The notes under the pieces: model-generated
The model's input: only the letters and a program-made list of their open reading frames with translations
What the model was told of the DNA's origin: nothing
The model's database searches: none
Translations under genes and position numbers: made by a program
Shown here: positions 1 through 64,000 of the stretch, in pieces
How the letters are laid out: each line of letters opens with the position of its first letter
Position numbering within the stretch: the stretch's first letter is position 1
Source: Pseudomonadota bacterium
GTDB taxonomy: Bacteria; Desulfobacterota; Desulfobacteria; Desulfobacterales; RPRI01
Length of the DNA: 64,000 nt
Direction: 5' to 3'
Assembly: GCA_018817425.1 (NCBI GenBank)
Contig: JAHITX010000020.1
Span: 1-64,000 of the forward strand

Positions 1-138
1 CAGTTTCAAAACGCCCCATTTTGGCCGATCTCTGCGTTGGGCTCAAATTTCAATCCTCGAAATACTCAATGTATTCCTGCGGTTGAAATTTTCGCCCGCC
101 TTGAGCTTGACCAAACTGAAACGTTTTGAAAGTGGCTC
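1..138 (+). repeat. 142-bp interspersed element, copy R1 (left end cut by window edge)
   Basis: First of eight copies of one element; the plus orientation is defined here as the one starting GAGCCAGTTTC. The window begins at CAGTTTC, so the first four bases are missing. The right end is GAAAGTGGCTC at 128-138. The interior is an imperfect long palindrome whose centre pairs AAATAC with GTATT and, further out, AAATTTCAA with TTGAAATTT. The reading frame that runs out of it into the next gene is an artefact of the repeat. Confidence 0.85.
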
Positions 139-169
139 AGTAAACACAATATTAACAAAAGGAGCCATC

Positions 170-874
170 ATGTTATATCTTAATATTATTAACCGAAGCT
201 TATTCTTTAAACTGACATTTATCCTCTTATCAATATTAATATTGTTTGGTTTTTCCCAGACAGCTTATGCAGAAAGAAAAGGTGAAAGTTATCGTAAATA
301 TGAAAATCATGAACGAAAAGATCATAATTATAATGATTCGCGTTATCATCACAATCGTCACTACCCAGCCCGAAATCAGTACATAGACAGATTACCGAAT
401 AAGCATAGGTCGGTTCAGTACAGAGGCTCACGATATTTTTTCTCAGGAGGCATATGGTATAGTCCGTATGGACCACGCTTTACTATCGTTGCACCTCCGA
501 TAGGCCTTATAACTCCCTTTCTGCCACCTTATTATACAACGATATGGGTAGGAAATGTACCATATTACTATGCAAATGAAGTATATTACACCCACAGAGG
601 AGATGGGTATGTAATTGTTGAGCCACCGGAGAAAGAAGTCAGCGAAGCACCCCCTCCGGCAGATAAGATGTTTGTCTATCCCCGGCTGGGCCAGAACGAA
701 CAGCAACAGGCAGATGATCGTTATCAATGCCATAGATGGGCTGTAAACCAGACTAATTTTGATCCCACACAACCACCTGTCAATATGGCCGGAACAGAGA
801 TGAGCCGAAAACGAGCAGATTATCAGCGTGCTATAGGTGCCTGTCTTGATGGCCGCGGTTATACGGTTAAATAG
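170..874 (+). CDS. Secreted DUF6515-like protein of unknown function
   Basis: Predicted exported protein of 234 residues. The frame is open from base 83, but those codons lie inside repeat R1. The ATG at 170 follows an AAAGGAGC ribosome site and begins a clear signal peptide: basic start, hydrophobic core, and a cleavage site after the AYA near residue 34. The mature protein begins with a His/Asn/Arg/Tyr-rich charged stretch, then a region rich in Gly, Tyr and Pro that looks like a short membrane-associated or beta segment. It ends in a conserved-looking module with QCHRWAVNQTNFDP and a terminal CLDGRGYTVK. I recall this tail from DUF6515-type periplasmic proteins; the function is unknown. 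The gene stands alone between inverted copies R1 and R2. Confidence 0.75.
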   Translation: MLYLNIINRSLFFKLTFILLSILILFGFSQTAYAERKGESYRKYENHERKDHNYNDSRYHHNRHYPARNQYIDRLPNKHRSVQYRGSRYFFSGGIWYSPYGPRFTIVAPPIGLITPFLPPYYTTIWVGNVPYYYANEVYYTHRGDGYVIVEPPEKEVSEAPPPADKMFVYPRLGQNEQQQADDRYQCHRWAVNQTNFDPTQPPVNMAGTEMSRKRADYQRAIGACLDGRGYTVK

Positions 875-877
875 TTA

Positions 878-965
878 GAACCACTTTTAAAACGTTTCAG
901 TTCGGTCAAGCTTAAGGCGGGAGAAAATTTCAGCCACAGGAATACATAAAGTATTCCTGTGGCTG
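878..965 (-). repeat. 142-bp element, partial diverged copy R2, ending in a perfect hairpin
   Basis: Opposite orientation to R1. The outer half (GAACCACTTTTAAAACG onward) matches the family. The second half is missing, and the centre has become a perfect 15-bp inverted repeat: 931-945 CAGCCACAGGAATAC, loop ATAAA, 951-965 GTATTCCTGTGGCTG. It lies three bases after the stop of the preceding gene and between it and the convergent SDR gene, so it could act as a transcript-end hairpin. No run of T follows. Confidence 0.75.
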
Positions 966-1062
966 TGTATCCTCTGATTCTTACAAAATATCTCGTTGTC
1001 CAAAAACTTAAATCCGTCATTCTTTTGGTTCCTAACATTTGACGGTGTCCTCTGCATGCCTA

Positions 1063-1818
1063 TTAAGGCATACTAATACCGCCATCAACGGATATAGTTT
1101 GACCTGTAATAAAAGAACCTTCATCAGAAGCCAGAAGTACTGCTATCCCAACATAATCTTTTACAGAAGCTGTCCGCCTCATGGGGGTTACATTTACTAT
1201 CATTTGTGTCATTTCTTCAGGATAATTAAATGCCATAAATTGTTCTGTGTCGGTTGTGAGACCACAGGCAATAGCATTTACATTAATTCCCATCGGGCTG
1301 AGTTCGGCCGCAATCGCCCTAGTCATTGCAATCATCGCTCCTTTGGTTCCTGTATATTCTGCATTCATAGGCACACCAATTCTTCCCTGAGCAGAACATA
1401 TCCCGATGATTTTTCCGTAATTTTTCTTAACCATTTCTCTTGCCACAAGCTGGGTGCAGAAAAACACACCCTTCTGATTTACAGCCACAACCCTATCAAA
1501 TGTGTCTTCATCTTTTTCAAGGAATGGGGCTGATGAGCCTCCTATACCTGCATTGTTGACAAGTACATCTATCTTGCCAAACTTTTCGATAGTTTTTTCT
1601 ACCATGCTTTTGTTGTCCGCAATAATCGATACATCCGATTTCAGAGCAAGGACTTCAACGCCTATGGCCTTTAAATCTTTTTCAGCCTTTTGAAGCCGTT
1701 CTTCAATCAAGTCAGTTATGACAATGTTAGCACCTTCTTTTGCCATCCCAATCGCAATAGCCTTGCCTATTCCGGCAGCACCACCTGTTATAATCGCAAC
1801 TTTATCTTTTAATTTCAT
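1063..1818 (-). CDS. Short-chain dehydrogenase/reductase (FabG-like SDR)
   Basis: Classical SDR oxidoreductase of 251 residues, the usual family length. The NAD(P)-binding TGGAAGIG lies at residues 11-18, NNAG near 89, and the catalytic pair YTGTK (Tyr and Lys four apart) near 157, preceded by the serine of CSAQGR. The C-terminal ITGQTISVDGG is typical of FabG/glucose-dehydrogenase-like members. The Asp-Leu after the second strand (IVITDL) suggests NAD(H) preference, an inference. The ATG follows CGGGGAAT. Upstream on the same strand lies a decayed flavin oxidoreductase, perhaps once cotranscribed. The substrate cannot be told from sequence. Confidence 0.88.
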   Translation of the reverse strand: MKLKDKVAIITGGAAGIGKAIAIGMAKEGANIVITDLIEERLQKAEKDLKAIGVEVLALKSDVSIIADNKSMVEKTIEKFGKIDVLVNNAGIGGSSAPFLEKDEDTFDRVVAVNQKGVFFCTQLVAREMVKKNYGKIIGICSAQGRIGVPMNAEYTGTKGAMIAMTRAIAAELSPMGINVNAIACGLTTDTEQFMAFNYPEEMTQMIVNVTPMRRTASVKDYVGIAVLLASDEGSFITGQTISVDGGISMP

Positions 1819-1879
1819 ATTCCCCGTCCTGTTTTTATATGGGTTTAAAAGTCTTCCGGCAATTTAGGATTTATAAGCT

Positions 1880-2317
1880 TCAAAAAAACCGAGAAATATG
1901 CGAACTCAGCATATTATCCACAACTACCTGCACACCAGCCTCAGAGCCCCCAAAGACGCCAGGCCCAGGATGGGTGCTTGCTCTCATATATAATTTTCAA
2001 CCGGAGTACGGTAGTTGTGCCAACCTGAAAACGGACGGTTTCCGGTTATATCCGTTATATATGCCTATCTGGCATATGCCACATTTTAGCATTGTAGCAT
2101 CATGTCTTTCTAAAAATAAAGGAGAATAAATGGCTCTTTCTAAAATAATACCGCTTCCCATGTTGGTGGCCAGATCCTGAACCTGACCCCAAAAATCATC
2201 AGCTACATCTTTTTCTATATCATCCCATTTTTGAGGCCCGACATTTCTTAAAGCATAAGGTGCAAACAAATAAAGATAAATCAGTCCATGCCATAAGAGA
2301 CTCCGGGACAGCGCCAC
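1880..2317 (-). pseudogene. Relic of a phytoene-dehydrogenase-like FAD oxidoreductase (C-terminal part)
   Basis: Three frames of the minus strand together spell the C-terminus of an NAD(P)/FAD-dependent oxidoreductase of the CrtI/phytoene desaturase-like type. Frame one has YLYLFAPYALRNVGPQKWDD and GSGIILERAIYSPLFLER. A shifted frame carries GWHNYRTPVENYI, and a third has ASTHPGPGVFGGSEAGVQ, which matches the family's final FAD-binding segment, then a stop at 1880. At least two frameshifts separate these pieces, and no N-terminal Rossmann fold is visible upstream. The open frame of 106 codons is therefore part of a dead gene. Confidence 0.72.
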
Positions 2318-2647
2318 AATTTGCCTTAGTAAAAATCCAACCCCAAAAGGGCCGACATTATTTTAACCCCTGGAAGGGGATAAAAATGCCTTTGCCCAAA
2401 AAGGGGGAAAAGGTCGCGTTGCCCTTATCTTTATCGTCTTGATACATTATATATTTTCTTATTATTTGGATGTCCATACAATAATATTATGATACTGGCA
2501 GTACCAAATTGTTTGTGATAATTTATGAAATCTGCTCATTTATTACTCCTTGGTTAAGTTATAGTGCAACTCGACTTTGGAGTAACAAATGTTGTTCAGA
2601 TGGTAAAACCAAGTTAGAATAAAGATGTTTTGCTTTTGCAAGTATAA
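2318..2647. other. Intergenic stretch without a recognisable gene
   Basis: 330 bases upstream of the relic and downstream of the flavodoxin-like gene. It holds a small GC-rich hairpin (CCCCT GGA AGGGG near 2367-2380) and A-rich tracts. I found no convincing coding frame; it may be more decayed remains of the oxidoreductase. Confidence 0.4.
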
Positions 2648-3109
2648 TTAATATATCCCCAAGTCACAACCTGCCGCAATGGTTTGCCCCATCTCAAAAC
2701 AATCTTCCAAAATGTTTTTTGTTATATCACCTCTGGAAACAATCGGTTCGTATACTTTACGAAACGGAAAGGCTAAACAAATTCTTTCGATCTGATTAAG
2801 AGTATTTCTTCCATCATTTCCAGCACTGATAAAAGTAGAATATGGCCTGTGAAATTCTTTTTTATTATTCGTCACTACTTCATATGTTCTGTCAAAAAAA
2901 TCTTTTATCATCCCCGCCATATATCCGAAATACTCCGGCGAGCCTATTACTATGCCATCACAGTCTCTAAGATCCTCAAGTGTTGTATCGGCTACGGCTT
3001 TAAGATTTACAGAAACGCTTTCAACACTTGCCACACCTTTGGCAACTGATTCGGCCATCATTTTTGTATTTCCGTTTTGAGAGTGATAAATCACCAGAAT
3101 AGCAGTCAT
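2648..3109 (-). CDS. Flavodoxin-like NAD(P)H-dependent oxidoreductase
   Basis: Small FMN-binding redox protein. The start chosen is the ATG at 3109, which gives MTAILVIYHSQNGNTKMM preceded by GGGGAT; an eight-codon upstream extension has no good ribosome site. The N-terminal YHSQNGNT is the FMN phosphate-binding loop of flavodoxins. DGIVIGSPEYFGYMAG near residue 60 is the typical loop of the WrbA/NADPH-FMN reductase branch. A third conserved block (PYSTFISAGNDGRNTLNQ) and the C-terminal helix are intact. Length about 153 residues. The electron partner is unknown. Confidence 0.8.
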   Translation of the reverse strand: MTAILVIYHSQNGNTKMMAESVAKGVASVESVSVNLKAVADTTLEDLRDCDGIVIGSPEYFGYMAGMIKDFFDRTYEVVTNNKKEFHRPYSTFISAGNDGRNTLNQIERICLAFPFRKVYEPIVSRGDITKNILEDCFEMGQTIAAGCDLGIY

Positions 3110-3160
3110 TGACAAATCCCCGTTATTCAACATATTGTAGGTTTTAATTCATAAATATTG

Positions 3161-3323
3161 GAGTCAGTTTCAAAATATCCCATTTTGGCCGATCTTTGCG
3201 TTAGGCTCAAATTTCGCACGAAGTGACACGTAGTGAAGCATAAGCGCTAACCATTAGCGCTATCCTCGAAATACTAAATGTATTCCTGTGGTTGATATTT
3301 TCTCCCGCCTTGAGCTTGACCAA
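3161..3323 (+). repeat. 142-bp element, copy R3 with a 46-bp insert and lost right end
   Basis: Starts GAGTCAGTTTC at 3161 and follows the family to 3215. It is then interrupted by about 46 bases (3216-3261) ending in a perfect inverted repeat AGCGCTAA-CCA-TTAGCGCT (3243-3261). The family sequence resumes at TCCTCGAAATAC and stops at GACCAA (3323); the terminal 25 bases with the right inverted repeat are gone. It lies upstream of the tetR promoter. Confidence 0.8.
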
Positions 3324-3385
3324 TGGGACTAACACTCATATTTGCATATTATTCCCTTGTCAAAATATAATTTATATAAAAATTC

Positions 3386-3422
3386 TTGACATTAAAATGA
3401 TTGTTTCATACATTTGTTTCAT
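3386..3422 (+). promoter_or_regulatory. Probable promoter and operator of the tetR-efflux operon
   Basis: TTGACA at 3386-3391, a 17-base spacer and TACATT at 3409-3414 form a reasonable sigma-70 promoter about 75 bases before the tetR start. Two direct copies of TTGTTTCAT (3401-3409 and 3414-3422) overlap the -10 region, where a repressor would block transcription. Binding by the adjacent TetR protein is inferred from position. Confidence 0.45.
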
Positions 3423-3488
3423 TCATACGTTTTATGCTTTTGTATTATATAATTATCTGTATATATTATTATCTCTTAAGGATAAATC

Positions 3489-4142
3489 ATGAAATCCGAT
3501 GCAGTCTCAACTGATAAAACGAAAGAACGTATTCTCGCAACAGCAGAAAAATTATTCGCTAAAAAAGGTTTCAATGGTGTATCAATCAGAGAAATCACAC
3601 AAGCTGCAAAATGCAACCTTGCAGCTGTAAACTATCATTTCGGCAATAAAAAAAATCTTTACTTCGACGTGTTTCGATATCAACTTCTTCCCCGTTTGGC
3701 CGAAATAGAAACCCGATTCGAAGACAACCTTGCAAAACAGACTGAAATTAATCTTGAAACTATTATAAGAACCTTAACTCTTGTTTTTATAGAAAAACAT
3801 CTTAATAATTTAGGCAATCAAAGTTTAAATAGTATGATGCACAGAGAAATTAATAATCCTACCGGAGCCGTTGAAATTGTTATCAAGGAAGGAATGGTAC
3901 CCTTTTTTGAGGTATTGATAAAACAATTAAAACCGTATCTGCCTCAAAATATGGATGAAATTAAAATAAAGTTAAATATTTTCAGCATGATCGCAATGTC
4001 TTTGTATTTTTCCCTTGCACAGCTTCCTGTTACTACAATCACCGGGAAAGAATATAATGAAACCTTTATTAATCAGCTGACAGAACACATTGTTTCCTTT
4101 GCTTTGCATGGATTATATGGAAATTCCGGGGAGATTTGTTGA
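3489..4142 (+). CDS. TetR/AcrR-family transcriptional regulator of the efflux operon
   Basis: DNA-binding regulator of 217 residues. The N-terminal helix-turn-helix is canonical: KERILATAEKLFAKKGFNGV, then ISREITQAAKCNLAAVNYHF near residues 33-53, then the GNKKNLYFDVF linker. The C-terminal ligand domain resembles the CerR/YbiH-type C-terminal domain (M-R-E-INNPTGA near 115), common in regulators of RND pumps and lipophilic drugs. The start follows TTAAGGATAAATC. Its stop overlaps the next start (TGATG), so it is translated with the outer membrane component, fitting autoregulation of the whole operon. The inducer is unknown. Confidence 0.88.
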   Translation: MKSDAVSTDKTKERILATAEKLFAKKGFNGVSIREITQAAKCNLAAVNYHFGNKKNLYFDVFRYQLLPRLAEIETRFEDNLAKQTEINLETIIRTLTLVFIEKHLNNLGNQSLNSMMHREINNPTGAVEIVIKEGMVPFFEVLIKQLKPYLPQNMDEIKIKLNIFSMIAMSLYFSLAQLPVTTITGKEYNETFINQLTEHIVSFALHGLYGNSGEIC

Positions 4143-5593
4143 TGAAGCCTTTATTTTGGGTACTTTATATTTTAACTATATCTTCTATGTTCATTTCGGG
4201 CTGTATGAAAATGGGCGAAAACTACTTAAGACCGGAACTTGGAATCAATATACCAAAAGCCTATATTCAGGAAGAAGAAAAGCTGACTTCATTGTCCGGT
4301 GCAAAAGACTTCTGGTGGCGCGAATTCGGTGATCCGAAATTAAATGATCTTGTTGACGAAGCATTTAAATACAATCCTGATATAAGAAAAACGGCTGCCG
4401 TTATTCTTGAGCAAAAAGGCCGGATGATTCAAACCGGAGCCAATCGTTTTCCGAATGTGGATATCGCCGGGCAGGCAAAACGCAATCAGTTAATAACAGA
4501 TACTACTACTCCAACCGCTCTGCCCGAAGGTGGCATCGGGTTTGTAACTTCTGAACAACGCATTACCACAAATGCTTATGGCCTGTCTATGCCTGCCACC
4601 TTTGAGCTGGATCTCTGGGGTCGTCTGGCAAGAGCAAATGAAGCGGCTAAGGCTGATCTTTTGCAGGCCGAAGAAAACAGGGATACGATTATTCATAGCG
4701 TTATCGCTGAAGTGGTTAGTCTGTATCTTAAAATTGAATCTTTAAACCGCCAGATACAGCTAAATGAGCAGCGCATTAATAATTATCAGACCGGTTTAAA
4801 TTTAGTTGACAAACGCTACACCGCAGGTCTTACCGATGCTTTGGAAGTAAGACAGGCCAGAAGAAGCCTTTCTCAGGTTAAATCAGCTCAGCCGACTTTG
4901 CTCCAGGCATTGAAAGTAAGCCAAAACAATCTTGCCATACTATGCGGTAAATATCCGGAAAATACTTCACAGAAAACTAAGTCAAAATATTATATTGATC
5001 ATCTGCCCCCTGTTCCCGGTGGTTTACCTTCGGGTCTGCTTATGCAAAGGCCCGATATCCGGGCTGCAGAAGCCCAACTTATGGCTTTAAATGCCAGAGT
5101 GGGACAAGCAAAAGCCAACAGGTTTCCTGCAATCAGTTTAACCGCAAGTTTTGGTTATGCCAGCGATGAACTGAGCAGTCTGATTACACCGGCCAGTGAA
5201 TTATGGAACATTGCCTCCGGAATAACCGCTCCTGTTTTTGATGCAGGCAGCCGGAAAGCCGGATACGATATTGCAAAAGCCCGTTATCAGCAAGGTGTAT
5301 CCGATTACGCCAAAACAGTACTTTCGGCTTTTTCCGAGGTTGAAAACGCCCTGTTGATAAGAAAGCAGCAGATCCTGCGAAGAGAGCAGCTGAATGATTT
5401 TTTAAATGAGGCAAAGGCAACCCAGGAAATGGCCGAATTTCGCTATGACCGGGGGATAGTGGACTATCTGACGGTATTAGACGCTGTACAGGCCAGATTT
5501 TTGGCCGAAGAAGAAATCATTGCATCCGACCTTACCATTTTACAAAACCGTGTAACCCTTCATCGGGCTTTGGGCGGTGGATGGGGTTTATAG
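4142..5593 (+). CDS. RND efflux outer membrane lipoprotein (NodT/TolC family)
   Basis: Outer membrane channel of a tripartite efflux pump, 483 residues from the ATG at 4142. That ATG overlaps the tetR stop and follows GGGGAG; an earlier TTG two codons upstream is less likely. The lipoprotein signal ends in a lipobox (MFISGC), so the mature Cys is near residue 20. NYLRPELG, FWWREFGDPKLNDLVDEA and ANRFPNVDI at the start, and VGQAKANRFPAISLTASFGY in the second half, are hallmarks of the NodT family, which consists of two OEP repeats. Its adaptor and permease lie downstream, separated by the two molybdoenzyme genes. Confidence 0.92.
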   Translation: MKPLFWVLYILTISSMFISGCMKMGENYLRPELGINIPKAYIQEEEKLTSLSGAKDFWWREFGDPKLNDLVDEAFKYNPDIRKTAAVILEQKGRMIQTGANRFPNVDIAGQAKRNQLITDTTTPTALPEGGIGFVTSEQRITTNAYGLSMPATFELDLWGRLARANEAAKADLLQAEENRDTIIHSVIAEVVSLYLKIESLNRQIQLNEQRINNYQTGLNLVDKRYTAGLTDALEVRQARRSLSQVKSAQPTLLQALKVSQNNLAILCGKYPENTSQKTKSKYYIDHLPPVPGGLPSGLLMQRPDIRAAEAQLMALNARVGQAKANRFPAISLTASFGYASDELSSLITPASELWNIASGITAPVFDAGSRKAGYDIAKARYQQGVSDYAKTVLSAFSEVENALLIRKQQILRREQLNDFLNEAKATQEMAEFRYDRGIVDYLTVLDAVQARFLAEEEIIASDLTILQNRVTLHRALGGGWGL

Positions 5594-5645
5594 CAATTGA
5601 TAATATAACTGATAGAAATAAATTAGTTTGTTTATGGAGTATAAA

Positions 5646-8009
5646 ATGAAAGATTACTCTATAGTAGGTAAATCCACTCCAAGAACTGATGCCGTTTCCA
5701 AAGTAACCGGTAAGGCTATTTATACGGATGACGTAAAAATGGCCGGAATGCTTACCGGCAAGCTTTTAAGAAGCCCTTTACCTCATGCAGAAATTTTAAA
5801 TATTGATACCTCCAAAGCAATAAAACTTCGCGGAGTTAAAGCAGTTATTACCGGCAAGGATACCGGCTCCCTCAAGATGGGCACATCTGTTGCGACACGC
5901 GATATTTTATGGGATCAGACTTCTCTTTGTATTGACAGGGTCAGATATATAGGAGATGAAGTGGCCGCTGTTGCAGCCATTGATGAAGATACAGCTATGG
6001 AGGCTCTTGAACTTATCAAAGTGGATTACAAAAAGCTGCCTGCGGTATTTGACATGTATGAAGCTATGGAACCTGGTGCCCCGATCATTCATGAAGGATT
6101 TGAAAAAAATATTTCAAACCAGGTTTTACTTGAAGCAGGAGATGTTAAGCAGGCTTTCAAGGATTCCTATAAGGTATATGAGGGCCGGTATGAAAGTCAT
6201 TGTCATGCCCATTGTGCCATGGAACCACATACATCGCTGGGGAGTTGGGATAATAATGGCAGGATAACCTTATGGACTTCCACGCAGGCCCCGTATCAGA
6301 TCAGAACAGTTTTGGCATTGGTATTGGGCCTTCCCGAAGACAGGGTAAGAGTAATTGTGCCAGCTTTAGGAGGGGGGTTCGGGGGAAAGGTTGAACTCAT
6401 GCCGATGGATGTATGCTGTGCCCTGCTTTCAAAAAAAGCCGGTTACCCGGTAAAAATAACATTAACCAGAGAAGAGGAATTTGGCACCAGCCGGGTCAGT
6501 CATCCCATAACTGTTGAAATTAAAACCGGCGTTACAAAAGACGGAATTATTCTTGCCAAGAAAATCAGTAATATAATGGACGGGGGAGCTTACGGAGCAG
6601 GTGGAGCAGGTGGAGCAGGCCCTTTTCTTTCCACTCTCTTTTTGCGTCTGGATTATAAGGTACCCAATCTCAGTTTGAATGCATTAAGGGTCTATACCAA
6701 TAAAACCATTGCAGGTGCAAGGCGCGGCTATACAGCTCCCCAGGTGCGTTTTGCCGAATGTTCACATCTGGATGAAATCGCAGAAGATCTTGGAATGGAT
6801 CCTGTGGAATTTCGTCTGAAAAATGCTATCGGCCCCAATTATACCAGCAGCACCGGTATAAAGGTTACAAGCTGCGGTTTTCCTGAGGCCATAGAAAAAA
6901 CAGCAAACTGTATCGGCTGGAAAGACGTACGCGGCAAACGGAATAAAGAGGCTGTCGGAGTCGGAATGGGAGGCGGCGGCTCTGTTTCGGGAAGCAGTTA
7001 TGCTCCGGACATAACACCGATGAATTATACAACTTCTGTAATGATAAAGCTGCACAAAGAGGGTTTTGCCACCCTTTACACCGGAGCTACGGATTGCGGG
7101 CAGGGTTCAAGCACAGTACTTCCCATGATAGCAGCAGAAGAGCTGGGCATCAGCATGGACAAGATAATGTTTATGGTTAGTGATACCGATCTTTGTCCTT
7201 ATGATGCCGGAACATGGGGTCAAAGAGTTACATTCCATGCAGGCAATGCATCCAGGCTGGCAGCCGCAGATGCAAAAAAACAGCTTTTTGAGGCAGTAGC
7301 CAAAAAACTTGAAGCAAACATTAAAGACCTTGAGGCTAAGGACAATCGTATATACGTCAAGGGAACACCTGAAAAAGGAATGACTTTCAGGCAAGCAATC
7401 TGGATTTGCCAGGAAGATCATAATGGGCAGGAAATTATTGGTCGGGGGCATTTCCGGCATGATGAGAAACCGGAAGTATTGGGACAAATCTATGCAACAG
7501 GATTCGGAAATTATTGTGCGGCATATGTGTTTTGTGCCGGTGCAGCCAAGGTTAAGATAGATAAAGAAACAGGCCAAATTGAAGTAAGCAGATTCTGTTT
7601 CGCCCAGGACTGTGGTACAGCAATCAACCCGGTCGGTGTGGAAGGCCAACTGGAAGGGGGACTTCACATGGGTCTGGGTTATAGCCTTATGGAAAATATA
7701 AAAACCGAAAATGGATTAATTATGAACGCTTCATATATTGATTATAAATTTCCTACTGTTTATGAAATGCCAAAAATGGATATTATTTTGATTGAACCAA
7801 ATGAAAAGCTGGGCCCATTTGGCGCCAAAGCATGCGGGGAAGGAAGTCTTGCCCCTGTTGCTCCTGCTATTGCAAACGCCATTTATGATGCCATTGGTGT
7901 AAGAATTAAAAACCTGCCCTTAACCCCTGAAAAAATATTAAAGGCGCTGGAAAAACAAGAGAAAAGCTCCAATAAACAGATGCAAGATTGCAAAGACATT
8001 AATAAATAA
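5646..8009 (+). CDS. Xanthine dehydrogenase-family molybdopterin-binding subunit, paralogue 1
   Basis: Catalytic large subunit of a molybdenum hydroxylase (XDH/aldehyde oxidase/4-hydroxybenzoyl-CoA reductase superfamily), 787 residues, close to HcrA-like length. The ATG at 5646 follows TATGGAG at 5633-5639. The N-terminal hammerhead domain (VTGKAIYTDD, GKLLRSPLPHAEI) is followed by CAMEPH near residue 197, the pterin-binding GGGFGGK near 242, GARRGYTAPQ near 357, CGQGSSTV near 486 and the active-site glutamate in KACGEGS near 731. No Tat signal is present, so it should be cytoplasmic. The usual small 2Fe-2S and FAD subunits are absent nearby. It lies 52 bases after the outer membrane gene and 18 before its paralogue. 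A glycine-rich loop (GAGGAGGAG) near 320 is absent from paralogue 2. Confidence 0.9.
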   Translation: MKDYSIVGKSTPRTDAVSKVTGKAIYTDDVKMAGMLTGKLLRSPLPHAEILNIDTSKAIKLRGVKAVITGKDTGSLKMGTSVATRDILWDQTSLCIDRVRYIGDEVAAVAAIDEDTAMEALELIKVDYKKLPAVFDMYEAMEPGAPIIHEGFEKNISNQVLLEAGDVKQAFKDSYKVYEGRYESHCHAHCAMEPHTSLGSWDNNGRITLWTSTQAPYQIRTVLALVLGLPEDRVRVIVPALGGGFGGKVELMPMDVCCALLSKKAGYPVKITLTREEEFGTSRVSHPITVEIKTGVTKDGIILAKKISNIMDGGAYGAGGAGGAGPFLSTLFLRLDYKVPNLSLNALRVYTNKTIAGARRGYTAPQVRFAECSHLDEIAEDLGMDPVEFRLKNAIGPNYTSSTGIKVTSCGFPEAIEKTANCIGWKDVRGKRNKEAVGVGMGGGGSVSGSSYAPDITPMNYTTSVMIKLHKEGFATLYTGATDCGQGSSTVLPMIAAEELGISMDKIMFMVSDTDLCPYDAGTWGQRVTFHAGNASRLAAADAKKQLFEAVAKKLEANIKDLEAKDNRIYVKGTPEKGMTFRQAIWICQEDHNGQEIIGRGHFRHDEKPEVLGQIYATGFGNYCAAYVFCAGAAKVKIDKETGQIEVSRFCFAQDCGTAINPVGVEGQLEGGLHMGLGYSLMENIKTENGLIMNASYIDYKFPTVYEMPKMDIILIEPNEKLGPFGAKACGEGSLAPVAPAIANAIYDAIGVRIKNLPLTPEKILKALEKQEKSSNKQMQDCKDINK

Positions 8010-8027
8010 TAGCTGAGGGAGAAATCA

Positions 8028-10346
8028 ATGAAAGAATATTGTGTAGTGGGCAAGCCTTTACATAAAGTTGATTCTCTGGAAAAGGTCACGGGAAAGGCCA
8101 TTTACACTGATGACCTGAAACTTTCCGGTATGTTAACCGGTAAGATATTAAGAAGCCCCTACCCTCATGCACGCGTTCTAAACATAGACATAAGCAGAGC
8201 ACAAAAGCTTTCCGGAGTGAAAGCGGTTATAACAAGTAAAGATATCGGAGACAGGAAGATGGGTGTTGCTGCCTCAAACCGGCCCATATGGGACCAACCT
8301 GCTCTTTGTCTGGATAAGGTGCGTTATATAGGAGATGAAGTAGCGGCTGTAGCAGCTGTTAATGAAGATACGGCAATGGAGGCATTAGAACTTATCCGTG
8401 TGGACTATAAAGAACTGCCGCCAGTATTTGATCCGTTCGAATCATTAAAGCCTGGCGCTCCGCTCATTCATGATGAGTTTGAAAGGAATATATCCAACCA
8501 GGTTCTCACAGAATCTGGAGATGTAAAACAGGGATTCAAGGAATCATACAGAGTATTCGAGCATCGTTATGAAACCAGGTATCAGGCGCATTGTGCAATG
8601 GAGCCTCATTCTTCAATCGGTGTTTGGGGACTTGACGGCCGGGTTACTTTATATACCTCGACCCAGAACCCTTATAATGTCAGAAGCATTCTTGCGTATG
8701 TTCTGGGTCTTGCTGAAGAAAAGGTAAGGCTGATTATACCCAAAGTGGGAGGAGGATTCGGAGGCAAGGCGGAACTTTTTCCTTTGGATGTCTGTTGTGT
8801 CGCTCTTTCAAGAAAAACCGGCCGACCGGTTAAGATTATACTTTCCCGTGAGGAAGAGTTTGGAACCACCAGAGTCAGTCATCCCATTATTTTTGATATG
8901 AAAACAGGTGTTATGCGCGATGGAACTCTTGTCGCCAAGCAGGTAAAATGTATAATGGATGGGGGCGCATATAGCGGTTCGGGGTTACCGGGGCCATTTC
9001 TTTCAACTCTTTTTCTGGGAATAGATTATAAGGTCCCGAACATAAGTTTAAATTCTATAAGAGTATATACAAATAAAACGGTTGCAGGCGCAAGGCGGGG
9101 CTATACAGCTCCTCAGGCGCATTTTGCAGAAAATATGCACATGGATCTGATAGCAAGGGAGCTGGGAATGGACCCTGTACAATTGCGTCTCAAAAATGCC
9201 GTTACTACCGGTTACAGGACTGGAACCGGAATGGATATAACCAGCTGCGGATTCACCGAAGCCATAGAAAAAGCTGCAAAGTGCATCGGCTGGAAGGAAA
9301 AACACGGAAAGTTAAGTAAAATAGACAAAGGCGTCGGTATAGGAAGCGGAGGCTCTCTTTCAGGGGGCAGCCGCGCAGCCAACATTACTCCGGCTAATTA
9401 TACTGCCGCGGCGATGATAAAACTTCATACGGAGGGTTTTGCCACTCTTTATTCGGGTGCTCAGGATATCGGTCAGGGATCTGACACTGTAATGGCCATG
9501 ATGGCAGCCGAAGAATTGGGAATCGATATGGATAAAATCAGGATTGTATCCGGTGATACCGATGTATGCCCTTACAGCGCAGGTTCTGCCAGTCAAAGGA
9601 TAACATTTCACTCCGGCATGGCCACAAAGCGAGCCGCCGCCGATGCAAAAGACAGGCTTTTTGAGGCAGTTGCCAAACGCCTTGAAGCAAGAATTGATGA
9701 TCTTGAGGCAGGAGATAATAGAATTTACATCAAGGGATCTCCTGATAAAGGCATGACTTTCAGAGAAGCTATCTGGGCTTCTCAGGAAGACAATAAAGGT
9801 AAAGAAGTCGTAGGGCACGGCATATGGCGTCACGAAGTCGACGCTGCCGAAATAAAAGCCATATTTGAAACAGGAAAGGGAAATTACGCACCGGCATACA
9901 TTTTCAGCGCAGGAACAGCCGAAGTTAAGGTAGATCGGGAAACCGGACAGGTTGATGTGGAGAACTTCTGTTTTGCCATGGATGTCGGCAAACCGGTTAA
10001 CCCTGTTATGGTGGAGGGCCAGCTTGAAGGCGGCCTTCATATGGGAATCGGATATAGTCTGTTTGAAGATCTGAATATGGAAAACGGACTCATTTTAAAC
10101 CCGTCGTTTTTGGGCTACCATATGCCAACGGCATTTGAAATGCCTCAAACCGATATAATTGTAGTGGAAACGGATGAGCCGAACGCACCTTTCGGTGCAA
10201 AGGCCTGCGGTGAAGGAAGCGTTGCTCCTGTAGGTCCTGCAATTGCAAATGCAATCTTTGATGCTGTAGGAGTAAATATCAACAGTTTGCCCATAAGTGC
10301 TGAAAAAATATTAAAAGCACTGGAAGAAAAGAATATAATTACATGA
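8028..10346 (+). CDS. Xanthine dehydrogenase-family molybdopterin-binding subunit, paralogue 2
   Basis: Second molybdenum hydroxylase catalytic subunit, 772 residues, alignable with paralogue 1 over its whole length and roughly two-thirds identical by eye, so a tandem duplication. It keeps CAMEPH near 192, GGGFGGK near 241, AGARRGYTAPQ near 349, IGQGSDTV near 485 and the catalytic Glu in KACGEGS near 727. A strong GAGGGAG site precedes the ATG. Its stop overlaps the start of the RND adaptor (ATGA), so it is embedded in the efflux operon rather than merely adjacent. Differences in active-site flanks (ATWGQRVTFHAGN versus SASQRITFHSGM) suggest different substrates or a heteromer. Substrate and electron acceptor are unknown. 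Confidence 0.9.
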   Translation: MKEYCVVGKPLHKVDSLEKVTGKAIYTDDLKLSGMLTGKILRSPYPHARVLNIDISRAQKLSGVKAVITSKDIGDRKMGVAASNRPIWDQPALCLDKVRYIGDEVAAVAAVNEDTAMEALELIRVDYKELPPVFDPFESLKPGAPLIHDEFERNISNQVLTESGDVKQGFKESYRVFEHRYETRYQAHCAMEPHSSIGVWGLDGRVTLYTSTQNPYNVRSILAYVLGLAEEKVRLIIPKVGGGFGGKAELFPLDVCCVALSRKTGRPVKIILSREEEFGTTRVSHPIIFDMKTGVMRDGTLVAKQVKCIMDGGAYSGSGLPGPFLSTLFLGIDYKVPNISLNSIRVYTNKTVAGARRGYTAPQAHFAENMHMDLIARELGMDPVQLRLKNAVTTGYRTGTGMDITSCGFTEAIEKAAKCIGWKEKHGKLSKIDKGVGIGSGGSLSGGSRAANITPANYTAAAMIKLHTEGFATLYSGAQDIGQGSDTVMAMMAAEELGIDMDKIRIVSGDTDVCPYSAGSASQRITFHSGMATKRAAADAKDRLFEAVAKRLEARIDDLEAGDNRIYIKGSPDKGMTFREAIWASQEDNKGKEVVGHGIWRHEVDAAEIKAIFETGKGNYAPAYIFSAGTAEVKVDRETGQVDVENFCFAMDVGKPVNPVMVEGQLEGGLHMGIGYSLFEDLNMENGLILNPSFLGYHMPTAFEMPQTDIIVVETDEPNAPFGAKACGEGSVAPVGPAIANAIFDAVGVNINSLPISAEKILKALEEKNIIT

Positions 10347-11518
10347 AAAAAATAAATAAAAGAATAATTCAAATTGTATTGGTGATCATATTCATAGCTG
10401 TAGGATTTGCCGGAAACATGTTTCTTAAAGCTTCCCGTCCTCCTGTTGAAAAACAAAGCGCAACTATAGCCGTTCCACTTGCAAGAACCATTGCTGTTGA
10501 GGCTAAAACATTTTCAGTGCCGATCGAGGGTAACGGGACAGTTTATCCCCTTAAAGAAATCCAGCTTGTTCCACAGGTTGGAGGCAAGGTGGTTTATATT
10601 TCACCAGCTCTTGTAAACGGCGGTGAGTATAAAAAAGACGAAGTTCTCCTGAAAATCGATCCTGCCGACTATGAAATAGCCGTGACACTCGCAGAAGCAT
10701 TGCTTAAAGATGCAGAAAGCAAATTCATACTCGCCGAACAGGAAGCATCCGTTGCAAAATCTGACTGGAAAGCACTTCATCCTGATCAGCCCCCTCCCCC
10801 ATTGGTAGCCAAGGAACCTCAGCTGGCCACTGCAAAGGCAAAGCTTGAAGCCCAGCGGGCAGAGCTTGAACGGGCAAGGCTGAACCTGGCAAGAACCCGG
10901 CTGATAGCCCCGTTTGACGGGCAGGTCGGTAAAAAAAATGTAGATATCGGTCAATATGTTTCTCTTGGTCAGGGGCTTGCCACTCTTTATTCCATTGAAG
11001 CTTCGGAGATTGTACTTCCAATGGAAACCGAAAACCTGCAATGGTTTGATGTTCCGGGGTTTACAAGTGGAAATGGAAAGGGCTCAGATGCAATAGTATA
11101 TGTTGATATAGCCGGGAAAAGAAGAATATGGAAAGGCACGGTGGTACGGGCTGAAGGAAAAGTGGATGAACTGACACGAATGGTAAATATTGTGGTTAAA
11201 GTCGATGCGCCTTACGCGAAAAAACCGCCGCTGGCTCCAGGCCTTTTCGCATCCGTGAACATTCAGGGAAAATCTATTGAAAACGGAGTCATTATTCCCA
11301 GATCCGCCATTCATCAGGATAATGTAGTTTGGGTGGTAGATAAAGATGGAAGACTTGAATTTCGAACTGTTGAGGTTGCCCTTCGCTCGAGAGCAGGTAT
11401 TGTGCTTAAGAGCGGCCTTTCAGATAAGGAACAGGTTGTGGTTTCTCCTATTAAGGAAGTAACCAATGGAATGAAAGTGCGCAATGTACCTGCAAAAGAT
11501 GGAGTGGAACAATCATGA
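10343..11518 (+). CDS. RND efflux periplasmic adaptor (membrane fusion protein)
   Basis: Adaptor of 391 residues linking the permease to the outer membrane channel. An N-terminal membrane anchor (residues 8-28) without a lipobox is followed by the lipoyl half-motif QLVPQVGGKVVYISP near 75. A helical hairpin (residues 110-185, rich in Ala, Glu, Lys) follows, then the second lipoyl half ending LARTRLIAPFDGQVGKKNVD, and a beta-barrel domain (LAPGLFASVNI, GVIIPRSAI near 325). The start overlaps the stop of molybdoenzyme paralogue 2 and the stop overlaps the permease start, both as ATGA, so translation is coupled. Confidence 0.92.
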   Translation: MKKINKRIIQIVLVIIFIAVGFAGNMFLKASRPPVEKQSATIAVPLARTIAVEAKTFSVPIEGNGTVYPLKEIQLVPQVGGKVVYISPALVNGGEYKKDEVLLKIDPADYEIAVTLAEALLKDAESKFILAEQEASVAKSDWKALHPDQPPPPLVAKEPQLATAKAKLEAQRAELERARLNLARTRLIAPFDGQVGKKNVDIGQYVSLGQGLATLYSIEASEIVLPMETENLQWFDVPGFTSGNGKGSDAIVYVDIAGKRRIWKGTVVRAEGKVDELTRMVNIVVKVDAPYAKKPPLAPGLFASVNIQGKSIENGVIIPRSAIHQDNVVWVVDKDGRLEFRTVEVALRSRAGIVLKSGLSDKEQVVVSPIKEVTNGMKVRNVPAKDGVEQS

Positions 11519-14500
11519 ACGGGGTCATTAAATGGTTTACGCAAAACCATGTTGCCGCAAATCTTTTAATGTTTTTTCTTCTTATCGGCGGAATAGTTGT
11601 GGGAACCAGTATCAAACTTGAGGTTTTTCCTGATTTGGTATTGGATAAAATCAACATTTCGGTAGTATACATCGGTGCCTCACCGGCTGAAGTGGAAGAA
11701 GGAGTAATCCGAAAAATTGAAGAAAAAATTTCAGGACTTGCCGGCATCAAACGAATAGATTCAACCGTAAGAGAAGGTTTTGGATCTGTAATCGTTGAAG
11801 TAATGAAAGACTGGGATTTAAAAAAACTTCTTGATGATGTCAAGGCGGAAGTTGATCATATTACTACATTTCCGGAAGAGGCTGAACAACCGGTTGTCAG
11901 GGAAATTGTGCGGCGCAGCCAGGTTATTAATATCGCCATTTACGGAGATGTTTCGGAATCGACTTTAAAACATCTTGCAAACAGAATAAAAGACGATCTT
12001 ACCAATCTTCCGGGGGTTACCCAGGCAGATATCGGTGCAGTCAGAGAAAGAGAAATCCATATTGAAATTTCCGAAAAAACTCTGCGCAGATATGGCCTTA
12101 CTCTTGCAAATGTTGCTGATATTATAACCAGAAGCAGTTTCGATCTTCCTGCCGGAAGCGTTAAAACAGCAGGCGGTGAAATTCTTATTCGGACCAAAGG
12201 AAAGAGATATTACGCCGATGACTATCGCAATATTGCAATTATCAACCGGCCTGACGGAAGCAGGGTAACTCTGGACAATATTGCAAAACTAAGTGACGGG
12301 TTTCAGGATGTGGATGTATTTGCACATTTTATGGGAAAACCGGCGGCTATTATAAATGTTTTCCGGGTTGCCGACCAGAGTGCACTTTCAGTTGTAAAAG
12401 CTGTTAAGAAATATATTAAAGAAATTCAGCCAAGTCTGCCGAAAGGCGTAGATATCGAATATTTTGGTGATATGTCCAAAATATTGAAAAGCCGTATTGA
12501 ACTTCTCATGAAAAATATGGCCATGGGACTTTTTTTGGTAATAATAATTCTTGGCATTTTTATGGAAATCCGGCTTGCATTTTGGGTAACCTTCGGAATT
12601 CCGGTATCCTTTGCAGCAGGTTTGATGTTTTTACCCCAGTTTGATGTCTCCATCAATATGATATCTCTTTTTGCTTTTATAATGGTACTTGGTATCGTTG
12701 TTGATGATGCCATAATAGTGGGTGAAAATATATACCGGAAATATGAAGAGGGTGCAAATGCCCTTGATGCATCAATCATTGGAACCATGGAGGTGGGAAG
12801 GCCTGTTATTTTTTCAGTGTTAACCACTATGGTAGCCTTCTGGCCACTACTAATGGCTGGAGGCACGATGGGAAAACTGACACGAAATATTCCCCTTGTA
12901 GTAATTCTGGTTTTATCCGGCTCTTTGATAGAATCACTGTTCGTCCTTCCTTCCCATTTAAACCGCTCGAAAGCACTGAAAAGAAACAGCAGCCCAGGTG
13001 TTAAACACGAAAAGTTCAGCGCAAGATGGCTAAACCGCTTTGTTAACGGGCCCTATGCCAGGCTTGTAGAATTTTGCGTAAAATGGCGTTATGCTTCAGT
13101 TGCTCTTGGAATTGCCATTATATTTATTACGTTTGGTATTTGGCAGGCGGGTTTAATAAAATACACTTTCTTTCCAAAAGTAGAAAGTGACACGCTGGAA
13201 TGCATGATAACCATGCCATCAGGAACTCCGCCTGCCAGGACTTCAGAAGTAGTAAGCTATTTTGAAAAAGCTGCAAAAAAAGTTCTGGATGAAATTGATA
13301 AAAAGAACCCTGCAGGTGCTCCGTCAAATTTTGAATACAGTATATCCATGGTGGGCTCGCATTTTGACAGACACAGCGGAAACAACGATGTTGGCGGACA
13401 TCTGGCACAAATATGGATTCAGCTGTTAGAATCTGAACAGCGCAACTTAAGCTCCGGGGAAATTGTAAATCTGTGGCGTAAAGAAGCAGGAATAGTACCC
13501 GATGCAGAAACCGTAAGTTTCAAAAGCGATATCAGCAATGCCGGAAATGCCATTGAAATTCACCTTTCCATGGATAATCACGAACAACTTCTTTTGGCTG
13601 CAGATGAATTAAAAAATGAACTTGAGAAATATCCGGGCGTATTTGATATAAGCGACAGTTTTTTACCCGGCAAACAGGAGATGCAGCTTAAATTGAAACC
13701 GGCTGCCAGCACCCTTGGGCTTACATTAAACGACCTGGCAAGGCAGGTAAGAAGCGCATTTTACGGCGCCGAAGCCCTTCGCCTGCAGCTGGATAATGAT
13801 GAAGTCAAGGTTTTAGTGCGATATCCCGAATCAGAAAGAAAGTCTCTTGCCAATACCGAAGAAATGAGGATTCGTACACCTTCAGGCCATGAGGTGCCTT
13901 TCAATCTTGTAGCGGAAATAGAAATGAAACAGGGCTATGCCACAATTGAAAGGGCCCAGCGCCGAAGGGTTATCAAGGTAACAGCAGATGTTAATGAAAA
14001 AGTTGGAAATGCCAATGATATTAGAAACGATCTGACTCAGAGATTTATTCCGAATCTTCTGAACAGGTATTCGGGACTGCGTTACACCCTTGAAGGAGAA
14101 GGCCGGGAACAAAACGAATCATTAGCCGATATCAACAGAGGATTCATTTTTGCTCTATTCGGGATATTTGCACTTCTGGCCATTCCATTCAGATCCTTTT
14201 CACAACCACTTGTTGTTATGGCTGCAATTCCCTTCGGACTGGTGGGAGCAGTAATCGGTCATATTCTTCTTGGTTTCAACTTAAGTATGATGAGTCTTAT
14301 GGGTATGGTGGGTCTTTCAGGGATTGTAGTAAACGACTCGCTGGTACTTATAGACCGCACAAACAGATTAAGGACGGAAGAAAATTATAACGCTTATGAT
14401 GCGATAATAAAAGCAGCCAAGCTAAGATTCCGGGCAATTATCCTTACATCTTTGACCACTTTTGCCGGCTTAACACCCATCATGCTTGAAAAAAGCATAC

Positions 14501-14655
14501 AGGCAAGATTCATTACTCCAATGGCAATCAGCCTTGGGTTTGGAGTACTCTTCGCTACTTTTATTACTTTGCTTTTAATCCCATGTCTATATATGCTGCT
14601 GGAAGATTTTTTAGCTTTGTTCTCTCGTTTCAGAAAATTGCCAACTACAGATTAA
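11515..14655 (+). CDS. RND efflux permease (AcrB/MMPL superfamily)
   Basis: Inner membrane proton-driven pump of 1046 residues with the duplicated RND topology: TM1 near 15-32, a large periplasmic loop, TM2-6 from about 335, a second loop and TM8-12 from about 870. The proton relay pair is seen in GIVVDDAIIVGENIY near residue 398, as in HAE1-type pumps. The N-terminus (FTQNHVAANLLMFFLLIGGI, FPDL) and the C-terminal block GLSGIVVNDSLVLIDRTN resemble the branch annotated as AcrB/AcrD/AcrF-like rather than metal-exporting CusA, since the methionine cluster is not evident. Cargo is unknown; the embedded molybdenum hydroxylases suggest an aromatic or heterocyclic compound. Confidence 0.93.
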   Translation: MNGVIKWFTQNHVAANLLMFFLLIGGIVVGTSIKLEVFPDLVLDKINISVVYIGASPAEVEEGVIRKIEEKISGLAGIKRIDSTVREGFGSVIVEVMKDWDLKKLLDDVKAEVDHITTFPEEAEQPVVREIVRRSQVINIAIYGDVSESTLKHLANRIKDDLTNLPGVTQADIGAVREREIHIEISEKTLRRYGLTLANVADIITRSSFDLPAGSVKTAGGEILIRTKGKRYYADDYRNIAIINRPDGSRVTLDNIAKLSDGFQDVDVFAHFMGKPAAIINVFRVADQSALSVVKAVKKYIKEIQPSLPKGVDIEYFGDMSKILKSRIELLMKNMAMGLFLVIIILGIFMEIRLAFWVTFGIPVSFAAGLMFLPQFDVSINMISLFAFIMVLGIVVDDAIIVGENIYRKYEEGANALDASIIGTMEVGRPVIFSVLTTMVAFWPLLMAGGTMGKLTRNIPLVVILVLSGSLIESLFVLPSHLNRSKALKRNSSPGVKHEKFSARWLNRFVNGPYARLVEFCVKWRYASVALGIAIIFITFGIWQAGLIKYTFFPKVESDTLECMITMPSGTPPARTSEVVSYFEKAAKKVLDEIDKKNPAGAPSNFEYSISMVGSHFDRHSGNNDVGGHLAQIWIQLLESEQRNLSSGEIVNLWRKEAGIVPDAETVSFKSDISNAGNAIEIHLSMDNHEQLLLAADELKNELEKYPGVFDISDSFLPGKQEMQLKLKPAASTLGLTLNDLARQVRSAFYGAEALRLQLDNDEVKVLVRYPESERKSLANTEEMRIRTPSGHEVPFNLVAEIEMKQGYATIERAQRRRVIKVTADVNEKVGNANDIRNDLTQRFIPNLLNRYSGLRYTLEGEGREQNESLADINRGFIFALFGIFALLAIPFRSFSQPLVVMAAIPFGLVGAVIGHILLGFNLSMMSLMGMVGLSGIVVNDSLVLIDRTNRLRTEENYNAYDAIIKAAKLRFRAIILTSLTTFAGLTPIMLEKSIQARFITPMAISLGFGVLFATFITLLLIPCLYMLLEDFLALFSRFRKLPTTD

Positions 14656-14673
14656 ATAAGACCCGTTTTGGGT

Positions 14674-15033
14674 ATGGCAAAACAATTGGGCAAATTCAAT
14701 ATTGAGACGAGTCTTTTTTATAATATATTTACAAAAAATACAGATGCAGACATAAATGAAGGTAATGAAACGATTTTGGAAATTTATGTTGGATATATGA
14801 TATACCCCGGTGTATTGGCAGGTGGAAACTTCAACGCCACATTCGGAGAGAACAAGACAGTAAACGGCCACAAAATCCATAATTCAGGCATAAGACGCTT
14901 TCAGGCCGGCCCATCCATATACTGGAATACAGGGAATAAACTTTCTATAACCCTTAGCGCCCTATCCGAATTTGGTATCAGAAATACTTCTCAAGGATAT
15001 TTATTTTCCGGCAGATTTGTGTGGGAATTTTAG
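14674..15033 (+). pseudogene. C-terminal remnant of an outer membrane beta-barrel protein
   Basis: About 119 codons with alternating amphipathic strands (ETILEIYVGYMIYPGVLAGG, GPSIYWNTGNKLSITLSAL) and a terminal aromatic Phe (FVWEF), the usual signature of the last strand of a barrel. The style recalls the MetA-pathway phenol-degradation/transporter barrels, a weak assignment. No signal peptide, no convincing ribosome site and no N-terminal half are present, so this is probably the surviving end of a longer gene whose front was lost next to the permease stop. Confidence 0.5.
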
Positions 15034-15198
15034 ACCAACCGGACATATCTCTTCAGAGCGATTCTTTAATATATTTTCTATTTCTTTAATGCTCGAGAAA
15101 ATAATGGGCTTCTCAACGCCCGATATTTCGGCTATTCCTGAAACAATGTCCGGGTTTATTTTATCTCTTCTGTAAATACGTATTATGTAGCACTCCAC
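15001..15198 (-). CDS. Small conserved-type protein, GTG start
   Basis: 65 residues starting at a GTG preceded by a very strong AAAGGGGGGAG site. The sequence YIIRIYRRDKINPDIVSGIA followed by a short acidic helix resembles small proteins I recall from Desulfobacterota genomes that begin with an RIYRRD motif; no function is known. It is convergent with the barrel remnant and overlaps its last 33 bases, which fits that remnant being dead sequence. No partner genes are near. Confidence 0.55.
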   Translation of the reverse strand: MECYIIRIYRRDKINPDIVSGIAEISGVEKPIIFSSIKEIENILKNRSEEICPVGLKFPHKSAGK

Positions 15199-15416
15199 AA
15201 CTCCCCCCTTTTACAACTCATTCATAGTTATTTTAATATTTGCATTATATTTAATAGCGTTTGTCAAAATAATATTTTGATTCAATATGTAATTGTTTGC
15301 TTATAACAAATATCATAACAGACAAGCAGCTACAGATAGCCTACAGATTAAGGATTTTACAAAAAAATACCAGATTATATAAAGGGCCTGCTAAATACGT
15401 ATTTATATGAAATTTA

Positions 15417-18400
15417 TTAAGAAGTTATGGACTTGTATATCGTGTTGGTCTTTTCGGATGGAGATATGTTCAAGGTTTTTGAAAGAACAGCTTTACATTT
15501 TTCGTAAATTCTTGCGGCCTCGGCCCGGCGCCCAAGGTTGATTTGGCAGAGCATCAGAGATTGATAGAGCTCCTCCACCAGGCTATCCAGCATCAGCCCC
15601 CGTTTGTACTGCTCTATTGCTTTTTCAAATTGCCCGGCTTTCTGCCAGTATTTTCCGGTGTTAATTATAAGGTCAAGAAACCTGTTTCTTATGCTCTCAC
15701 GGACAGTCATAACCCAGCTCTTTGTAGAGTCCGCCGGAAGGAAGTCTCCTTTGTATATGCCCATAGCCCTGCCAGTCAAGGCTATGGCTGCTTTGAATTC
15801 CCGCTCTCTCTTTGCCTTTGCCCAAGCGCTCTCAGCCTGATCCAACAGGCTCCTGATCGCTCTAAGATCTGTCCAGCAATATTTATTGCACAGCGAGACC
15901 AACCCTCCATTGACCGAAACGACCTCCTTTCCTATAATATTTCGGAGGCGCAGAAGTGTTATTTCACAGGATTTATGGGCCAAATCTCCGTCGGTTTCAG
16001 GCCAAAGTGCGTCCACAATATCTTCTTCAGGTACATTATTGTGATCGAGGCAAATCAGCACCTTAAGAAGTGCCAAAGGTTTCTGAGGAGCCTTGCCTTT
16101 GAAATCCAGATTATTTCCATCCCGTTCAATCCTGAATTCACCAAATGTATAAATCTTAAGAGGCCAGGGCCAGCCTTCCAATTCTACCGGGACTTGGTAT
16201 TCTATGAGTTTCCTATTGCTAACGAATTGTCTGACATAGTCAGTTTCTATACCTGCGCTAAGAGCTTTTGCACAAAGAAATGCCATAATTTTTGGATCCC
16301 ACCAGTATACAAAACCCATATAATTTTGCTCACTTCCGATTAGAAAACCCTGCCGCAACAGACTCAGACCTTCTTCCTCTTTGCCCGTGTCGAAAGCAAA
16401 GTGTGCTTTGGCAAGAAGGCACATAAAATAAAACAGCTTTGACCCGCATGAAAGATCCATAGCCGACTGGATATGGTTTTGGGCCTTATCGGTCTGGTTT
16501 ATTACATGCAGCACTCGAGCTATCGCCAAATGACTGTTTGCCGTCACATAGACATAACCACCCTTTTCTGAGATTTTAAGTGCTTCTTCGGCACGAGTCA
16601 ATGCCTTAGAGAAATTTCCAGCCACAAACTCACGATAAGCTAAAAGACGATGAAAAAATGCAACACGAAGTCTTTGCCTGGGATCCAATATAGCTTCAAG
16701 AGCACGCAAGCTTTCATCTCCTGCCGCGAGATCTCCGGCTTCGAATTCAACAAAAGCCTTTGTATATAAAACAAGGTAATCAAAATAATGGATGCCTGTT
16801 TTGGCAGAGAATTCAAGTGCTGCTGAAATAATTTTTGCAGCATCTCTATGATCAGAACCAATATGAAAGGCAAGGCAAAGATGGGCTTCAAGTACAATAA
16901 ATATAGCTTTTACAAACAGACTAGCTCCGGGCCTTCTGGTCATATTGCGCATTTCTTCCATCAATAAGGAGAATTTTTTAAAATCTCCGGATAATGCGTA
17001 ATGAAGACAAACCGAAAAAAATGCTGTACAGCAAAGTGTTTGATCACCGCATTCTCTTGCAAGTTTAAGCGACCTCTTTATCCAATCTTCCATATCGGCG
17101 TGCCAAGGCCAAGCGGTTGTCATAGCAAACACCATACCGGCAGCTACTCTGGTCTCAATTTGGACTGAGGGAAAGTTTAGTCGCCTCCTGTCCATTAATT
17201 GATATAGGCGCTTGATCCACATCTGAAGCGGGGTAAAATCAGCAAACTCATAACCAAAACTCTCTATAATAAAAGACCATGAAAGCAGGGCCCCCGCAAG
17301 GTTGTCGGCTATATTAAACTCATCAAACGCTTTTTCAAGATATTGTCTTGCAGAAGCAGGATCAAATAAGAGGCGGCACATACCCAGCCAATAATAAAGC
17401 CATGGGGATTTAGAAAGTGTATCATCTGGCAGCCGGGTAAGCCAGCCGGCCAGAGATTGGATCCTGCCCTGACTAAGAAGCATTTCAGCGTTTTTCAATA
17501 TAAGAGCCGAAAGTGCCTCCCAATCTTCACATTCAATCCAAAGATCTGCTGCATGCTCCAGCTGACCTGATTCCTCAAGCAGCGATGCAGCACGCCTTTG
17601 CTCCTGCAAGATATCTTCCGGTCTAAAAGATTCTCTCATGCGGGCAATCAGAAAATCTCTGAACAGGGAATGATATCTGTATACAGGTTTAGGTGTCAAA
17701 TTTAGCTCAGTAAAAAAATGGCTGCCTCTAAGAGTTTCAAGCATATCTTCAGCACCCTTTCCAGCCAGCCTTTCCGCAATCTTCGCCGGCATTGCCGGTA
17801 GCAATGCTGTCTTTAACAAAAAACCCTGCATCTTTTCATCAAGCCTGTCGAAAACCTCCCTCGCGAAATAGCTAAACACATCTTTACGCAATAGTTTTTG
17901 GGGCGGTTTCAGCGTTGTTGCAGCGTAGGCATTGTTTTCCATAAGCAAAACAAGACCTGCAGCCCAGCCTTCGATGCTGTTGTGCATGCCTGTGATTTCA
18001 TTGTCCGTCAGCTCTTGCTTTCCGGCAATTTGCGTGAACTGTTTCGATTCATCAAGTGTAAAGCGAAGATCGTCCCATCTGATAAAATGCATCTTGTTAC
18101 CTGCACGCAACCCGATATGAGCCGGGGTCGGTTCATTCCTGCTTAGAATAAATACACGCGTACCGTCAGGTACATCGGACAAGCCTATATTAACAATCTC
18201 ATGAAAGGCAGAGGTTTCAAGTGCTTCCTGATAATCGTCCAAAACAATTGCAAAAGGAGGTTTCAACCTGCGATAAAGGTCTTCGAAGAATCTGTGTGTG
18301 AAAACCGGTATTCCCTGTAGATATTCAGGTCTTAACGTTTCAAGCGGCTTTTTGAAACGTGGAGCTGCTTTCTTTGCCGCTAGCCCCATATAATAGAAAA

Positions 18401-18629
18401 AATTCTCTATGTCAGAATCACTCCGGTCCACACGATACCAAAGACACGGAATCCCTGTTGAATCTAAATAGCTCGCAGCAAACGTGGTCTTTCCTGAGCC
18501 CGCAGGGCCGGAGATCCAGATAATGGGTTTACTGCCAATCTCCAGCGCCTCAAATAGTCTTGTTCTATAAAAGACGTTCGTGAGCGCGGGCCGCGATATT
18601 TTGGATATTGAGGCGTTGGTTCCTCTCAT
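15417..18629 (-). CDS. Large STAND ATPase/BTAD transcriptional regulator (MalT/SARP-like)
   Basis: Signal-integrating regulator of 1070 residues. The N-terminal NTPase module has a P-loop GPAGSGKTTFAASYL near residue 40, Walker B AIVLDDYQEA near 128, and a MalT-like block (LDESKQFTQIAGKQELTDNE, then IEGWAAGLVLL). A long helical TPR-like middle (about 340-790) follows. The C-terminus has an OmpR-type winged helix (IYTFGEFRIERDGN near 833, CEITLLRLRNIIGKEVVSV) fused to a bacterial transcriptional activator domain (KGDFLPADSTKSWV onward). Such proteins switch on ATP plus an inducer. It lies alone on the strand opposite the efflux operon and could control neighbouring genes, but nothing here shows its target. 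Confidence 0.87.
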   Translation of the reverse strand: MRGTNASISKISRPALTNVFYRTRLFEALEIGSKPIIWISGPAGSGKTTFAASYLDSTGIPCLWYRVDRSDSDIENFFYYMGLAAKKAAPRFKKPLETLRPEYLQGIPVFTHRFFEDLYRRLKPPFAIVLDDYQEALETSAFHEIVNIGLSDVPDGTRVFILSRNEPTPAHIGLRAGNKMHFIRWDDLRFTLDESKQFTQIAGKQELTDNEITGMHNSIEGWAAGLVLLMENNAYAATTLKPPQKLLRKDVFSYFAREVFDRLDEKMQGFLLKTALLPAMPAKIAERLAGKGAEDMLETLRGSHFFTELNLTPKPVYRYHSLFRDFLIARMRESFRPEDILQEQRRAASLLEESGQLEHAADLWIECEDWEALSALILKNAEMLLSQGRIQSLAGWLTRLPDDTLSKSPWLYYWLGMCRLLFDPASARQYLEKAFDEFNIADNLAGALLSWSFIIESFGYEFADFTPLQMWIKRLYQLMDRRRLNFPSVQIETRVAAGMVFAMTTAWPWHADMEDWIKRSLKLARECGDQTLCCTAFFSVCLHYALSGDFKKFSLLMEEMRNMTRRPGASLFVKAIFIVLEAHLCLAFHIGSDHRDAAKIISAALEFSAKTGIHYFDYLVLYTKAFVEFEAGDLAAGDESLRALEAILDPRQRLRVAFFHRLLAYREFVAGNFSKALTRAEEALKISEKGGYVYVTANSHLAIARVLHVINQTDKAQNHIQSAMDLSCGSKLFYFMCLLAKAHFAFDTGKEEEGLSLLRQGFLIGSEQNYMGFVYWWDPKIMAFLCAKALSAGIETDYVRQFVSNRKLIEYQVPVELEGWPWPLKIYTFGEFRIERDGNNLDFKGKAPQKPLALLKVLICLDHNNVPEEDIVDALWPETDGDLAHKSCEITLLRLRNIIGKEVVSVNGGLVSLCNKYCWTDLRAIRSLLDQAESAWAKAKREREFKAAIALTGRAMGIYKGDFLPADSTKSWVMTVRESIRNRFLDLIINTGKYWQKAGQFEKAIEQYKRGLMLDSLVEELYQSLMLCQINLGRRAEAARIYEKCKAVLSKTLNISPSEKTNTIYKSITS

Positions 18630-18933
18630 GAAAAATAATCTTCCAATCCTCTAAAAACAGCTTATCGCTTAAAAAGGATTTGTTTTCGGGAAAACCAAAG
18701 ACAGGGAAGTAGAAAATAGTCTTTTAGCCCGATGTCTACAGAAAAATAATACGGGTAACACGACCGAAGTTATCATTATCATAATAAAATTTAATGCGTC
18801 AAGCATAAAATATACCTTTATAGGGCGAATGTCATTGGGTATTATATAAAAAGGGGAAACGGATTGCATAAGAACATTTTTTTGCACAGTAACCGACAAG
18901 ATGAACAGGCTTTTTTAATTTAAAAACCTCCGG
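18630..18933. other. Intergenic region between the large regulator and the sensor
   Basis: 304 bases. A 76-codon minus-strand frame (18669-18899) with one hydrophobic stretch is open here but has no clear ribosome site or family resemblance, so it is not called. The region should contain the promoter of the large regulator; no good consensus was recognised. Confidence 0.35.
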
Positions 18934-19866
18934 CTATTCGATTATATGGTTCGCTTTTTCTTTTCTTTTCAATTTTTTGTACCAATCTTCTTTACCATAA
19001 AGTTTTTCAGAACATTCCTCACAAAGCCCATGACTAAATTGAATCTCAGAATGCTCTACAATGTAAGATTCAATCTGATTCCAATAACCTTTGTCATCTT
19101 TAATTTTCTTACATGAAGCACAAATTGGAAGAAGCCCCTGTAATTTTTTAACGTGCTTCAAAGCTAGTTGCAGTTCTGTGTTGAATTCATTCATTTCATC
19201 ATAGTGCATTTTAACTATTAATCTGTTCCGATTTATTATCAGTAAAAGAGCAGTAAGAAAAATTATCGACATGGTTAGACTTACCGGAAGCAGACACTGC
19301 ACTATGGCCATATTCTTCCAATCTTTGGCATCAATGTCCATACCCAGTACCGCAATTAGATTATTAGTTTCCTGATTGTATATTGGAACAAGACTAGTCA
19401 TCAAGATACCCCAACGATCTTCAATTGGGCCAACAGCACGGGGCTTTCCGGTATTAAATGTGTACAGGTATTCTTCTGACACTTCATTATAGATTAGACC
19501 AGGTGGCGTATAATCCTTCGAACCCGGCAATTGGGAATCTATAAAAAAGAAAACCGTTCCATTGCTTTTGCGTCCCATCAAGTAGAGAAAACGGCATGTT
19601 TTATGGGCTTTACGGATTTGGGTCAATTGTTCTTTGATTCGGACATAATCCGGTGTATTCAGATCGTTTAAGTTGCCTTGCAGATTTTGTAAGCGTTTAT
19701 AATTAATTGATCGTGCTACAAGAAGAGCTTTTTCCATAGCTTCTTCAGATAATCTGCGTACTGTATAGTTCCATATAAACCAGGTTGAAAGAGAACCTAA
19801 GGTAACCATTGCTATAAAAAGAGCCACGGTTATTATATGTTTTCTCTTAAACATTGTCTTTTTCAT
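18934..19866 (-). CDS. Membrane sensor with Cache-like domain and four-cysteine tail, no output domain
   Basis: 310 residues. TM1 at about 12-32, an extracytoplasmic domain of about 150 residues with Cache-like features (a long first helix, then FLYLMGRKSNGTVFFFIDS and LVPIYNQETNNLIAVLGMDI, which end PAS/Cache folds), TM2 near 192-213, a coiled-coil linker and a cytoplasmic tail LPICASCKKIKDDKGYWNQI...CEECSEKLY. That tail with CxxC and CxxC pairs is common at the ends of Desulfobacterota sensor kinases and cyclases, where it probably binds a metal. No kinase, GGDEF or methyl-accepting domain follows, so signal output must go through a partner or the tail itself. Confidence 0.72.
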   Translation of the reverse strand: MKKTMFKRKHIITVALFIAMVTLGSLSTWFIWNYTVRRLSEEAMEKALLVARSINYKRLQNLQGNLNDLNTPDYVRIKEQLTQIRKAHKTCRFLYLMGRKSNGTVFFFIDSQLPGSKDYTPPGLIYNEVSEEYLYTFNTGKPRAVGPIEDRWGILMTSLVPIYNQETNNLIAVLGMDIDAKDWKNMAIVQCLLPVSLTMSIIFLTALLLIINRNRLIVKMHYDEMNEFNTELQLALKHVKKLQGLLPICASCKKIKDDKGYWNQIESYIVEHSEIQFSHGLCEECSEKLYGKEDWYKKLKRKEKANHIIE

Positions 19867-19939
19867 TGCTTCATACTTCCATAAAGGGCTTGCAGCTCAC
19901 ACCTATTTTAACCCACCGTGAGTAGCGCGAACTGAAGTA

Positions 19940-20644
19940 TTACTTGTTGTTAATTTTATCAACCCACTGATAAATAGCATCGCGGTATTTATATCCAATG
20001 GCCATAAAGACAATACAAATGACCGTTATAATTATAAAGGGCCCATACGCTTTATCATAAAGGGATGCTCCCTGAAAACTTAGCATCAAAGTTCCGGGCA
20101 TGCGCCCTATAGTGGCAAGAAGAATAAATACTTTAATCGGAAGAGCACTCATGCCAAGAAACAGGCAAAGATAATCTTTGGGAAAACCGGGAAAAACAAA
20201 TAGCACAAAAAGCACTAGAACCCCCTGGTGCTTAATACTTGAGTCAAATTTATTCAGATAATTTATAGGAATTATTTTTCTGATAAAGCGCTTGCCTAAA
20301 AAACGGCCAATAAGAAAATTTATCCACGAACCAAAAGCAAGCCCTATGCTTGAATAAATAAACCCCTGTAAAGCGCCAAAAAGATATCCGCCTATAAAGC
20401 CTGTTGCTTCTCCGGGAACAGGAGCAAAAATAACCTGAAGGATCTGGATAGCTATAAAAGCAATAGGGGCAAGGATTCCAAACGATGTAATAAATGTTTT
20501 AATCTGTTCCCTGTCGGATAATAGGTTCCAATAAAAAAGAGTCAAAGTCCATAAGGGAGTCCTGAAAATATATATTACAACTGCAACAGCAATAATACAG
20601 ATGCCGAAAAGAATTTTAAATTTATGAGAACGAAGATTTTCCAT
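19940..20644 (-). CDS. TVP38/TMEM64 (DedA-like/VTT domain) membrane protein
   Basis: Polytopic inner membrane protein of 234 residues. TM1 at about 12-28, then a hydrophobic SNARE-associated (VTT) core with the family motifs FAPVPGEATGFIGGYLFG near residue 72, GSWINFLIGRFLGKRF near 105 and FVFPGFPKDYLCLFLGMSAL near 150, and a final TM near 205-222. Members are implicated in lipid scrambling or membrane homeostasis; the exact role is unknown. The start lies 22 bases after the pgk stop on the same strand, so probably cotranscribed. Confidence 0.88.
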   Translation of the reverse strand: MENLRSHKFKILFGICIIAVAVVIYIFRTPLWTLTLFYWNLLSDREQIKTFITSFGILAPIAFIAIQILQVIFAPVPGEATGFIGGYLFGALQGFIYSSIGLAFGSWINFLIGRFLGKRFIRKIIPINYLNKFDSSIKHQGVLVLFVLFVFPGFPKDYLCLFLGMSALPIKVFILLATIGRMPGTLMLSFQGASLYDKAYGPFIIITVICIVFMAIGYKYRDAIYQWVDKINNK

Positions 20645-20665
20645 AGATAAAAACAGTTTTTATTC

Positions 20666-21862
20666 TTATACTGTTTTTTGCTGGGCTTTGACCAAAGCTG
20701 CAACAGCAGGCAAGGTCTTGCCTTCAAGCAACTCAAGAAAAGCACCGCCTCCTGTTGAAATAAAAGTTATACTGCCTGCTTTACCTGCTTTATGGACAGC
20801 CGAATCAGTATCTCCTCCGCCAACTATGGTTAATGCTTTAGAATTTGCCAGATCATTTGCCATAGACATTGTTCCTTTGGCAAAAGCTTCCATTTCAAAT
20901 GCTCCGAGAGGGCCATTCCAGATTATTGTTTCTGCATCCTTTAAAGCTTTTGAAAAAAGCAGAGATGACTCAGGCCCTATATCAAGCATCATCCACTTTG
21001 CCGGTATTTTGGCTACAGGCACAATTTTTGTTGCTGCATCGGGAGAAAAAGAATCAGCAACAATTCCATCAACAGGAAGATAGAATTTAACACCTTTTTT
21101 TAAAGCTTTCTTCATTATTGATGCGGCAACTTCCAAAAGATCTTCTTCTACCTTTGAATCCCCTACATCAATGCCCTGGCTTTTTAGAAAAGTATTTGCC
21201 ATTGCACCGCCAATTATCAGTTTGTCAACGCGCAAAATCATATTTTCAAGAGCTGCAAGCTTGCTTGAAACTTTTGCTCCTCCCACAACGGCCACAAGCG
21301 GCCTCTTCGGGGTTGTCATGGCTTTTTTAAAGTATTCCAACTCTTTTTCAAGCAAAAATCCGGCAACCGACACAGGAGCATGCTCTGTTATTGCGGCAAC
21401 AGAAGCATTCGCCCTATGAGATACGGCAAATGCATCATTAACGTATATATCACAAAGCTTTGCCAGTTCTTTTGCAAAATTATCGTCATTTTTTTCTTCT
21501 TCAGGATGAAATCTTAAGTTTTCAAGAAGCAACACATCTGCTTCAGACATTGAAGATATCAAAGAATCCACATCAGACCCTATGCAGTCGGGAGCCATCT
21601 TAACCTCTTTGTCCAAATAAGAACTAAGCCGTTTTGCTACCGGCAAAAGACTGAACTGAGGAGAAACTTTTCCTTTCGGTCTGCCAAGATGAGATGCAAT
21701 AATAAGCTTTGCTTTATTTTCTATCGCGTATTTTAAGCTGGAAAGTGCAAAACTTATTCTGGTATCATCAGTTATATTAAGCTTTTCATCTAAAGGCACA
21801 TTAAAATCAACTCTTATAAACACACGTTTACCCGAAAGGTTAATGTCTTTTATAGTTTTCAA
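20666..21862 (-). CDS. pgk: Phosphoglycerate kinase
   Basis: Glycolytic/gluconeogenic enzyme converting 1,3-bisphosphoglycerate and ADP to 3-phosphoglycerate and ATP, 398 residues. The start codon is TTG (21862), placed by an excellent AGGAGGAAG site; the encoded N-terminus [20 protein letters not shown] is canonical. ASHLGRPKG near residue 58, [14 protein letters not shown] near 114, [10 protein letters not shown] near 200, and the C-terminal GGGDTDSAV and [15 protein letters not shown] motifs are present. All the expected catalytic elements are seen. It sits in a minus-strand run of housekeeping genes. Confidence 0.97.
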
Positions 21863-21997
21863 AACTTCCTCCTTGCTTTAGACTTCCATATAAAGTTTTT
21901 GGACTGCGTTATCAGTCGCCCCCCTTCGACAACATACTAATTGCATGCCTTACTCAGGGAGCTCCTTCTGGCCTTGCCAAAAACATTATCTGAAAGT

Positions 21998-22264
21998 CTA
22001 TTTATTTTTTATCTTGCGGTGCAGATCTTTTTTATCAGACCATCTTTTCAAAAAGCCGATCATGCCTGCTTCATAATACTTGTCTGTTAATTCTTCACGT
22101 ACTCTTAGGCCCTCTTCCCGGTTCATAGCTGTTTTTAAGCAATCGGTCTTTAAATCGCATGCAAGACAGGATTTCGGCGAACATCTTAAGCCGTCATCGG
22201 CCATTGGGAAAACAATATCCATTTTCCCGAAACAATCCGGATTTTTTGTGTTGTCGGCATTCAT
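21998..22264 (-). CDS. Small cysteine-containing protein of unknown function
   Basis: 88 residues. The start overlaps the radC stop (ATGA), so it is translationally coupled to it. The first half has five cysteines, including CSPKSCLACDLKTDCLKTAM near residues 28-47, spaced like a small metal or Fe-S binding site. The second half is charged and helical (EGLRVREELTDKYYEAGMIG, FLKRWSDKK). I recall similar proteins in Desulfobacterota but no function. Position suggests cotranscription with radC and gpsA. Confidence 0.7.
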   Translation of the reverse strand: MNADNTKNPDCFGKMDIVFPMADDGLRCSPKSCLACDLKTDCLKTAMNREEGLRVREELTDKYYEAGMIGFLKRWSDKKDLHRKIKNK

Positions 22265-23013
22265 TTCGGCAAACTTCCCGCATCAAACTCTTTAGTCTGC
22301 AAATTAAATTCCCGGTTAATCTTTTCAATATAACCGTGATCTGCAAAGCTGTAATATTTATTGTCCCCAATTATAATATGTTCATGGACGGAAACACCCA
22401 TTACCTTGCATGCAAAAACAAGCTGCCTTGTAACCGCTATGTCTTCGGCGGAAGGTTCAGGATCACCTGACGGATGGTTATGAGCGAAAATAAGAGCTGC
22501 TGCATGATAATCCAAAGCAGCCCGTGCAACTTCTCTTGGATATACGGAACTTGAAGTAAGCGAACCCTTAAAAAGGGTTTCGGCTCTTATGACTTTGTTC
22601 TTGGCATCGAGAAATATCACCTCAAAGCACTCAATATTTTTATCCCTTAAATTATGGTTAAGGTAATCAAACAATGCTTTGGAATTGTTTATAGGATCTT
22701 TATTAATCAATTTTTTTTCAAGATACCTGTTTGCAACATCATTAACAAGCTTGATCCCAAAAAGATTTACAGGTCCTATGCCTTTTATCTTACACAATTC
22801 AGATGGGGAAGCTTCGAGGACTGCCTGAAATGTCTTGAATTTATTTAAAGCCACCTTTGCAGCTTCCTTGCAGTCTTTGCGCGGGGTAGCAAGAGTTAAT
22901 AAAAGTTCTATTACTTCATAATCATGGAAACCGGAAAGGCCTGAAGTCAGGTATTTGTCTCGAAGCCTTTGTCTGTGGCCTTCGCCCTTTTTCTGTATGC
23001 TGTCTTTACTCAT
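22261..23013 (-). CDS. radC: RadC family JAB/MPN-domain protein (chromosomal copy)
   Basis: 250 residues. An N-terminal helix-hairpin-helix region (LCKIKGIGPVNLFGIKLVND) is followed by the RadC JAMM metalloprotease-like domain with HNHPSGDPEPSAED near residue 170, carrying the metal-binding His-x-His and distal Asp. The enzymatic role of RadC is not established; the old DNA-repair name is doubtful. The start overlaps the gpsA stop by eight bases and its stop overlaps the next gene, so this copy is embedded in a housekeeping operon. A second, shorter RadC lies in the defence island. Confidence 0.88.
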   Translation of the reverse strand: MSKDSIQKKGEGHRQRLRDKYLTSGLSGFHDYEVIELLLTLATPRKDCKEAAKVALNKFKTFQAVLEASPSELCKIKGIGPVNLFGIKLVNDVANRYLEKKLINKDPINNSKALFDYLNHNLRDKNIECFEVIFLDAKNKVIRAETLFKGSLTSSSVYPREVARAALDYHAAALIFAHNHPSGDPEPSAEDIAVTRQLVFACKVMGVSVHEHIIIGDNKYYSFADHGYIEKINREFNLQTKEFDAGSLPK

Positions 23014-24037
23014 CCACTTCCTGCTTAAGATCGCGAGTCATAAGCGTGAGTACAGCCTCTTTAGGAGAAACTTCTTCATATAATATGTTGTATACTTCAT
23101 GGGTAATAGGCATTTCAACACCAAGTTTTTTTGAAAGATTATAAACCGATTTTGTAGTATTTACACCTTCTGCAACCATACGCATTTCGGAAAGAATTTC
23201 TTTTAATTTCCTGTTTTCGCCTATTTTTTTACCGATCATATGATTTCTGCTTAAATCGCCTGTACAGGTAAGAACCAGGTCACCAGCACCGGCAAGACCT
23301 GTAAATGTTTCAGGCTTTGCACCCATTGCAAGCCCTAGTCGCTTTAGCTCTGCCAGTCCTCTTGTTATAAGTGCTGCTCTGGTATTTAATCCCAGGCCAA
23401 GACCGTCTATAATTCCTGCAGCAATAGCTATAACATTTTTGACAGCACCCCCCAATTCAACACCTATTATATCATCATTGGTATATACCCTGAAAAATGG
23501 AGTTGCGAACAAGAGCTGAACATAAGCTGCAACATCAGGATTTTTTGATGCTGCTGTTACAGCGGTAGGTAAGTTTTTTGCTACTTCCTTGGCAAAACTC
23601 GGCCCTGAAAGAACAGCAAAATTATCTTCACAAATATTGGTTATACATTCCTTGAGAACACCGGTCATGGTAAGATACGTACCATTTTCTATTCCCTTTG
23701 AAGCAGAAACTATTATTGTTTTTTTATCAAGCAAGCCCGATATTTTCATAGCTGTTTCGCGCATCACATGGGATGGAACAACTATAAGAACAAGATCTTT
23801 TCCTTTAACCGCATCGGCAATATTATTTGAAGGAATAATATTAGAAGAAAGTACTATATCAGGAAGAAAAACCTTATTCTCGCGAAATTCTTCGATCTGT
23901 TCTTTTATTTCCTTTTCAAAAACCCAGAAATCAACCTTAAATCCTTTATTACCCAAAAGATTGGCAAGCGCAGTACCCCAGCTTCCTGCCCCAATCACAC
24001 CGATATTTGCATTATTTATTTCTGATATATCCATCAT
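23006..24037 (-). CDS. gpsA: Glycerol-3-phosphate dehydrogenase [NAD(P)+]
   Basis: Cytosolic enzyme making sn-glycerol 3-phosphate from dihydroxyacetone phosphate for phospholipid synthesis, 343 residues. The Rossmann motif GVIGAGSWGTALA starts near residue 13. Further motifs are VLSGPSFAKEVA near 142, the catalytic-region Lys in LGGAVKNVIAIAAGI near 200, and the substrate loop GLAGAGDLVLTC near 262. Two adjacent Met codons (24037 and 24034) are both possible. It lies 49 bases after gyrA on the same strand and overlaps radC. Confidence 0.95.
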   Translation of the reverse strand: MMDISEINNANIGVIGAGSWGTALANLLGNKGFKVDFWVFEKEIKEQIEEFRENKVFLPDIVLSSNIIPSNNIADAVKGKDLVLIVVPSHVMRETAMKISGLLDKKTIIVSASKGIENGTYLTMTGVLKECITNICEDNFAVLSGPSFAKEVAKNLPTAVTAASKNPDVAAYVQLLFATPFFRVYTNDDIIGVELGGAVKNVIAIAAGIIDGLGLGLNTRAALITRGLAELKRLGLAMGAKPETFTGLAGAGDLVLTCTGDLSRNHMIGKKIGENRKLKEILSEMRMVAEGVNTTKSVYNLSKKLGVEMPITHEVYNILYEEVSPKEAVLTLMTRDLKQEVDE

Positions 24038-24086
24038 CTAAAATTCATCCATATCCTCTTATATGGTATATTCTCCCGACCCTGGG

Positions 24087-26510
24087 CTAGTCTTTTTCAG
24101 CAAGCCTCACCGCTCCGATAACTTTTTCAGGCTCTTCTCTGTTCATAAGCTTGACTCCCTGGGTGTTGCGGCTGATAACTGAAATACCGCTTATGGGAGT
24201 ACGAATAATTTTACCGGAGTCTGTCATAAGCATAAGGTCATCATCCTCATCTACAATAATTATTGTTACAACCTGGCCGTTTCTTTCACTGGTTTTTATG
24301 CATATGACACCCTTTCCTCCTCTTTTATGAACAGGATATTCATCAATAGATGTTCTTTTGCCAAAACCGTTTTCCGTAACCGCAAAAAGTGTCTGCCCAT
24401 GGCTTAAAACCTCCATTCCCACTATCCGGTCATCCTTGGACAAACGCATCCCACGCATTCCTCCGGTAACACGGCCGGTTGCCCGTATATCCGATTCGTG
24501 GAAACGAATAGATTTCCCCAAAGCTGAACAAACAAAAACATTAAGCGTACCATCAGTAATACGCACTGCTATAAGCTCATCTCCATCATCAAGTTTTAAA
24601 GCCTTGATCCCTCCTACTCTTGGCCGGCTGTATGCCATGATATCCGTTCTTTTAACCTGCCCTCGCTTTGTTGCCATGATCACAAAAGATCCCGGCTCAA
24701 AATCCTTTACAGCAAGAACGGTAGTAAGTTTTTCATCTTGTGCAAAGTTTAATAAATTAACTATAGCCTTACCCCGGCTTGTCCGTCCGGCTTCAGGAAT
24801 ATCATAAACTTTACACCAATAAACTTTCCCCTGATTTGTAAAAAACAGAAAATTGTGGTGAGTAGATGCGACAAAAAGCAATGAAACAAAATCCTCTTCC
24901 TTTGTTGCCATCGCGGTTTTACCTTTGCCTCCGCGACTTTGCGCATCATAAATACTTGCGGGCGTTCTCTTTATATACCCATTCTTGGAAACAGTAACAA
25001 CCATATCCTCTTCAACTATTAAATCCTCAATAGAAATATCTTCCGTTTCATCCGTAATTTCAGTGCGTCGTACATCACCGTATTCACTTTTTATCTGGGT
25101 AAGTTCATCTTTTATTATATTTAACACTATCTTTTCGTTAGAAAGGATCTCTTTGTATCTTGCAATATCATTTATTATATTATTATATTCCTCAATTATC
25201 TTTTCCCGCTCAAGGCCTGTAAGCCTTTGAAGACGCATATCCAGCACAGCCTGAGCCTGAATAGGAGTCATATCGAATTTAGATATAAGTGATTGTTTGG
25301 CCTCTGCGGGAGATTTAGAGCTTTTAATCAATGTAATTACTGCATCAATATTATCTATCGCTATCTTGAGCCCTTCAAGTATGTGAGCCCTGGCTTCAGC
25401 TTTCTTTAATTCAAACTTTGTCCGCTTTATAATAATATCCTTGCGGTGCAGTACAAAATACTCAAGAATTTCCTTTAATTTTAAAACTTCCGGTCTGTTA
25501 TTTACAACAGCAAGGAAGATGATCCCGAATGTGCTTTGCATCCGGGTATGCTTATAAAGTTGATTTATAATAATTTTGGCCATCTGGTCTTTCTTGAGGC
25601 CAAGAGCAATCCGCATCCCTTGTCTGTCGGATTCATCCCTTACATATTTTACTCCTTCTATATGCTTGTCACGGATCAGTTCGGCAATTTTTTCTATAAG
25701 GGATGCTTTATTGACCATATATGGAAGCTCTGTAACCACTATAGTTTCACTCTGGCTCTTTTTATCTATTTCAACGAAAACCCTGGCACGAACCTTTACT
25801 TTACCTCTTCCAGTGGAATAAGCATCATATATTCCACTTCTCCCGTAAATTATACCGGCTGTCGGAAAATCCGGACCCGGAACTATTTTAATAAGCTCTT
25901 CACATGTAATATCGGGGTTATCTATAAGACTCTTTATTGCTTCTATTACTTCGGTAAGATTATGCGGTGGAATACTTGTCGCCATTCCGACAGCAATACC
26001 TGATGATCCGTTTATCAGAAGACATGGAATTTTAGCAGGTAGTATTGAAGGCTCGGTTAAAGACTCATCATAATTCGGCACAACATCAACGGTCTCTTTA
26101 TCGATATCTTCCATCATTTCATGGGCAAGGCGCGTCATTCTGATTTCAGTATAACGCATTGCTGCGGGGGGATCTCCATCTACAGAGCCGAAATTGCCCT
26201 GGCCATCAACAAGCAGATACCTTAATGAAAAATCCTGGGCCATTCGAACAATAGTATCATAAACCGCCGTATCACCATGCGGATGATATTTACCTATTAC
26301 ATCACCGACTATTCTGGCTGATTTTTTATACGGTTTGTTCCAATCATTCTTAAGCTCGCGCATGGCATAAAGAATGCGGCGATGAACAGGCTTAAGACCA
26401 TCACGAACATCAGGCAAAGCCCTCCCGATAATAACGCTCATGGCGTAATCGAGATAAGACTTTTTCATTTCTGTTTCTAAGTTGATCTCATGTAGTTCTT
26501 CAGTTTGCAT
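24087..26510 (-). CDS. gyrA: DNA gyrase subunit A
   Basis: Breakage-rejoining subunit of gyrase, 807 residues. The N-terminus [20 protein letters not shown] is canonical and the catalytic tyrosine lies in AAMRYTE near residue 122. The C-terminal wrapping domain has six blade-like repeats. The gyrase box appears as QSRGGKG, with Ser where QRRGGKG is usual, which still fits gyrase rather than topoisomerase IV. At the quinolone pocket the sequence is HGDTAVYD, with Thr at the position of E. coli Ser83. gyrB is not in this window. The ATG follows only a weak ribosome site. Confidence 0.96.
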
Positions 26511-26563
26511 AATAATACAAAACCTTTTGTTTAAAGTTTGCTACCGGAATGGATATCTGTTCT

Positions 26564-26722
26564 CTATGCTTTGCCGACAAATACTCCGGCAAAAAGGAAA
26601 AGAATGATTTCATAAGCAATCACATAAGTATAACTGCCAAAAGCAGCATATGCTATACCCCCGCCGACTATGGCAGGCACACCACAAAAAATGAGAATCC
26701 CGAGTTTTCTGCTAAGATCCAT
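26564..26722 (-). CDS. Small two-TM membrane protein
   Basis: 52 residues from the ATG at 26722, which follows AAGGATTATAAT; the frame is open further upstream but that part overlaps the thiolase stop. Two hydrophobic segments (LGILIFCGVPAIVGGGIAYA and VIAYEIILFLFAGVFVG) with a short polar turn. It lies ten bases after the thiolase gene on the same strand, so likely cotranscribed. No function can be assigned. Confidence 0.55.
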   Translation of the reverse strand: MDLSRKLGILIFCGVPAIVGGGIAYAAFGSYTYVIAYEIILFLFAGVFVGKA

Positions 26723-26732
26723 ATTATAATCC

Positions 26733-28022
26733 TTATTTTCTTTCAATAACCATGGCCATTCCCATACCGCCGCCTATACACATGGAAATAAGCCCTGTAG
26801 AATATCCTTTTCTTTTCATCTGGTTCATTCCTGAAACCATTTGGCGAGCACCTGTGCAGCCAATGGGATGCCCCAAAGAAATGCCGCTTCCCAGTTCATT
26901 CGGTCTGTCATTATCAATACCAAGTTCGCGCATACAACCGATAGCCTGCGATGCAAATGCTTCATTTAATTCTATCATGTCAATATCATTTAATGTCATG
27001 GAGGCTAATTTCAATGCTTTTTTAATAGCAGGAACAGGCCCAAGTCCCATATATGCCGGATCAACACCACCGGATGCAAAAGACTTGACATAAACAATAG
27101 GTTCAAGTCCAAGCTCTTTGGCCTTATCAAGGCTCATCATAACAACTGCCGCAGCTCCGTCATTTATTCCCGAAGCATTTCCGGCTGTCACGGTTCCGTC
27201 TTTTTTGAATGCCGGTCTTAATTTTCCCATTTTTTCAACGCTTGTTTCCATTGGGCGCTCATCAGTATCAACTATAGTGTCACCTTTTCGCGTTTTTATC
27301 ACAACAGGGGTTATTTCCTGGGCAAATATGCCGTTTTTTATTGCAGCCATAGCTCTTTCATGGCTGAGTGCGCCTAGTTGATCCTGCTCTTCTCTGCTGA
27401 TCCCATACATAGCAGCAATATTTTCAGCGGTTAATCCCATATGATAGCCATAAAATATCTCATATAATCCATCCAAAACCATTAAATCCTGGATCTGGCC
27501 GTTTCCGGTAATTTCCATTCTGTAACCCCAGCGGGCTTTTGGAAGCGCCATCGGTACAAGGCTCATGTTTTCCTGTCCACCGGCTATTATGACATCGGCC
27601 TGTCCGGCCATTATGGAAGTTGCGCCCAAAGCAATCGCCCTAAGTCCTGAACTGCACACTTTATTAATAGTAAAGGCAGGAGTCTCCTTCGGAATACCAC
27701 CACGTATCATTGATTGTCTTGCAGGATTTTGCCCCAATCCGGCCTGAAGCACATTTCCCATTATAACTTCATCAATTTCAATTGCTTGTTTTGAATCATC
27801 CCAATCAAAATATTTGCTTTCAAGCTCGGTTATACCTTTATCTTTCAATTTTTCCGGAGCATTATCTAATGTATTTGCTCCAACAACAGGCCTGAGCCCC
27901 GTTCTTTTAAGAGCATCTTTTATAACCAGACCACCTAAATCAATAGCAGAAACATCTTTTAAGGTTCCACCAAATGACCCTACAGCAGTTCTTGCGCCTC
28001 CAACTATTACAACTTCTTTCAT
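26733..28022 (-). CDS. Acetyl-CoA C-acetyltransferase (thiolase)
   Basis: Thiolase of 429 residues, longer than the usual 390-400 because of a charged insert of about 35 residues after [16 protein letters not shown] (roughly residues 44-78). The acylated cysteine is in [15 protein letters not shown] near residue 125, the NEAFA motif near 345, the catalytic His in [11 protein letters not shown] near 386 and the second Cys in [11 protein letters not shown] near 416. All catalytic residues are intact. A strong AGGAGG site precedes the ATG. Either direction of acetoacetyl-CoA chemistry is possible; in sulfate reducers it often serves fatty acid oxidation. Confidence 0.93.
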
Positions 28023-28391
28023 ATCAAAAAACCTCCTGATTTTGACGGCTTAAAATAATGCAACCGTCAGGTTTTAAAGTACTATTTTTTTATTTAACAA
28101 GTTTATCAATTAATCATCAGAAAATACCGTTTTATTAAAACGATTCATGCATCTTTGAAAAATTAAGCCGGAAGTTTATTACCACATAAGAAGATAAAAG
28201 GTCAATGATTAGAAGAAAATAAGAAATAATAATCCTGCCTGAATCATAACATTAAAATGAAACTTGCATTCCAATGCTGTATGCTATAAACTCTGTACAT
28301 TGTTCACTATAATGGAGAGTTAAAAACTCAGATATATATAAAATCAAATCGTATATATCAACAACACTTAAATTTTTCATCTGACTAAACA
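28023..28391. promoter_or_regulatory. Divergent intergenic region between thiolase and prsK
   Basis: 369 AT-rich bases that must hold both promoters. A TATAAT at 28308-28313 lies 78 bases before prsK, but no matching -35 box is obvious. An 8-bp inverted repeat GATATATA (28331-28338) and TATATATC (28352-28359) lies between it and the start. No coding frame was recognised. Confidence 0.35.
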
Positions 28392-30497
28392 ATGTTTAAC
28401 ATAACTATCTCATATATTGCAGCTGCGGTAGCAGCAGGAATTGCGCTTCTTGCGCTGTGGCGGGAACCTCGCTCTTTTATTCATCGTATTTTTGCAGCAG
28501 GCATGATTTTATGTTCAGTAAATGCTGCATTAACCGGGGTTCTTTTCCAGTCATTATCTATAGATAATTTTTTAATACGACAGCAATTCCAGTCAATAAC
28601 CGCTTCATTTCTGCCATCTGTCTGGCTTCTTTTCAGCATAAGCTTTGCCAGGGCTAATTATATGGAACAGATATCAAAATGGAAATGGGTCATTATTTCA
28701 TTTTTTATTCTGCCTGTATTAATAGCCATTTTTTTCAGAGACTCCTTCTTTTCGGGAGAACCCGTTTTAACAAAAACCTCCGAACTTTTTATCGCAATCG
28801 GAAGATCAGGATATATATGGCATCTTATCTGGATATTATCTGCAATCCTGATTCTGATGAATTTTGAAAAAACATTCCGACATGCCACAGGTCATATACG
28901 CTGGCAAACCAAATTCATGTTTCTCGGCCTGGGAGCTATAATAGGAATACGTCTTTTCACTTACAGCTATGTACTGCTTTTCAAAGGTGTAACTACAGGT
29001 CTTTATGTTATTAATCAAGGAGCTCTTCTTGTAGCCGCAATCCTTATTTTACGGTCACTATTACGTGGGAAACCTCTTAATGCCAGTATCCAGCTTTCCC
29101 ATCAGCTTTTATATAATTCATTTACAATGCTTATCGCAGGCATCTACTTTATATTAGTAGGAGCTCTAACATGGCTTTCCGTTCATTTTGCATGGTTAGA
29201 TAATACTTATCTAATAATATTTTTTGCATTTACAGCTTTATTAATAATATTAAGTCTGCTTCTTTCAGACCGTCTGCGGGTAAAGAGAAAACGTTTCATA
29301 AGCCGTCATTTCAAACGACCCCAGTATGACTACCGGAAAATCTGGGGAGATTTTACAAACAGAACCGCTTCTGTTACACAAACAAAAGATCTTTGCAGCA
29401 TTATTGTAAACATGGTTTCTGAAACTATGGAGATTCTATCCGTAAGCATCTGGATAGTTGACGATAAACAGGAAAGAATGTCTTTAGAAGGTTCAACAGT
29501 ATTTACGGATGCAAAAGCAGATTCAATGAGTTTTTCAGGTTATAATATAGCCGATCTTACCCGAACAATGGAAGAACAGTCTGTTTTGCTTGATCTTAAA
29601 GGAAATACAGCCGGCTGGGTGAAGTCTCTAAACCGCATCTATGATGCAGAAACTCGCGAATCGCGCATAAGATACTGTGTCCCGCTAAATGCCGCAGGTC
29701 AACTTATCGGGATTATGACGTTAAGCGAAAAAGTTTTTTATGAGCCCCTTTCTTTTGAAGAAACCGAGCTTGTTAGAACCATTGGCGATCAGGCGGCTGC
29801 TATTTTGCAAAACTTGAGGCTTTCGGAACATCTTCGCAAAGTAAAAGAACTAGAGGCATTCCAGGCCATGTCTGCTTTTTTTATGCATGACCTGAAAAAT
29901 CTTGCGACAAAACTTTCTCTTGTAACACAGAACCTGCCTGTTCTTATAGATAATCCTGAGTTTCGTGCCGATGCTCTTAAAACAATTTCACAAAGCGTAT
30001 TAAAGATAAACAGCATGAGCAGCCGCCTCTCTCTTTTAAGCCAAAAGCTGGAACTTTATGTACAAAAGACTGATCTTAATGAGATGATTACATCTGCAGT
30101 ATCTGATATAAAAGGATATACCCAAGCGTCTGTTTTGCAAAATTTAAACAATGTTCCTTTGGTTTTTATAGATCCTGAACAAATTAATAAAGTACTCGAA
30201 AATCTTCTTATGAATGCCTGTGATGCCATAGAACAGGATGGAAAAATTATAGTTGAAACTGCCAGTCAAGAAAATTGGGTGCAGATCTCTATCTATGACA
30301 ATGGCTGCGGAATGTCTGAGGAATTTATAGCAAATGATCTGTTCCGGCCTTTCAGGACAACAAAAAAGCAAGGCATGGGAATCGGTTTGTTTCACTGTAA
30401 AACAATTGTTGAAGCTCATGGTGGCAGGATAGAGGTTGAAAGCAAAGAAAATAAATGGTCAATGTTTAGGGTGTTTTTGCCGATAAGCAGTAAATAA
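28392..30497 (+). CDS. prsK: PEP-CTERM system histidine kinase PrsK
   Basis: Membrane histidine kinase of 701 residues. About eight membrane helices fill residues 5-295. A cytoplasmic GAF-like domain follows (about 325-480; MVSETMEILSVSIWIVDDKQ). The dimerisation/phosphoacceptor segment has the His in FFMHDLKNLATKLSL near 500, and the HATPase has an N box VLENLLMNACDAIEQDG, a G1 box DNGCGMSEE and a G2 box GMGIGLFHCK near 672. This architecture, with an adjacent PrsR-type regulator, is that of the kinase in exosortase/PEP-CTERM exopolysaccharide loci. No exosortase or polysaccharide genes are in view. The gap to prsR is 57 bases. Confidence 0.88.
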   Translation: MFNITISYIAAAVAAGIALLALWREPRSFIHRIFAAGMILCSVNAALTGVLFQSLSIDNFLIRQQFQSITASFLPSVWLLFSISFARANYMEQISKWKWVIISFFILPVLIAIFFRDSFFSGEPVLTKTSELFIAIGRSGYIWHLIWILSAILILMNFEKTFRHATGHIRWQTKFMFLGLGAIIGIRLFTYSYVLLFKGVTTGLYVINQGALLVAAILILRSLLRGKPLNASIQLSHQLLYNSFTMLIAGIYFILVGALTWLSVHFAWLDNTYLIIFFAFTALLIILSLLLSDRLRVKRKRFISRHFKRPQYDYRKIWGDFTNRTASVTQTKDLCSIIVNMVSETMEILSVSIWIVDDKQERMSLEGSTVFTDAKADSMSFSGYNIADLTRTMEEQSVLLDLKGNTAGWVKSLNRIYDAETRESRIRYCVPLNAAGQLIGIMTLSEKVFYEPLSFEETELVRTIGDQAAAILQNLRLSEHLRKVKELEAFQAMSAFFMHDLKNLATKLSLVTQNLPVLIDNPEFRADALKTISQSVLKINSMSSRLSLLSQKLELYVQKTDLNEMITSAVSDIKGYTQASVLQNLNNVPLVFIDPEQINKVLENLLMNACDAIEQDGKIIVETASQENWVQISIYDNGCGMSEEFIANDLFRPFRTTKKQGMGIGLFHCKTIVEAHGGRIEVESKENKWSMFRVFLPISSK

Positions 30498-30554
30498 AGA
30501 TAAACGGTTCATATATTGTCAAGAGATATAAGTCACAATATTTAAGGACAAGGG

Positions 30555-31913
30555 ATGAAAAAACCAAAAATATTGATAGTAGATGATGATGAAGATTTGA
30601 GAACACAGATGAAGTGGGCTTTGGCCAACGACTACAGGGTTTTTCTGGCCGAAGATCGAAAGAGCGCTCTTGCTGTATTTAAAAAGGAAACCCCATCTGT
30701 TATTACACTTGATCTGGGATTGCCTCCACATCCTGCAGGTGTGGAAGAGGGCTTTCTGACCTTGTCTGAAATCCTTGCCGAAAACAGACAGCTCAAGGTA
30801 ATTATCATTACCGGACGCGGAGAAAAAGAAAACGCCCTGCGTGCTGTAGCACAAGGTGCATATGATTTTTTCTACAAACCGATACAAATAGATGAACTTA
30901 AGATTGTTTTAAAACGCGCTTTTTATGTATCTCATCTTGAACAGGAACAACGTATTCTACAAAGCCGGTTGAGCGGCAACTCCTTTGAAGGCATGCTGGG
31001 CACCTGCCCCCAAATAATGGAAGTGTTTTCAATAATAAAAAAGGTGTCAACAACAGATGCTCCTGTTCTTGTAACAGGAGAAAGCGGTACGGGCAAGGAA
31101 CTGGTCGCCCGTGCTATTCACAGTCTTAGTTACCGCAAATCTAATTCTTTTATTGCTATTAACTGCGGCGCCATACCTGAAAATCTTCTTGAAAGTGAGC
31201 TTTTCGGACATGAAAAGGGATCTTTCACAGGTGCTCATACGCAACGTAAAGGCCGTATTGAAATGGCTGAAGGTGGTACCCTGTTTTTAGATGAAATAGG
31301 CGAACTTCCGCTCTCTCTTCAAGTTAAACTTCTGCGATTCCTTCAGGAAAAAGTTATCGAACGAGTAGGAGGAAGGGAAGTAATTGAAGTTGATACCCGT
31401 GTTCTTTCTGCTACAAACCGCGATCTGGAAGAGGCAATGAAAGATGGAAGTTTCAGAAATGATCTATATTATCGTCTGGGAGTAATTTCAATATCCCTTC
31501 CTCCTTTAAGAGAAAGAAAAGGAGATGTGTTGCTTTTGGCTAAAGCTTTTCTTGAGCGATATACAGATGAAAACAGAAAAAAAATAAAAGGTTACACATC
31601 TGAGGCAATCAATGCTATTTTGCAATATGAATGGCCGGGAAATATCAGAGAACTTGAAAACCGAATAAAACGTGCCGTTATAATGGCTGAAGGCGGTAAA
31701 ATAAGCCCTGAAGATCTTGAGATGACAACTTCTGCACCTGCTAAATTTGAAGGTATGGGGCTCAAGGAAGCACGCGAAGCTTTAGAAAAAGAACTAATTT
31801 TAAAAGCACTTTTCAAAAACAACAGCAATCTGACAAAAGCTGCTTCCGAGCTTGGCATAAGCCGCCCGACTTTATATGATCTTATGGAAAAGTTTGAAAT
31901 CCCGAAAGAATAG
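30555..31913 (+). CDS. prsR: PEP-CTERM response regulator PrsR (sigma-54 activator)
   Basis: NtrC-class regulator of 452 residues. The receiver has the acidic pocket IVDDDED near residue 9 and a phospho-Asp in LDLGLPPHPAG near 54. The insert of PHPAGVEEGF after it is characteristic of PrsR. The AAA+ domain has GESGTGKE, GSFTGAHTQRKG (a GSFTGA variant of the sigma-54 contacting GAFTGA loop), LFLDEIGELPLSLQ and an arginine-finger segment. The C-terminal Fis-type helix-turn-helix is NLTKAASELGISRPTLYDLM. It should be phosphorylated by PrsK and activate sigma-54 promoters, which I could not identify in the window. Confidence 0.9.
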   Translation: MKKPKILIVDDDEDLRTQMKWALANDYRVFLAEDRKSALAVFKKETPSVITLDLGLPPHPAGVEEGFLTLSEILAENRQLKVIIITGRGEKENALRAVAQGAYDFFYKPIQIDELKIVLKRAFYVSHLEQEQRILQSRLSGNSFEGMLGTCPQIMEVFSIIKKVSTTDAPVLVTGESGTGKELVARAIHSLSYRKSNSFIAINCGAIPENLLESELFGHEKGSFTGAHTQRKGRIEMAEGGTLFLDEIGELPLSLQVKLLRFLQEKVIERVGGREVIEVDTRVLSATNRDLEEAMKDGSFRNDLYYRLGVISISLPPLRERKGDVLLLAKAFLERYTDENRKKIKGYTSEAINAILQYEWPGNIRELENRIKRAVIMAEGGKISPEDLEMTTSAPAKFEGMGLKEAREALEKELILKALFKNNSNLTKAASELGISRPTLYDLMEKFEIPKE

Positions 31914-31925
31914 CATCTTTCATCT

Positions 31926-32068
31926 GAGCCACTTTCAAAACGTTTCAGTTTGGTCAAGCTCAAGGCGGGAGAAAATTTCAACCGCAGGGATACATTGAGT
32001 ATTTCGAGGATTGAAATTTGAGCCCAACGCTTAAGATCGGCCAAAATGGGGCGTTTTGAAACTGGCTC
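31926..32068 (-). repeat. 142-bp element, full copy R4, flanked by ATCT duplication
   Basis: Complete copy between convergent prsR and gspN. Ends are GAGCCACTTTCAAAACG and CGTTTTGAAACTGGCTC, imperfect inverted repeats. The flanks are ATCT on both sides (31922-31925 and 32069-32072), a 4-bp target duplication. The last bases contribute to the gspN stop codon, but removing the element with one ATCT still leaves a TGA there, so insertion did not change the protein. Confidence 0.92.
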
Positions 32069-32825
32069 ATCTAATTACATAATAACCGGGTGAGACCCTG
32101 TATTTTTCAAGAGCTTCAAGATATGACGGTTTCATATCAGAAGAAGAATTCACCATTATCTCCATTTTCAAATCTCTTTTATTTCCTTTTATATAACCTT
32201 TGGCCCTGGCATATATTCCATTCCCTTCCATTGCCAAAGATTTTACGGTAATTAATCCATTCTCCTCAAACATTTCTCCACGCATTTTTTTAAACAAATC
32301 AAACGGAATAAGTCCGATACTTTTTATATCTGCATTATTTAAAGAAAACTTAATATTACTTTTATCTTTTATTTTCAAAAAATCAAAATTAATATCTCCT
32401 GTACCACTGATTCCATATAACTTTTCAACTACAGGCAAATCTTTAATATCAATACCACTTCCCTTAATTCGTGCAACAAGGCCGGTACCTTTTTTAAAAC
32501 CGATATTTCCATCAACATCTCCTTTATTGATATTGCAATGAATATCTATCTTCGGAGATAATTTTAAAAAAGAGGCAAAATTTATTCCGGCTTTTAAATT
32601 ATTTATTACTAAAATCAAAGTACCATCAGTACTGCTTATCTGAACATTTTGTTTTTTTATGCTATAAAAAAGTCCTTTTTCAAAACTATCCAAATCTATA
32701 ATAATGTTATATCTTTTAAGAGAGTTTGAGATATAGTCCGACACAAATTTATTGGGAATTGCAATTATCCATAGCCCCCAAAAGACAAAGAATACAACTG
32801 CAATAAAAAAAGCTGCTTTTTTCAT
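32067..32825 (-). CDS. gspN: Type II secretion system protein GspN
   Basis: Last gene of the secretion operon, 252 residues. A single N-terminal membrane anchor (residues 3-22) is followed by a periplasmic domain of beta-rich repeats (SSTDGTLILVINNLKAGINF, GTGDINFDFLKIKDKSNIKF) ending AKGYIKGNKRDLKMEIMVNS, the style of GspN/AsmA-like proteins. GspN is a non-universal T2SS component whose role is not settled. The gene start is 38 bases after gspM. Its stop codon touches element R4. Confidence 0.78.
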   Translation of the reverse strand: MKKAAFFIAVVFFVFWGLWIIAIPNKFVSDYISNSLKRYNIIIDLDSFEKGLFYSIKKQNVQISSTDGTLILVINNLKAGINFASFLKLSPKIDIHCNINKGDVDGNIGFKKGTGLVARIKGSGIDIKDLPVVEKLYGISGTGDINFDFLKIKDKSNIKFSLNNADIKSIGLIPFDLFKKMRGEMFEENGLITVKSLAMEGNGIYARAKGYIKGNKRDLKMEIMVNSSSDMKPSYLEALEKYRVSPGYYVIR

Positions 32826-32862
32826 TTTTAGTTAAACTTGTTATCCGTTAAATATGAGCTAT

Positions 32863-33411
32863 TCAAACTTTTTCGGTAAATAATGATATACTCATGGAAA
32901 TATCTAAAAGTTCAGGGAATGCAAATGATTTTTTTATAGATGCTTTATTTATCTTAAGAAGCATAGGCACATTTTCAATTTTATAAAAAATATTTACCAG
33001 TTCATTGAGACTGACCTGTTCTATCATAACCTCAGCGCTTTTTTCATTCATCCTGCCCTCTATTTCTCTATCTTCCAAACTTTTTATAGATTTTATTTTC
33101 CCTTGAATACCAAGCGGCAAGAATACTTCATCTAAAGCATGAATAATACTGTCGGCCTTTGACAAAGATCTTTTGTTTTCAATAGCACTTATGTGCACAT
33201 TCAGCTTCTTGTATTCATCGCTTAAGGTATAAAAACCATTTTGCCTTATTTTTAGAGCTGATAGTTCTTTTTCTGCTTTTTTATTAAGCATGTGCATAGG
33301 AATAGTAAGAAGAAAAAAACACAGAAGAAGAAATAGTATAATAATATCATTACGCGAATATGTTCTACTGATATGTTGCGATAATTTTTCCGGGATTTGC
33401 CTTAAGTCCAT
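32863..33411 (-). CDS. gspM: Type II secretion system protein GspM (inner membrane platform)
   Basis: 182 residues: a short cytoplasmic start, one membrane helix (IIILFLLLCFFLLTIPM, about residues 24-40), a coiled-coil stretch and a small ferredoxin-like periplasmic domain (VEQVSLNELVNIFYKIENVP pattern, near 125-150). Primary sequence is poorly conserved in this family, so the call rests on topology and on its place between gspL and gspN. GspM stabilises GspL in the assembly platform. It begins two bases after gspL. Confidence 0.75.
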   Translation of the reverse strand: MDLRQIPEKLSQHISRTYSRNDIIILFLLLCFFLLTIPMHMLNKKAEKELSALKIRQNGFYTLSDEYKKLNVHISAIENKRSLSKADSIIHALDEVFLPLGIQGKIKSIKSLEDREIEGRMNEKSAEVMIEQVSLNELVNIFYKIENVPMLLKINKASIKKSFAFPELLDISMSISLFTEKV

Positions 33412-33413
33412 TT

Positions 33414-34526
33414 TTATTCAGGCCTTTCTTTAGCAACAACAGTAAAGAAAACATTTCCGTCGGTTGCCGGTTTAATATCTGTGATCAAAACATCTGATAA
33501 GTATTTTGAGTACTTCCCCCTGGCCTTGTCAACAACTTCCATTGAAACTGCTTCGGCCTTCATTTTAATAAATTCTTTTTCGAACCAGATTTCATTATAA
33601 ATAACTCCTCCTATTTGTTCCTGAGAAAGTTTTAGAAGAAAATCGATGGGATTTACTCCTGTTAAGGCATCACTCTTTTTTTTCATCTCTTTGATATGAG
33701 ATTTTAACTGATATACTTCATTAACTATTTTCTTTTCTTCTGGAAACAAAGCTGCATACATGTTCCTTAAACTTTTCTTCTGTGAAGAAATATCTTTATT
33801 TGTTATTGTCAGATTGATAACAATGTTGGCATTAATAATAAATGCCAGTAAAAAACTTAAAACCACTGTTTTTTTCAGGATACGTTTTCTTCTGGCAATA
33901 TCTTTTGTATAGGCTAAAGGGCCGGATCTTAAATTTATGGTCGGGTGAAAAAGTTCATTTGCTGCTGAACCTGTTCTGTCAATTTCTTCCTTATTTTCCT
34001 TACTTGCGAGGCGTTCAACAAAAAAAAGTGTGTCTTCACCCATTTGAATGATATTAGCAAGATCTATTGATGTTATAATGCGTGGATCAATATTTTTCAG
34101 AGAAAGCTTTTCAATTACAGCATTAATGCAGCTTTTATCGGCATAAACTACCAGTATATCAAATCCGGAATCGGTGTTTTTAAGAACAACTGTTTCAAAA
34201 ACAATATCTTCAGGGTCACCACCTTCAATAAGGCTTCCAAGTTCTAAAGGAATTGCTTTACCCAATTTTTCCTTATCTGAATATGGAAGATTAATTATCC
34301 TGAAATTTAATAACTCCATGGGAATACTCAGATAAAAATCATTGATATCCTCTAAATTCTCATCGGATGAATATTCAAGTGTTTTTTCAAGCTCAATTTT
34401 TCCGGAATTCTCTTTAAAAATATAAACAAGAGTATTATCCTGCCATTTCTCACTTTCATCCTGTTTTATGCAAAAAGTAGAAATAGAACCGCCCGGATGA
34501 ATATCAATAAAACCGATTTTTTTCAT
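33414..34526 (-). CDS. gspL: Type II secretion system protein GspL
   Basis: Bitopic platform protein of 370 residues that links the ATPase GspE to GspM. The ATG at 34526 follows TTGGAGC; the frame stays open 25 codons further, but those codons belong to element R5. The cytoplasmic part (1-220) is actin-like (KKIGFIDIHPGGSISTFCIK; a hydrophobic core and Asp-rich loops), one membrane helix lies near 228-248 (VVLSFLLAFIINANIVINL), and a periplasmic ferredoxin-like domain follows. It is separated from gspK by R5, an interruption of the operon spacing. Confidence 0.82.
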   Translation of the reverse strand: MKKIGFIDIHPGGSISTFCIKQDESEKWQDNTLVYIFKENSGKIELEKTLEYSSDENLEDINDFYLSIPMELLNFRIINLPYSDKEKLGKAIPLELGSLIEGGDPEDIVFETVVLKNTDSGFDILVVYADKSCINAVIEKLSLKNIDPRIITSIDLANIIQMGEDTLFFVERLASKENKEEIDRTGSAANELFHPTINLRSGPLAYTKDIARRKRILKKTVVLSFLLAFIINANIVINLTITNKDISSQKKSLRNMYAALFPEEKKIVNEVYQLKSHIKEMKKKSDALTGVNPIDFLLKLSQEQIGGVIYNEIWFEKEFIKMKAEAVSMEVVDKARGKYSKYLSDVLITDIKPATDGNVFFTVVAKERPE

Positions 34527-34545
34527 AATGCTCCAATTTGCATGA

Positions 34546-34687
34546 GAGCCACTTTCAAAACGTTTCAGTTTGGTCAAGCTCAAGGCGGGTGAAAATTTCA
34601 ACCACAGGAATACATTGAGTATTTCGAGGATTGAAATTTGAGCCCAACGCAGAGATCGGCCAAAATGGGGCGTTTTGAAACTGGCTC
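34546..34687 (-). repeat. 142-bp element, full copy R5, flanked by ATGA duplication
   Basis: Intact 142-bp copy between gspK and gspL. Left end GAGCCACTTTCAAAACG, right end CGTTTTGAAACTGGCTC. Direct ATGA flanks it on both sides (34542-34545 and 34688-34691), the clearest target duplication in the window. It leaves the gspL ribosome site intact but inserts a large potential hairpin in the operon transcript. Confidence 0.93.
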
Positions 34688-34720
34688 ATGATTATAGCGT
34701 TATTCACGATTTGGCTATTT

Positions 34721-35632
34721 TCACCTTTCACACCAGTATTTGGTTAATAATTTATCGCCTTTATTTTCCACAACACATTCTATGATTCTCTTTATCTTAT
34801 TATCCTCTGCCAAAGATGTTATTTTAAAATTTACGGCTTTTACTATAAGCATACCGAGAAGTGACTGCCCCAAAGAACCTTCAAAACCTGCTATTTTAAC
34901 CAGATCACTTGGAGTTTCCAGAGGCTCAAGACCTCTGTACTTTATAATTCTTTCTGCAAGATCTTTTGTAATTTCAGCATTAAGGGCCATAATTACCGGC
35001 AATGATGCGCTATTGATATTTATAATATTAGATGTAACACCTTCAGCACCATATACAGTAATAAAAGGCTTTAATACTTCGTACGTTTTAGAATCCATTC
35101 CATTTATAAGTTTTAGCTCATCAATGCTGTCCAGATAAGCATTTTTAGCACCCTGCTCGGATCTTCCCATCCTTGATTCGCTGTCAGGATCTATCCAGTC
35201 AGCAACCCTGTATGCAACTTGCTCATCAAGCTTTATATTTTTCAAAAGCCTTTTAAATGAATCTATTGAAGATTCATTAGTAGTTCCATTAGGCCAGACA
35301 ATACTGTTTACATTAAATTTTGCGTTCTCATCCTCAACATTCACAAAAACCTTGCCGCCGGACCCATCGGCGTTTTCACCAAATATGTTTCCCAAAGGAA
35401 CCTCATATTTACCCGGATATGTATATGCATAACGTGACTGATTATCTTTAATTATTTTTTTAACAATAGTAATTCCTGATTTGGCAGTCAACGAAAGTTG
35501 GCGGCTGATTCTCCAGTTATTTAAAATTGCATTGGTTGAATATACTTCATGCACAAATTCAACAACCATTGTTGTCATTATCGCAAGGATCATCAGCGTC
35601 AGTATAAGAGCCATCCCCTTATTAGAAGCCAT
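34721..35632 (-). CDS. gspK: Type II secretion minor pseudopilin GspK
   Basis: Large minor pseudopilin of 303 residues that caps the pseudopilus tip. The N-terminal hydrophobic helix GMALILTLMILAIMTTMVVE follows a short leader; as usual for GspK, the Glu at mature position 5 is replaced. The long periplasmic insert contains VNVEDENAKFNVNSIVWPNG, VADWIDPDSESRMGR and helix-hairpin-helix-like blocks (NINSASLPVIMALNAEI, GLEPLETPSDLVKIAGF), all characteristic. Its start base overlaps the gspJ stop, so coupling is expected. Confidence 0.9.
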   Translation of the reverse strand: MASNKGMALILTLMILAIMTTMVVEFVHEVYSTNAILNNWRISRQLSLTAKSGITIVKKIIKDNQSRYAYTYPGKYEVPLGNIFGENADGSGGKVFVNVEDENAKFNVNSIVWPNGTTNESSIDSFKRLLKNIKLDEQVAYRVADWIDPDSESRMGRSEQGAKNAYLDSIDELKLINGMDSKTYEVLKPFITVYGAEGVTSNIININSASLPVIMALNAEITKDLAERIIKYRGLEPLETPSDLVKIAGFEGSLGQSLLGMLIVKAVNFKITSLAEDNKIKRIIECVVENKGDKLLTKYWCER

Positions 35633-36270
35633 TATAAGTTCTTCCCTATTCTGGGTTTTGCTATATCGGAAATCACATAAAGTCTGCCGGTATTATCCCG
35701 TGTTTCTTTATTTGAAATATAAAACGTAACTAAAATCCTTATCTCGTTCGGAACATTTTTTGTCAATGCGCTGTCCCATGTTTTTACCCAGCGATTCCCA
35801 TATTTGCACTCTACGGTAAAAGATTGAACATCTTCTATCATATCAATTTTATTGCTTTGTGTTTTTTGATATAAATCCGGTTGTAAAAAAGCCGATTTTA
35901 TTTCTTTTGTTATGATCAATCTGCCATCTCTCTCTTCCGTGGTATAGTTTATTTTAGCCATACCGTTTGTTAAAGGAGATAATGAGCTCATGGTAAGCCG
36001 GGAGGCCTGGTGGCCATAATAATCTCTGTCATCCATCCTGAACACAGTGTAGCTGTTATCACGAGAATAAATTACGGATTCTATCTCTCTTTTTAATATA
36101 TCAACGAAAGCACGGGATTCCTGAAGTTTAAGCAAGGTTCCATCAACGGCTGCAAGCGCTTTGTGAGAAAGAAAAAAGGTATTATAAAGAGCTGTGAGCA
36201 CCACAGACAATATGGCTATCGATATCAGGATTTCTAATAATGTAAATCCATTAATCCTTGATTCTTTCAC
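35632..36270 (-). CDS. gspJ: Type II secretion minor pseudopilin GspJ
   Basis: 212 residues. A leader of eight residues ending in Gly precedes FTLLEILISIAILSVVLTAL, the type IV-like N-methylation motif with Glu at position 5. The globular domain has SYTVFRMDDRDYYG, IMTKEI-like strands and a final VTFYISNKETRD segment as in GspJ. It forms the tip complex with GspI and GspK. It lies 19 bases after gspI. Confidence 0.86.
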   Translation of the reverse strand: MKESRINGFTLLEILISIAILSVVLTALYNTFFLSHKALAAVDGTLLKLQESRAFVDILKREIESVIYSRDNSYTVFRMDDRDYYGHQASRLTMSSLSPLTNGMAKINYTTEERDGRLIITKEIKSAFLQPDLYQKTQSNKIDMIEDVQSFTVECKYGNRWVKTWDSALTKNVPNEIRILVTFYISNKETRDNTGRLYVISDIAKPRIGKNL

Positions 36271-36289
36271 CTTACCCCTTTCTCTATAA

Positions 36290-36631
36290 CTATCTTTTTC
36301 CGGTTATTATTTCAGATAGTATAAGTTTTTCTTTCCCACTTATTACAGTTACTCCGATTTCCAGCATACCCGGAAATGTTGAATCCGACACCCTGGTTTC
36401 ATATTGAATGTCGGAAAAAGGTTTAGGAAAATTTCCGCGATCTTCGGAAGGATTCTTCTCCATTTCATAGATCTTCTCATGTGCTAACCTATCGATAGTA
36501 GTTAAGACTATCTGCTTCTCAGCTACACCGAGATGGTAATTAAGGGAAGAAATCAGGGTAAAAAGAAGTCCTCCTATAATTGCGAGGCTTATCATGATTT
36601 CAAGGAAAGTGAACCCTTTGTGCATCATCAA
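36290..36631 (-). CDS. gspI: Type II secretion minor pseudopilin GspI
   Basis: 113 residues. MMMHKG precedes the processed helix FTFLEIMISLAIIGGLLFTL with Glu at position 5. The short globular domain (MEKNPSEDRGNFPKPFSDIQ, YETRVSDSTFPGMLEIGVTV) fits GspI in size and pattern. Three consecutive start candidates exist; the first overlaps the gspH stop by four bases, so coupling is likely. Confidence 0.85.
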   Translation of the reverse strand: MMMHKGFTFLEIMISLAIIGGLLFTLISSLNYHLGVAEKQIVLTTIDRLAHEKIYEMEKNPSEDRGNFPKPFSDIQYETRVSDSTFPGMLEIGVTVISGKEKLILSEIITGKR

Positions 36632-37089
36632 ACCCTATGCTGTGTTATTATAGTTATTCTGCCACTTAGAGAATTTGAACTGACAGAAATAGTATAATCA
36701 TCACTTTTTAAATTAATCATAAAACTTTCTGAAGCACCCAATGGAGTATAAAACACAATTACTTCTCCCTCAGATATTATACCTCTGGTTTGCAACAAAA
36801 CACTTGAAAGCTCATTAATTTTCTCTGTTTTTTCACCTTCAGGGCCTTTATATCTGATTGTTTTTTGGCCCAGATCAAATTTAACGGCATATGTCTCTTT
36901 CATAGTCACTGCACTATCATTCAGATAACGCAGAACCGATGCTAAAACCGCTGCTTCGGATTTTAACTTGCCGCTTTCACGGAAGCCAATATATGGGAAA
37001 GATACCATGAGCATTACGGAAATGATAAAAACCACAACCATCAATTCTATAAGAGTAAAACCGCTATAGCCAGTTTCAAAACGCCCCAT
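36628..37089 (-). CDS. gspH: Type II secretion minor pseudopilin GspH, leader supplied by element R6
   Basis: 153 residues from the ATG at 37089, giving MGRFETGYSG then FTLIELMVVVFIISVMLMVS; cleavage after Gly would give the normal mature start with Glu at position 5. The ATG and the codons for MGRFETG lie inside repeat element R6, so the leader peptide is repeat-derived. The globular part (LKSEAAVLASVLRYLNDSAV, ETYAVKFDLGQKTIRYKG) matches GspH. No strong ribosome site precedes the ATG, so expression may depend on coupling or be low. A longer start at a TTG further upstream is possible. Confidence 0.82.
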   Translation of the reverse strand: MGRFETGYSGFTLIELMVVVFIISVMLMVSFPYIGFRESGKLKSEAAVLASVLRYLNDSAVTMKETYAVKFDLGQKTIRYKGPEGEKTEKINELSSVLLQTRGIISEGEVIVFYTPLGASESFMINLKSDDYTISVSSNSLSGRITIITQHRV

Positions 37090-37208
37090 TTTGGCCGATC
37101 TCTGCGTTGGGCTCAAATTTCAATCCTCGAAATACTTAATGTATTCCTGCGGTTGAAATTTTCCCCCGCCTTGAGCTTGACCAAACTGAAACGTTTTGAA
37201 AGTGGCTC
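37067..37208 (+). repeat. 142-bp element, copy R6, overlapping the start of gspH
   Basis: Plus-orientation copy of normal length between gspG and gspH. The left end has one change (TAGCCAGTTTC for GAGCCAGTTTC), the right end is GAAAGTGGCTC at 37198-37208. The flanks (GCTA and CTTA) do not form a clean 4-bp duplication. Its left 23 bases encode the first residues of GspH on the minus strand. Confidence 0.9.
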
Positions 37209-37215
37209 CTTAGGC

Positions 37216-37656
37216 TTACATTTCCCAATTTTTAATATCCGCATCCTTGCCTTCTCCGCCCTCTTTGTCATCAGCTCCGAAACTCATGATATCAAAATCT
37301 CCGTTTATGCCTGGAGATATGTACATGTATGAATTGCTCCACGGATCAAGCGGTATCTTTTTCTGTTCCAGGTACCCACCCGTTCTGTAGTTATTAGGTA
37401 TTCGACCTGTCTCAGGCTTTATTAAAAGAGCATCAAGTCCCTGTTGAGTATCCGGATAAAAGCCATTATCAATTTTAAAAAGTTTTAAGGCAGTCTCAAA
37501 ATTTTTAATTTGTACTTTTGCTTCCGTAATGCGGGCATCATCAGTTCTTCCGATGATCTTTGGAGCTACTATCGCCGCTAAAAGGCTTAGAATAAAAACC
37601 ACAACAACAAGTTCAATTAAAGTAAAACCATTTATCGAAATATATTTTTTTTGCAT
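37216..37656 (-). CDS. gspG: Type II secretion major pseudopilin GspG
   Basis: 146 residues from the ATG at 37656, preceded by GGGGAGAG; a TTG four codons upstream is weaker. MQKKYISING is the leader and FTLIELVVVVFILSLLAAIV the helix, with Glu at position 5. The domain has the major-pseudopilin signature NGFYPDTQQGLDALL near residue 75 and LDPWSNSYMYISPG, followed by the calcium-site loop ending SFGADDKEGGEGKDADIKNW. GspG polymerises into the pseudopilus that pushes substrates through the secretin. The stop lies just before R6. Confidence 0.95.
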   Translation of the reverse strand: MQKKYISINGFTLIELVVVVFILSLLAAIVAPKIIGRTDDARITEAKVQIKNFETALKLFKIDNGFYPDTQQGLDALLIKPETGRIPNNYRTGGYLEQKKIPLDPWSNSYMYISPGINGDFDIMSFGADDKEGGEGKDADIKNWEM

Positions 37657-37680
37657 TTCTCTCCCCAATAATTCTAAGCC

Positions 37681-38856
37681 TTATTTTACCAATTGATTCA
37701 TCTGAAAAATTGGAAGTAAAACCGCAAGAACAATAATACAAACCACAACTCCCATTGAAAGTACCATTGCAGGCTCAAAAAGAGATAAGGCCTTTTCAAT
37801 TTTTCTGGAAAATTGCTGTTCATAAGCCAAAGCCGCTCTGTTTATTGTCTGAGCAAGATTGCCACTTTTTTCACCGGTAGATATAAGCCTTAATAAAAGC
37901 GGCGGAAATCCGGAGAGAGAAGAAGACATCTGCTGTCCGGCTGCTACCTTTTCTACGGAATCGAGAACATTAAGCTCCAGTTTTCTGTTGCCAATAGATT
38001 TTGCAGAAAGTTTGAGCGCTTTAAGTAATGGAATACCCCCTTCAAGAAGAGCACCCATTGTCCTTGCAAATCTAGCATAATACAGGCTCTGAATAATATT
38101 ACCGGGCAGTTTTAAAATAATGCCATCAATTTTTGTTCTGTATTTTTTAAATAACTTTCTTAACAACCAGGCTGTAGAAAAAAATATCGCAATGAATGCC
38201 CACCAGTATTTGGAAACAATATTGGTCACCGCAATAATTGCTGCTGTAAGAAAAGGCAGAGAACCGCCTGTTTCTGAAAATATTCTTACAATCTTCGGCA
38301 TTACAAAAGAAAACAGAAAGAAGAGAATCAATAAGCTTACGCCGGCCATTAAAAGAGGGTATGCAGTTGCCGATCTTACTTTTGCTTTAATGAAAGCCTG
38401 TGTTTCAAGAAAATCGGCAATCTTTACAAGCACCATATCTAAAGAGCCGCTTGTCTCGCCGGCCTGAACCATATTAATATAATACTCCGGAAAAAAATCC
38501 CCATAAACCTCCAGTGCTTTATGCAGACTCATGCCGGAAGATACTCTTTCTTTTATTTGAACCAACAAATCCCCGTAATATCCGGTATATTCATCAGAAA
38601 GTGATTGCAGAGCATCCATTAACTGTACTCCTGAAGCAAGAAGCATCGAAAGATTTCTTGTAAGATCCGGAAGAAAAGTATCGTCTTTTTTCTGAAATAT
38701 ACTTCTTATCGGCTTTTTGGTTACTTCCAGAACATCTGTGGGAAAGATCAGCTTTGCCTTTAAGGCAGAAATGGCATCAAAACGCCCCTGTGCTTCTATA
38801 GTACCTGTTTTTTCAGCTCCTTTGGAATTATACCCTTTATATTTAAATATCGGCAT
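37681..38856 (-). CDS. gspF: Type II secretion platform protein GspF
   Basis: Polytopic inner membrane protein of 391 residues with two repeated cytoplasmic T2SSF domains (first near 65-185, second near 270-385) and three membrane helices (about 168-190, 215-235, 365-385). The N-terminal MPIFKYKGYNSKGAEKTGTI and the repeated ISTGEKSGNLAQTINRAA and QAGETSGSLDMVLVKIADFL motifs are canonical. It contacts GspE and rotates or moves to assemble the pseudopilus. The start overlaps the end of gspE by 14 bases. Confidence 0.95.
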   Translation of the reverse strand: MPIFKYKGYNSKGAEKTGTIEAQGRFDAISALKAKLIFPTDVLEVTKKPIRSIFQKKDDTFLPDLTRNLSMLLASGVQLMDALQSLSDEYTGYYGDLLVQIKERVSSGMSLHKALEVYGDFFPEYYINMVQAGETSGSLDMVLVKIADFLETQAFIKAKVRSATAYPLLMAGVSLLILFFLFSFVMPKIVRIFSETGGSLPFLTAAIIAVTNIVSKYWWAFIAIFFSTAWLLRKLFKKYRTKIDGIILKLPGNIIQSLYYARFARTMGALLEGGIPLLKALKLSAKSIGNRKLELNVLDSVEKVAAGQQMSSSLSGFPPLLLRLISTGEKSGNLAQTINRAALAYEQQFSRKIEKALSLFEPAMVLSMGVVVCIIVLAVLLPIFQMNQLVK

Positions 38857-40402
38857 AGTCTTTCTGCGTAACTCTCAAGATTTCCTGCAATGTAGTAATG
38901 CCTTCCATAACCTTATCAACGCCTTCCGAATAAAGAGTTCTCATTCCTTTGGAAACGGCATAATCTTTGATAGTCTGCGCATCAACACGCGCCGCAATCA
39001 TTTGTCTAAGTTTATTATCTATGGAAAGAATTTCATAAATCCCCGTTCTTCCAAGATAGCCGCTTTGTCTGCATTCACTGCATCCTTTACCTTTGTATAA
39101 TTGTTTAACAGGTAAAGGGAAATACGCTGTTTCCGAAGATGGTGGCTGATATACTTCTTTGCAATGAGGGCAAATAGTTCTGACAAGCCGCTGGGCAACA
39201 ACAGCAACAAGTGAAGAAGCAACAAGGAAAGGCTCCATTCCCATATCGGCAAGCCTTGCAAGTGCTGCTACAGCATCATTGGTATGAAGAGTGCTTAAAA
39301 CAAGATGCCCCGTAAGAGAGGCCTGGATGGCGATTTCAGCAGTTTCAAAATCACGTATTTCACCGACCATTATAATATCAGGGTCCTGCCTTAATATTGA
39401 TCTTAATCCGGATGCAAATGTAAGGCCTATTTTTGGATTAACCTGCATCTGCCCTATACCCTTTAATTGATACTCCACAGGATCTTCTACTGTGATAATG
39501 TTTCTTCCTTCAGCATGGATTCTGTTTAAAGCAGCATAAAGGGTTGTTGTTTTGCCGCTTCCTGTCGGTCCGGTTACAAGGATGATACCGCTTGTATTTT
39601 CAAGCAGCTTCTCAAATCTTACCTCATCATTTTTATCAAACCCTACTTCATAAAGACCGATAAGCCCCTGTTTCCTGTCGAGCAGCCTTAATACTGCTCT
39701 TTCGCCAAATGATGTAGGAATAATTGATACTCTAAGATCGATATCCTGGCCTCCGATAAGAAGCCTTATCCGGCCATCCTGCGGAAGTCTTTTTTCAGCA
39801 ATATCAAGATTTGCCATAATTTTTACCCTGCTTATAAGGGCTTCCTGGATAATTTTAGGAGGACGCAAAATTTTGTGCAGTATCCCGTCAATTCGCATTC
39901 TGACTTCAAGATCTTTTTCGTAAGGCTCTATATGAATGTCGCTTGCTCTTTCTTTGAATGCCTGCTGGAAAAGGGCATTAAGAAGCCTTATGATAGGGGC
40001 ATCTTCCGTAAGCTCAAGGATATCCCGCGGCTTCTCAAACTCAGTGGCCACAGAAGACAGATCCTCTGCATCCATATTGTCCATCACTTCTTCGGCATTA
40101 CTGATCTGGCCATAAAATTTACTGATAGCCTCAGTAATAATGCCTTGCTCAGCTCTTAAAGGATGTGCTTTAAGTCCGTATTTTCCCGCAAGTTCAACAG
40201 CAGCCAAAAGGCCATTATTACCGTAGACCGCAGCAACCAGAAAACCGTCATTTATCCTAAGCGGCATAATAAGATTGTTTTTTGAGTAGAAGTAGGGAAC
40301 CTGCCTTAACAGAGTAATATCCACATCATTATCTTTGATATGTTTTATCGTGGTTCCTGCTGCCGGAGCAGCTATTTTTTCATCGATTAATGTCCAGATC
40401 AT
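38843..40402 (-). CDS. gspE: Type II secretion ATPase GspE
   Basis: Cytoplasmic assembly ATPase of 519 residues. The N1E/N2E domains (about 1-140) are followed by the secretion ATPase core: ASDIHIEPYEKDLEVRMRID near 165, Walker A GPTGSGKTTTLYAALN near 285, the Asp box, Walker B LRQDPDIIMVGEIRD near 348, the His box GHLVLSTLHTNDA near 376, and a zinc-binding tetracysteine CPHC...CSEC near 425-455. All expected elements are intact. It overlaps gspF, so coupling is likely. Confidence 0.96.
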   Translation of the reverse strand: MIWTLIDEKIAAPAAGTTIKHIKDNDVDITLLRQVPYFYSKNNLIMPLRINDGFLVAAVYGNNGLLAAVELAGKYGLKAHPLRAEQGIITEAISKFYGQISNAEEVMDNMDAEDLSSVATEFEKPRDILELTEDAPIIRLLNALFQQAFKERASDIHIEPYEKDLEVRMRIDGILHKILRPPKIIQEALISRVKIMANLDIAEKRLPQDGRIRLLIGGQDIDLRVSIIPTSFGERAVLRLLDRKQGLIGLYEVGFDKNDEVRFEKLLENTSGIILVTGPTGSGKTTTLYAALNRIHAEGRNIITVEDPVEYQLKGIGQMQVNPKIGLTFASGLRSILRQDPDIIMVGEIRDFETAEIAIQASLTGHLVLSTLHTNDAVAALARLADMGMEPFLVASSLVAVVAQRLVRTICPHCKEVYQPPSSETAYFPLPVKQLYKGKGCSECRQSGYLGRTGIYEILSIDNKLRQMIAARVDAQTIKDYAVSKGMRTLYSEGVDKVMEGITTLQEILRVTQKDYADI

Positions 40403-40481
40403 TATCTTTAATATATTCTATTGTCTGTTTTTGCTTATAAACTTATAAACTTTCTTTTATATATCTCAGCTTTACACCTTA

Positions 40482-42662
40482 TTACTGTTCCGCTGTCCCA
40501 GATTCCTGATTACTGTTTTTCTCTCCTGATTCGTGAATCTTAATCCTCGAAACAGGCTCAACATTTTGCACTTCCGGAATTAAAGAAAATTTATTTATCG
40601 CTTTCTTAAGATCTACATTCTTGTCAAATTTAATATGATAAACTCCGCTGCTGGTGGTTTCAATATTTGATACCTTTTGTTCCGATAATATTGTACGGAT
40701 TACTTCTTCAGGAATACCCTCTTTAAATTGAACCATCAATTCATCGGCGACATACTGTATTCCATTATGCATATAATCATTAAATTTATTTTGAGTAAGC
40801 GTGGAAAGATCAGAAGATTCTTTAATAATATAAGGAGTTAAAAATATTAACAGATTTGTCTTTGTCCTGCTTGTGCTCCTGAATTTAAACAACCAGCCCA
40901 ACCCGGGAATATCTCCCAAAAAGGGAACTTTTGTAATTAATTCTTCATCTTTTTCCTCCATTAATCCACCAATCACAACCGTTTGCTTATCTTTTACCGA
41001 TACGGATGTTCTTGTTGATCTTTTTGTCATTGTAGGACCAACTGATGTTATAATATTTTCAGAATCTGCCTTCGCTGCCGAAATTTCCTGATATATATCC
41101 AGTTTTACATATTCACCCTCGTTTATCTGAGGTGTAATCTTCAAAAGCACACCAACATCTTTACGTTCTATGGAAGTAAGAACGGTTGCGGTGGTACTAA
41201 TATCCCTTTCTCTCGATGAGATCAAAGGTATATTTTCACCAACCAGGATTTCAGCCTCCATATTATCTGAAGTAAGAATCTGCGGTGTTGAGAGAATATT
41301 TACAGCATCTTTAAATTCACTCATGCTAAACAATGCAGTAATTCCCGGAACTTTAACATCGGAAGTTGCTCCGGACACTAAACTCTCCGGGACTGTGTAG
41401 TAATTGGATATTCCGCCCATTGAAAGGCCCGTCATGCCGGAGAGAATGGAACTGATTGTTGAGGTATCAACTTCTCCGACTCCTCCCACGAAGATAGGCT
41501 CTCCATCCCTTGTAACAGCAGCGCGCCATTTTGAGCCAAGTTCAAGCAATTTCCCAATAGAAACCTCGGCAATCATGGCTTCCACAAAAACCTGCTTTCT
41601 TCTCTTATCAAGTTGCTTTATGATTCGTAACAAATTCTGGTAATCAGTAGGTGTAGCAACTACTACCAAAGCGTTTGACGCTTTGTCAGCCGTGATGGAT
41701 ATGCCCCCGGCAGTTTCAAACACCGACATGGAAGCTGCTGCCTGCTTTGCCTGTCCCGCTTTAATAAGATCTTGCAATACTTTTGCAAGTTCAACTGCAT
41801 CTGCATTCTCCATAAAATAAACATTGATCATACCTTGTGCATCGGGAGAACGCACATCAAGAAGGGAAATAAAGGAGCGCATTAATTCTTTCATTGCTTT
41901 ATCCCCGAACAGCATCACTGCGTTTAATCTTTGGTCTGCAACAGCCTTTCCTGCACTGCCGGGCAATGCATTAGACGATATTCCATTTAGTATCCCACGA
42001 TTGCTGATATTATCATTTATTGTCTTGGCAACTACTTCGGCACCGGCATATTTAAGATATAAAATTTCCGGCATCTCTCCCACACTCGGCTGGTCTATTG
42101 ATTCTATAATGGATACTATCTTTCTTACATTTATTCCCGAATCTATGACAAGCAGCATATTGCCAGGCCCGAATACTGATGCATAACCATTTTTTGATAC
42201 CATGGGAGCAATAAATTTAAGCGTTTCTGCAGAAGAAACATATTTGATCGTAATAAGTCTGGCTATATAATTTTCATTAGTCGGAAGGCCGTCGTTTGTT
42301 ACTTCCATTCCGCTATGCCTTGCATTCGCAGTAGGGATAATCTTATACATACCGGCTATGGTTGGAATAACTGTATAGCCTTTTAATGCAAGCACTGATG
42401 TAAAAAGGCCAAATGCATCATTTATGCTGATTTTTGATGGAGCAATAATTGTAACCTTGCCCCTGACATCCTCATCAAAAATAAAATTTTTTCCGGTAAT
42501 TTCACTTACAAACTTTACTACTACAGGAAGGTCGATATCCACAAAATTAAAGCTTATCTTCTCCGTATCCTTTGATGCTGCAAAACCATTCGGAAAAATA
42601 CCCATAATGAGTATAAAAGATACAGCCAATAAAAACATCCAATTAATTTTTTTGCCGATCAT
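40482..42662 (-). CDS. gspD: Type II secretion secretin GspD with an extra C-terminal domain
   Basis: Outer membrane channel of 726 residues. The signal peptide covers about 1-28, then N0 (FNFVDIDLPVVVKFVSEITG), N1-N3 modules (IKYVSSAETLKFIAPMVSKN, ILYLKYAGAEVVAKTINDNI, VVATPTDYQNLLRIIKQLD) and the secretin core with LVGENIPLISS, TVVIGGLMEEKDEE and VPFLGDIPGLGWLFKF near 600. After the usual end, about 70 residues remain: DELMVQFKEGIPEEVIRTIL, then GVYHIKFDKNVDLKKAINKF and IPEVQNVEPV. That pattern resembles a subtilase propeptide-like (fervidolysin N-prodomain) fold in place of a pilotin-binding S-domain. Confidence 0.94.
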   Translation of the reverse strand: MIGKKINWMFLLAVSFILIMGIFPNGFAASKDTEKISFNFVDIDLPVVVKFVSEITGKNFIFDEDVRGKVTIIAPSKISINDAFGLFTSVLALKGYTVIPTIAGMYKIIPTANARHSGMEVTNDGLPTNENYIARLITIKYVSSAETLKFIAPMVSKNGYASVFGPGNMLLVIDSGINVRKIVSIIESIDQPSVGEMPEILYLKYAGAEVVAKTINDNISNRGILNGISSNALPGSAGKAVADQRLNAVMLFGDKAMKELMRSFISLLDVRSPDAQGMINVYFMENADAVELAKVLQDLIKAGQAKQAAASMSVFETAGGISITADKASNALVVVATPTDYQNLLRIIKQLDKRRKQVFVEAMIAEVSIGKLLELGSKWRAAVTRDGEPIFVGGVGEVDTSTISSILSGMTGLSMGGISNYYTVPESLVSGATSDVKVPGITALFSMSEFKDAVNILSTPQILTSDNMEAEILVGENIPLISSRERDISTTATVLTSIERKDVGVLLKITPQINEGEYVKLDIYQEISAAKADSENIITSVGPTMTKRSTRTSVSVKDKQTVVIGGLMEEKDEELITKVPFLGDIPGLGWLFKFRSTSRTKTNLLIFLTPYIIKESSDLSTLTQNKFNDYMHNGIQYVADELMVQFKEGIPEEVIRTILSEQKVSNIETTSSGVYHIKFDKNVDLKKAINKFSLIPEVQNVEPVSRIKIHESGEKNSNQESGTAEQ

Positions 42663-42675
42663 GCTCGCCTTATCC

Positions 42676-43536
42676 TTACCTGATTTGATAGGTCATTGTA
42701 GTTCTTTTACCGGATCTTATGATATCAAGCCGTACCCTGTTCGTACCCTTTAAGGCAGTAAAAGCCTTAAGAGCATTTTCCGGGTTTGTAATATCAAAAT
42801 TGTTTACCCTTAAAATAATATCTTCATTTCTTAATCCAAGATTATCTTGTATTTCACCTTTTTTTATATCTCTTAAAAGAAATCCTTCCTGCTGGTTATT
42901 TTTCATATTTGGAATTAACCTGATATTAGAAAGGAAACGACCCGGATTTTCCAAAGCACTTTCAACCAGTTTCTGATCAATAGCATACTCTCCTTTATCA
43001 AGTTTATTTACATAAGAAGGTAAGTTATTACTAAAGGACGCGGTTTTCTGATTCACAGCAGCTATAGATTCCACTATGGGAATTTCATAGATCACATCTT
43101 CTTTTTCTACAAAAGCCTTGTCTTTCTCCACTTGTTTTAACAAGCCGTTTCCCAGTATGAATTCACCTGACTTAAATATTTCCTGTTTGCCGTCACTGCC
43201 TGCAAATACGGCAAAACTGAACATTTCATCACCTGAAATAGTCCCTATAAGTTTAATATCTGAAATAGAATGTGGCTTGCCGGACGAACCGCTTAAGGGT
43301 TTTAAGGCACCTGCTTTGAAACCAAAAGGATTGTAAATTAGAATGGATTCATATTCCATCAGACCTTTTTTTATATGTTTAAAATTTGCAGTCTGAAAAA
43401 GAGCCGGAGTTTTAATATCTTTAGCATTATAAACTCTTGCAATTAAAGTCCTTAAGCAAACCAACACAAAAGCGATAAGCACAATTAAAACAATTACATT
43501 AATAACACTCAAGACATTTGCTTTTCGATAAAGCAT
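42676..43536 (-). CDS. gspC: Type II secretion protein GspC
   Basis: Inner membrane component of 286 residues that links the platform to the secretin. The ATG at 43536 follows GGGGGT; an upstream ATG (43587) has no ribosome site. One membrane helix (about 10-30, VINVIVLIVLIAFVLVCL), a homology region near 85-135 (SISDIKLIGTISGDEMFSFA) and a C-terminal PDZ domain (GFLLRDIKKGEIQDNLGLRN, EDIILRVNNFDITNPENALK) are present. First gene of the T2SS operon; its stop is 13 bases before the gspD start. The prepilin peptidase gspO is not in this window. Confidence 0.9.
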   Translation of the reverse strand: MLYRKANVLSVINVIVLIVLIAFVLVCLRTLIARVYNAKDIKTPALFQTANFKHIKKGLMEYESILIYNPFGFKAGALKPLSGSSGKPHSISDIKLIGTISGDEMFSFAVFAGSDGKQEIFKSGEFILGNGLLKQVEKDKAFVEKEDVIYEIPIVESIAAVNQKTASFSNNLPSYVNKLDKGEYAIDQKLVESALENPGRFLSNIRLIPNMKNNQQEGFLLRDIKKGEIQDNLGLRNEDIILRVNNFDITNPENALKAFTALKGTNRVRLDIIRSGKRTTMTYQIR

Positions 43537-44016
43537 ATTTTGACCCCCAGGGCAGGCAAACTTAAAAATTCTGTATAACTTTATCATGTTATCTCAATAA
43601 GTCAATGATAATCTTTTTTTATCTTAATTAATTTACGAAGTTAGCACCGATCTTTTCTTTTCCCTATTCATATCATATGGTTATCAACCTATTAATATAT
43701 TATACTATATTAATAGGTTACAAGCTATATCAGCCCTCATTATCAGCTTATATATTTATGAGATAACTTATATGCACAAGTTACTGATATAAATAAGGAT
43801 AACAGCAATTTTGCACGCAATGCGTTAAAAGATTCCTTAATAATTCAACAGGCTGTTATTATTATATAATTTATTCAATTTTAAATTTATATTCTTGGGA
43901 AATTAATTGTTCAATTCCGATGCGGCCATGCCTGATGATATTTAACAAGATTGGACTCTGTAAGAGATTAATAGGCCAAACGATATGGGTTTATCCAGAT
44001 AATTATGCTAACTGTT
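43537..44016. promoter_or_regulatory. Region upstream of the T2SS operon with a 14-bp inverted repeat
   Basis: 480 AT-rich bases between gspC and the upstream lytic transglycosylase gene. The outstanding feature is an inverted repeat of 14-bp arms, AACCTATTAATATA (43686-43699) and TATATTAATAGGTT (43706-43719), around TTATAC. It could be an operator or the end of the upstream transcript; no T-run follows on the minus strand. The promoter of the operon should lie here but no clear consensus was found. Confidence 0.45.
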
Positions 44017-44763
44017 TTAAGCTTTTCTTTCCCTGTAAAGCTGTGTAACTCTGATTATATAATTCTTCGTTTCCTGAGGCATTTTGTTGGGATTCTTTCC
44101 AATATTACCAGCTCCCCAATTGTATGCAGCAAGTGCAAGAGAAATATTTCCGCCATATCGGTTTAAAAGCCCCTTCAGGTATTTTGTCCCGCCCATGATA
44201 TTTTCGACAGGATCATATGCATTTTTAACTGCAAGCTCTTTCGCTGTCCCGGGCATGAGCTGCATAAGTCCCATGGCACCAGCCGATGAGGTGCTTTCCG
44301 GTTGGAAATTGCTTTCAACCTGAATCACGCTTTTGATGAGTTCCGGATCTATATCGTGAATTTCTGCAGCTTTTTCTATAACAGTATCAAAATTGTTTTT
44401 TGATGATAAAATATCATTTTCATTTATTGTGCGTTGAGTTTTTGACGCTTCCAAAAGGCCAGGATCGTTTATAACCGTTTGAGGTTCCCTAATGGAAATG
44501 GAACTGGGTTTATCCTCTATTTCCTCGTCCATCATATCGAGAAGCTCTAAGTCCATCAAGTTTTGAATGAGTTTCACTGCCACTGGAGATGTTATATCTT
44601 GAATTTGCTCATGATTTGCCGCTGAAACAATCTCATTGAATAAAAGTTGAAAGTTGCTGGTATCCGGTTCACCACCAGATCCAACTTTGCCGGCAATCTC
44701 AGACAAATCGTTTGTTTTGTGTATCGGTATTAAAAACTCTTTAGATATTGAAAAAATATTCAT
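44017..44763 (-). CDS. Lytic transglycosylase (SLT domain)
   Basis: 248 residues. The C-terminal 120 residues form an SLT goose-lysozyme-like domain: IIKSVIQVESNFQPES-type block with the catalytic Glu near residue 148, then SAGAMGLMQLMPGTAKEL, YDPVENIMGGTKYLKGLLNR and LALAAYNWGAGNI. The first 120 residues are acidic and low in structure, with no signal peptide, resembling cytoplasm-exported transglycosylases of flagellar or secretion loci. It could open the cell wall for the T2SS, an inference from position only. Confidence 0.87.
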   Translation of the reverse strand: MNIFSISKEFLIPIHKTNDLSEIAGKVGSGGEPDTSNFQLLFNEIVSAANHEQIQDITSPVAVKLIQNLMDLELLDMMDEEIEDKPSSISIREPQTVINDPGLLEASKTQRTINENDILSSKNNFDTVIEKAAEIHDIDPELIKSVIQVESNFQPESTSSAGAMGLMQLMPGTAKELAVKNAYDPVENIMGGTKYLKGLLNRYGGNISLALAAYNWGAGNIGKNPNKMPQETKNYIIRVTQLYRERKA

Positions 44764-44985
44764 AAATTACCTGTTTGTATTAAAGGGTATAATCAGATCC
44801 CTATAAACTCATATTCAATTATTATGCCACCTCTAATGATATTGCATATAGCGTTTATCAAAACAATGTTCCGATTTACCATAACTAAGATTATACTGGC
44901 AACATATAACTGATATTATTGCTATTATCTTAATTGCTTAGCACCCCATTTATATTCATATAAAGTTACCCGTTCAATACCGATC

Positions 44986-45415
44986 ATGATTCGATTTGCC
45001 TCAAGAAAACTTGATGAATGGCTCAAAGGCCCCAATCGTAAACCAATGGTCATTAGAGGTGCGCGTAGGGTTGGTAAGACCTGGCTTGTACGGGATTTCG
45101 CAGATAGAAACGGCCTTAAATTGATCGAATTGAATCCGGAAAAGGCAGTGCCTCAAACTCTGCATGCCAGGTGCATGGATCTTTATCAACAGTATCGCCT
45201 TATAGGCGGAATGCCTGAGGCAGTCCAGATCTGGCTGGATAGCAAAGACATGCAGGCATGTATCAAAATCCAGCATGACCTTCTGGCCACATATCGGGAT
45301 GATTTTCCATAAATATGGCGGAGAAATCGACGCCAGACTACTCAATAGAATCTTGCTCTCAGTTGCCGAACAGATTGGGAATAAATTTGTTTATAGCATG
45401 GTTGATACAAACATC
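44986..45415 (+). pseudogene. Relic of a DUF4143-type AAA ATPase
   Basis: Begins like a full ATPase of the family (Walker A RGARRGVGKTWLVRDFADR-like, here VIRGARRVGKTWLVRDF near residue 23, then LKLIELN). It then jumps directly to LYQQYRLIGGMPEAVQIWLD and QHDLLATYRDDFP, so roughly 120-150 residues including Walker B are deleted. It continues in another frame with YGGEIDARLLNRILLSVAEQ and IGNKFVYSMVDTNIR, after which the family sequence stops. Internal deletion, frameshift and 3' loss mean it is dead. Confidence 0.75.
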
Positions 45416-45702
45416 AGAACAACAGTAATCCATTTACCGGGAAAGAAGAGGGACATAATCCATAGGTTACTGACATCTTCTCGTTCGATTATTTTTACCC
45501 TATATGATTTTTATTATTGGTGTCGTGTAATCGGATTTTGCTATATCCGGCAATTCCTGTTTTTCTTTATCGCTTATCATGAAATGTATTTCCTTTTCAG
45601 TTCCGTAAACAAAGAGCTTAATCCGAACAGTAAGAAGTACTTTTCAACAGTATCCCAGTTCAGCGATCTTTCTTTATTTACTCCCTTGGCAAGTTGCTTA
45701 TT

Positions 45703-46284
45703 CTATCCGTTTAATTTTTTCAGCAAAAAAGCCATATTCCGGCCAAGCACTTTCATGGTTCCGAGACCCCGCTCATCTTTCTCAACATCTCCTTTATCAT
45801 TACCCAGGGCCATGTTGAAATAGTTTGCTCCCACAATAAACATTTCAAGGCATAAGAAGAAAGAATCCATCATCATTAATGCCTGGGTCGTTCCACTTAC
45901 AGTGCCTACGCTAACACTAGCACCAACTTTATGCCTTAACAATCCGGGATTTGCATATGCTACCAGTCCAGCTCTGTCAATAAACGCCTTCATTTCTGTT
46001 GTAACATTGCTAAAATAGGTAGGAGAACCCAATATTATTCCATCAGCTTTGATCATCTTTTCAATGCATTCGTTAATGAAATCATCTATTGACAAACATT
46101 TGTACTCATTCTCTTTCTGTTCAAAACACTTGTAACAAGCTATGCATCCTTTGATATCCTTTCCGGCCAGATTGACTACCTCTGTTTCGATTCCTTCTTT
46201 TTCCAGCTCCTCGAATACTGTTTTTATCAATATTGATGTATTACCGTTTTTTCTGGGACTGCCGTTAAATGCAACAACCTTCAT
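45703..46284 (-). CDS. NADPH-dependent FMN reductase-like flavoprotein
   Basis: 193 residues from the ATG at 46284, which follows a perfect GGAGG; the frame extends further upstream toward element R7. MKVVAFNGSPRKNGNTSIL is the phosphate-binding loop of the iron-sulfur flavoprotein/NADPH-FMN reductase family. KCFEQKENEYKCL near 60 has the Cys pair seen in several members (CIACYKC), and GIILGSPTYFSNVTTEMKAF near 90 is the second flavin loop. The CxxCxxC-like cysteines could hold an Fe-S cluster in an ISF-type protein, an inference. No partner genes adjacent. Confidence 0.83.
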   Translation of the reverse strand: MKVVAFNGSPRKNGNTSILIKTVFEELEKEGIETEVVNLAGKDIKGCIACYKCFEQKENEYKCLSIDDFINECIEKMIKADGIILGSPTYFSNVTTEMKAFIDRAGLVAYANPGLLRHKVGASVSVGTVSGTTQALMMMDSFFLCLEMFIVGANYFNMALGNDKGDVEKDERGLGTMKVLGRNMAFLLKKLNG

Positions 46285-46307
46285 TTTAACCTCCATTTTT
46301 GATTGAC

Positions 46308-46449
46308 GAGCCACTTTCAAAACGTTTCAGTTTGGTCAAGGTCAAGGCGGGTTAAAATTTTAACCGCAGGAATACATGTAGTATTTCGAGGATTAAAATT
46401 TTATCCCAACGCAGAGATCGGCCAAAATGGGACGTTTTGAAACTGGCTC
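46308..46449 (-). repeat. 142-bp element, full copy R7
   Basis: Complete 142-bp copy, slightly diverged (GGTCAAGGTCAAGG and TTAAAATTTTAACC inside). Ends GAGCCACTTTCAAAACG and CGTTTTGAAACTGGCTC intact. Flanks TGAC and TCAG do not match. It lies 24 bases upstream of the flavoprotein start. Confidence 0.9.
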
Positions 46450-46574
46450 TCAGGTTTATGTTTAAAAAGCCTACACATGGCGGCATATGAAATGCCGCCC
46501 TACTATTTATATATATAAAAGATAATTTTCAATTTCGGCAATCAGGCTTTATTTACAGATATATTAATAACCGC

Positions 46575-46946
46575 TTACTTTTTAACAGGAATTATTTCAA
46601 GCCAATATCCATCCGGATCTTCAATGAAATATATTCCCATTTCTTGGTTTTCATAACAGATACAGCCCATTGTTTTATGTTTGTCGTAAGCAGCTTTATA
46701 ATCATCGGCAACAAATGCGAGATGCAGATCATTGTCACCATGGTTGTATGCTTCTTCCCGATCGCTTAACCATGTAAGTTCAATCTGGTAGTTGTTTGCT
46801 TCATCAGAAATATACACGAGCTTAAATTTGCCGTCAGGCTGATCGTAAGTGCGCACTTGGCGTAACCCGAGAGCTTCCTGATAAAAAGCCAGACTTTTCT
46901 CAAGATCAAGAACATTAATATTTGTATGTGCTAATTTGAATTTCAT
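46575..46946 (-). CDS. VOC-family protein, lactoylglutathione lyase-like (glyoxalase I)
   Basis: 123 residues forming one vicinal oxygen chelate domain. MKFKLAHTNINVLDLEKSLA carries the first metal-ligand His (residue 7), NNYQIELTWLSDREEAYNHG a Glu ligand, DNDLHLAFVADDY the second His, and FIEDPDGYWLEIIP the final Glu, all as in the metal site of GloA. Metal preference and true substrate (methylglyoxal hemithioacetal or another thiol) cannot be told. Monocistronic between R7 and the next gene. Confidence 0.85.
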   Translation of the reverse strand: MKFKLAHTNINVLDLEKSLAFYQEALGLRQVRTYDQPDGKFKLVYISDEANNYQIELTWLSDREEAYNHGDNDLHLAFVADDYKAAYDKHKTMGCICYENQEMGIYFIEDPDGYWLEIIPVKK

Positions 46947-47052
46947 TTTTAATTCCTCAATCCGGTTAATTAAATACTATTAAAGATCGGGTATTATTGC
47001 GGTAGGTAAAGACAAAATTACAACCTGCCATTTTATACCAAACAATAAATAG

Positions 47053-47835
47053 TTAAGATCTTGGCCTTTTAGCTCCTTTGTTGGCTCCTCTGTTAGCTCG
47101 ATCATTCTTCGAATCTTTCTTGTTTGGCAGGCGCGGTTCTCCACCACCAGGGGGCAGAAGCTTCTTGTCCTCCGAAGCAACCCATACAAAACGCGACTGT
47201 GCTTTACTTCCTTTATAGGCCGGAACCCTGAAACGGCTCACATGAAATCCGCACCACATCAAGAGCCGCTCGAATTTCTTATTCGGCTCGGCCGACCACA
47301 CAGACAAGCACCCCTGTTCGCTCAAAGCATGACGGCAGGCCATGATTCCTTCATTGCTGTATAAACGGCGATTACGCGAATCAGTTATTGCACTGGGGCC
47401 ATTATCTATATCTATCAGAATCGCATCGAATCTGCTTTTAGAACTTGAGATAAGCTCAACAATATCTCCTGTCTCAATAGTAACCCGTTCGTCCTTCAGC
47501 GGATGGTCGTTTAGTTTTCCGAAATACTCACGATTCCATTCTACTACAGCGCCCAACAATTCACCCACCAATACATTGGCGTTGGGACTAAGCATATCAA
47601 GAGCCTGGCGCAAAGTATAGCCCATACCCAGGCCGCCGATTAGTATTCTGGGAGCCTTTTGACCAACCAGATGCGCACAACCCAGTCGCGCCAGCTCCAG
47701 TTCCGACTCATTTTGGCGGCTGTGCATCAAATCATGTCCATTGATATGGATAGAGAAATCCGGACCATGCTGATAAAGCACCATCTCGCCTCCGTCCGGG
47801 GTTCTGGTTGTATCTATTTTTACTCTTGGGTTCAT
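47053..47835 (-). CDS. Spermidine synthase-like SAM-dependent methyltransferase-fold protein
   Basis: 260 residues. A short N-terminal beta region (EMVLYQHGPDFSIHINGHDL) precedes the Rossmann core with RILIGGLGMGYTLRQAL near residue 62, VGELLGAVVEWNREYFG near 88, IETGDIVELI and a DAILIDIDNGP motif near 138. This fits the spermine/spermidine synthase superfamily, though the aminopropyl-transfer Asp residues are not clearly present, so a generic SAM-binding enzyme is as likely. The last 35 residues are Lys/Arg/Asn-rich and probably disordered. Confidence 0.72.
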   Translation of the reverse strand: MNPRVKIDTTRTPDGGEMVLYQHGPDFSIHINGHDLMHSRQNESELELARLGCAHLVGQKAPRILIGGLGMGYTLRQALDMLSPNANVLVGELLGAVVEWNREYFGKLNDHPLKDERVTIETGDIVELISSSKSRFDAILIDIDNGPSAITDSRNRRLYSNEGIMACRHALSEQGCLSVWSAEPNKKFERLLMWCGFHVSRFRVPAYKGSKAQSRFVWVASEDKKLLPPGGGEPRLPNKKDSKNDRANRGANKGAKRPRS

Positions 47836-48002
47836 ATTGAAATCCTATTTTTATATACAGTAATGAGAAGAAACATCAAATAATTAGCGTAATAGCAAAG
47901 AGAAAAACGATTTAGAATTCACACGCATCTATTCTTGTTCTGATAGCAAATAGTTAAGATCCGACCTTGTCGGCCTCTATACCCTATTGGCTTCTATTTG
48001 CT

Positions 48003-48380
48003 TTATTCTGTTTCCAGTTTTTTTATCATTTTCCGGATTGTTTCGTGTAGTCTTGGTATTTTTTCCTTACAGGTGTAATAGACTGCTTCGGCATTTACAT
48101 CGGCATAGTGATGAGTGAGAATATCTCTCATTCCTTTTGCTTTTTTCCAGTCAACTTCGGGATGTTGAGGCAGGAGAACTCCGCCTGTGATTTTATCCAG
48201 ATTCTTCAAAGATTCACCTATGACAATCATCATCATACAGATAGCATCCAATTTATCAACTCCTGTGAGACTATCCGTGAAGTCTGACACCTTGTGAATA
48301 GGCTGAAAGCGGAAAATGATTTTTTCGGCAGCTTTTTCTATCTGGCTCAAAACTTCTTTAGTAAGTTCCTTGTCATACAT
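48003..48380 (-). CDS. hepT: HepT-like toxin (HEPN/DUF86 ribonuclease)
   Basis: 125 residues from the ATG at 48380, which has AAGGA eight bases upstream; earlier candidates overlap more of the partner gene. The helical HEPN fold ends with RDILTHHY near residue 90, the R-x4-H-x-Y active site of HepT RNases. AICMMMIVIGESLKNLDKIT is the usual first helix pair. HepT is neutralised by tri-AMPylation of its Tyr by MntA. Both genes overlap, partner first, and both look intact, so this pair may be functional. Confidence 0.85.
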   Translation of the reverse strand: MYDKELTKEVLSQIEKAAEKIIFRFQPIHKVSDFTDSLTGVDKLDAICMMMIVIGESLKNLDKITGGVLLPQHPEVDWKKAKGMRDILTHHYADVNAEAVYYTCKEKIPRLHETIRKMIKKLETE

Positions 48381-48663
48381 ATAAAGCATCCTTATCAATC
48401 TTTGACTTTAAGAATTGATTCATATTTTCTCTGTAAGTTATGATGTCCACCGACCGGTTAAGCCTTTCCTCAAGGTCACTTTTAATACCGGCGAGTAAGA
48501 AAAGATCTGGCTTTGAAATGCGAACTACTACATCCACATCGCTGTCTTCACCGGCTTCATCGCGCGAAACAGAGCCAAAAACACCGATCCCCTGAATGCC
48601 GTATTGCTTGGCAAATTCTTTTTTGTAGTTGCGTAAAATTTCGATAATTTCCTTTTTATGCAT
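48373..48663 (-). CDS. mntA: MntA-like nucleotidyltransferase antitoxin
   Basis: 96 residues from the ATG at 48663, preceded by AGGGGAA. Minimal nucleotidyltransferase with the GSx10DxD signature (GVFGSVSRDEAGEDSDVDVV) near residues 31-50. In HepT-MntA systems this protein transfers AMP onto the toxin. Stop overlaps the hepT start by eight bases. The first gene of the pair in transcription order, as usual. Confidence 0.85.
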   Translation of the reverse strand: MHKKEIIEILRNYKKEFAKQYGIQGIGVFGSVSRDEAGEDSDVDVVVRISKPDLFLLAGIKSDLEERLNRSVDIITYRENMNQFLKSKIDKDALYV

Positions 48664-48810
48664 CAGTTTCCCCTGTAGCATTCCAACTCCATATAGTTGA
48701 AATACTTTGCTCTGCCTGATAAACAATTATAAATTTAACTTTATGATATAATTTGTTTATATTTTATACCAGAAGCCTTCTTCAGGTACAAGCAATATCA
48801 TAAAAAAATC

Positions 48811-48886
48811 AATAACATGTCGATATAACCTTAATTAATCGACACGTTTTGCCTTCATGTCGCTTACATCGACATGTCGTTTTGGT
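48811..48886. repeat. Palindromic 75-bp block, copy A
   Basis: Aligns at identical spacing with 51289-51364: AATAAC at the start, GACACGTTTT about 29 bases on, and GACATGT exactly 60 bases after the first base. Here the core is a perfect 10-bp palindrome CGACATGTCG (48870-48879). Possibly an operator or transcript-end structure for the Fic loci. Confidence 0.6.
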
Positions 48887-49031
48887 TGGGGATGGTTTCT
48901 CCAAGTCCTTTTAATTCCGCCAATGACCTGCCGACAGAAATTGCCTTCTTGAGAGTTGCTTTGGTTTCAATCTCAGCTTGTGGTGGTAGAAGAGGAAGGT
49001 CGTTATAAGGTTTTTCTGGATTAAAACTCAT
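48864..49031 (-). pseudogene. Fic gene relic, copy A (N-terminal 48 codons fused to the 3' flank)
   Basis: MSFNPEKPYNDLPLLPPQAE and on to AELKGLGETIPNQ is the start of a Fic-family protein, matching the gene at 51427-52119. After about codon 48 it runs directly into the palindromic sequence that in the other locus lies downstream of the Fic gene, and stops. The whole catalytic part is missing, so this is a deleted copy. About 130 bases upstream (49032-49165) also match the region upstream of the other copy. Confidence 0.72.
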
Positions 49032-49195
49032 GAGTTCGGCTCCTGAAAGTCAAATATTTCATATTGCATAAAATCATTCGTGTTATTAATTCCCCAAGGC
49101 TTTTGTTTCGTTGATGCGCAATAAGTTAAAATGTAAAGGACATCCTCAATATAACCCCCTTCCATTACGAAGCTCAATTCGCAAGTAAATTTTTA

Positions 49196-49525
49196 TCAGC
49201 CTGCTGATGCCAAACTTTGTGCACAGGGGTATCCGCTGGCAATAAGGCACTCTCTTGCAACTGCAGAGAAAGGTTCATCAGCCTTAAGCTTGGACCGCAG
49301 CTGTATGGTTTTTTCTTTTATTCTTGCACGACTGTCTGCGGTGGGTGTTTTTTGGTTCCTTGAGTGTAACAAAACAAGTTCATCAATAATACTTCTACAT
49401 TTTTTCCACACTTTTTGTCGTCCTTCTCGTAACTGTACGATGCTATTTAAACCATAGCGTTCGATTGAGATTTTAGCCCGTTCCTTCTCCCAACCCTCAG
49501 GTAATTTTATTGTACCCTCCCTCAT
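49196..49525 (-). CDS. Uncharacterised 110-residue-scale protein behind a YhcG nuclease
   Basis: 109 residues from the ATG at 49525 that overlaps the DUF1016 gene stop (TGATG), so translationally coupled. Composition is charged and mainly helical (KLPEGWEKERAKISIERYGL, VWKKCRSIIDELVLLHSRNQ), ending ECLIASGYPCAQSLASAG. I do not recognise the family; the end looks abrupt and it may be the front of a longer gene. Its coupling suggests a role tied to the nuclease. Confidence 0.5.
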   Translation of the reverse strand: MREGTIKLPEGWEKERAKISIERYGLNSIVQLREGRQKVWKKCRSIIDELVLLHSRNQKTPTADSRARIKEKTIQLRSKLKADEPFSAVARECLIASGYPCAQSLASAG

Positions 49526-50592
49526 CACACCCCATCCTCAGTACTTCTACGCTCATATCCTTCTGGCAACTCAACAGCTTCCAACAGCTTCTCGATCTGT
49601 TTCGGTTCAGGCAGTTTGCCTTTCAGATCGGCCGGAAGGCGTTTTACGATGCGATAGGCGGCCACACCGATGGGTTTGTTGCTTTCTTTAAGAGCGTATT
49701 CCACAATAGTGCGTTTTTTTTCTCGGCAGAGAATCATACCAATGGAGGGGTTTTCATCTGGCATTCGGACGCGGTCATCCAGGGCTGCCAGATAAAACTG
49801 CATCTTGCCAACATGTTCAGGTTTGAATTCGCTGATTTTGAGTTCTATGGCCACGAGACATTTAAGGGTGCGGTGATATAATAGAAGATCGATAAAAAAC
49901 TCTTCACCATCAATCTCCAGCCTGTACTGACTGCCCATGAAGGCAAACATGCCGCCCATTTCGCGCAGAAAGTGTTCGACACGGGCAATAATGGCGCGTT
50001 CAAGCTCCCTCTCGCTGTGTTCTTCTCCAAGCTCCATAAAGTCAAAGGTGTATTCATCGCGAACCGCCAGCTTGGCCTGGTTTCTTATGGGTTCGGGTAG
50101 GTTTTTATCGAAATTGGTCTGGCCTAACAGAGTCTTTTCATAAGTCTGGTCCTGGATGCGAAGAGCCAGGACACTCTTGGTCCAGCCGAATTTACTGACC
50201 ATGCGAATATAGTATTCACGTTCCAAAGGATCTTTACAGCGTTGAAAAATAACAAGATTATGTGACCATCCGATTTGTGCAACCAATGGTTGCACTTTTG
50301 GTAAATCGCGGTATGCCAGATAGAATTCCCGCATGTAGAAAATATTTCGCCGGGAAAAGCCGTTCATACCGGGAAATTCCTTTTGTAGGTCGAAAGCCAG
50401 ACGCTCCACTACGGACTTTCCCCAGCTTATCTCCTGTTGGCGATGAATAATGATACGGCCAATATCCCAATAAAGGGTGATAAGTTCCCTATTGACGACC
50501 TTGAGTGCTTCATATTGGGCCGTTCGCACCCTGGTTTTGATTTCGTCCAGAGTTTTGGAATAATTTACGGGTAAAGAATCTTTCTTTGCCAT
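49525..50592 (-). CDS. YhcG/DUF1016 family PD-(D/E)XK nuclease, copy 1
   Basis: 355 residues. The N-terminal DUF1016 helical domain (NRELITLYWDIGRIIIHRQQ, GFSRRNIFYMREFYLAY near 80, IGWSHNLVIF near 108) is followed by a C-terminal PD-(D/E)XK nuclease with FFIDLLLYHRTLKCLVAIEL and K near 240-262, where the Asp, Glu and Lys form the active site, then KMQFYLAALDDRV and NPSIGMILCREK. Family members occur in type I restriction loci and mobile islands with a nucleic-acid role; exact function is not established. It follows a 29-codon Fic leader relic by two bases. Confidence 0.88.
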   Translation of the reverse strand: MAKKDSLPVNYSKTLDEIKTRVRTAQYEALKVVNRELITLYWDIGRIIIHRQQEISWGKSVVERLAFDLQKEFPGMNGFSRRNIFYMREFYLAYRDLPKVQPLVAQIGWSHNLVIFQRCKDPLEREYYIRMVSKFGWTKSVLALRIQDQTYEKTLLGQTNFDKNLPEPIRNQAKLAVRDEYTFDFMELGEEHSERELERAIIARVEHFLREMGGMFAFMGSQYRLEIDGEEFFIDLLLYHRTLKCLVAIELKISEFKPEHVGKMQFYLAALDDRVRMPDENPSIGMILCREKKRTIVEYALKESNKPIGVAAYRIVKRLPADLKGKLPEPKQIEKLLEAVELPEGYERRSTEDGV

Positions 50593-50594
50593 AA

Positions 50595-50684
50595 TCAGTT
50601 TGTTTCTCCCAATAGCTTTACCAACTCCGCCTTTGGCGGCAAAAGAGGAAGATCGTTATAAGGTTTTTCCGGATTAAAACTCAT
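50595..50684 (-). pseudogene. Fic gene relic, copy B (29-codon leader ORF before a nuclease gene)
   Basis: MSFNPEKPYNDLPLLPPKAE followed by LVKLLGETN and a stop: the first 20 codons match the Fic N-terminus, the rest looks like a jump to codons near 43-48 of copy A. The stop is two bases before the nuclease ATG, and its ending GGGAGAAAC gives that gene its ribosome site. About 50 bases of matching upstream sequence (50685-50735) are also present. Confidence 0.68.
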
Positions 50685-50738
50685 AAGCACGGCTCCTGAA
50701 AGTCAAATATTTCACATTACATAAAATCATCGGCGTTA

Positions 50739-51146
50739 TTACTTCTTAATTGAATTGTAATCTGGTTTATATAATATGTTATCTTTTTTAAATTTTATTT
50801 TTGAGCCTTTTTGCAAAATGAATACCGGAGGCAAGGATGTAACCACCTCCCCTATAAAAACATTATTTTCTTTCATAATTATTTTTAAATCAAGGTAACC
50901 ACTTTCATATTTAACTTCATTATCAATTGGTTCAGATATTGCAAAAAATGCTCTCGTACTATAAATATTGCCTACTACAATTTCAAAGTTTCGATTGAAA
51001 CTTGACAGTTTCGGTATTAATTTCAACAACTCTTTTGGGTAGTAATTCTTTGCCTTAGCTTTGCTTAAATCAAAGATGTGGTATCTGTTTTTTATCAGAT
51101 CTACTTGGAATAAATTTGGTATAGATTTTTTTCGATTGTCTTCCAT
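50739..51146 (-). CDS. Uncharacterised protein in the Fic-YhcG segment
   Basis: 135 residues from the ATG at 51146, eight bases after a modest GGGTGAT; the frame is open upstream to a TTG at 51245 without ribosome site. No signal peptide in this version. The C-terminal half is beta-rich (FEIVVGNIYSTRAFFAISEP, YLDLKIIMKENNVFIGEVVT). I do not recognise the family. It lies on the same strand between the Fic gene and relic B and has lower GC than the nuclease after it, suggesting separate acquisition. Confidence 0.5.
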   Translation of the reverse strand: MEDNRKKSIPNLFQVDLIKNRYHIFDLSKAKAKNYYPKELLKLIPKLSSFNRNFEIVVGNIYSTRAFFAISEPIDNEVKYESGYLDLKIIMKENNVFIGEVVTSLPPVFILQKGSKIKFKKDNILYKPDYNSIKK

Positions 51147-51288
51147 TATAATATCACCCACGATTAATACTGATAAGTAAAGCCAATACTTCCGAATATG
51201 TTTGCGTTGGATCAATGAAGTATTGGTAAAAATCCATAGTTTCAAGTTAACAAGTTAAGAGCGTTCCGCTCTCCCGACATTATATACA

Positions 51289-51364
51289 AATAACGTGTAC
51301 ATAAAATTAAATAATTTGGACACGTTTTATTGTCATATCCACAACATGGACATGTTATTTTGAG
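51289..51364. repeat. Palindromic 75-bp block, copy C, downstream of the Fic gene
   Basis: Counterpart of 48811-48886. It contains GGACACGTTTT and AACATG-GA-CATGTT (51344-51357), at the same spacing as in the other copy. It lies about 60 bases beyond the Fic stop, between that gene and the next. Confidence 0.6.
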
Positions 51365-51409
51365 AGAATCTTAAATATGCACTGCACTAGTGCACATTTT
51401 TCTAATATG

Positions 51410-51436
51410 CACTGATTCTACCAATATCAGTGCATA
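51410..51436. repeat. Inverted repeat spanning the Fic stop codon
   Basis: TATGCACTGAT and ATCAGTGCATA form 11-bp arms around a short loop; the Fic stop lies in the second arm. A neighbouring TGCACTAGTGCA palindrome (51379-51393 region) repeats the TGCACT word. Possibly a transcript-end or operator structure. Confidence 0.5.
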
Positions 51437-52119
51437 TCAGAAAAGGTCTTAAACAAATCATACAGTGCGGTATTTATATAAAAAACATCCCGTCCGACCT
51501 TTTCTTTTTTTAAAATATTAATTGATTCAAGTTGGTTAAGATATCTTCCGGCTACATTGCGGGAGGCAATATTCTTTCCCACCAAATGGTCTATTCTCGT
51601 ATATACATTGGTAAAAAGTATTTCCACAAGTTCATGGGAATATACTTTTGGCAGTTTGTTTTGTATAGATTTACGGACATTTTCCATGGGCGTCACAATC
51701 TCTTTACTTAACCCCAAAGTGAAACAGGCTGTTTTTTCGACAGCCGTAAGCATAAAGCATATCCACTCTTCCCAACTATTTTCAGTAGTTACCTTTCTGA
51801 GCAACCTATAATAATCGGCTTTATGCTGAATAATATAACGGCTTAAATACAAAAGAGGTTCTGAAAGCAATCCTTTCATCACCAGATAGAGAACATTTAT
51901 AATTCGTCCGGTTCTTCCGTTCCCGTCATAAAAAGGATGAATTGATTCAAACTGATAATGAATAATGGCTTTGTCGGGCAGAAGTTCGGCATATCCTCTC
52001 AGCTCCGCAAGGAATTGGCTGGCGGCAACCAGCTTTGTTAACACAGCTTTGGTTTCAATCTCCGCCTTTGGCGGCAAATAAGGAAGATCATTATAAGGTT
52101 TTTCCGGATCAAAACTCAT
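51427..52119 (-). CDS. Fic-family AMPylase-like protein with internal deletion
   Basis: 230 residues; relatives with this N-terminus are about 360-380 long. Residues 1-50 (MSFDPEKPYNDLPYLPPKAE, AELRGYAELLPDKA) are the family start. Residue 52 onward is already the helix before the active site, IIHYQFESIHPF with YDGNGRTGR at about 60-72, the complete HxFx(D/E)GNGRxxR motif. The missing middle normally includes the inhibitory helix with its S/T-xxx-E-(G/N) signature. The Fic core end (YYRLLRKVTTENSWEEWICF) and a C-terminal winged helix (NIASRNVAGRYLNQLESINI) remain. It may be an unleashed or a misfolded enzyme. Confidence 0.8.
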   Translation of the reverse strand: MSFDPEKPYNDLPYLPPKAEIETKAVLTKLVAASQFLAELRGYAELLPDKAIIHYQFESIHPFYDGNGRTGRIINVLYLVMKGLLSEPLLYLSRYIIQHKADYYRLLRKVTTENSWEEWICFMLTAVEKTACFTLGLSKEIVTPMENVRKSIQNKLPKVYSHELVEILFTNVYTRIDHLVGKNIASRNVAGRYLNQLESINILKKEKVGRDVFYINTALYDLFKTFSDMH

Positions 52120-52253
52120 AAGCCCAGCTCCTGAATATCAAATATTTCATTTTGCATAAAAGCATTGGCGTTCTGACTTCCCTAAGGAGTATGTCTCGTT
52201 GATATGCAATGACTTTAAATGTAAAGGGCATTCCCAATATATACCTTAGTTTT
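52120..52253. repeat. 5' module of the Fic locus, reference copy (also at 49032-49165 and 50685-50735)
   Basis: The sequence AAATATTTCATTTTGCATAA and the following TTGGCGTT, CGTTGATATGCAAT and TTTAAATGTAAAGG words recur, with substitutions, upstream of relic A and in part upstream of relic B. Together with the first codons this makes a module present three times in direct orientation within 3.2 kb. Confidence 0.65.
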
Positions 52254-52913
52254 TTATATTCCATTTGTTTCTGCGAAAGAATAATATCCTTTTGTATTAA
52301 AGATAATATGGTCTAAAAGGTTCAAACCTAAAATAGTAGCGGCATCTTTCAGTCTCTTTGTAATCTGTATATCTTCAGAACTTGGCATTAATTCTCCATT
52401 CGGGTGATTATGTGCCACTATAACAGCGGAAGCCCGTTCTGCTATCACATCAGCAAATACTTCTCTGGGATGAACATGTGTTTTATTTACAAGACCGATA
52501 CTTACAACCCTTACATTCATAACTTCATTTGCACCGTTTATAGAAACACAAATAAAATGCTCCTGTTTCCTGTCTCCGTAATGCCGGATGAGCGGAAGAA
52601 TGTCTGCGGGAAATTTTATTTTCAATCCTTCCGGTTTTATTCGTCTGCGGACAAATTCGAATGCCGCAGAAATGGCAGTTGCTTTGGCTTCACCAATGCC
52701 GTCAATTTCAATGATATCTTTTGCCTGAAACTCCAGACCTTTTTCATCAATGATTTTTACGATCTTTTTCGATAGCGAAAGTACATCATCTTTTTGGGTG
52801 CCTTTGCCAAGGATAATTGCAAGCAGTTCCTGGTCAGAAAGAAACCCGGCTCCTTTTTCAAGGAGCTTTTCGCGGGGGCGTTCGTTTTGGGGAAGATCTT
52901 TTATTTTTTTCAT
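52254..52913 (-). CDS. radC: RadC-like JAB-domain protein, island copy
   Basis: 219 residues, different from the housekeeping copy at 22261-23013. The N-terminus RPREKLLEKGAGFLSDQELL is the classic RadC start, ELLAIILGKGTQKDDVLSLS follows, then a helix-hairpin-helix (IIEIDGIGEAKATAISAAFE) and the JAMM domain with HVHPREVFADVI and HNHPNGELMPSSEDIQIT near residue 172. Such RadC genes are common passengers of mobile and defence islands. It lies between hsdS and the Fic gene on the same strand. The biochemical role is unproven. Confidence 0.9.
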   Translation of the reverse strand: MKKIKDLPQNERPREKLLEKGAGFLSDQELLAIILGKGTQKDDVLSLSKKIVKIIDEKGLEFQAKDIIEIDGIGEAKATAISAAFEFVRRRIKPEGLKIKFPADILPLIRHYGDRKQEHFICVSINGANEVMNVRVVSIGLVNKTHVHPREVFADVIAERASAVIVAHNHPNGELMPSSEDIQITKRLKDAATILGLNLLDHIIFNTKGYYSFAETNGI

Positions 52914-52925
52914 GGTTCAGTTCTC

Positions 52926-52982
52926 AGTAAGCAGTGGGCAGTGGGTAGTTTGCAGTGAGCAGTGCGCAGTGGGCAGTTGATG
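52926..52982. repeat. Array of CAGTGGGCAGT-type short repeats between radC and hsdS
   Basis: Degenerate tandem of seven-base units such as GCAGTGG, GCAGTGA and GCAGTGC. Related arrays in the opposite reading occur at 53016-53038, 54500-54560, 54605-54700 and 55855-55890, that is, at every junction of the hsdS and yhcG genes. Confidence 0.8.
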
Positions 52983-52991
52983 GAATAGTAT

Positions 52992-54575
52992 TCATCGTTG
53001 CAACCTCTTTTTTCTGCCGACTGCTGACTGCCGACTATCTACTTCTTTTTTTATCCGTTCCAACAGTTTTTCTGCGGGTTCGTCGTTGGGATCTTGCGGA
53101 ACCAGTTCGCCACGGAAGGCTTTGGCAAGGACAGATTGAGAGAGCTTGTCCACTCGTGCTTTGGCTTTTTGGTTATGCTTTTCCAGTTTATCGGCAAGGG
53201 CAAAGAGTTTGTCCACCTGACGGACGATTTCTTTTTGTTCTTTGAGGGGCGGGAGTACAAAATCAAGCTCTTTTACACGCTGGCAGTTAAGTGCTTTGGG
53301 GCCTGAACCACTGCCAACGCTTCTATTCCGTTCATATTGCATGAATAACCAGTTAAAGAGGTATTCAGGTAAAACCAACCCATGATTTATCACAATGGCA
53401 GCAACATTTTGATTGCAAGTACTTTCAATATCAAGAATTGCCGATTGTCCTCTTGTTTTCCCTTCGCCAATCATAGCAAGAAGCACGGTGCCTTTAGGTA
53501 GCAATTTAACAGAAGAATTATCAAACCCTGATTTTGTTATTTTTTCACGTGTATCTGTTATCCTTGAATTAGCTACCTCACCAGAGCTAACCCAATGGAT
53601 ATTGCCGGCCCAATAATTTTTAACTTTACGAGATGGTGTGCTACCATTATATACATTGCCAATATTGTTTATTTCACAATATCTCCAAGTTTCAGGAAAT
53701 TCATAGTCACTTCCTTTGTTTTGTAATCGAATTTCGCCTTCTTGATAATTCTTTTCAACAGCATTCAATTCCCGTTTGTTTTCTGCATTGGAGACTCTAA
53801 AATCTTTTATCCTCTCCAACAATATCTCCGCACTTTCAACATCGGTATTCTCCTCCCGCCACTTCTCGGTCAGTTTCCCGCTAACCGCGGCAGTGAGCAC
53901 CGACTGGCGGAAGCGTTTGATTATCGCCGGAACCTTATCCAGCCGCGCTTTTACCGAATCAATACGGGGCATGATTTTGTCCAACTTGGCGACAATGCGT
54001 TTTTGTTCGTTGATGGGTGGAAGAGGGATATCGATGTCGTTAAAATGAGTGGTCTTTATGTTATTGATATTTGTTCCGGTAGCCAATTCAGAAATTTTAT
54101 TTCTATAATAATGGGTTTGAAAAAAATAAGGAAATATTTCAATATTAAGAGAGGAAACCGGTCTTAATACACCACAAAATGCTCCAAAGGTACCTTCCCA
54201 TTTTTCTAAAATTGGAGCTGTTTTACCAACGACTTTTTTACTACCGCTTGACATTGCTATTACAACATCACCTTTTTGGAGGAATTGCTTTTTATTAACA
54301 ATGGCTTTAGGTACATATTGTAACTCATTATGGTTTATTGAACCATTAATATTATTTGCTCTTAATAAGGGCACATAATTCTCATTCATTTCAAAACGCA
54401 TATCGTTTTTATTATATGAGACTCCTCTAATATGCTCACATATCGCACTTATAGCAATTTCTATCCACCCCTTCGGAAGCGTCTCACGCTTGTCAGTGCG
54501 CAATCCACAGTCCGCAGTATCCAGTTTTTCACTGCCCACTGCCCACTGCCTACTGCCCACTAATTCCCCGCTCAT
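52992..54575 (-). CDS. hsdS: Type I restriction-modification specificity subunit HsdS
   Basis: 527 residues that direct the complex to its DNA site. Two target-recognition domains, each starting LPKGW-like (KRETLPKGWIEIAIS near 33; ETWRYCEINNIGNVYNGSTP near 300), alternate with two conserved helical regions, PPINEQKRIVAKLDKI near 193 and PPLKEQKEIVRQVDKL near 445. The first 30 residues (VGSRQWAVGSEK, LDTADCGLRTDK) and the tail (DSRQSAVGRKK) are translated short repeats, not family sequence. The start overlaps the stop of the nuclease gene (ATGA). Repeats flanking both ends could allow swapping of specificity, an inference. Confidence 0.92.
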   Translation of the reverse strand: MSGELVGSRQWAVGSEKLDTADCGLRTDKRETLPKGWIEIAISAICEHIRGVSYNKNDMRFEMNENYVPLLRANNINGSINHNELQYVPKAIVNKKQFLQKGDVVIAMSSGSKKVVGKTAPILEKWEGTFGAFCGVLRPVSSLNIEIFPYFFQTHYYRNKISELATGTNINNIKTTHFNDIDIPLPPINEQKRIVAKLDKIMPRIDSVKARLDKVPAIIKRFRQSVLTAAVSGKLTEKWREENTDVESAEILLERIKDFRVSNAENKRELNAVEKNYQEGEIRLQNKGSDYEFPETWRYCEINNIGNVYNGSTPSRKVKNYWAGNIHWVSSGEVANSRITDTREKITKSGFDNSSVKLLPKGTVLLAMIGEGKTRGQSAILDIESTCNQNVAAIVINHGLVLPEYLFNWLFMQYERNRSVGSGSGPKALNCQRVKELDFVLPPLKEQKEIVRQVDKLFALADKLEKHNQKAKARVDKLSQSVLAKAFRGELVPQDPNDEPAEKLLERIKKEVDSRQSAVGRKKRLQR

Positions 54576-54587
54576 TCCACTTCCTCC
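54570..54587. repeat. 18-bp direct repeat at the yhcG/hsdS junction (mate at 55907-55924)
   Basis: GCTCATTCCACTTCCTCC occurs perfectly here and at 55907-55924, the hsdM/yhcG junction. Each copy holds a GGAAGTGGAATGAGC gene overlap on the minus strand, so both junctions have the same overlapping stop and start. Confidence 0.85.
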
Positions 54588-55912
54588 TCATCATCAGTTT
54601 GCAGTTCACTGTCCGCAGTATCTATTTTCTCGCTGCCCCCTGCCGACTGCCCCCTGCCAACTGATCCCTGCCCACTATCAACTGCCCGCTGCCGACTCTC
54701 TTCCAGCTCTCTCACCAGTTCCTTTTCGCTGGGCAGATAGAGCATATACTTAGCTGCAAAGAGCTGTTTATTTTCGCTTAATACAGAATACTTTACAATG
54801 GTTTTATCTTTATCGGTGCATAAAATCAGTCCCACCGTAGGGTTATCACCTTCTCCCCGTTGCAGGTCATCGAACATACGCACATACATATCCATCTGAC
54901 CCACATCCTGATGAGTCAGCTCTCCGGTTTTAAGGTCAATTAATACGAAGCATTTCAGATGGTAATTGTAAAAAACAAGATCAATATAAAATTCTTTGGT
55001 TTCCGTAGAGATTCGTTTTTGCCGGGCGACAAAAGCAAAGCCTTTGCCCAGCTCAAGCAGAAAAGATTGGATGTTCTCTATGATGGCCTGTTCCAGCTTA
55101 GACTCGTGCAGTTTGTGTGATTCAGGCAAGCCCAAAAAATCCAGAATGTATGGATTCTTAATTATATCGGAAGCTGTTTCAATAATATGACCCTCACGAA
55201 CCAACTCCATTACTCCGGCTTTATCCTGACTTTTCAGCAATCTGGCGAAAAGAAAAGTATGTATTTGTCTTTGCAGATCAGGTACGCTCCAACCTTCTTT
55301 CTCAGCTTCAATTTCGTAAAACAACCGTTCGTTTTTATGCTCTACCTTAGTCAGTGTGCGGTAATGCGACCAACTTAAAAGAGGCGAAAATCCTGTTATT
55401 TCAGAAGGATTTTTAATTGCAAGGCTCATATCTTCAAAAACGTCACAAGGCTTGTGACCAATTTCAGATTCTCCACAAGCCTTGTGGAGTTTTTCAGAAC
55501 TCGGGAATTCTCCACAGGCTTTGTGGAGAATCCGGGGATTACGATCGGCATATAAGGTATAAAATTGTCTGAAATACCATAGATTAGTTGTAGAAAAACC
55601 TCTGCCGTATTTTTCAGTTAGCTCCCTGGACAGGTTTTCGATGATTTGTTTTCCATACTCAGCCCGCTGCTCCCCGTGTTGAATCTCTTGTACAATTTCC
55701 TGTCCGATTAGCCAGTAAGCGATTACCATGTTACTGTTTACCGCTTTAACAACATTAGACTTTGCCTGTTCAAGAATGGACACAACTCTGTCAAAGAGAT
55801 TAGTGCCGGCAATTTGAATAGTTGCCAGTGAATATTCAGCAGCCTGCAGTTCCTTACTCTCTCCTAACTGCTGACTGCCCACTGCTGACTGTTTGCTTTT
55901 TTTACTGCTCAT
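54572..55912 (-). CDS. YhcG/DUF1016 family PD-(D/E)XK nuclease, copy 2, inside the hsd operon
   Basis: 446 residues, longer than copy 1. The N-terminal DUF1016 domain (VNSNMVIAYWLIGQEIVQEI, GFSTTNLWYFRQFYTLY near 112) is interrupted by a low-complexity insert of about 40 residues with three HKxCG-like repeats near 130-160. SWSHYRTLTKVEHKNERLFY then resumes the family. The nuclease domain has FYIDLVFYNYHLKCFVLIDL and K near 330-352, with Asp, Asp/Glu and Lys positions present, and NPTVGLILCTDKDKTIVKYS. The last 30 residues and the first 20 are translated short repeats (VDSGQGSVGRGQ; KQSAVGSQQL). Start overlaps hsdM, stop overlaps hsdS. Confidence 0.88.
   Translation of the reverse strand: MSSKKSKQSAVGSQQLGESKELQAAEYSLATIQIAGTNLFDRVVSILEQAKSNVVKAVNSNMVIAYWLIGQEIVQEIQHGEQRAEYGKQIIENLSRELTEKYGRGFSTTNLWYFRQFYTLYADRNPRILHKACGEFPSSEKLHKACGESEIGHKPCDVFEDMSLAIKNPSEITGFSPLLSWSHYRTLTKVEHKNERLFYEIEAEKEGWSVPDLQRQIHTFLFARLLKSQDKAGVMELVREGHIIETASDIIKNPYILDFLGLPESHKLHESKLEQAIIENIQSFLLELGKGFAFVARQKRISTETKEFYIDLVFYNYHLKCFVLIDLKTGELTHQDVGQMDMYVRMFDDLQRGEGDNPTVGLILCTDKDKTIVKYSVLSENKQLFAAKYMLYLPSEKELVRELEESRQRAVDSGQGSVGRGQSAGGSEKIDTADSELQTDDEEEVE
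55443..55531. repeat. Three related palindromes inside the yhcG coding region
   Basis: TCACAAG-G-CTTGTGA (55443-55457), CTCCACAAG-C-CTTGTGGAG (55471-55489) and ATTCTCCACA-GGCTT-TGTGGAGAAT (55507-55531). All share a CACA(A/G)G core and stay in frame, encoding the HKACGE repeats. Confidence 0.8.
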
Positions 55913-57354
55913 TCCACTTCCTCCGATTCAATCAGAGTAAGTATTTCCTGCAACTCGTCCACACAGGCATTGAGTTCCGTGATAGCATCACTTGCCAGTA
56001 TCTGCGGTTCGGGAAGTGAATTTGGGTCTTCCAGATTGTTATCTTTCAGCCAGGTGATATCGAGGTTGTAATCGCGCTCTTTAATATATGATATGGAAAA
56101 GTTTCTAAATCTGCCTTCTTCTCCAAGGTCTTTGCGCTTAACCTGCCCATTGGGGTCTTTTTCATAACATTTTTCAAACTCTGCAAACATTGCCGCAGTT
56201 AGTGGACGGTCTTTTTTTGTCACTCCCGGAATATTGGTGCGACAGTCATATATCCAGGTATTCTCGGTTTTAAGACCTTTCTGAAAGAATATCACATTTG
56301 CTTTTACGCCCTGACTGTATGGCGTGAAGGTTCCATTTGGCAGCCGCAATAAAGTATGTACATTACAGTCTTCCATCAGGTACTTGAATACATCACCTGC
56401 CTCATCGGAAAAAAGCACATTATCCGGCAACACCATTGCCGCCCGTCCACCGGGTTTTAGTATCGTAAACACATGCTGAATAAAGTTGAGCTGCTTATTG
56501 CTGGTGGCAACCGTAAAATCATCCCGCACCGGCGCCTGATTCGCACCTTTGGTGCCAAAAGGGGGATTGGTCAGGATACAATCATAGCGTTCTCCACGTT
56601 CCGGTTCATAAATACTATCGCCAAGGTAAATCTGCGGCTCAAGGCCATGCAGAAATAGGTTCATCAGCGCAAGCCTGCGGGGACGTGGCACCAGTTCCTG
56701 GCCGTAATAAGTCTGTTTTTTAATGCGGAGCACATCTTTTCTATCCAACGCGCCTTTGGTAACTTTCATCAACCATTCATACGCCATCATCAAAAAGCCG
56801 GAAGTGCCGCAGGCGGGGTCACAAATTTTGTATTCTTTCGCCACCCGGGGATCGGGCTGCATCACATTAACAATTGAGCTAATAAGCACACGGGGAGTAA
56901 AGTATTGTCCTGCACCCTTTTTGCCTTCTGCTGCCGACTTTTCCAGAAGTCCTTCAAAGGCCGCGCCCTTGATATCAACCTCCATTGACGACCAGTCCTC
57001 TTCATCAATCATATTGATAACTTTTTTCAGATTGACCGGATTGGTAAATCGGGGCATAGCCTGTATAAAAATATCACCCAAAAGGCCGGACTGACGGCTT
57101 AAGGCACGCATGATTTGCGTGAATGTATCAAGCAGGTCTGTTCCAGATTTCTCAGTAAAGGGCTCCCATGAACAATCCATTTTGACCATCTTTTTATTTT
57201 CTTCAAATTCCATTTTGGAAAGGTCAATACCCTTTTCATTTGCCATTTTCAAAAACAGCAAATAGGTTAGTTGCTCTATATAATCACCGTAATCAATTCC
57301 ATCGTGACGCAGAGTATGGCAAAAGCCCCATAGTTTATTGACAACATCAGACAA
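55909..57354 (-). CDS. hsdM: Type I restriction-modification methyltransferase HsdM
   Basis: N6-adenine methylase subunit, 481 residues from the TTG at 57354, which gives the family-like start SDVVNKLWGFCHTLRHDGID and has AGGAGA seven bases before it; the frame extends six codons upstream into the hsdR stop. SAM motif I is CDPACGTSGFLMMAYEWL near 180, the catalytic NPPF is in CILTNPPFGTKG near 258, and QLNFIQHVFTILKPGGRAAM follows. The HsdM N-terminal helical domain (YGDYIEQLTYLLFLKMANEK) is intact. Acts with HsdS as methylase and with HsdR as nuclease. Confidence 0.94.
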   Translation of the reverse strand: MSDVVNKLWGFCHTLRHDGIDYGDYIEQLTYLLFLKMANEKGIDLSKMEFEENKKMVKMDCSWEPFTEKSGTDLLDTFTQIMRALSRQSGLLGDIFIQAMPRFTNPVNLKKVINMIDEEDWSSMEVDIKGAAFEGLLEKSAAEGKKGAGQYFTPRVLISSIVNVMQPDPRVAKEYKICDPACGTSGFLMMAYEWLMKVTKGALDRKDVLRIKKQTYYGQELVPRPRRLALMNLFLHGLEPQIYLGDSIYEPERGERYDCILTNPPFGTKGANQAPVRDDFTVATSNKQLNFIQHVFTILKPGGRAAMVLPDNVLFSDEAGDVFKYLMEDCNVHTLLRLPNGTFTPYSQGVKANVIFFQKGLKTENTWIYDCRTNIPGVTKKDRPLTAAMFAEFEKCYEKDPNGQVKRKDLGEEGRFRNFSISYIKERDYNLDITWLKDNNLEDPNSLPEPQILASDAITELNACVDELQEILTLIESEEVE

Positions 57355-57368
57355 TTTTTTTCTCCTAA

Positions 57369-60038
57369 TCAAGCTGCAAGGGCTTCGTTAATTTCATTTA
57401 CCAGAGTATTAAATTCGTTTCCAAATATCTGTTTAGCCTTTGTGCGTCCGCCGTGTCGCTCAAAAACAGGCATGATTTCAAAATCCTCCTCAGCAATCGC
57501 AAGGTTCTCAATTAAATGCTCTTTGATATAGGCTATCCAGGTAAGTTGTTCATTACTAAAATTATGGGCTCCGGCTATTAGGGAAATAACCAGCTCCACT
57601 CGTTCTTTAGCGGTAAGAATGGGAACATCGTAATCAGAGGCATGCTTTATCATTGAAATTATATCTGCGAGAGGTTTTTTATACACCAGTTCATGGCCAC
57701 GTTGTAAATCCTTTTCTGAAAAGTCACTTTTGCGCAGCTTATCCCTCAAATCTTCCAGCGCATCGGTATTCCACTGTTTTGGCTTTGATAAAAGTATTTC
57801 GATAGCTTCTATCTGCTCGGGGTTTCTTTTTACAAAAGCTTCAAAAAGTTTGAGATAATCTTCGGGCTTCTGTAAATCACTGCCCACCCTGAACATGACT
57901 TCATCCTCTACGGTATCCACGATATCATATCCTTTAAAAAATACCTTTTGAGGCCGGGGGTAATTTTCCAACAGGTCTTGGAAATCTTTATCCATTAATA
58001 GCTGCATCGTATTGGTAAAACTCTTATCAATATTTTCTTTGAGCTTATCGGCATAGGCTTTCATGTCGCCATCAGGGATGTATTTCGCAAATTTATCCCG
58101 CGCCTCGGTTCCCATGTTCTTTTCAATTCGCCGGAGCCGTTTAATAAGCCGTTTTACATTATACTCCCGATCACGGTTATCATAAATCCTTTCGATAATC
58201 TCTGAAATGGGAACAGTCTCCTGCTGGAGGTTCACATTAAAATCAGTGGCATTTTTGAAATATTCAATAAGTGAGCCGTCAAAACAGTCAAAAATGGTAA
58301 ATTTTTCCTTGTATATTTCTTTGCACAACCGTGTTCCGCGCCCCAGCATCTGAACCCAGAGAATACGGGATTTCACCATGCGCATGAATACAACCATTTC
58401 AATGGCTGGAATATCAACCCCGGTTGTAAGCATATCAACAGTAACAACGATTTTGGGTTCCGGACGGTTTCTGAATTGCCGGATCTTTTGCAGCGGGCGG
58501 TCAACCGTTGGGCTGCCGGTGATTTTAATTACAAAATCATCCCCCCCGCCGTAAACCTGTTTGCAAGTTCTGACTACTTCATCGGCATGGGAAACATAAG
58601 GCAAATCATTAACAGCAAAGATAAGCATTTTGGGGAAACGCTTATGTTCTTCTTCATGCTTGTCCGTGTATTTTTTTATCGCTTTAATAATTTTTTTTGT
58701 ACTATCCGGAGAAGTGATTTTGGCCTCTATCTCCGTAGCGCCAAATTCCCGCTCATCTTCAAGCTCATCAAGCTGCTCTGCTCCGGTTCCCATATCTATT
58801 TCACCGACCAGCTCACCTTCTTTGAGAAAAGCGCCGTTGATATGAATGTCGGATTTAATCTTAACAGCATCATAATCTACCAGATACCCATCCAGTACGG
58901 CCTGTTCGGTGCTGTATGAATAAACTTTGTGTTTAAACATCGCAAGAGTATGTGTGGCAGGGGTGGCGGTAAGACCGATTTTTATGGCATCAAAATAGTC
59001 CAGAACATATTTCCACCGTCCTGTTTCCTTTGCTGAATATCCCCGATGGCACTCATCAGCAATAATGACATCGAATGCGTTTATGGGTATATCAAGCTTA
59101 TTCGCATCAACATCATATTCAAAGTTACTGACCGCTTCTTTGCCCAAAAGATTTATAGACATCCTTTGAATGGTAGATACATATATAAAAGTTTGTTTTT
59201 CTTTAGGATTGGTTAGGTATTCTTCCGGTAATAACTTCGGGTCAAAATTGGATTCATCCTCTAAATCTTCCCGTTTAAACTTTTGACTGTACACTTCATA
59301 CTCTTTGTCGAGTTTTAATCCTTCCGGTGTTTCAAAAGCAGAAATGGCAGACACGGTTTGGGCTGCCAATACTCTTCTGTCTACGAGAAAGAGGATTCTT
59401 TTTGCATAGCCGGATTTTAAAAACCGGTAGATAGAAGAAACAAGGGTAAAGGTTTTTCCTGTACCCGTTGCCATTGCTAAAAGCATTTGCTTTGTGCCAT
59501 CACAGGCACTATTTTCAATAGCTTCGATAGCCTTTATTTGATATGGCCGTAAACGGGTAATTTCATTAACCGGCCTTTTTTTAAACCAGGCTTCGGCGCT
59601 TTGTGTATCCCGGTTGAATTTATCCAGCAATGCCTGAGGAGAATGAAAATCAAGTAACTGATAAGAGCAGTTTCCCTTATTCCTCACATCAAGATGAAAA
59701 ATCAGTTCACCATTTGTTGAATAGAGAAAAGGAACTTTATACTCCCGCCATTCACCTATGGTATTTGGAACACCTTTTGAATATCTTTTGGCCTGTTCCA
59801 ATACATTTTCTGCACCAACCGAAATTTTTTTTGCTTCAATAATTCCAAATAGCTTCCCTTCAACAAATAAGGCATAATCGGCCGGACCGGTTGCTGTTGG
59901 ATATTCTTCAACCGCATGCCGGACAAGCAATGATGTATCATTAACTTTATCATTATGAATAATTTCCCAATTCAAAAAAGAAGATTTGAGTTTTTCGTCA
60001 ATTCTTTTCTTACGGGTTATTTTTTCCGATTCAGTCAT
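57369..60038 (-). CDS. hsdR: Type I restriction subunit HsdR (EcoEI-type DEAD/DEAH helicase-nuclease)
   Basis: DNA translocase and nuclease of 889 residues. The N-terminal HSDR_N nuclease region carries DYALFVEGKLFGIIEAKK near 55-72 (PD-(D/E)XK-like D and ExK). Then comes Walker A LLAMATGTGKTFTLVSSIYR near 186, motif II IADECHRGYS near 326, motif III GLTATP near 357, helicase motif VTVDMLTTGVDIP near 535 and motif VI MLGRGTRLCKEI near 565. The C-terminal EcoEI-like domain (VKRLIKRLRRIEKNMGTEAR onward) completes the family. First gene of the hsd operon, with hsdM directly after it. Confidence 0.94.
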   Translation of the reverse strand: MTESEKITRKKRIDEKLKSSFLNWEIIHNDKVNDTSLLVRHAVEEYPTATGPADYALFVEGKLFGIIEAKKISVGAENVLEQAKRYSKGVPNTIGEWREYKVPFLYSTNGELIFHLDVRNKGNCSYQLLDFHSPQALLDKFNRDTQSAEAWFKKRPVNEITRLRPYQIKAIEAIENSACDGTKQMLLAMATGTGKTFTLVSSIYRFLKSGYAKRILFLVDRRVLAAQTVSAISAFETPEGLKLDKEYEVYSQKFKREDLEDESNFDPKLLPEEYLTNPKEKQTFIYVSTIQRMSINLLGKEAVSNFEYDVDANKLDIPINAFDVIIADECHRGYSAKETGRWKYVLDYFDAIKIGLTATPATHTLAMFKHKVYSYSTEQAVLDGYLVDYDAVKIKSDIHINGAFLKEGELVGEIDMGTGAEQLDELEDEREFGATEIEAKITSPDSTKKIIKAIKKYTDKHEEEHKRFPKMLIFAVNDLPYVSHADEVVRTCKQVYGGGDDFVIKITGSPTVDRPLQKIRQFRNRPEPKIVVTVDMLTTGVDIPAIEMVVFMRMVKSRILWVQMLGRGTRLCKEIYKEKFTIFDCFDGSLIEYFKNATDFNVNLQQETVPISEIIERIYDNRDREYNVKRLIKRLRRIEKNMGTEARDKFAKYIPDGDMKAYADKLKENIDKSFTNTMQLLMDKDFQDLLENYPRPQKVFFKGYDIVDTVEDEVMFRVGSDLQKPEDYLKLFEAFVKRNPEQIEAIEILLSKPKQWNTDALEDLRDKLRKSDFSEKDLQRGHELVYKKPLADIISMIKHASDYDVPILTAKERVELVISLIAGAHNFSNEQLTWIAYIKEHLIENLAIAEEDFEIMPVFERHGGRTKAKQIFGNEFNTLVNEINEALAA

Positions 60039-60344
60039 TCGTCTTCATCTCTTATTTTCTGCTGTCCAACAAGGTCATTGGGTATCCAAGACGGGTAAGT
60101 TTGTTATTATTCATAGACTTAACAATTCATATATGTAATCTTCAATTTACCGGCTTGAAACCAATGCTGTTTGTTAAATAACTTTTACATTAATATTTGT
60201 TTGATATCAAATAACTATTGTGAACTTTTATTTTCTTTTTTGATAATTAATTGCTCAACACCAATGTTTTCTGTACCGGCTCCTGTTATTATAAAATTTG
60301 TCGCAATTCACAAAACAATTAGCCATAATATTTTCAATCCGATC
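60039..60344. other. Intergenic gap between hsdR and the XRE-Panacea gene
   Basis: 306 AT-rich bases with no convincing coding frame on either strand. It should hold the hsdR promoter. No toxin-sized gene, which a Panacea antitoxin would normally neighbour, could be found here. Confidence 0.4.
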
Positions 60345-61118
60345 CTAACGATTTTTCACCGAATAGGGCGAAGTCCGATAAAATACTGCTTCATATTGAA
60401 TAATATCTCCATCCTCGGTGGTTTTCCATGGAACATCATTATGGGAGTATTCACTGATCTCGGAAGCATTCATATTTGACAAAGTATTTAAAACATCATC
60501 TATAACTTCTTTTTCGTGTGCTTTTAGCTGAGTCAGATCGGATTTTCTTAAAGGTAAATATTTAGTCTGCGGATATTTAAAATAATTGTCTTTTACCCTT
60601 ACTAAATCTTTTCCCTCCATTTCTTCTATGACTTTTATAAATTCCTTAGGTGTCGGCCCATACTTGTTTTTTATATAAGTTGCTCCTATTAATTGTTCTT
60701 CATACTTTTCATAAAAATTGAAATCCATGAAATAAAGAAGCTTATAAAGAACCGTTTCTCCGACATTGGGTTTGGACCCGACTTTCTCAAGGATATAGAT
60801 TAGCACTTCCTTGAATTTTTGCAAATTCCTTTGAGGAACACTGATTCTGATTTCCTGTTTTTTTGCTTGTTTCTTTGTGGATTTTTCAAATAAGATTTTT
60901 ATATCTTTTGTTATATCCAACAGAACATCCGTTTGAATATTAAATGTTTCAGCAAGCATAACTATCTCTTCGGCACTGATTTTTCTGGCTCCGGATTCTA
61001 TTTGTGAAACAGCCACTCTGCTTATTCCAAGTTTTTGTGCCAAAGAATCTTGGGACAATCCTGTTTTTCCTCTTATTTTTTTTATCTTCAAGCCTAAATC
61101 TTTATAAAAAGTATCCAT
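60345..61118 (-). CDS. XRE-family regulator with C-terminal Panacea (DUF4065/SocA-like) domain
   Basis: 257 residues from the ATG at 61118, preceded by AGGAGATTATAATC. Residues 5-60 are an XRE helix-turn-helix (LGLKIKKIRGKTGLSQDSLA, QKLGISRVAVSQIESGARKI). From about 100 comes a Panacea domain: VLYKLLYFMDFNFYEKYEEQ, IGATYIKNKYGPTPKEFIKV and the C-terminal ISEYSHNDVPWKTTEDGDII. Panacea domains act as promiscuous antitoxins paired with varied toxins; here no toxin gene is adjacent, so the protein may regulate the restriction operon behind it or be an orphan. It is divergent from the phd gene. Confidence 0.82.
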   Translation of the reverse strand: MDTFYKDLGLKIKKIRGKTGLSQDSLAQKLGISRVAVSQIESGARKISAEEIVMLAETFNIQTDVLLDITKDIKILFEKSTKKQAKKQEIRISVPQRNLQKFKEVLIYILEKVGSKPNVGETVLYKLLYFMDFNFYEKYEEQLIGATYIKNKYGPTPKEFIKVIEEMEGKDLVRVKDNYFKYPQTKYLPLRKSDLTQLKAHEKEVIDDVLNTLSNMNASEISEYSHNDVPWKTTEDGDIIQYEAVFYRTSPYSVKNR

Positions 61119-61351
61119 GATTATAATCTCCTGCGATTTGAAAATATAAATACCATATGTATGATTATCTGTCAATCTGTTGTTTTATTATCTAACACTA
61201 ATTTACGATATGGAATTACCAATATAGGTCAATAGAAGAACAAAGAAGATGTGATAATATTAAAATCAAATAATTATTGCTGAAGATTAATTATCTTTTT
61301 TGTTATTGGAAAATAATTTTCATACTGATAGACTGGTATAGGGAGTAACTT

Positions 61352-61591
61352 ATGGAAACAGTTGGCGCATATGAAGCAAAAACACATCTGCCCAAATTGC
61401 TTGAGCGAGTGATGAGGGGCGAACGTATAACAATCACGAAACATGGTATTGCTGTTGCTGTGTTGCAACCTGTTAACCAAGCAATACCTACTGATGCCAG
61501 AGAAGTAATTGCCGATATCCGAAAATTTCGGGACAAACATAGCCTTGGCAATCTATCTATACGTGAAATGGTTGAAGACGGGCGAAAGTAA
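61352..61591 (+). CDS. Phd/YefM-family antitoxin
   Basis: 79 residues. The N-terminal METVGAYEAKTHLPKLLERV, GERITITKHGIAVAVLQPV segment is the Phd/YefM DNA-binding fold; the C-terminal helix (VIADIRKFRDKHSLGNLSIR) is where it would wrap a VapC/PIN toxin. Start follows GGGAGTAAC. The stop overlaps the start of a broken PIN-domain gene, so it was half of a type II toxin-antitoxin operon and now stands without an active toxin. Confidence 0.85.
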   Translation: METVGAYEAKTHLPKLLERVMRGERITITKHGIAVAVLQPVNQAIPTDAREVIADIRKFRDKHSLGNLSIREMVEDGRK

Positions 61592-61770
61592 ATGAGCGAC
61601 CGGAAAGAATTATGGCGGACATACTGTCTTTGGCGAGGGCAAACAATCTTTCCAGCTATGATGCATCATATCTCGATCTTTCGATAAGAAAAGGCATTCC
61701 TTTAGCCACGTTAGATAAAAAGTTAATAGAAGCTGCAAAAAATTTAAATGTACCAATCTATACAGGTTAG
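61592..61770 (+). pseudogene. Broken VapC-like PIN-domain toxin
   Basis: The start ATG overlaps the antitoxin stop, but after about six codons the frame leaves the family. A second ATG at 61612 opens 52 codons with LARANNLSSYDASYLDLSIR, KGIPLATLDKKLIEAAKNLN and VPIYTG, the C-terminal third of a PIN domain containing the conserved YDASYLDLA-like helix and the LATLD acidic residue. The N-terminal two-thirds, with the first catalytic Asp, are deleted, so it cannot be an active RNase. Confidence 0.78.
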
Positions 61771-61795
61771 GTGAGAAAGCTAAAAACGCAAGATT

Positions 61796-62062
61796 TCAAC
61801 TGTGTCTATAGATATCGCCTCTGAAGCCAATAACCTCAATATAGACAATATGCTGTTCATCCTCCACAGAATAGATGATTCTCATATCGCCTACTCTTAA
61901 TCGGTAACTGCCTTTTAATTCGCCAGATAATTTTTTGATGTTATATTTTTGGAATGGATTTTCAGAAAGCTTTGTAAAGGCAAGATTAAGCCGTTTAGCA
62001 GTAATTAAATCGGCTTTTTAATAAAACTTTGCAGCATTGCGGGAAAGTTCTATTTTATACAT
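61796..62062 (-). pseudogene. RelE/ParE-family toxin with a nonsense codon at position 15
   Basis: The minus strand from ATG 62062 reads MYKIELSRNAAKFY, then TAA (62020-62018), then in the same frame KADLITAKRLNLAFTKLSEN, PFQKYNIKKLSGELKGSYRL, RVGDMRIIYSVEDEQHIVYI and EVIGFRGDIYRHS with a normal stop. That is a complete RelE/ParE-like toxin of 88 codons except for one internal stop. One base change explains it. The start overlaps the antitoxin stop by eight bases, the usual arrangement. Confidence 0.85.
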
Positions 62063-62282
62063 TCCGCTTAATATCTTCCCAATTTATGGTTTGCCCGGTA
62101 CGAATATCTTCTTTTGCAGATCGATAGTCTTCCATAAATCGGGGATCGTTTAACAGCATTCTGGTTTCATCTTCATCGCTTTGTTGCAAATCCTCTAAAA
62201 AATCTAAAGCTATTTTTAGTTTTTGGGGCGGCAAAGATTTTATGGCTCCTTCTATTTTGTTTTTTATTTCTGAAAGTTCCAT
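62055..62282 (-). CDS. Antitoxin partner of the broken RelE/ParE toxin
   Basis: 75 residues, acidic and helical. MELSEIKNKIEGAIKSLPPQ, KLKIALDFLEDLQQSDEDET and the end YRSAKEDIRTGQTINWEDIK match small antitoxins paired with RelE-like toxins, with the C-terminal toxin-binding tail. Intact, with the toxin start nested in its end. With its toxin disabled it could still repress the shared promoter or act as a spare antitoxin. Confidence 0.75.
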   Translation of the reverse strand: MELSEIKNKIEGAIKSLPPQKLKIALDFLEDLQQSDEDETRMLLNDPRFMEDYRSAKEDIRTGQTINWEDIKRNV

Positions 62283-62357
62283 GATGACCTCTTTTTTAGC
62301 TATGTATTTAGCAGAGCTAATATCTATTTTGATTTTCCTGCTTAAGTAATAACATTT

Positions 62358-62499
62358 GAGCCACTTTCAAAACGTTTCAGTTTGGTCAAGCTCAAGGCGG
62401 GCGAAAATTTTAACCGCAGGAATACATGGCGTATTTCGAGGATTAAAATTTGAGTCCAACGCAGAGATCGGCCAAAATGGGGCGTTTTGAAACTGGCTC
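62358..62499 (-). repeat. 142-bp element, full copy R8
   Basis: Full-length copy. Ends GAGCCACTTTCAAAACG and CGTTTTGAAACTGGCTC intact. Flanks ATTT and GTTT match at three of four positions, a possibly decayed target duplication. It lies between the toxin-antitoxin pair and the radical SAM gene. Confidence 0.91.
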
Positions 62500-62610
62500 G
62501 TTTATATAACTATTATTAAAGCTTCAAATAATATCTAATTTTGTCATAGTTTAAATTTTGATACAATAAAATAATTATGGACTCGTTGAAAGTCGGAAAA
62601 CATTTCATCC

Positions 62611-62692
62611 CGTCATGCTGGACACCGATCCGGCATCCAGTATTGCATCATCTTGTAAACTTTCTGGATTCCGGGTCAAGCCTGGAATGACG
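62611..62692. repeat. REP-like imperfect inverted repeat
   Basis: Left arm CGTCATGCTGGACACCGATC and on to GGCATCCAG (62611-62640), right arm CTGGATTCCGGGTCAAGCCT to GGAATGACG (62664-62692); about 22 of 29 positions pair around a 23-base loop. This kind of sequence, with TCATTCC and GGATCCAG words, is widespread as an intergenic repeat in bacteria. It is unrelated to the 142-bp element. Confidence 0.75.
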
Positions 62693-62799
62693 AAGACCCA
62701 CAGAAAGCTGTTTTTTTAATTATAACACAGTCACGAAAGCTGAAATCCTGCAATTTTAAATACAGCGGCATTTAGCTTTTTCCGGGTTCGATATACATT

Positions 62800-63801
62800 T
62801 TATTTGATACTATCATAGTAGCGCGATGGGCCGCTCCATACATCCCAATTGCTTTCCTGGTAAATAGTTTTACAGCTGCTAACGCTTTCTCCCCTGCCCT
62901 CTTCCGTCTTCTCCTCAACATCTCTTGGATTAGCGCCTACTTCCGCCCAGAAAAGATTTGCCCCGGCTATTGCTCCCAGTGTGCAAGGCTCATGCGTACA
63001 ATTACCCATAACAGATCGCGGCATTCCCAATCTTGTGACAGCGACTATTTGAGCCATACGCATTTCATTTATTACTCCGCGTTTTGCTATTTCGGTTCCA
63101 GGTATGGGAATTCGTCTGGCTGCGCCGCTAAATGAAGGATTGAAGGAAGCTGTGAATTCTATCATTTCGGCTAATTCCTCATTTGTGTGTTCCGGCCCTA
63201 CGGGTTCGACGCATGTGCCCACCCCAAGACCAGCTTCTTCGAAGTTTTTTATACTCTTCTTTCTCTTGTCTACTGAAAGAGTAGTATCCTTGCCCTCGCG
63301 CAGACGGACAGCATGATACACGCCGGAAAAGCCCGCATCTTTTAACCGTACAGCATTCTTATAAGACTGGTCACCAACATTAGCGATCAATGTTGTTTCC
63401 GGTTTCAGGTTTTTTCTGACCTCTACAGACATTTCCAGGAAGCGTTCAAAAGAGTACTGGGCCGTTGACATCATGTACACAGCATTTGCGCCGTCAATCT
63501 CAAACTGACGGGTATATACCACAGCCTGCTCAGGCGAAAGCTCTGTTGCTTCAGTGAATATACCATTGATCTTTGCAAAAGAGCAGAATAGGCAGTCACA
63601 AGCACACGGTGCAAGATTGATTGCAAATTGAGCATGGACTTCAGCTTTGCCTCCCGACAGCTCTTTTGAAACACGATTCGCCTCAGCCATTGCCATATAA
63701 GTTTCAGAAGAATCCGGCGATAAGCTTAAAAGATAAACGAGTTCTTCTCTTGACAGAACTTCACCTGATTGTGTTTTTTTTATTAGTTCGTCGATATGCA
63801 T
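62800..63801 (-). CDS. Radical SAM enzyme of the BioB-like clade
   Basis: 333 residues. The cluster-binding CX3CX2C is in LAPCACDCLFCSFAKINGIF near residue 67. The partial TIM barrel continues with VYMMSTAQYSFERFLEMSVE, GVYHAVRLREGKDTTLSVDK and GLGVGTCVEPVGPEHTNEEL. The C-terminal part (MGNCTHEPCTLGAIAGANLF) resembles the BATS region of BioB, HydE and PylB relatives. True biotin synthase is unlikely because the auxiliary-cluster residues do not match as I remember them. It lies next to a ferredoxin that could supply electrons. Function unknown. Confidence 0.82.
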   Translation of the reverse strand: MHIDELIKKTQSGEVLSREELVYLLSLSPDSSETYMAMAEANRVSKELSGGKAEVHAQFAINLAPCACDCLFCSFAKINGIFTEATELSPEQAVVYTRQFEIDGANAVYMMSTAQYSFERFLEMSVEVRKNLKPETTLIANVGDQSYKNAVRLKDAGFSGVYHAVRLREGKDTTLSVDKRKKSIKNFEEAGLGVGTCVEPVGPEHTNEELAEMIEFTASFNPSFSGAARRIPIPGTEIAKRGVINEMRMAQIVAVTRLGMPRSVMGNCTHEPCTLGAIAGANLFWAEVGANPRDVEEKTEEGRGESVSSCKTIYQESNWDVWSGPSRYYDSIK

Positions 63802-63826
63802 TGTTTAAACTCTCTATTTTTATCTT

Positions 63827-64000
63827 CTATCCAAAAAAAGCCCTGGTTAAAGGAACTTCATTTATGGATTCTTTTCTTTTTTTGATATGTTCCTTAATAA
63901 CAGAAAGGTCGGCTTCTATAGCGTTTTCAGGGCAAAGTCTGACACAGTTAAAGCAACCGAAACAGTCTTTTCCAAATACCGGATACGGAGCCATATCAAT
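63827..64000 (-). CDS. 4Fe-4S ferredoxin-type protein, C-terminal fragment (continues past the window)
   Basis: 57 codons at the edge, read on the minus strand: a region IDMAPYPVFGKDCFGCFNCV, then RLCPENAIEADLSVIKEHIK and a tail to a stop at 63827. CxxCxxCxxxCP (CFGCFNCVRLCP) is a complete 4Fe-4S binding motif. The start and any second cluster lie beyond the window. It is 26 bases before the radical SAM gene on the same strand and likely cotranscribed. Confidence 0.8.
   Translation of the reverse strand: MDMAPYPVFGKDCFGCFNCVRLCPENAIEADLSVIKEHIKKRKESINEVPLTRAFFG

Follow-up and report, generated by a model that had tools for sequence, protein, structure and literature searches.

The window, by which we mean the whole 64,000-nucleotide stretch analyzed, carries on its minus strand gspG, the gene for the major pseudopilin, followed by a second pseudopilin gene, gspH. 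Between the two lies R6, a full copy of a short repeat element. The features of the locus, listed in the direction of gspH, are as follows.

37216-37656, minus strand: gspG (major pseudopilin), the upstream neighbor of gspH, matching T2SSG PF08334 and carrying the native leader MQKKYISING
37242-37244, minus strand: the native gspH ATG, still present inside the 3' end of gspG and homologous to the gspH starts of the relatives G005 and G008
37113-37244, minus strand: the severed native leader ORF of 43 codons, consisting of MRILKIGKCKPK and then element residues
37209-37212: the target-site copy on the upstream side, reading TAAG along the minus strand, placed by sequence and junction analysis
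37067-37208: R6, a full 142-bp MITE-like element copy whose minus strand is the gspH sense (GAGCC...GGCTA)
37067-37083 and 37192-37208: the imperfect 17-bp inverted ends of R6
37125-37128, minus strand: a Shine-Dalgarno-like GAGG in the element, 8 nt before the TTG at 37116
37114-37116, minus strand: a candidate TTG start in the element, favored, giving the leader MSPTQRSAKMGRFETGYSG
37087-37089, minus strand: an alternative candidate ATG start in the element, giving the leader MGRFETGYSG and having the weaker Shine-Dalgarno sequence
37063-37066: the target-site copy on the downstream side, reading TAGC along the minus strand, forming a degenerate duplication with the upstream one
36628-37116, minus strand: the gspH (pseudopilin) frame including the element-encoded leader, with the mature part running from the F at 37059

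The minus-strand frame of gspH runs ...D, a stop codon, NLSPTQRSAKMGRFETGYSG and then, past the cleavage site, FTLIEL. The TGA just upstream and the cleavage Gly bound the region in which gspH can start, and this region holds only two standard start codons, TTG at 37116 and ATG at 37089, both of them inside R6. An earlier sequence-only reading had proposed that R6 supplies the gspH start, and this holds up, all available in-frame starts being within R6. Its assignment of the leader residues MGRFETG to the element is likewise borne out, with the addition that the element also contributes two bases of the following Y codon. The same reading regarded the ATG in R6 as the sole good one; it is indeed the only ATG, but the TTG has the stronger Shine-Dalgarno sequence, with a predicted duplex energy of −6.3 kcal/mol versus −3.2 kcal/mol for the ATG. 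Judged by these sequences, TTG 37116 appears at least as likely as ATG 37089 to serve as the gspH start.

The protein itself shows the signal expected of a type II secretion pseudopilin. PF07963 (N_methyl) scores above its cut-off and is the sole Pfam match to GspH in a search in which a GspH-specific C-terminal model was also sought. The residues expected around the cleavage site, Gly at −1 and Glu at +5, are present, and the whole arrangement is that of a class III signal, namely, a hydrophilic leader ending in Gly, the Glu at +5, and a hydrophobic stretch (G, the cleavage site, then FTLIELMVVVFIISVMLMVS). Class III leaders comprise 6 to 26 residues (PMC4471445), and the predicted GspH leader, of 10 or 19 residues depending on the start, lies inside that range.

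R6 belongs to a large family. It is 97 to 99% identical to many other copies and has just 4 differences from the family consensus. In the gspH sense the element runs from GAGCCACTTTCAAAACG to CGTTTTGAAACTGGCT with a final C or A, and the inverted ends GAGCCACTTTCAAAACG and CGTTTTGAAACTGGCTC are related by a single mismatch. Searching the genome to which the window belongs (G000) gave 293 first-look candidates, with at least 43 strong matches among those listed; candidates are about as numerous in the sister genome, G006, and diverged versions of the element are present across the order. We extracted and inspected 106 full copies from these two genomes, of which 69 are flanked by an exact 4-bp target duplication. 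With its short length, terminal inverted repeats, target-site duplication, and high copy number, the element looks like a MITE, and as 142 bp leave no room for a transposase gene, it would be a non-autonomous one. Lone inverted ends, sought as a sign of an autonomous parent, yielded a few candidates in the DNA scanned, and a search of Rfam gave no match for the element.

Further full or partial family copies occur in the window at 1-138, 878-955, 3161-3323, 31926-32068, 34546-34687, 46308-46449, and 62358-62499, the first of these forming the first bases of the contig. Immediately ahead of gspL stands the copy at 34546-34687, and the gspL reading frame extends without a stop into the opposite end of the element, but an ATG belonging to gspL itself (MKKIGF) follows the junction. 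A 164-bp variant of the element contains about 21 extra bases near position 56 (L091:2774-2937, L091:3873-4036, and L063, which is G000:C24:110152), and additional copies have about 46 extra bases near the same position. The diverged relatives L046 to L051, from the genus and the order, have other ends (GAGACCTTTGC...GCAAAGGTCTC) around a conserved core.

Comparing the gspG-gspH junction in related genomes, as the sequence-only reading had suggested, proved informative about what R6 interrupted. The closest relatives with gspH are G006 (79%), G005 (69%), and G008 (55%); in all three the order from gspG to gspH, a prepilin gene, is conserved, and the element is absent from gspH in each of them. 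The gspH genes of G005 and G008 begin with an ATG overlapping the 3' end of gspG, with the leaders MRTSKAGIYSKG and MRMSKTGICNNG, respectively, each followed by FTLLEL. The G006 junction holds different, unrelated sequence, and gspH there is apparently GTG-started. In the window, leader codons still run from the ATG at 37244 to the R6 junction, and deleting the element together with 4 bp (146 nt, 37063-37208) produces a continuous native frame, MRILKIGKCKPKG followed by FTLIELMVV.

Since this removal restores the native frame, a deletion within the old start need not be assumed, and since the homologous ATG survives at 37244-37242, the old start was separated rather than lost; the earlier suggestion of a partial deletion can thus be set aside. 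R6 had also been said to lack a clean target duplication. The two copies are indeed not exact, but a duplication exists in the degenerate form TAAG/TAGC, and because the frame is restored when 4 bp are removed with the element, the insertion fits the 4-bp rule of the family, the duplication having degenerated since. As for the claim that the insertion replaced the 5' end of gspH, what remains of it is that the native 5' end was separated and that the element supplies a start and a plausibly processable leader; the element-free relatives and the reconstructed empty site argue for the separation, while translation and processing of the leader are predicted from the sequence.

We consider it probable that the element severed the native gspH start and that starts within the element now begin a pre-GspH whose leader is cleaved off. 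The insertion would have occurred between the native ATG at 37244 and the cleavage Gly and would have duplicated 4 bp of the target. The severed leader ORF stops at the TGA at 37115-37113, which overlaps the element's TTG at 37116 (TTGA), and such a stop/start overlap has the geometry of translational coupling and is to be read as that geometry, not as proof. The element RNA is predicted to fold into a long hairpin (−64.4 kcal/mol, z = −8.9) in which the ATG would be largely, and the GAGG and TTG partly, masked. When the 5' arm was forced open in the calculation, mimicking a translating ribosome, the GAGG and the ATG became almost fully free and the TTG partly so. We infer that ribosomes initiating at the native ATG would melt this hairpin, terminate at the TGA, and so be delivered to the overlapping TTG, with its GAGG, or to the ATG at 37089, where re-initiation would yield pre-GspH with a leader of 19 or 10 residues, respectively. 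Prepilin peptidase would then remove the element-derived leader and leave mature GspH unchanged. Because the leader is normally cut off, an insertion there would be tolerable, and we propose that a prepilin leader is a permissive landing place, from which the surviving insertions would be solely those in a productive orientation and phase. This amounts to a testable route by which a gene may survive a start-severing insertion, with the element providing the ribosome site, the orphaned leader frame perhaps delivering the ribosomes, and the cleaved leader hiding the change from the mature protein.

A parallel insertion is found in the neighboring pseudopilin gene of the sister genome. In G006 the same element lies in gspG, between MQKKYILTG and GFTLIEL, which is the same position relative to the cleavage site as that of R6 in gspH, and removing the element plus 4 bp again restores the native frame. 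This copy carries one additional T and is the sole one of 32 near-full-length G006 copies to differ in length. The extra base joins the native ATG, the complete element, and mature GspG into a single open frame, whose predicted leader has about 58 residues; another change in it creates AGAGG before an internal ATG. The G006 consensus is without the TTG and TGA of the G000 copies, and because it lacks the TGA, coupling of the gspH kind would fail there, so that a frame-restoring indel is the expected fix.

A third case concerns a 394-codon gene on contig C94 of the window genome that six other genus members share. Here the element has come between the native start region (TTG, MSKSLNP) and PVKFFL, its orientation and phase being those seen at gspH, and the first part of the remaining gene contains no start codon. 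The gene lpxI on contig C127 is also open into an element copy; we rejected it as an element-started gene, its relatives sharing a conserved GTG past the junction.

How the family as a whole is distributed bears on these cases. With the element removed, 8 of the 106 sites fall inside an ORF (at least 110 codons, with at least 40 downstream), versus 78% of random positions, so that insertion into genes is either rare or followed by purging. Among the eight, start-severing of a conserved gene was seen three times (gspH, G006 gspG, and the C94 gene), and the orientation and phase were productive in all three, where chance would give about one in six per case, the numbers being small. Apart from the contig C1 copy described next and a helicase-like gene interrupted in G006, the remaining in-ORF sites apparently represent spurious ORFs or genes with their own start past the element. 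At one copy on contig C1 of the window genome (L091:3873-4036), a TATG target duplication copies the start codon of a gene beginning MDILITGASGFIGS, which keeps its native ATG directly beside the element.

It could be argued that gspH was instead silenced by the insertion, a stable hairpin and a start set apart from the gene leaving little or no translation and the frame being open merely because the event is recent. R6 is close enough to the family consensus that selection may have had too little time to show, and a hairpin as stable as that of the element could itself suppress translation. Damaging insertions exist too, as one copy in G006 interrupts a helicase-like gene in a non-productive phase (L113, G006:C175:31922), with about 320 codons before it and about 330 after. 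What makes us regard silencing as unlikely, however, is the productive orientation and phase in every start-severing case, together with the fact that gspG of G006, encoding the major pseudopilin, has the same insertion and a frame-restoring indel. The mature gspH frame is also intact, and its dN to the outgroup G005 is no faster in the window genome (0.188) than in G006 (0.199). The corresponding values for gspG are 0.119 and 0.122, and by this comparison neither interrupted gene shows signs of relaxed selection, although the youth of R6 makes the test a weak one for gspH.

An assembly artefact, or a consensus copy misplaced at the gspG-gspH junction, is a far less plausible explanation. The genome is a draft in 147 contigs, many of which end in element copies, as repeats break contigs, but R6 has unique junctions on either side within one contig, the gene order around it is that of G006, G005, and G008, and its element end (GGCTA) is unusual and its 4-bp duplication degenerate. 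Least credible of all is that the element end is a portable translation-start module selected for giving genes their starts: the G000 copies do conserve the GAGG, TTG, and ATG with a frame open to the element end, and the same geometry recurs at gspH and at the C94 gene, but the majority of copies lie between genes and close to native starts, the G006 consensus has neither the TTG nor the TGA, and the element's ATG frame shows no enrichment of the productive phase across all neighboring ORFs, so that the element is not generally a start supplier.

That a MITE can supply an N-terminus is already known, since element-encoded N-termini have been described for RU-2 and for the Rickettsia palindromic elements (RPEs). 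In the accessible part of the RU-2 account, a short non-autonomous repeat encodes residues 1 to 30 of a protein as well as some of the cleavable signal for its export, the example being pestis YPO1552, whose repeat-free homologues have an unrelated signal sequence. RU-2 is a different element, and the signal there is a Sec-type signal peptide, whereas here it is a type IV prepilin leader; a severed native start, a coupling geometry, and a parallel insertion are not described in that part of the account. RPEs are about 150 bp long and form in-frame fusions with genes (PMC10969869), which resembles the G006 gspG case, where one frame is read through the element. RPEs differ in encoding a conserved peptide and lying inside many genes, whereas the copies studied here avoid coding DNA and are not commonly in frame within genes, and in G000 the frame is interrupted by the element, which provides a new start.

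Bacterial MITEs in general (PMC10969869) resemble the element in size, inverted ends, target duplications, copy number, and mostly intergenic location; the difference is that a parental insertion sequence is not among the findings for this element. The term "start codon" is absent from that review. Translational coupling, in which translating one ORF promotes translation of the next, is well established for neighboring genes and is treated in the accessible part of PMC12548453, and the likeness to it lies in the upstream stop overlapping the next start, known here from sequence geometry; the difference from the systems in that part is that the geometry was made by an insertion and that the separated leader of the gene itself forms the upstream ORF. 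We found no description in the open-access literature of a prepilin leader as the target, of a parallel insertion in a neighboring pseudopilin gene, or of the coupling geometry.

A broader proposal, which we hold tentatively and think rather less probable than its opposite, is that prepilin leaders, being cut off, are recurrent neutral landing places for mobile repeats. On this proposal the gspH and gspG leaders would have been replaced or extended by the element independently in sister species, the one gene being supplied with a start by re-initiation and the other put back in frame by an indel that leaves a leader of some 58 residues, and gspJ of G006 would apparently have been entered by a second repeat family. 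Two parallel insertions at the same position of neighboring pseudopilin genes suggest that cleaved N-termini tolerate the entry of repeats into coding sequence, and gene finders may need to allow for pilin starts that sit within repeats. Both gsp cases come from the locus under study and so carry an ascertainment bias, and among the 19 prepilin genes of the window genome only 1 has an element-bearing leader, so that no enrichment in leaders is claimed here other than these two cases.

A collection-wide scan for the element end joined to a prepilin motif returned five records, one of them from G006; the other four (two from Omnitrophota and one each from Methylococcaceae and Caulobacterales) have no element sequence upstream and were taken as chance matches. 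In L186 (G006:C140), a truncated element lies just upstream of a prepilin-like gene, and the frame is open from an ATG through the remnant to GFTLLEL; we did not retain this gene as an element fusion, the case being ambiguous because translation could also begin at a GTG past the remnant. At the gspI-gspJ junction of G006 (L032, G006:C175), the gspJ leader region reads ...RYSLFGIRYSSLNG before FTLLEI; its apparent source is another short repeat (TTCGCTATTCGGCATTCGATATTCG), and repeats similar to that one are present at the gspG-gspH junction of the same genome.
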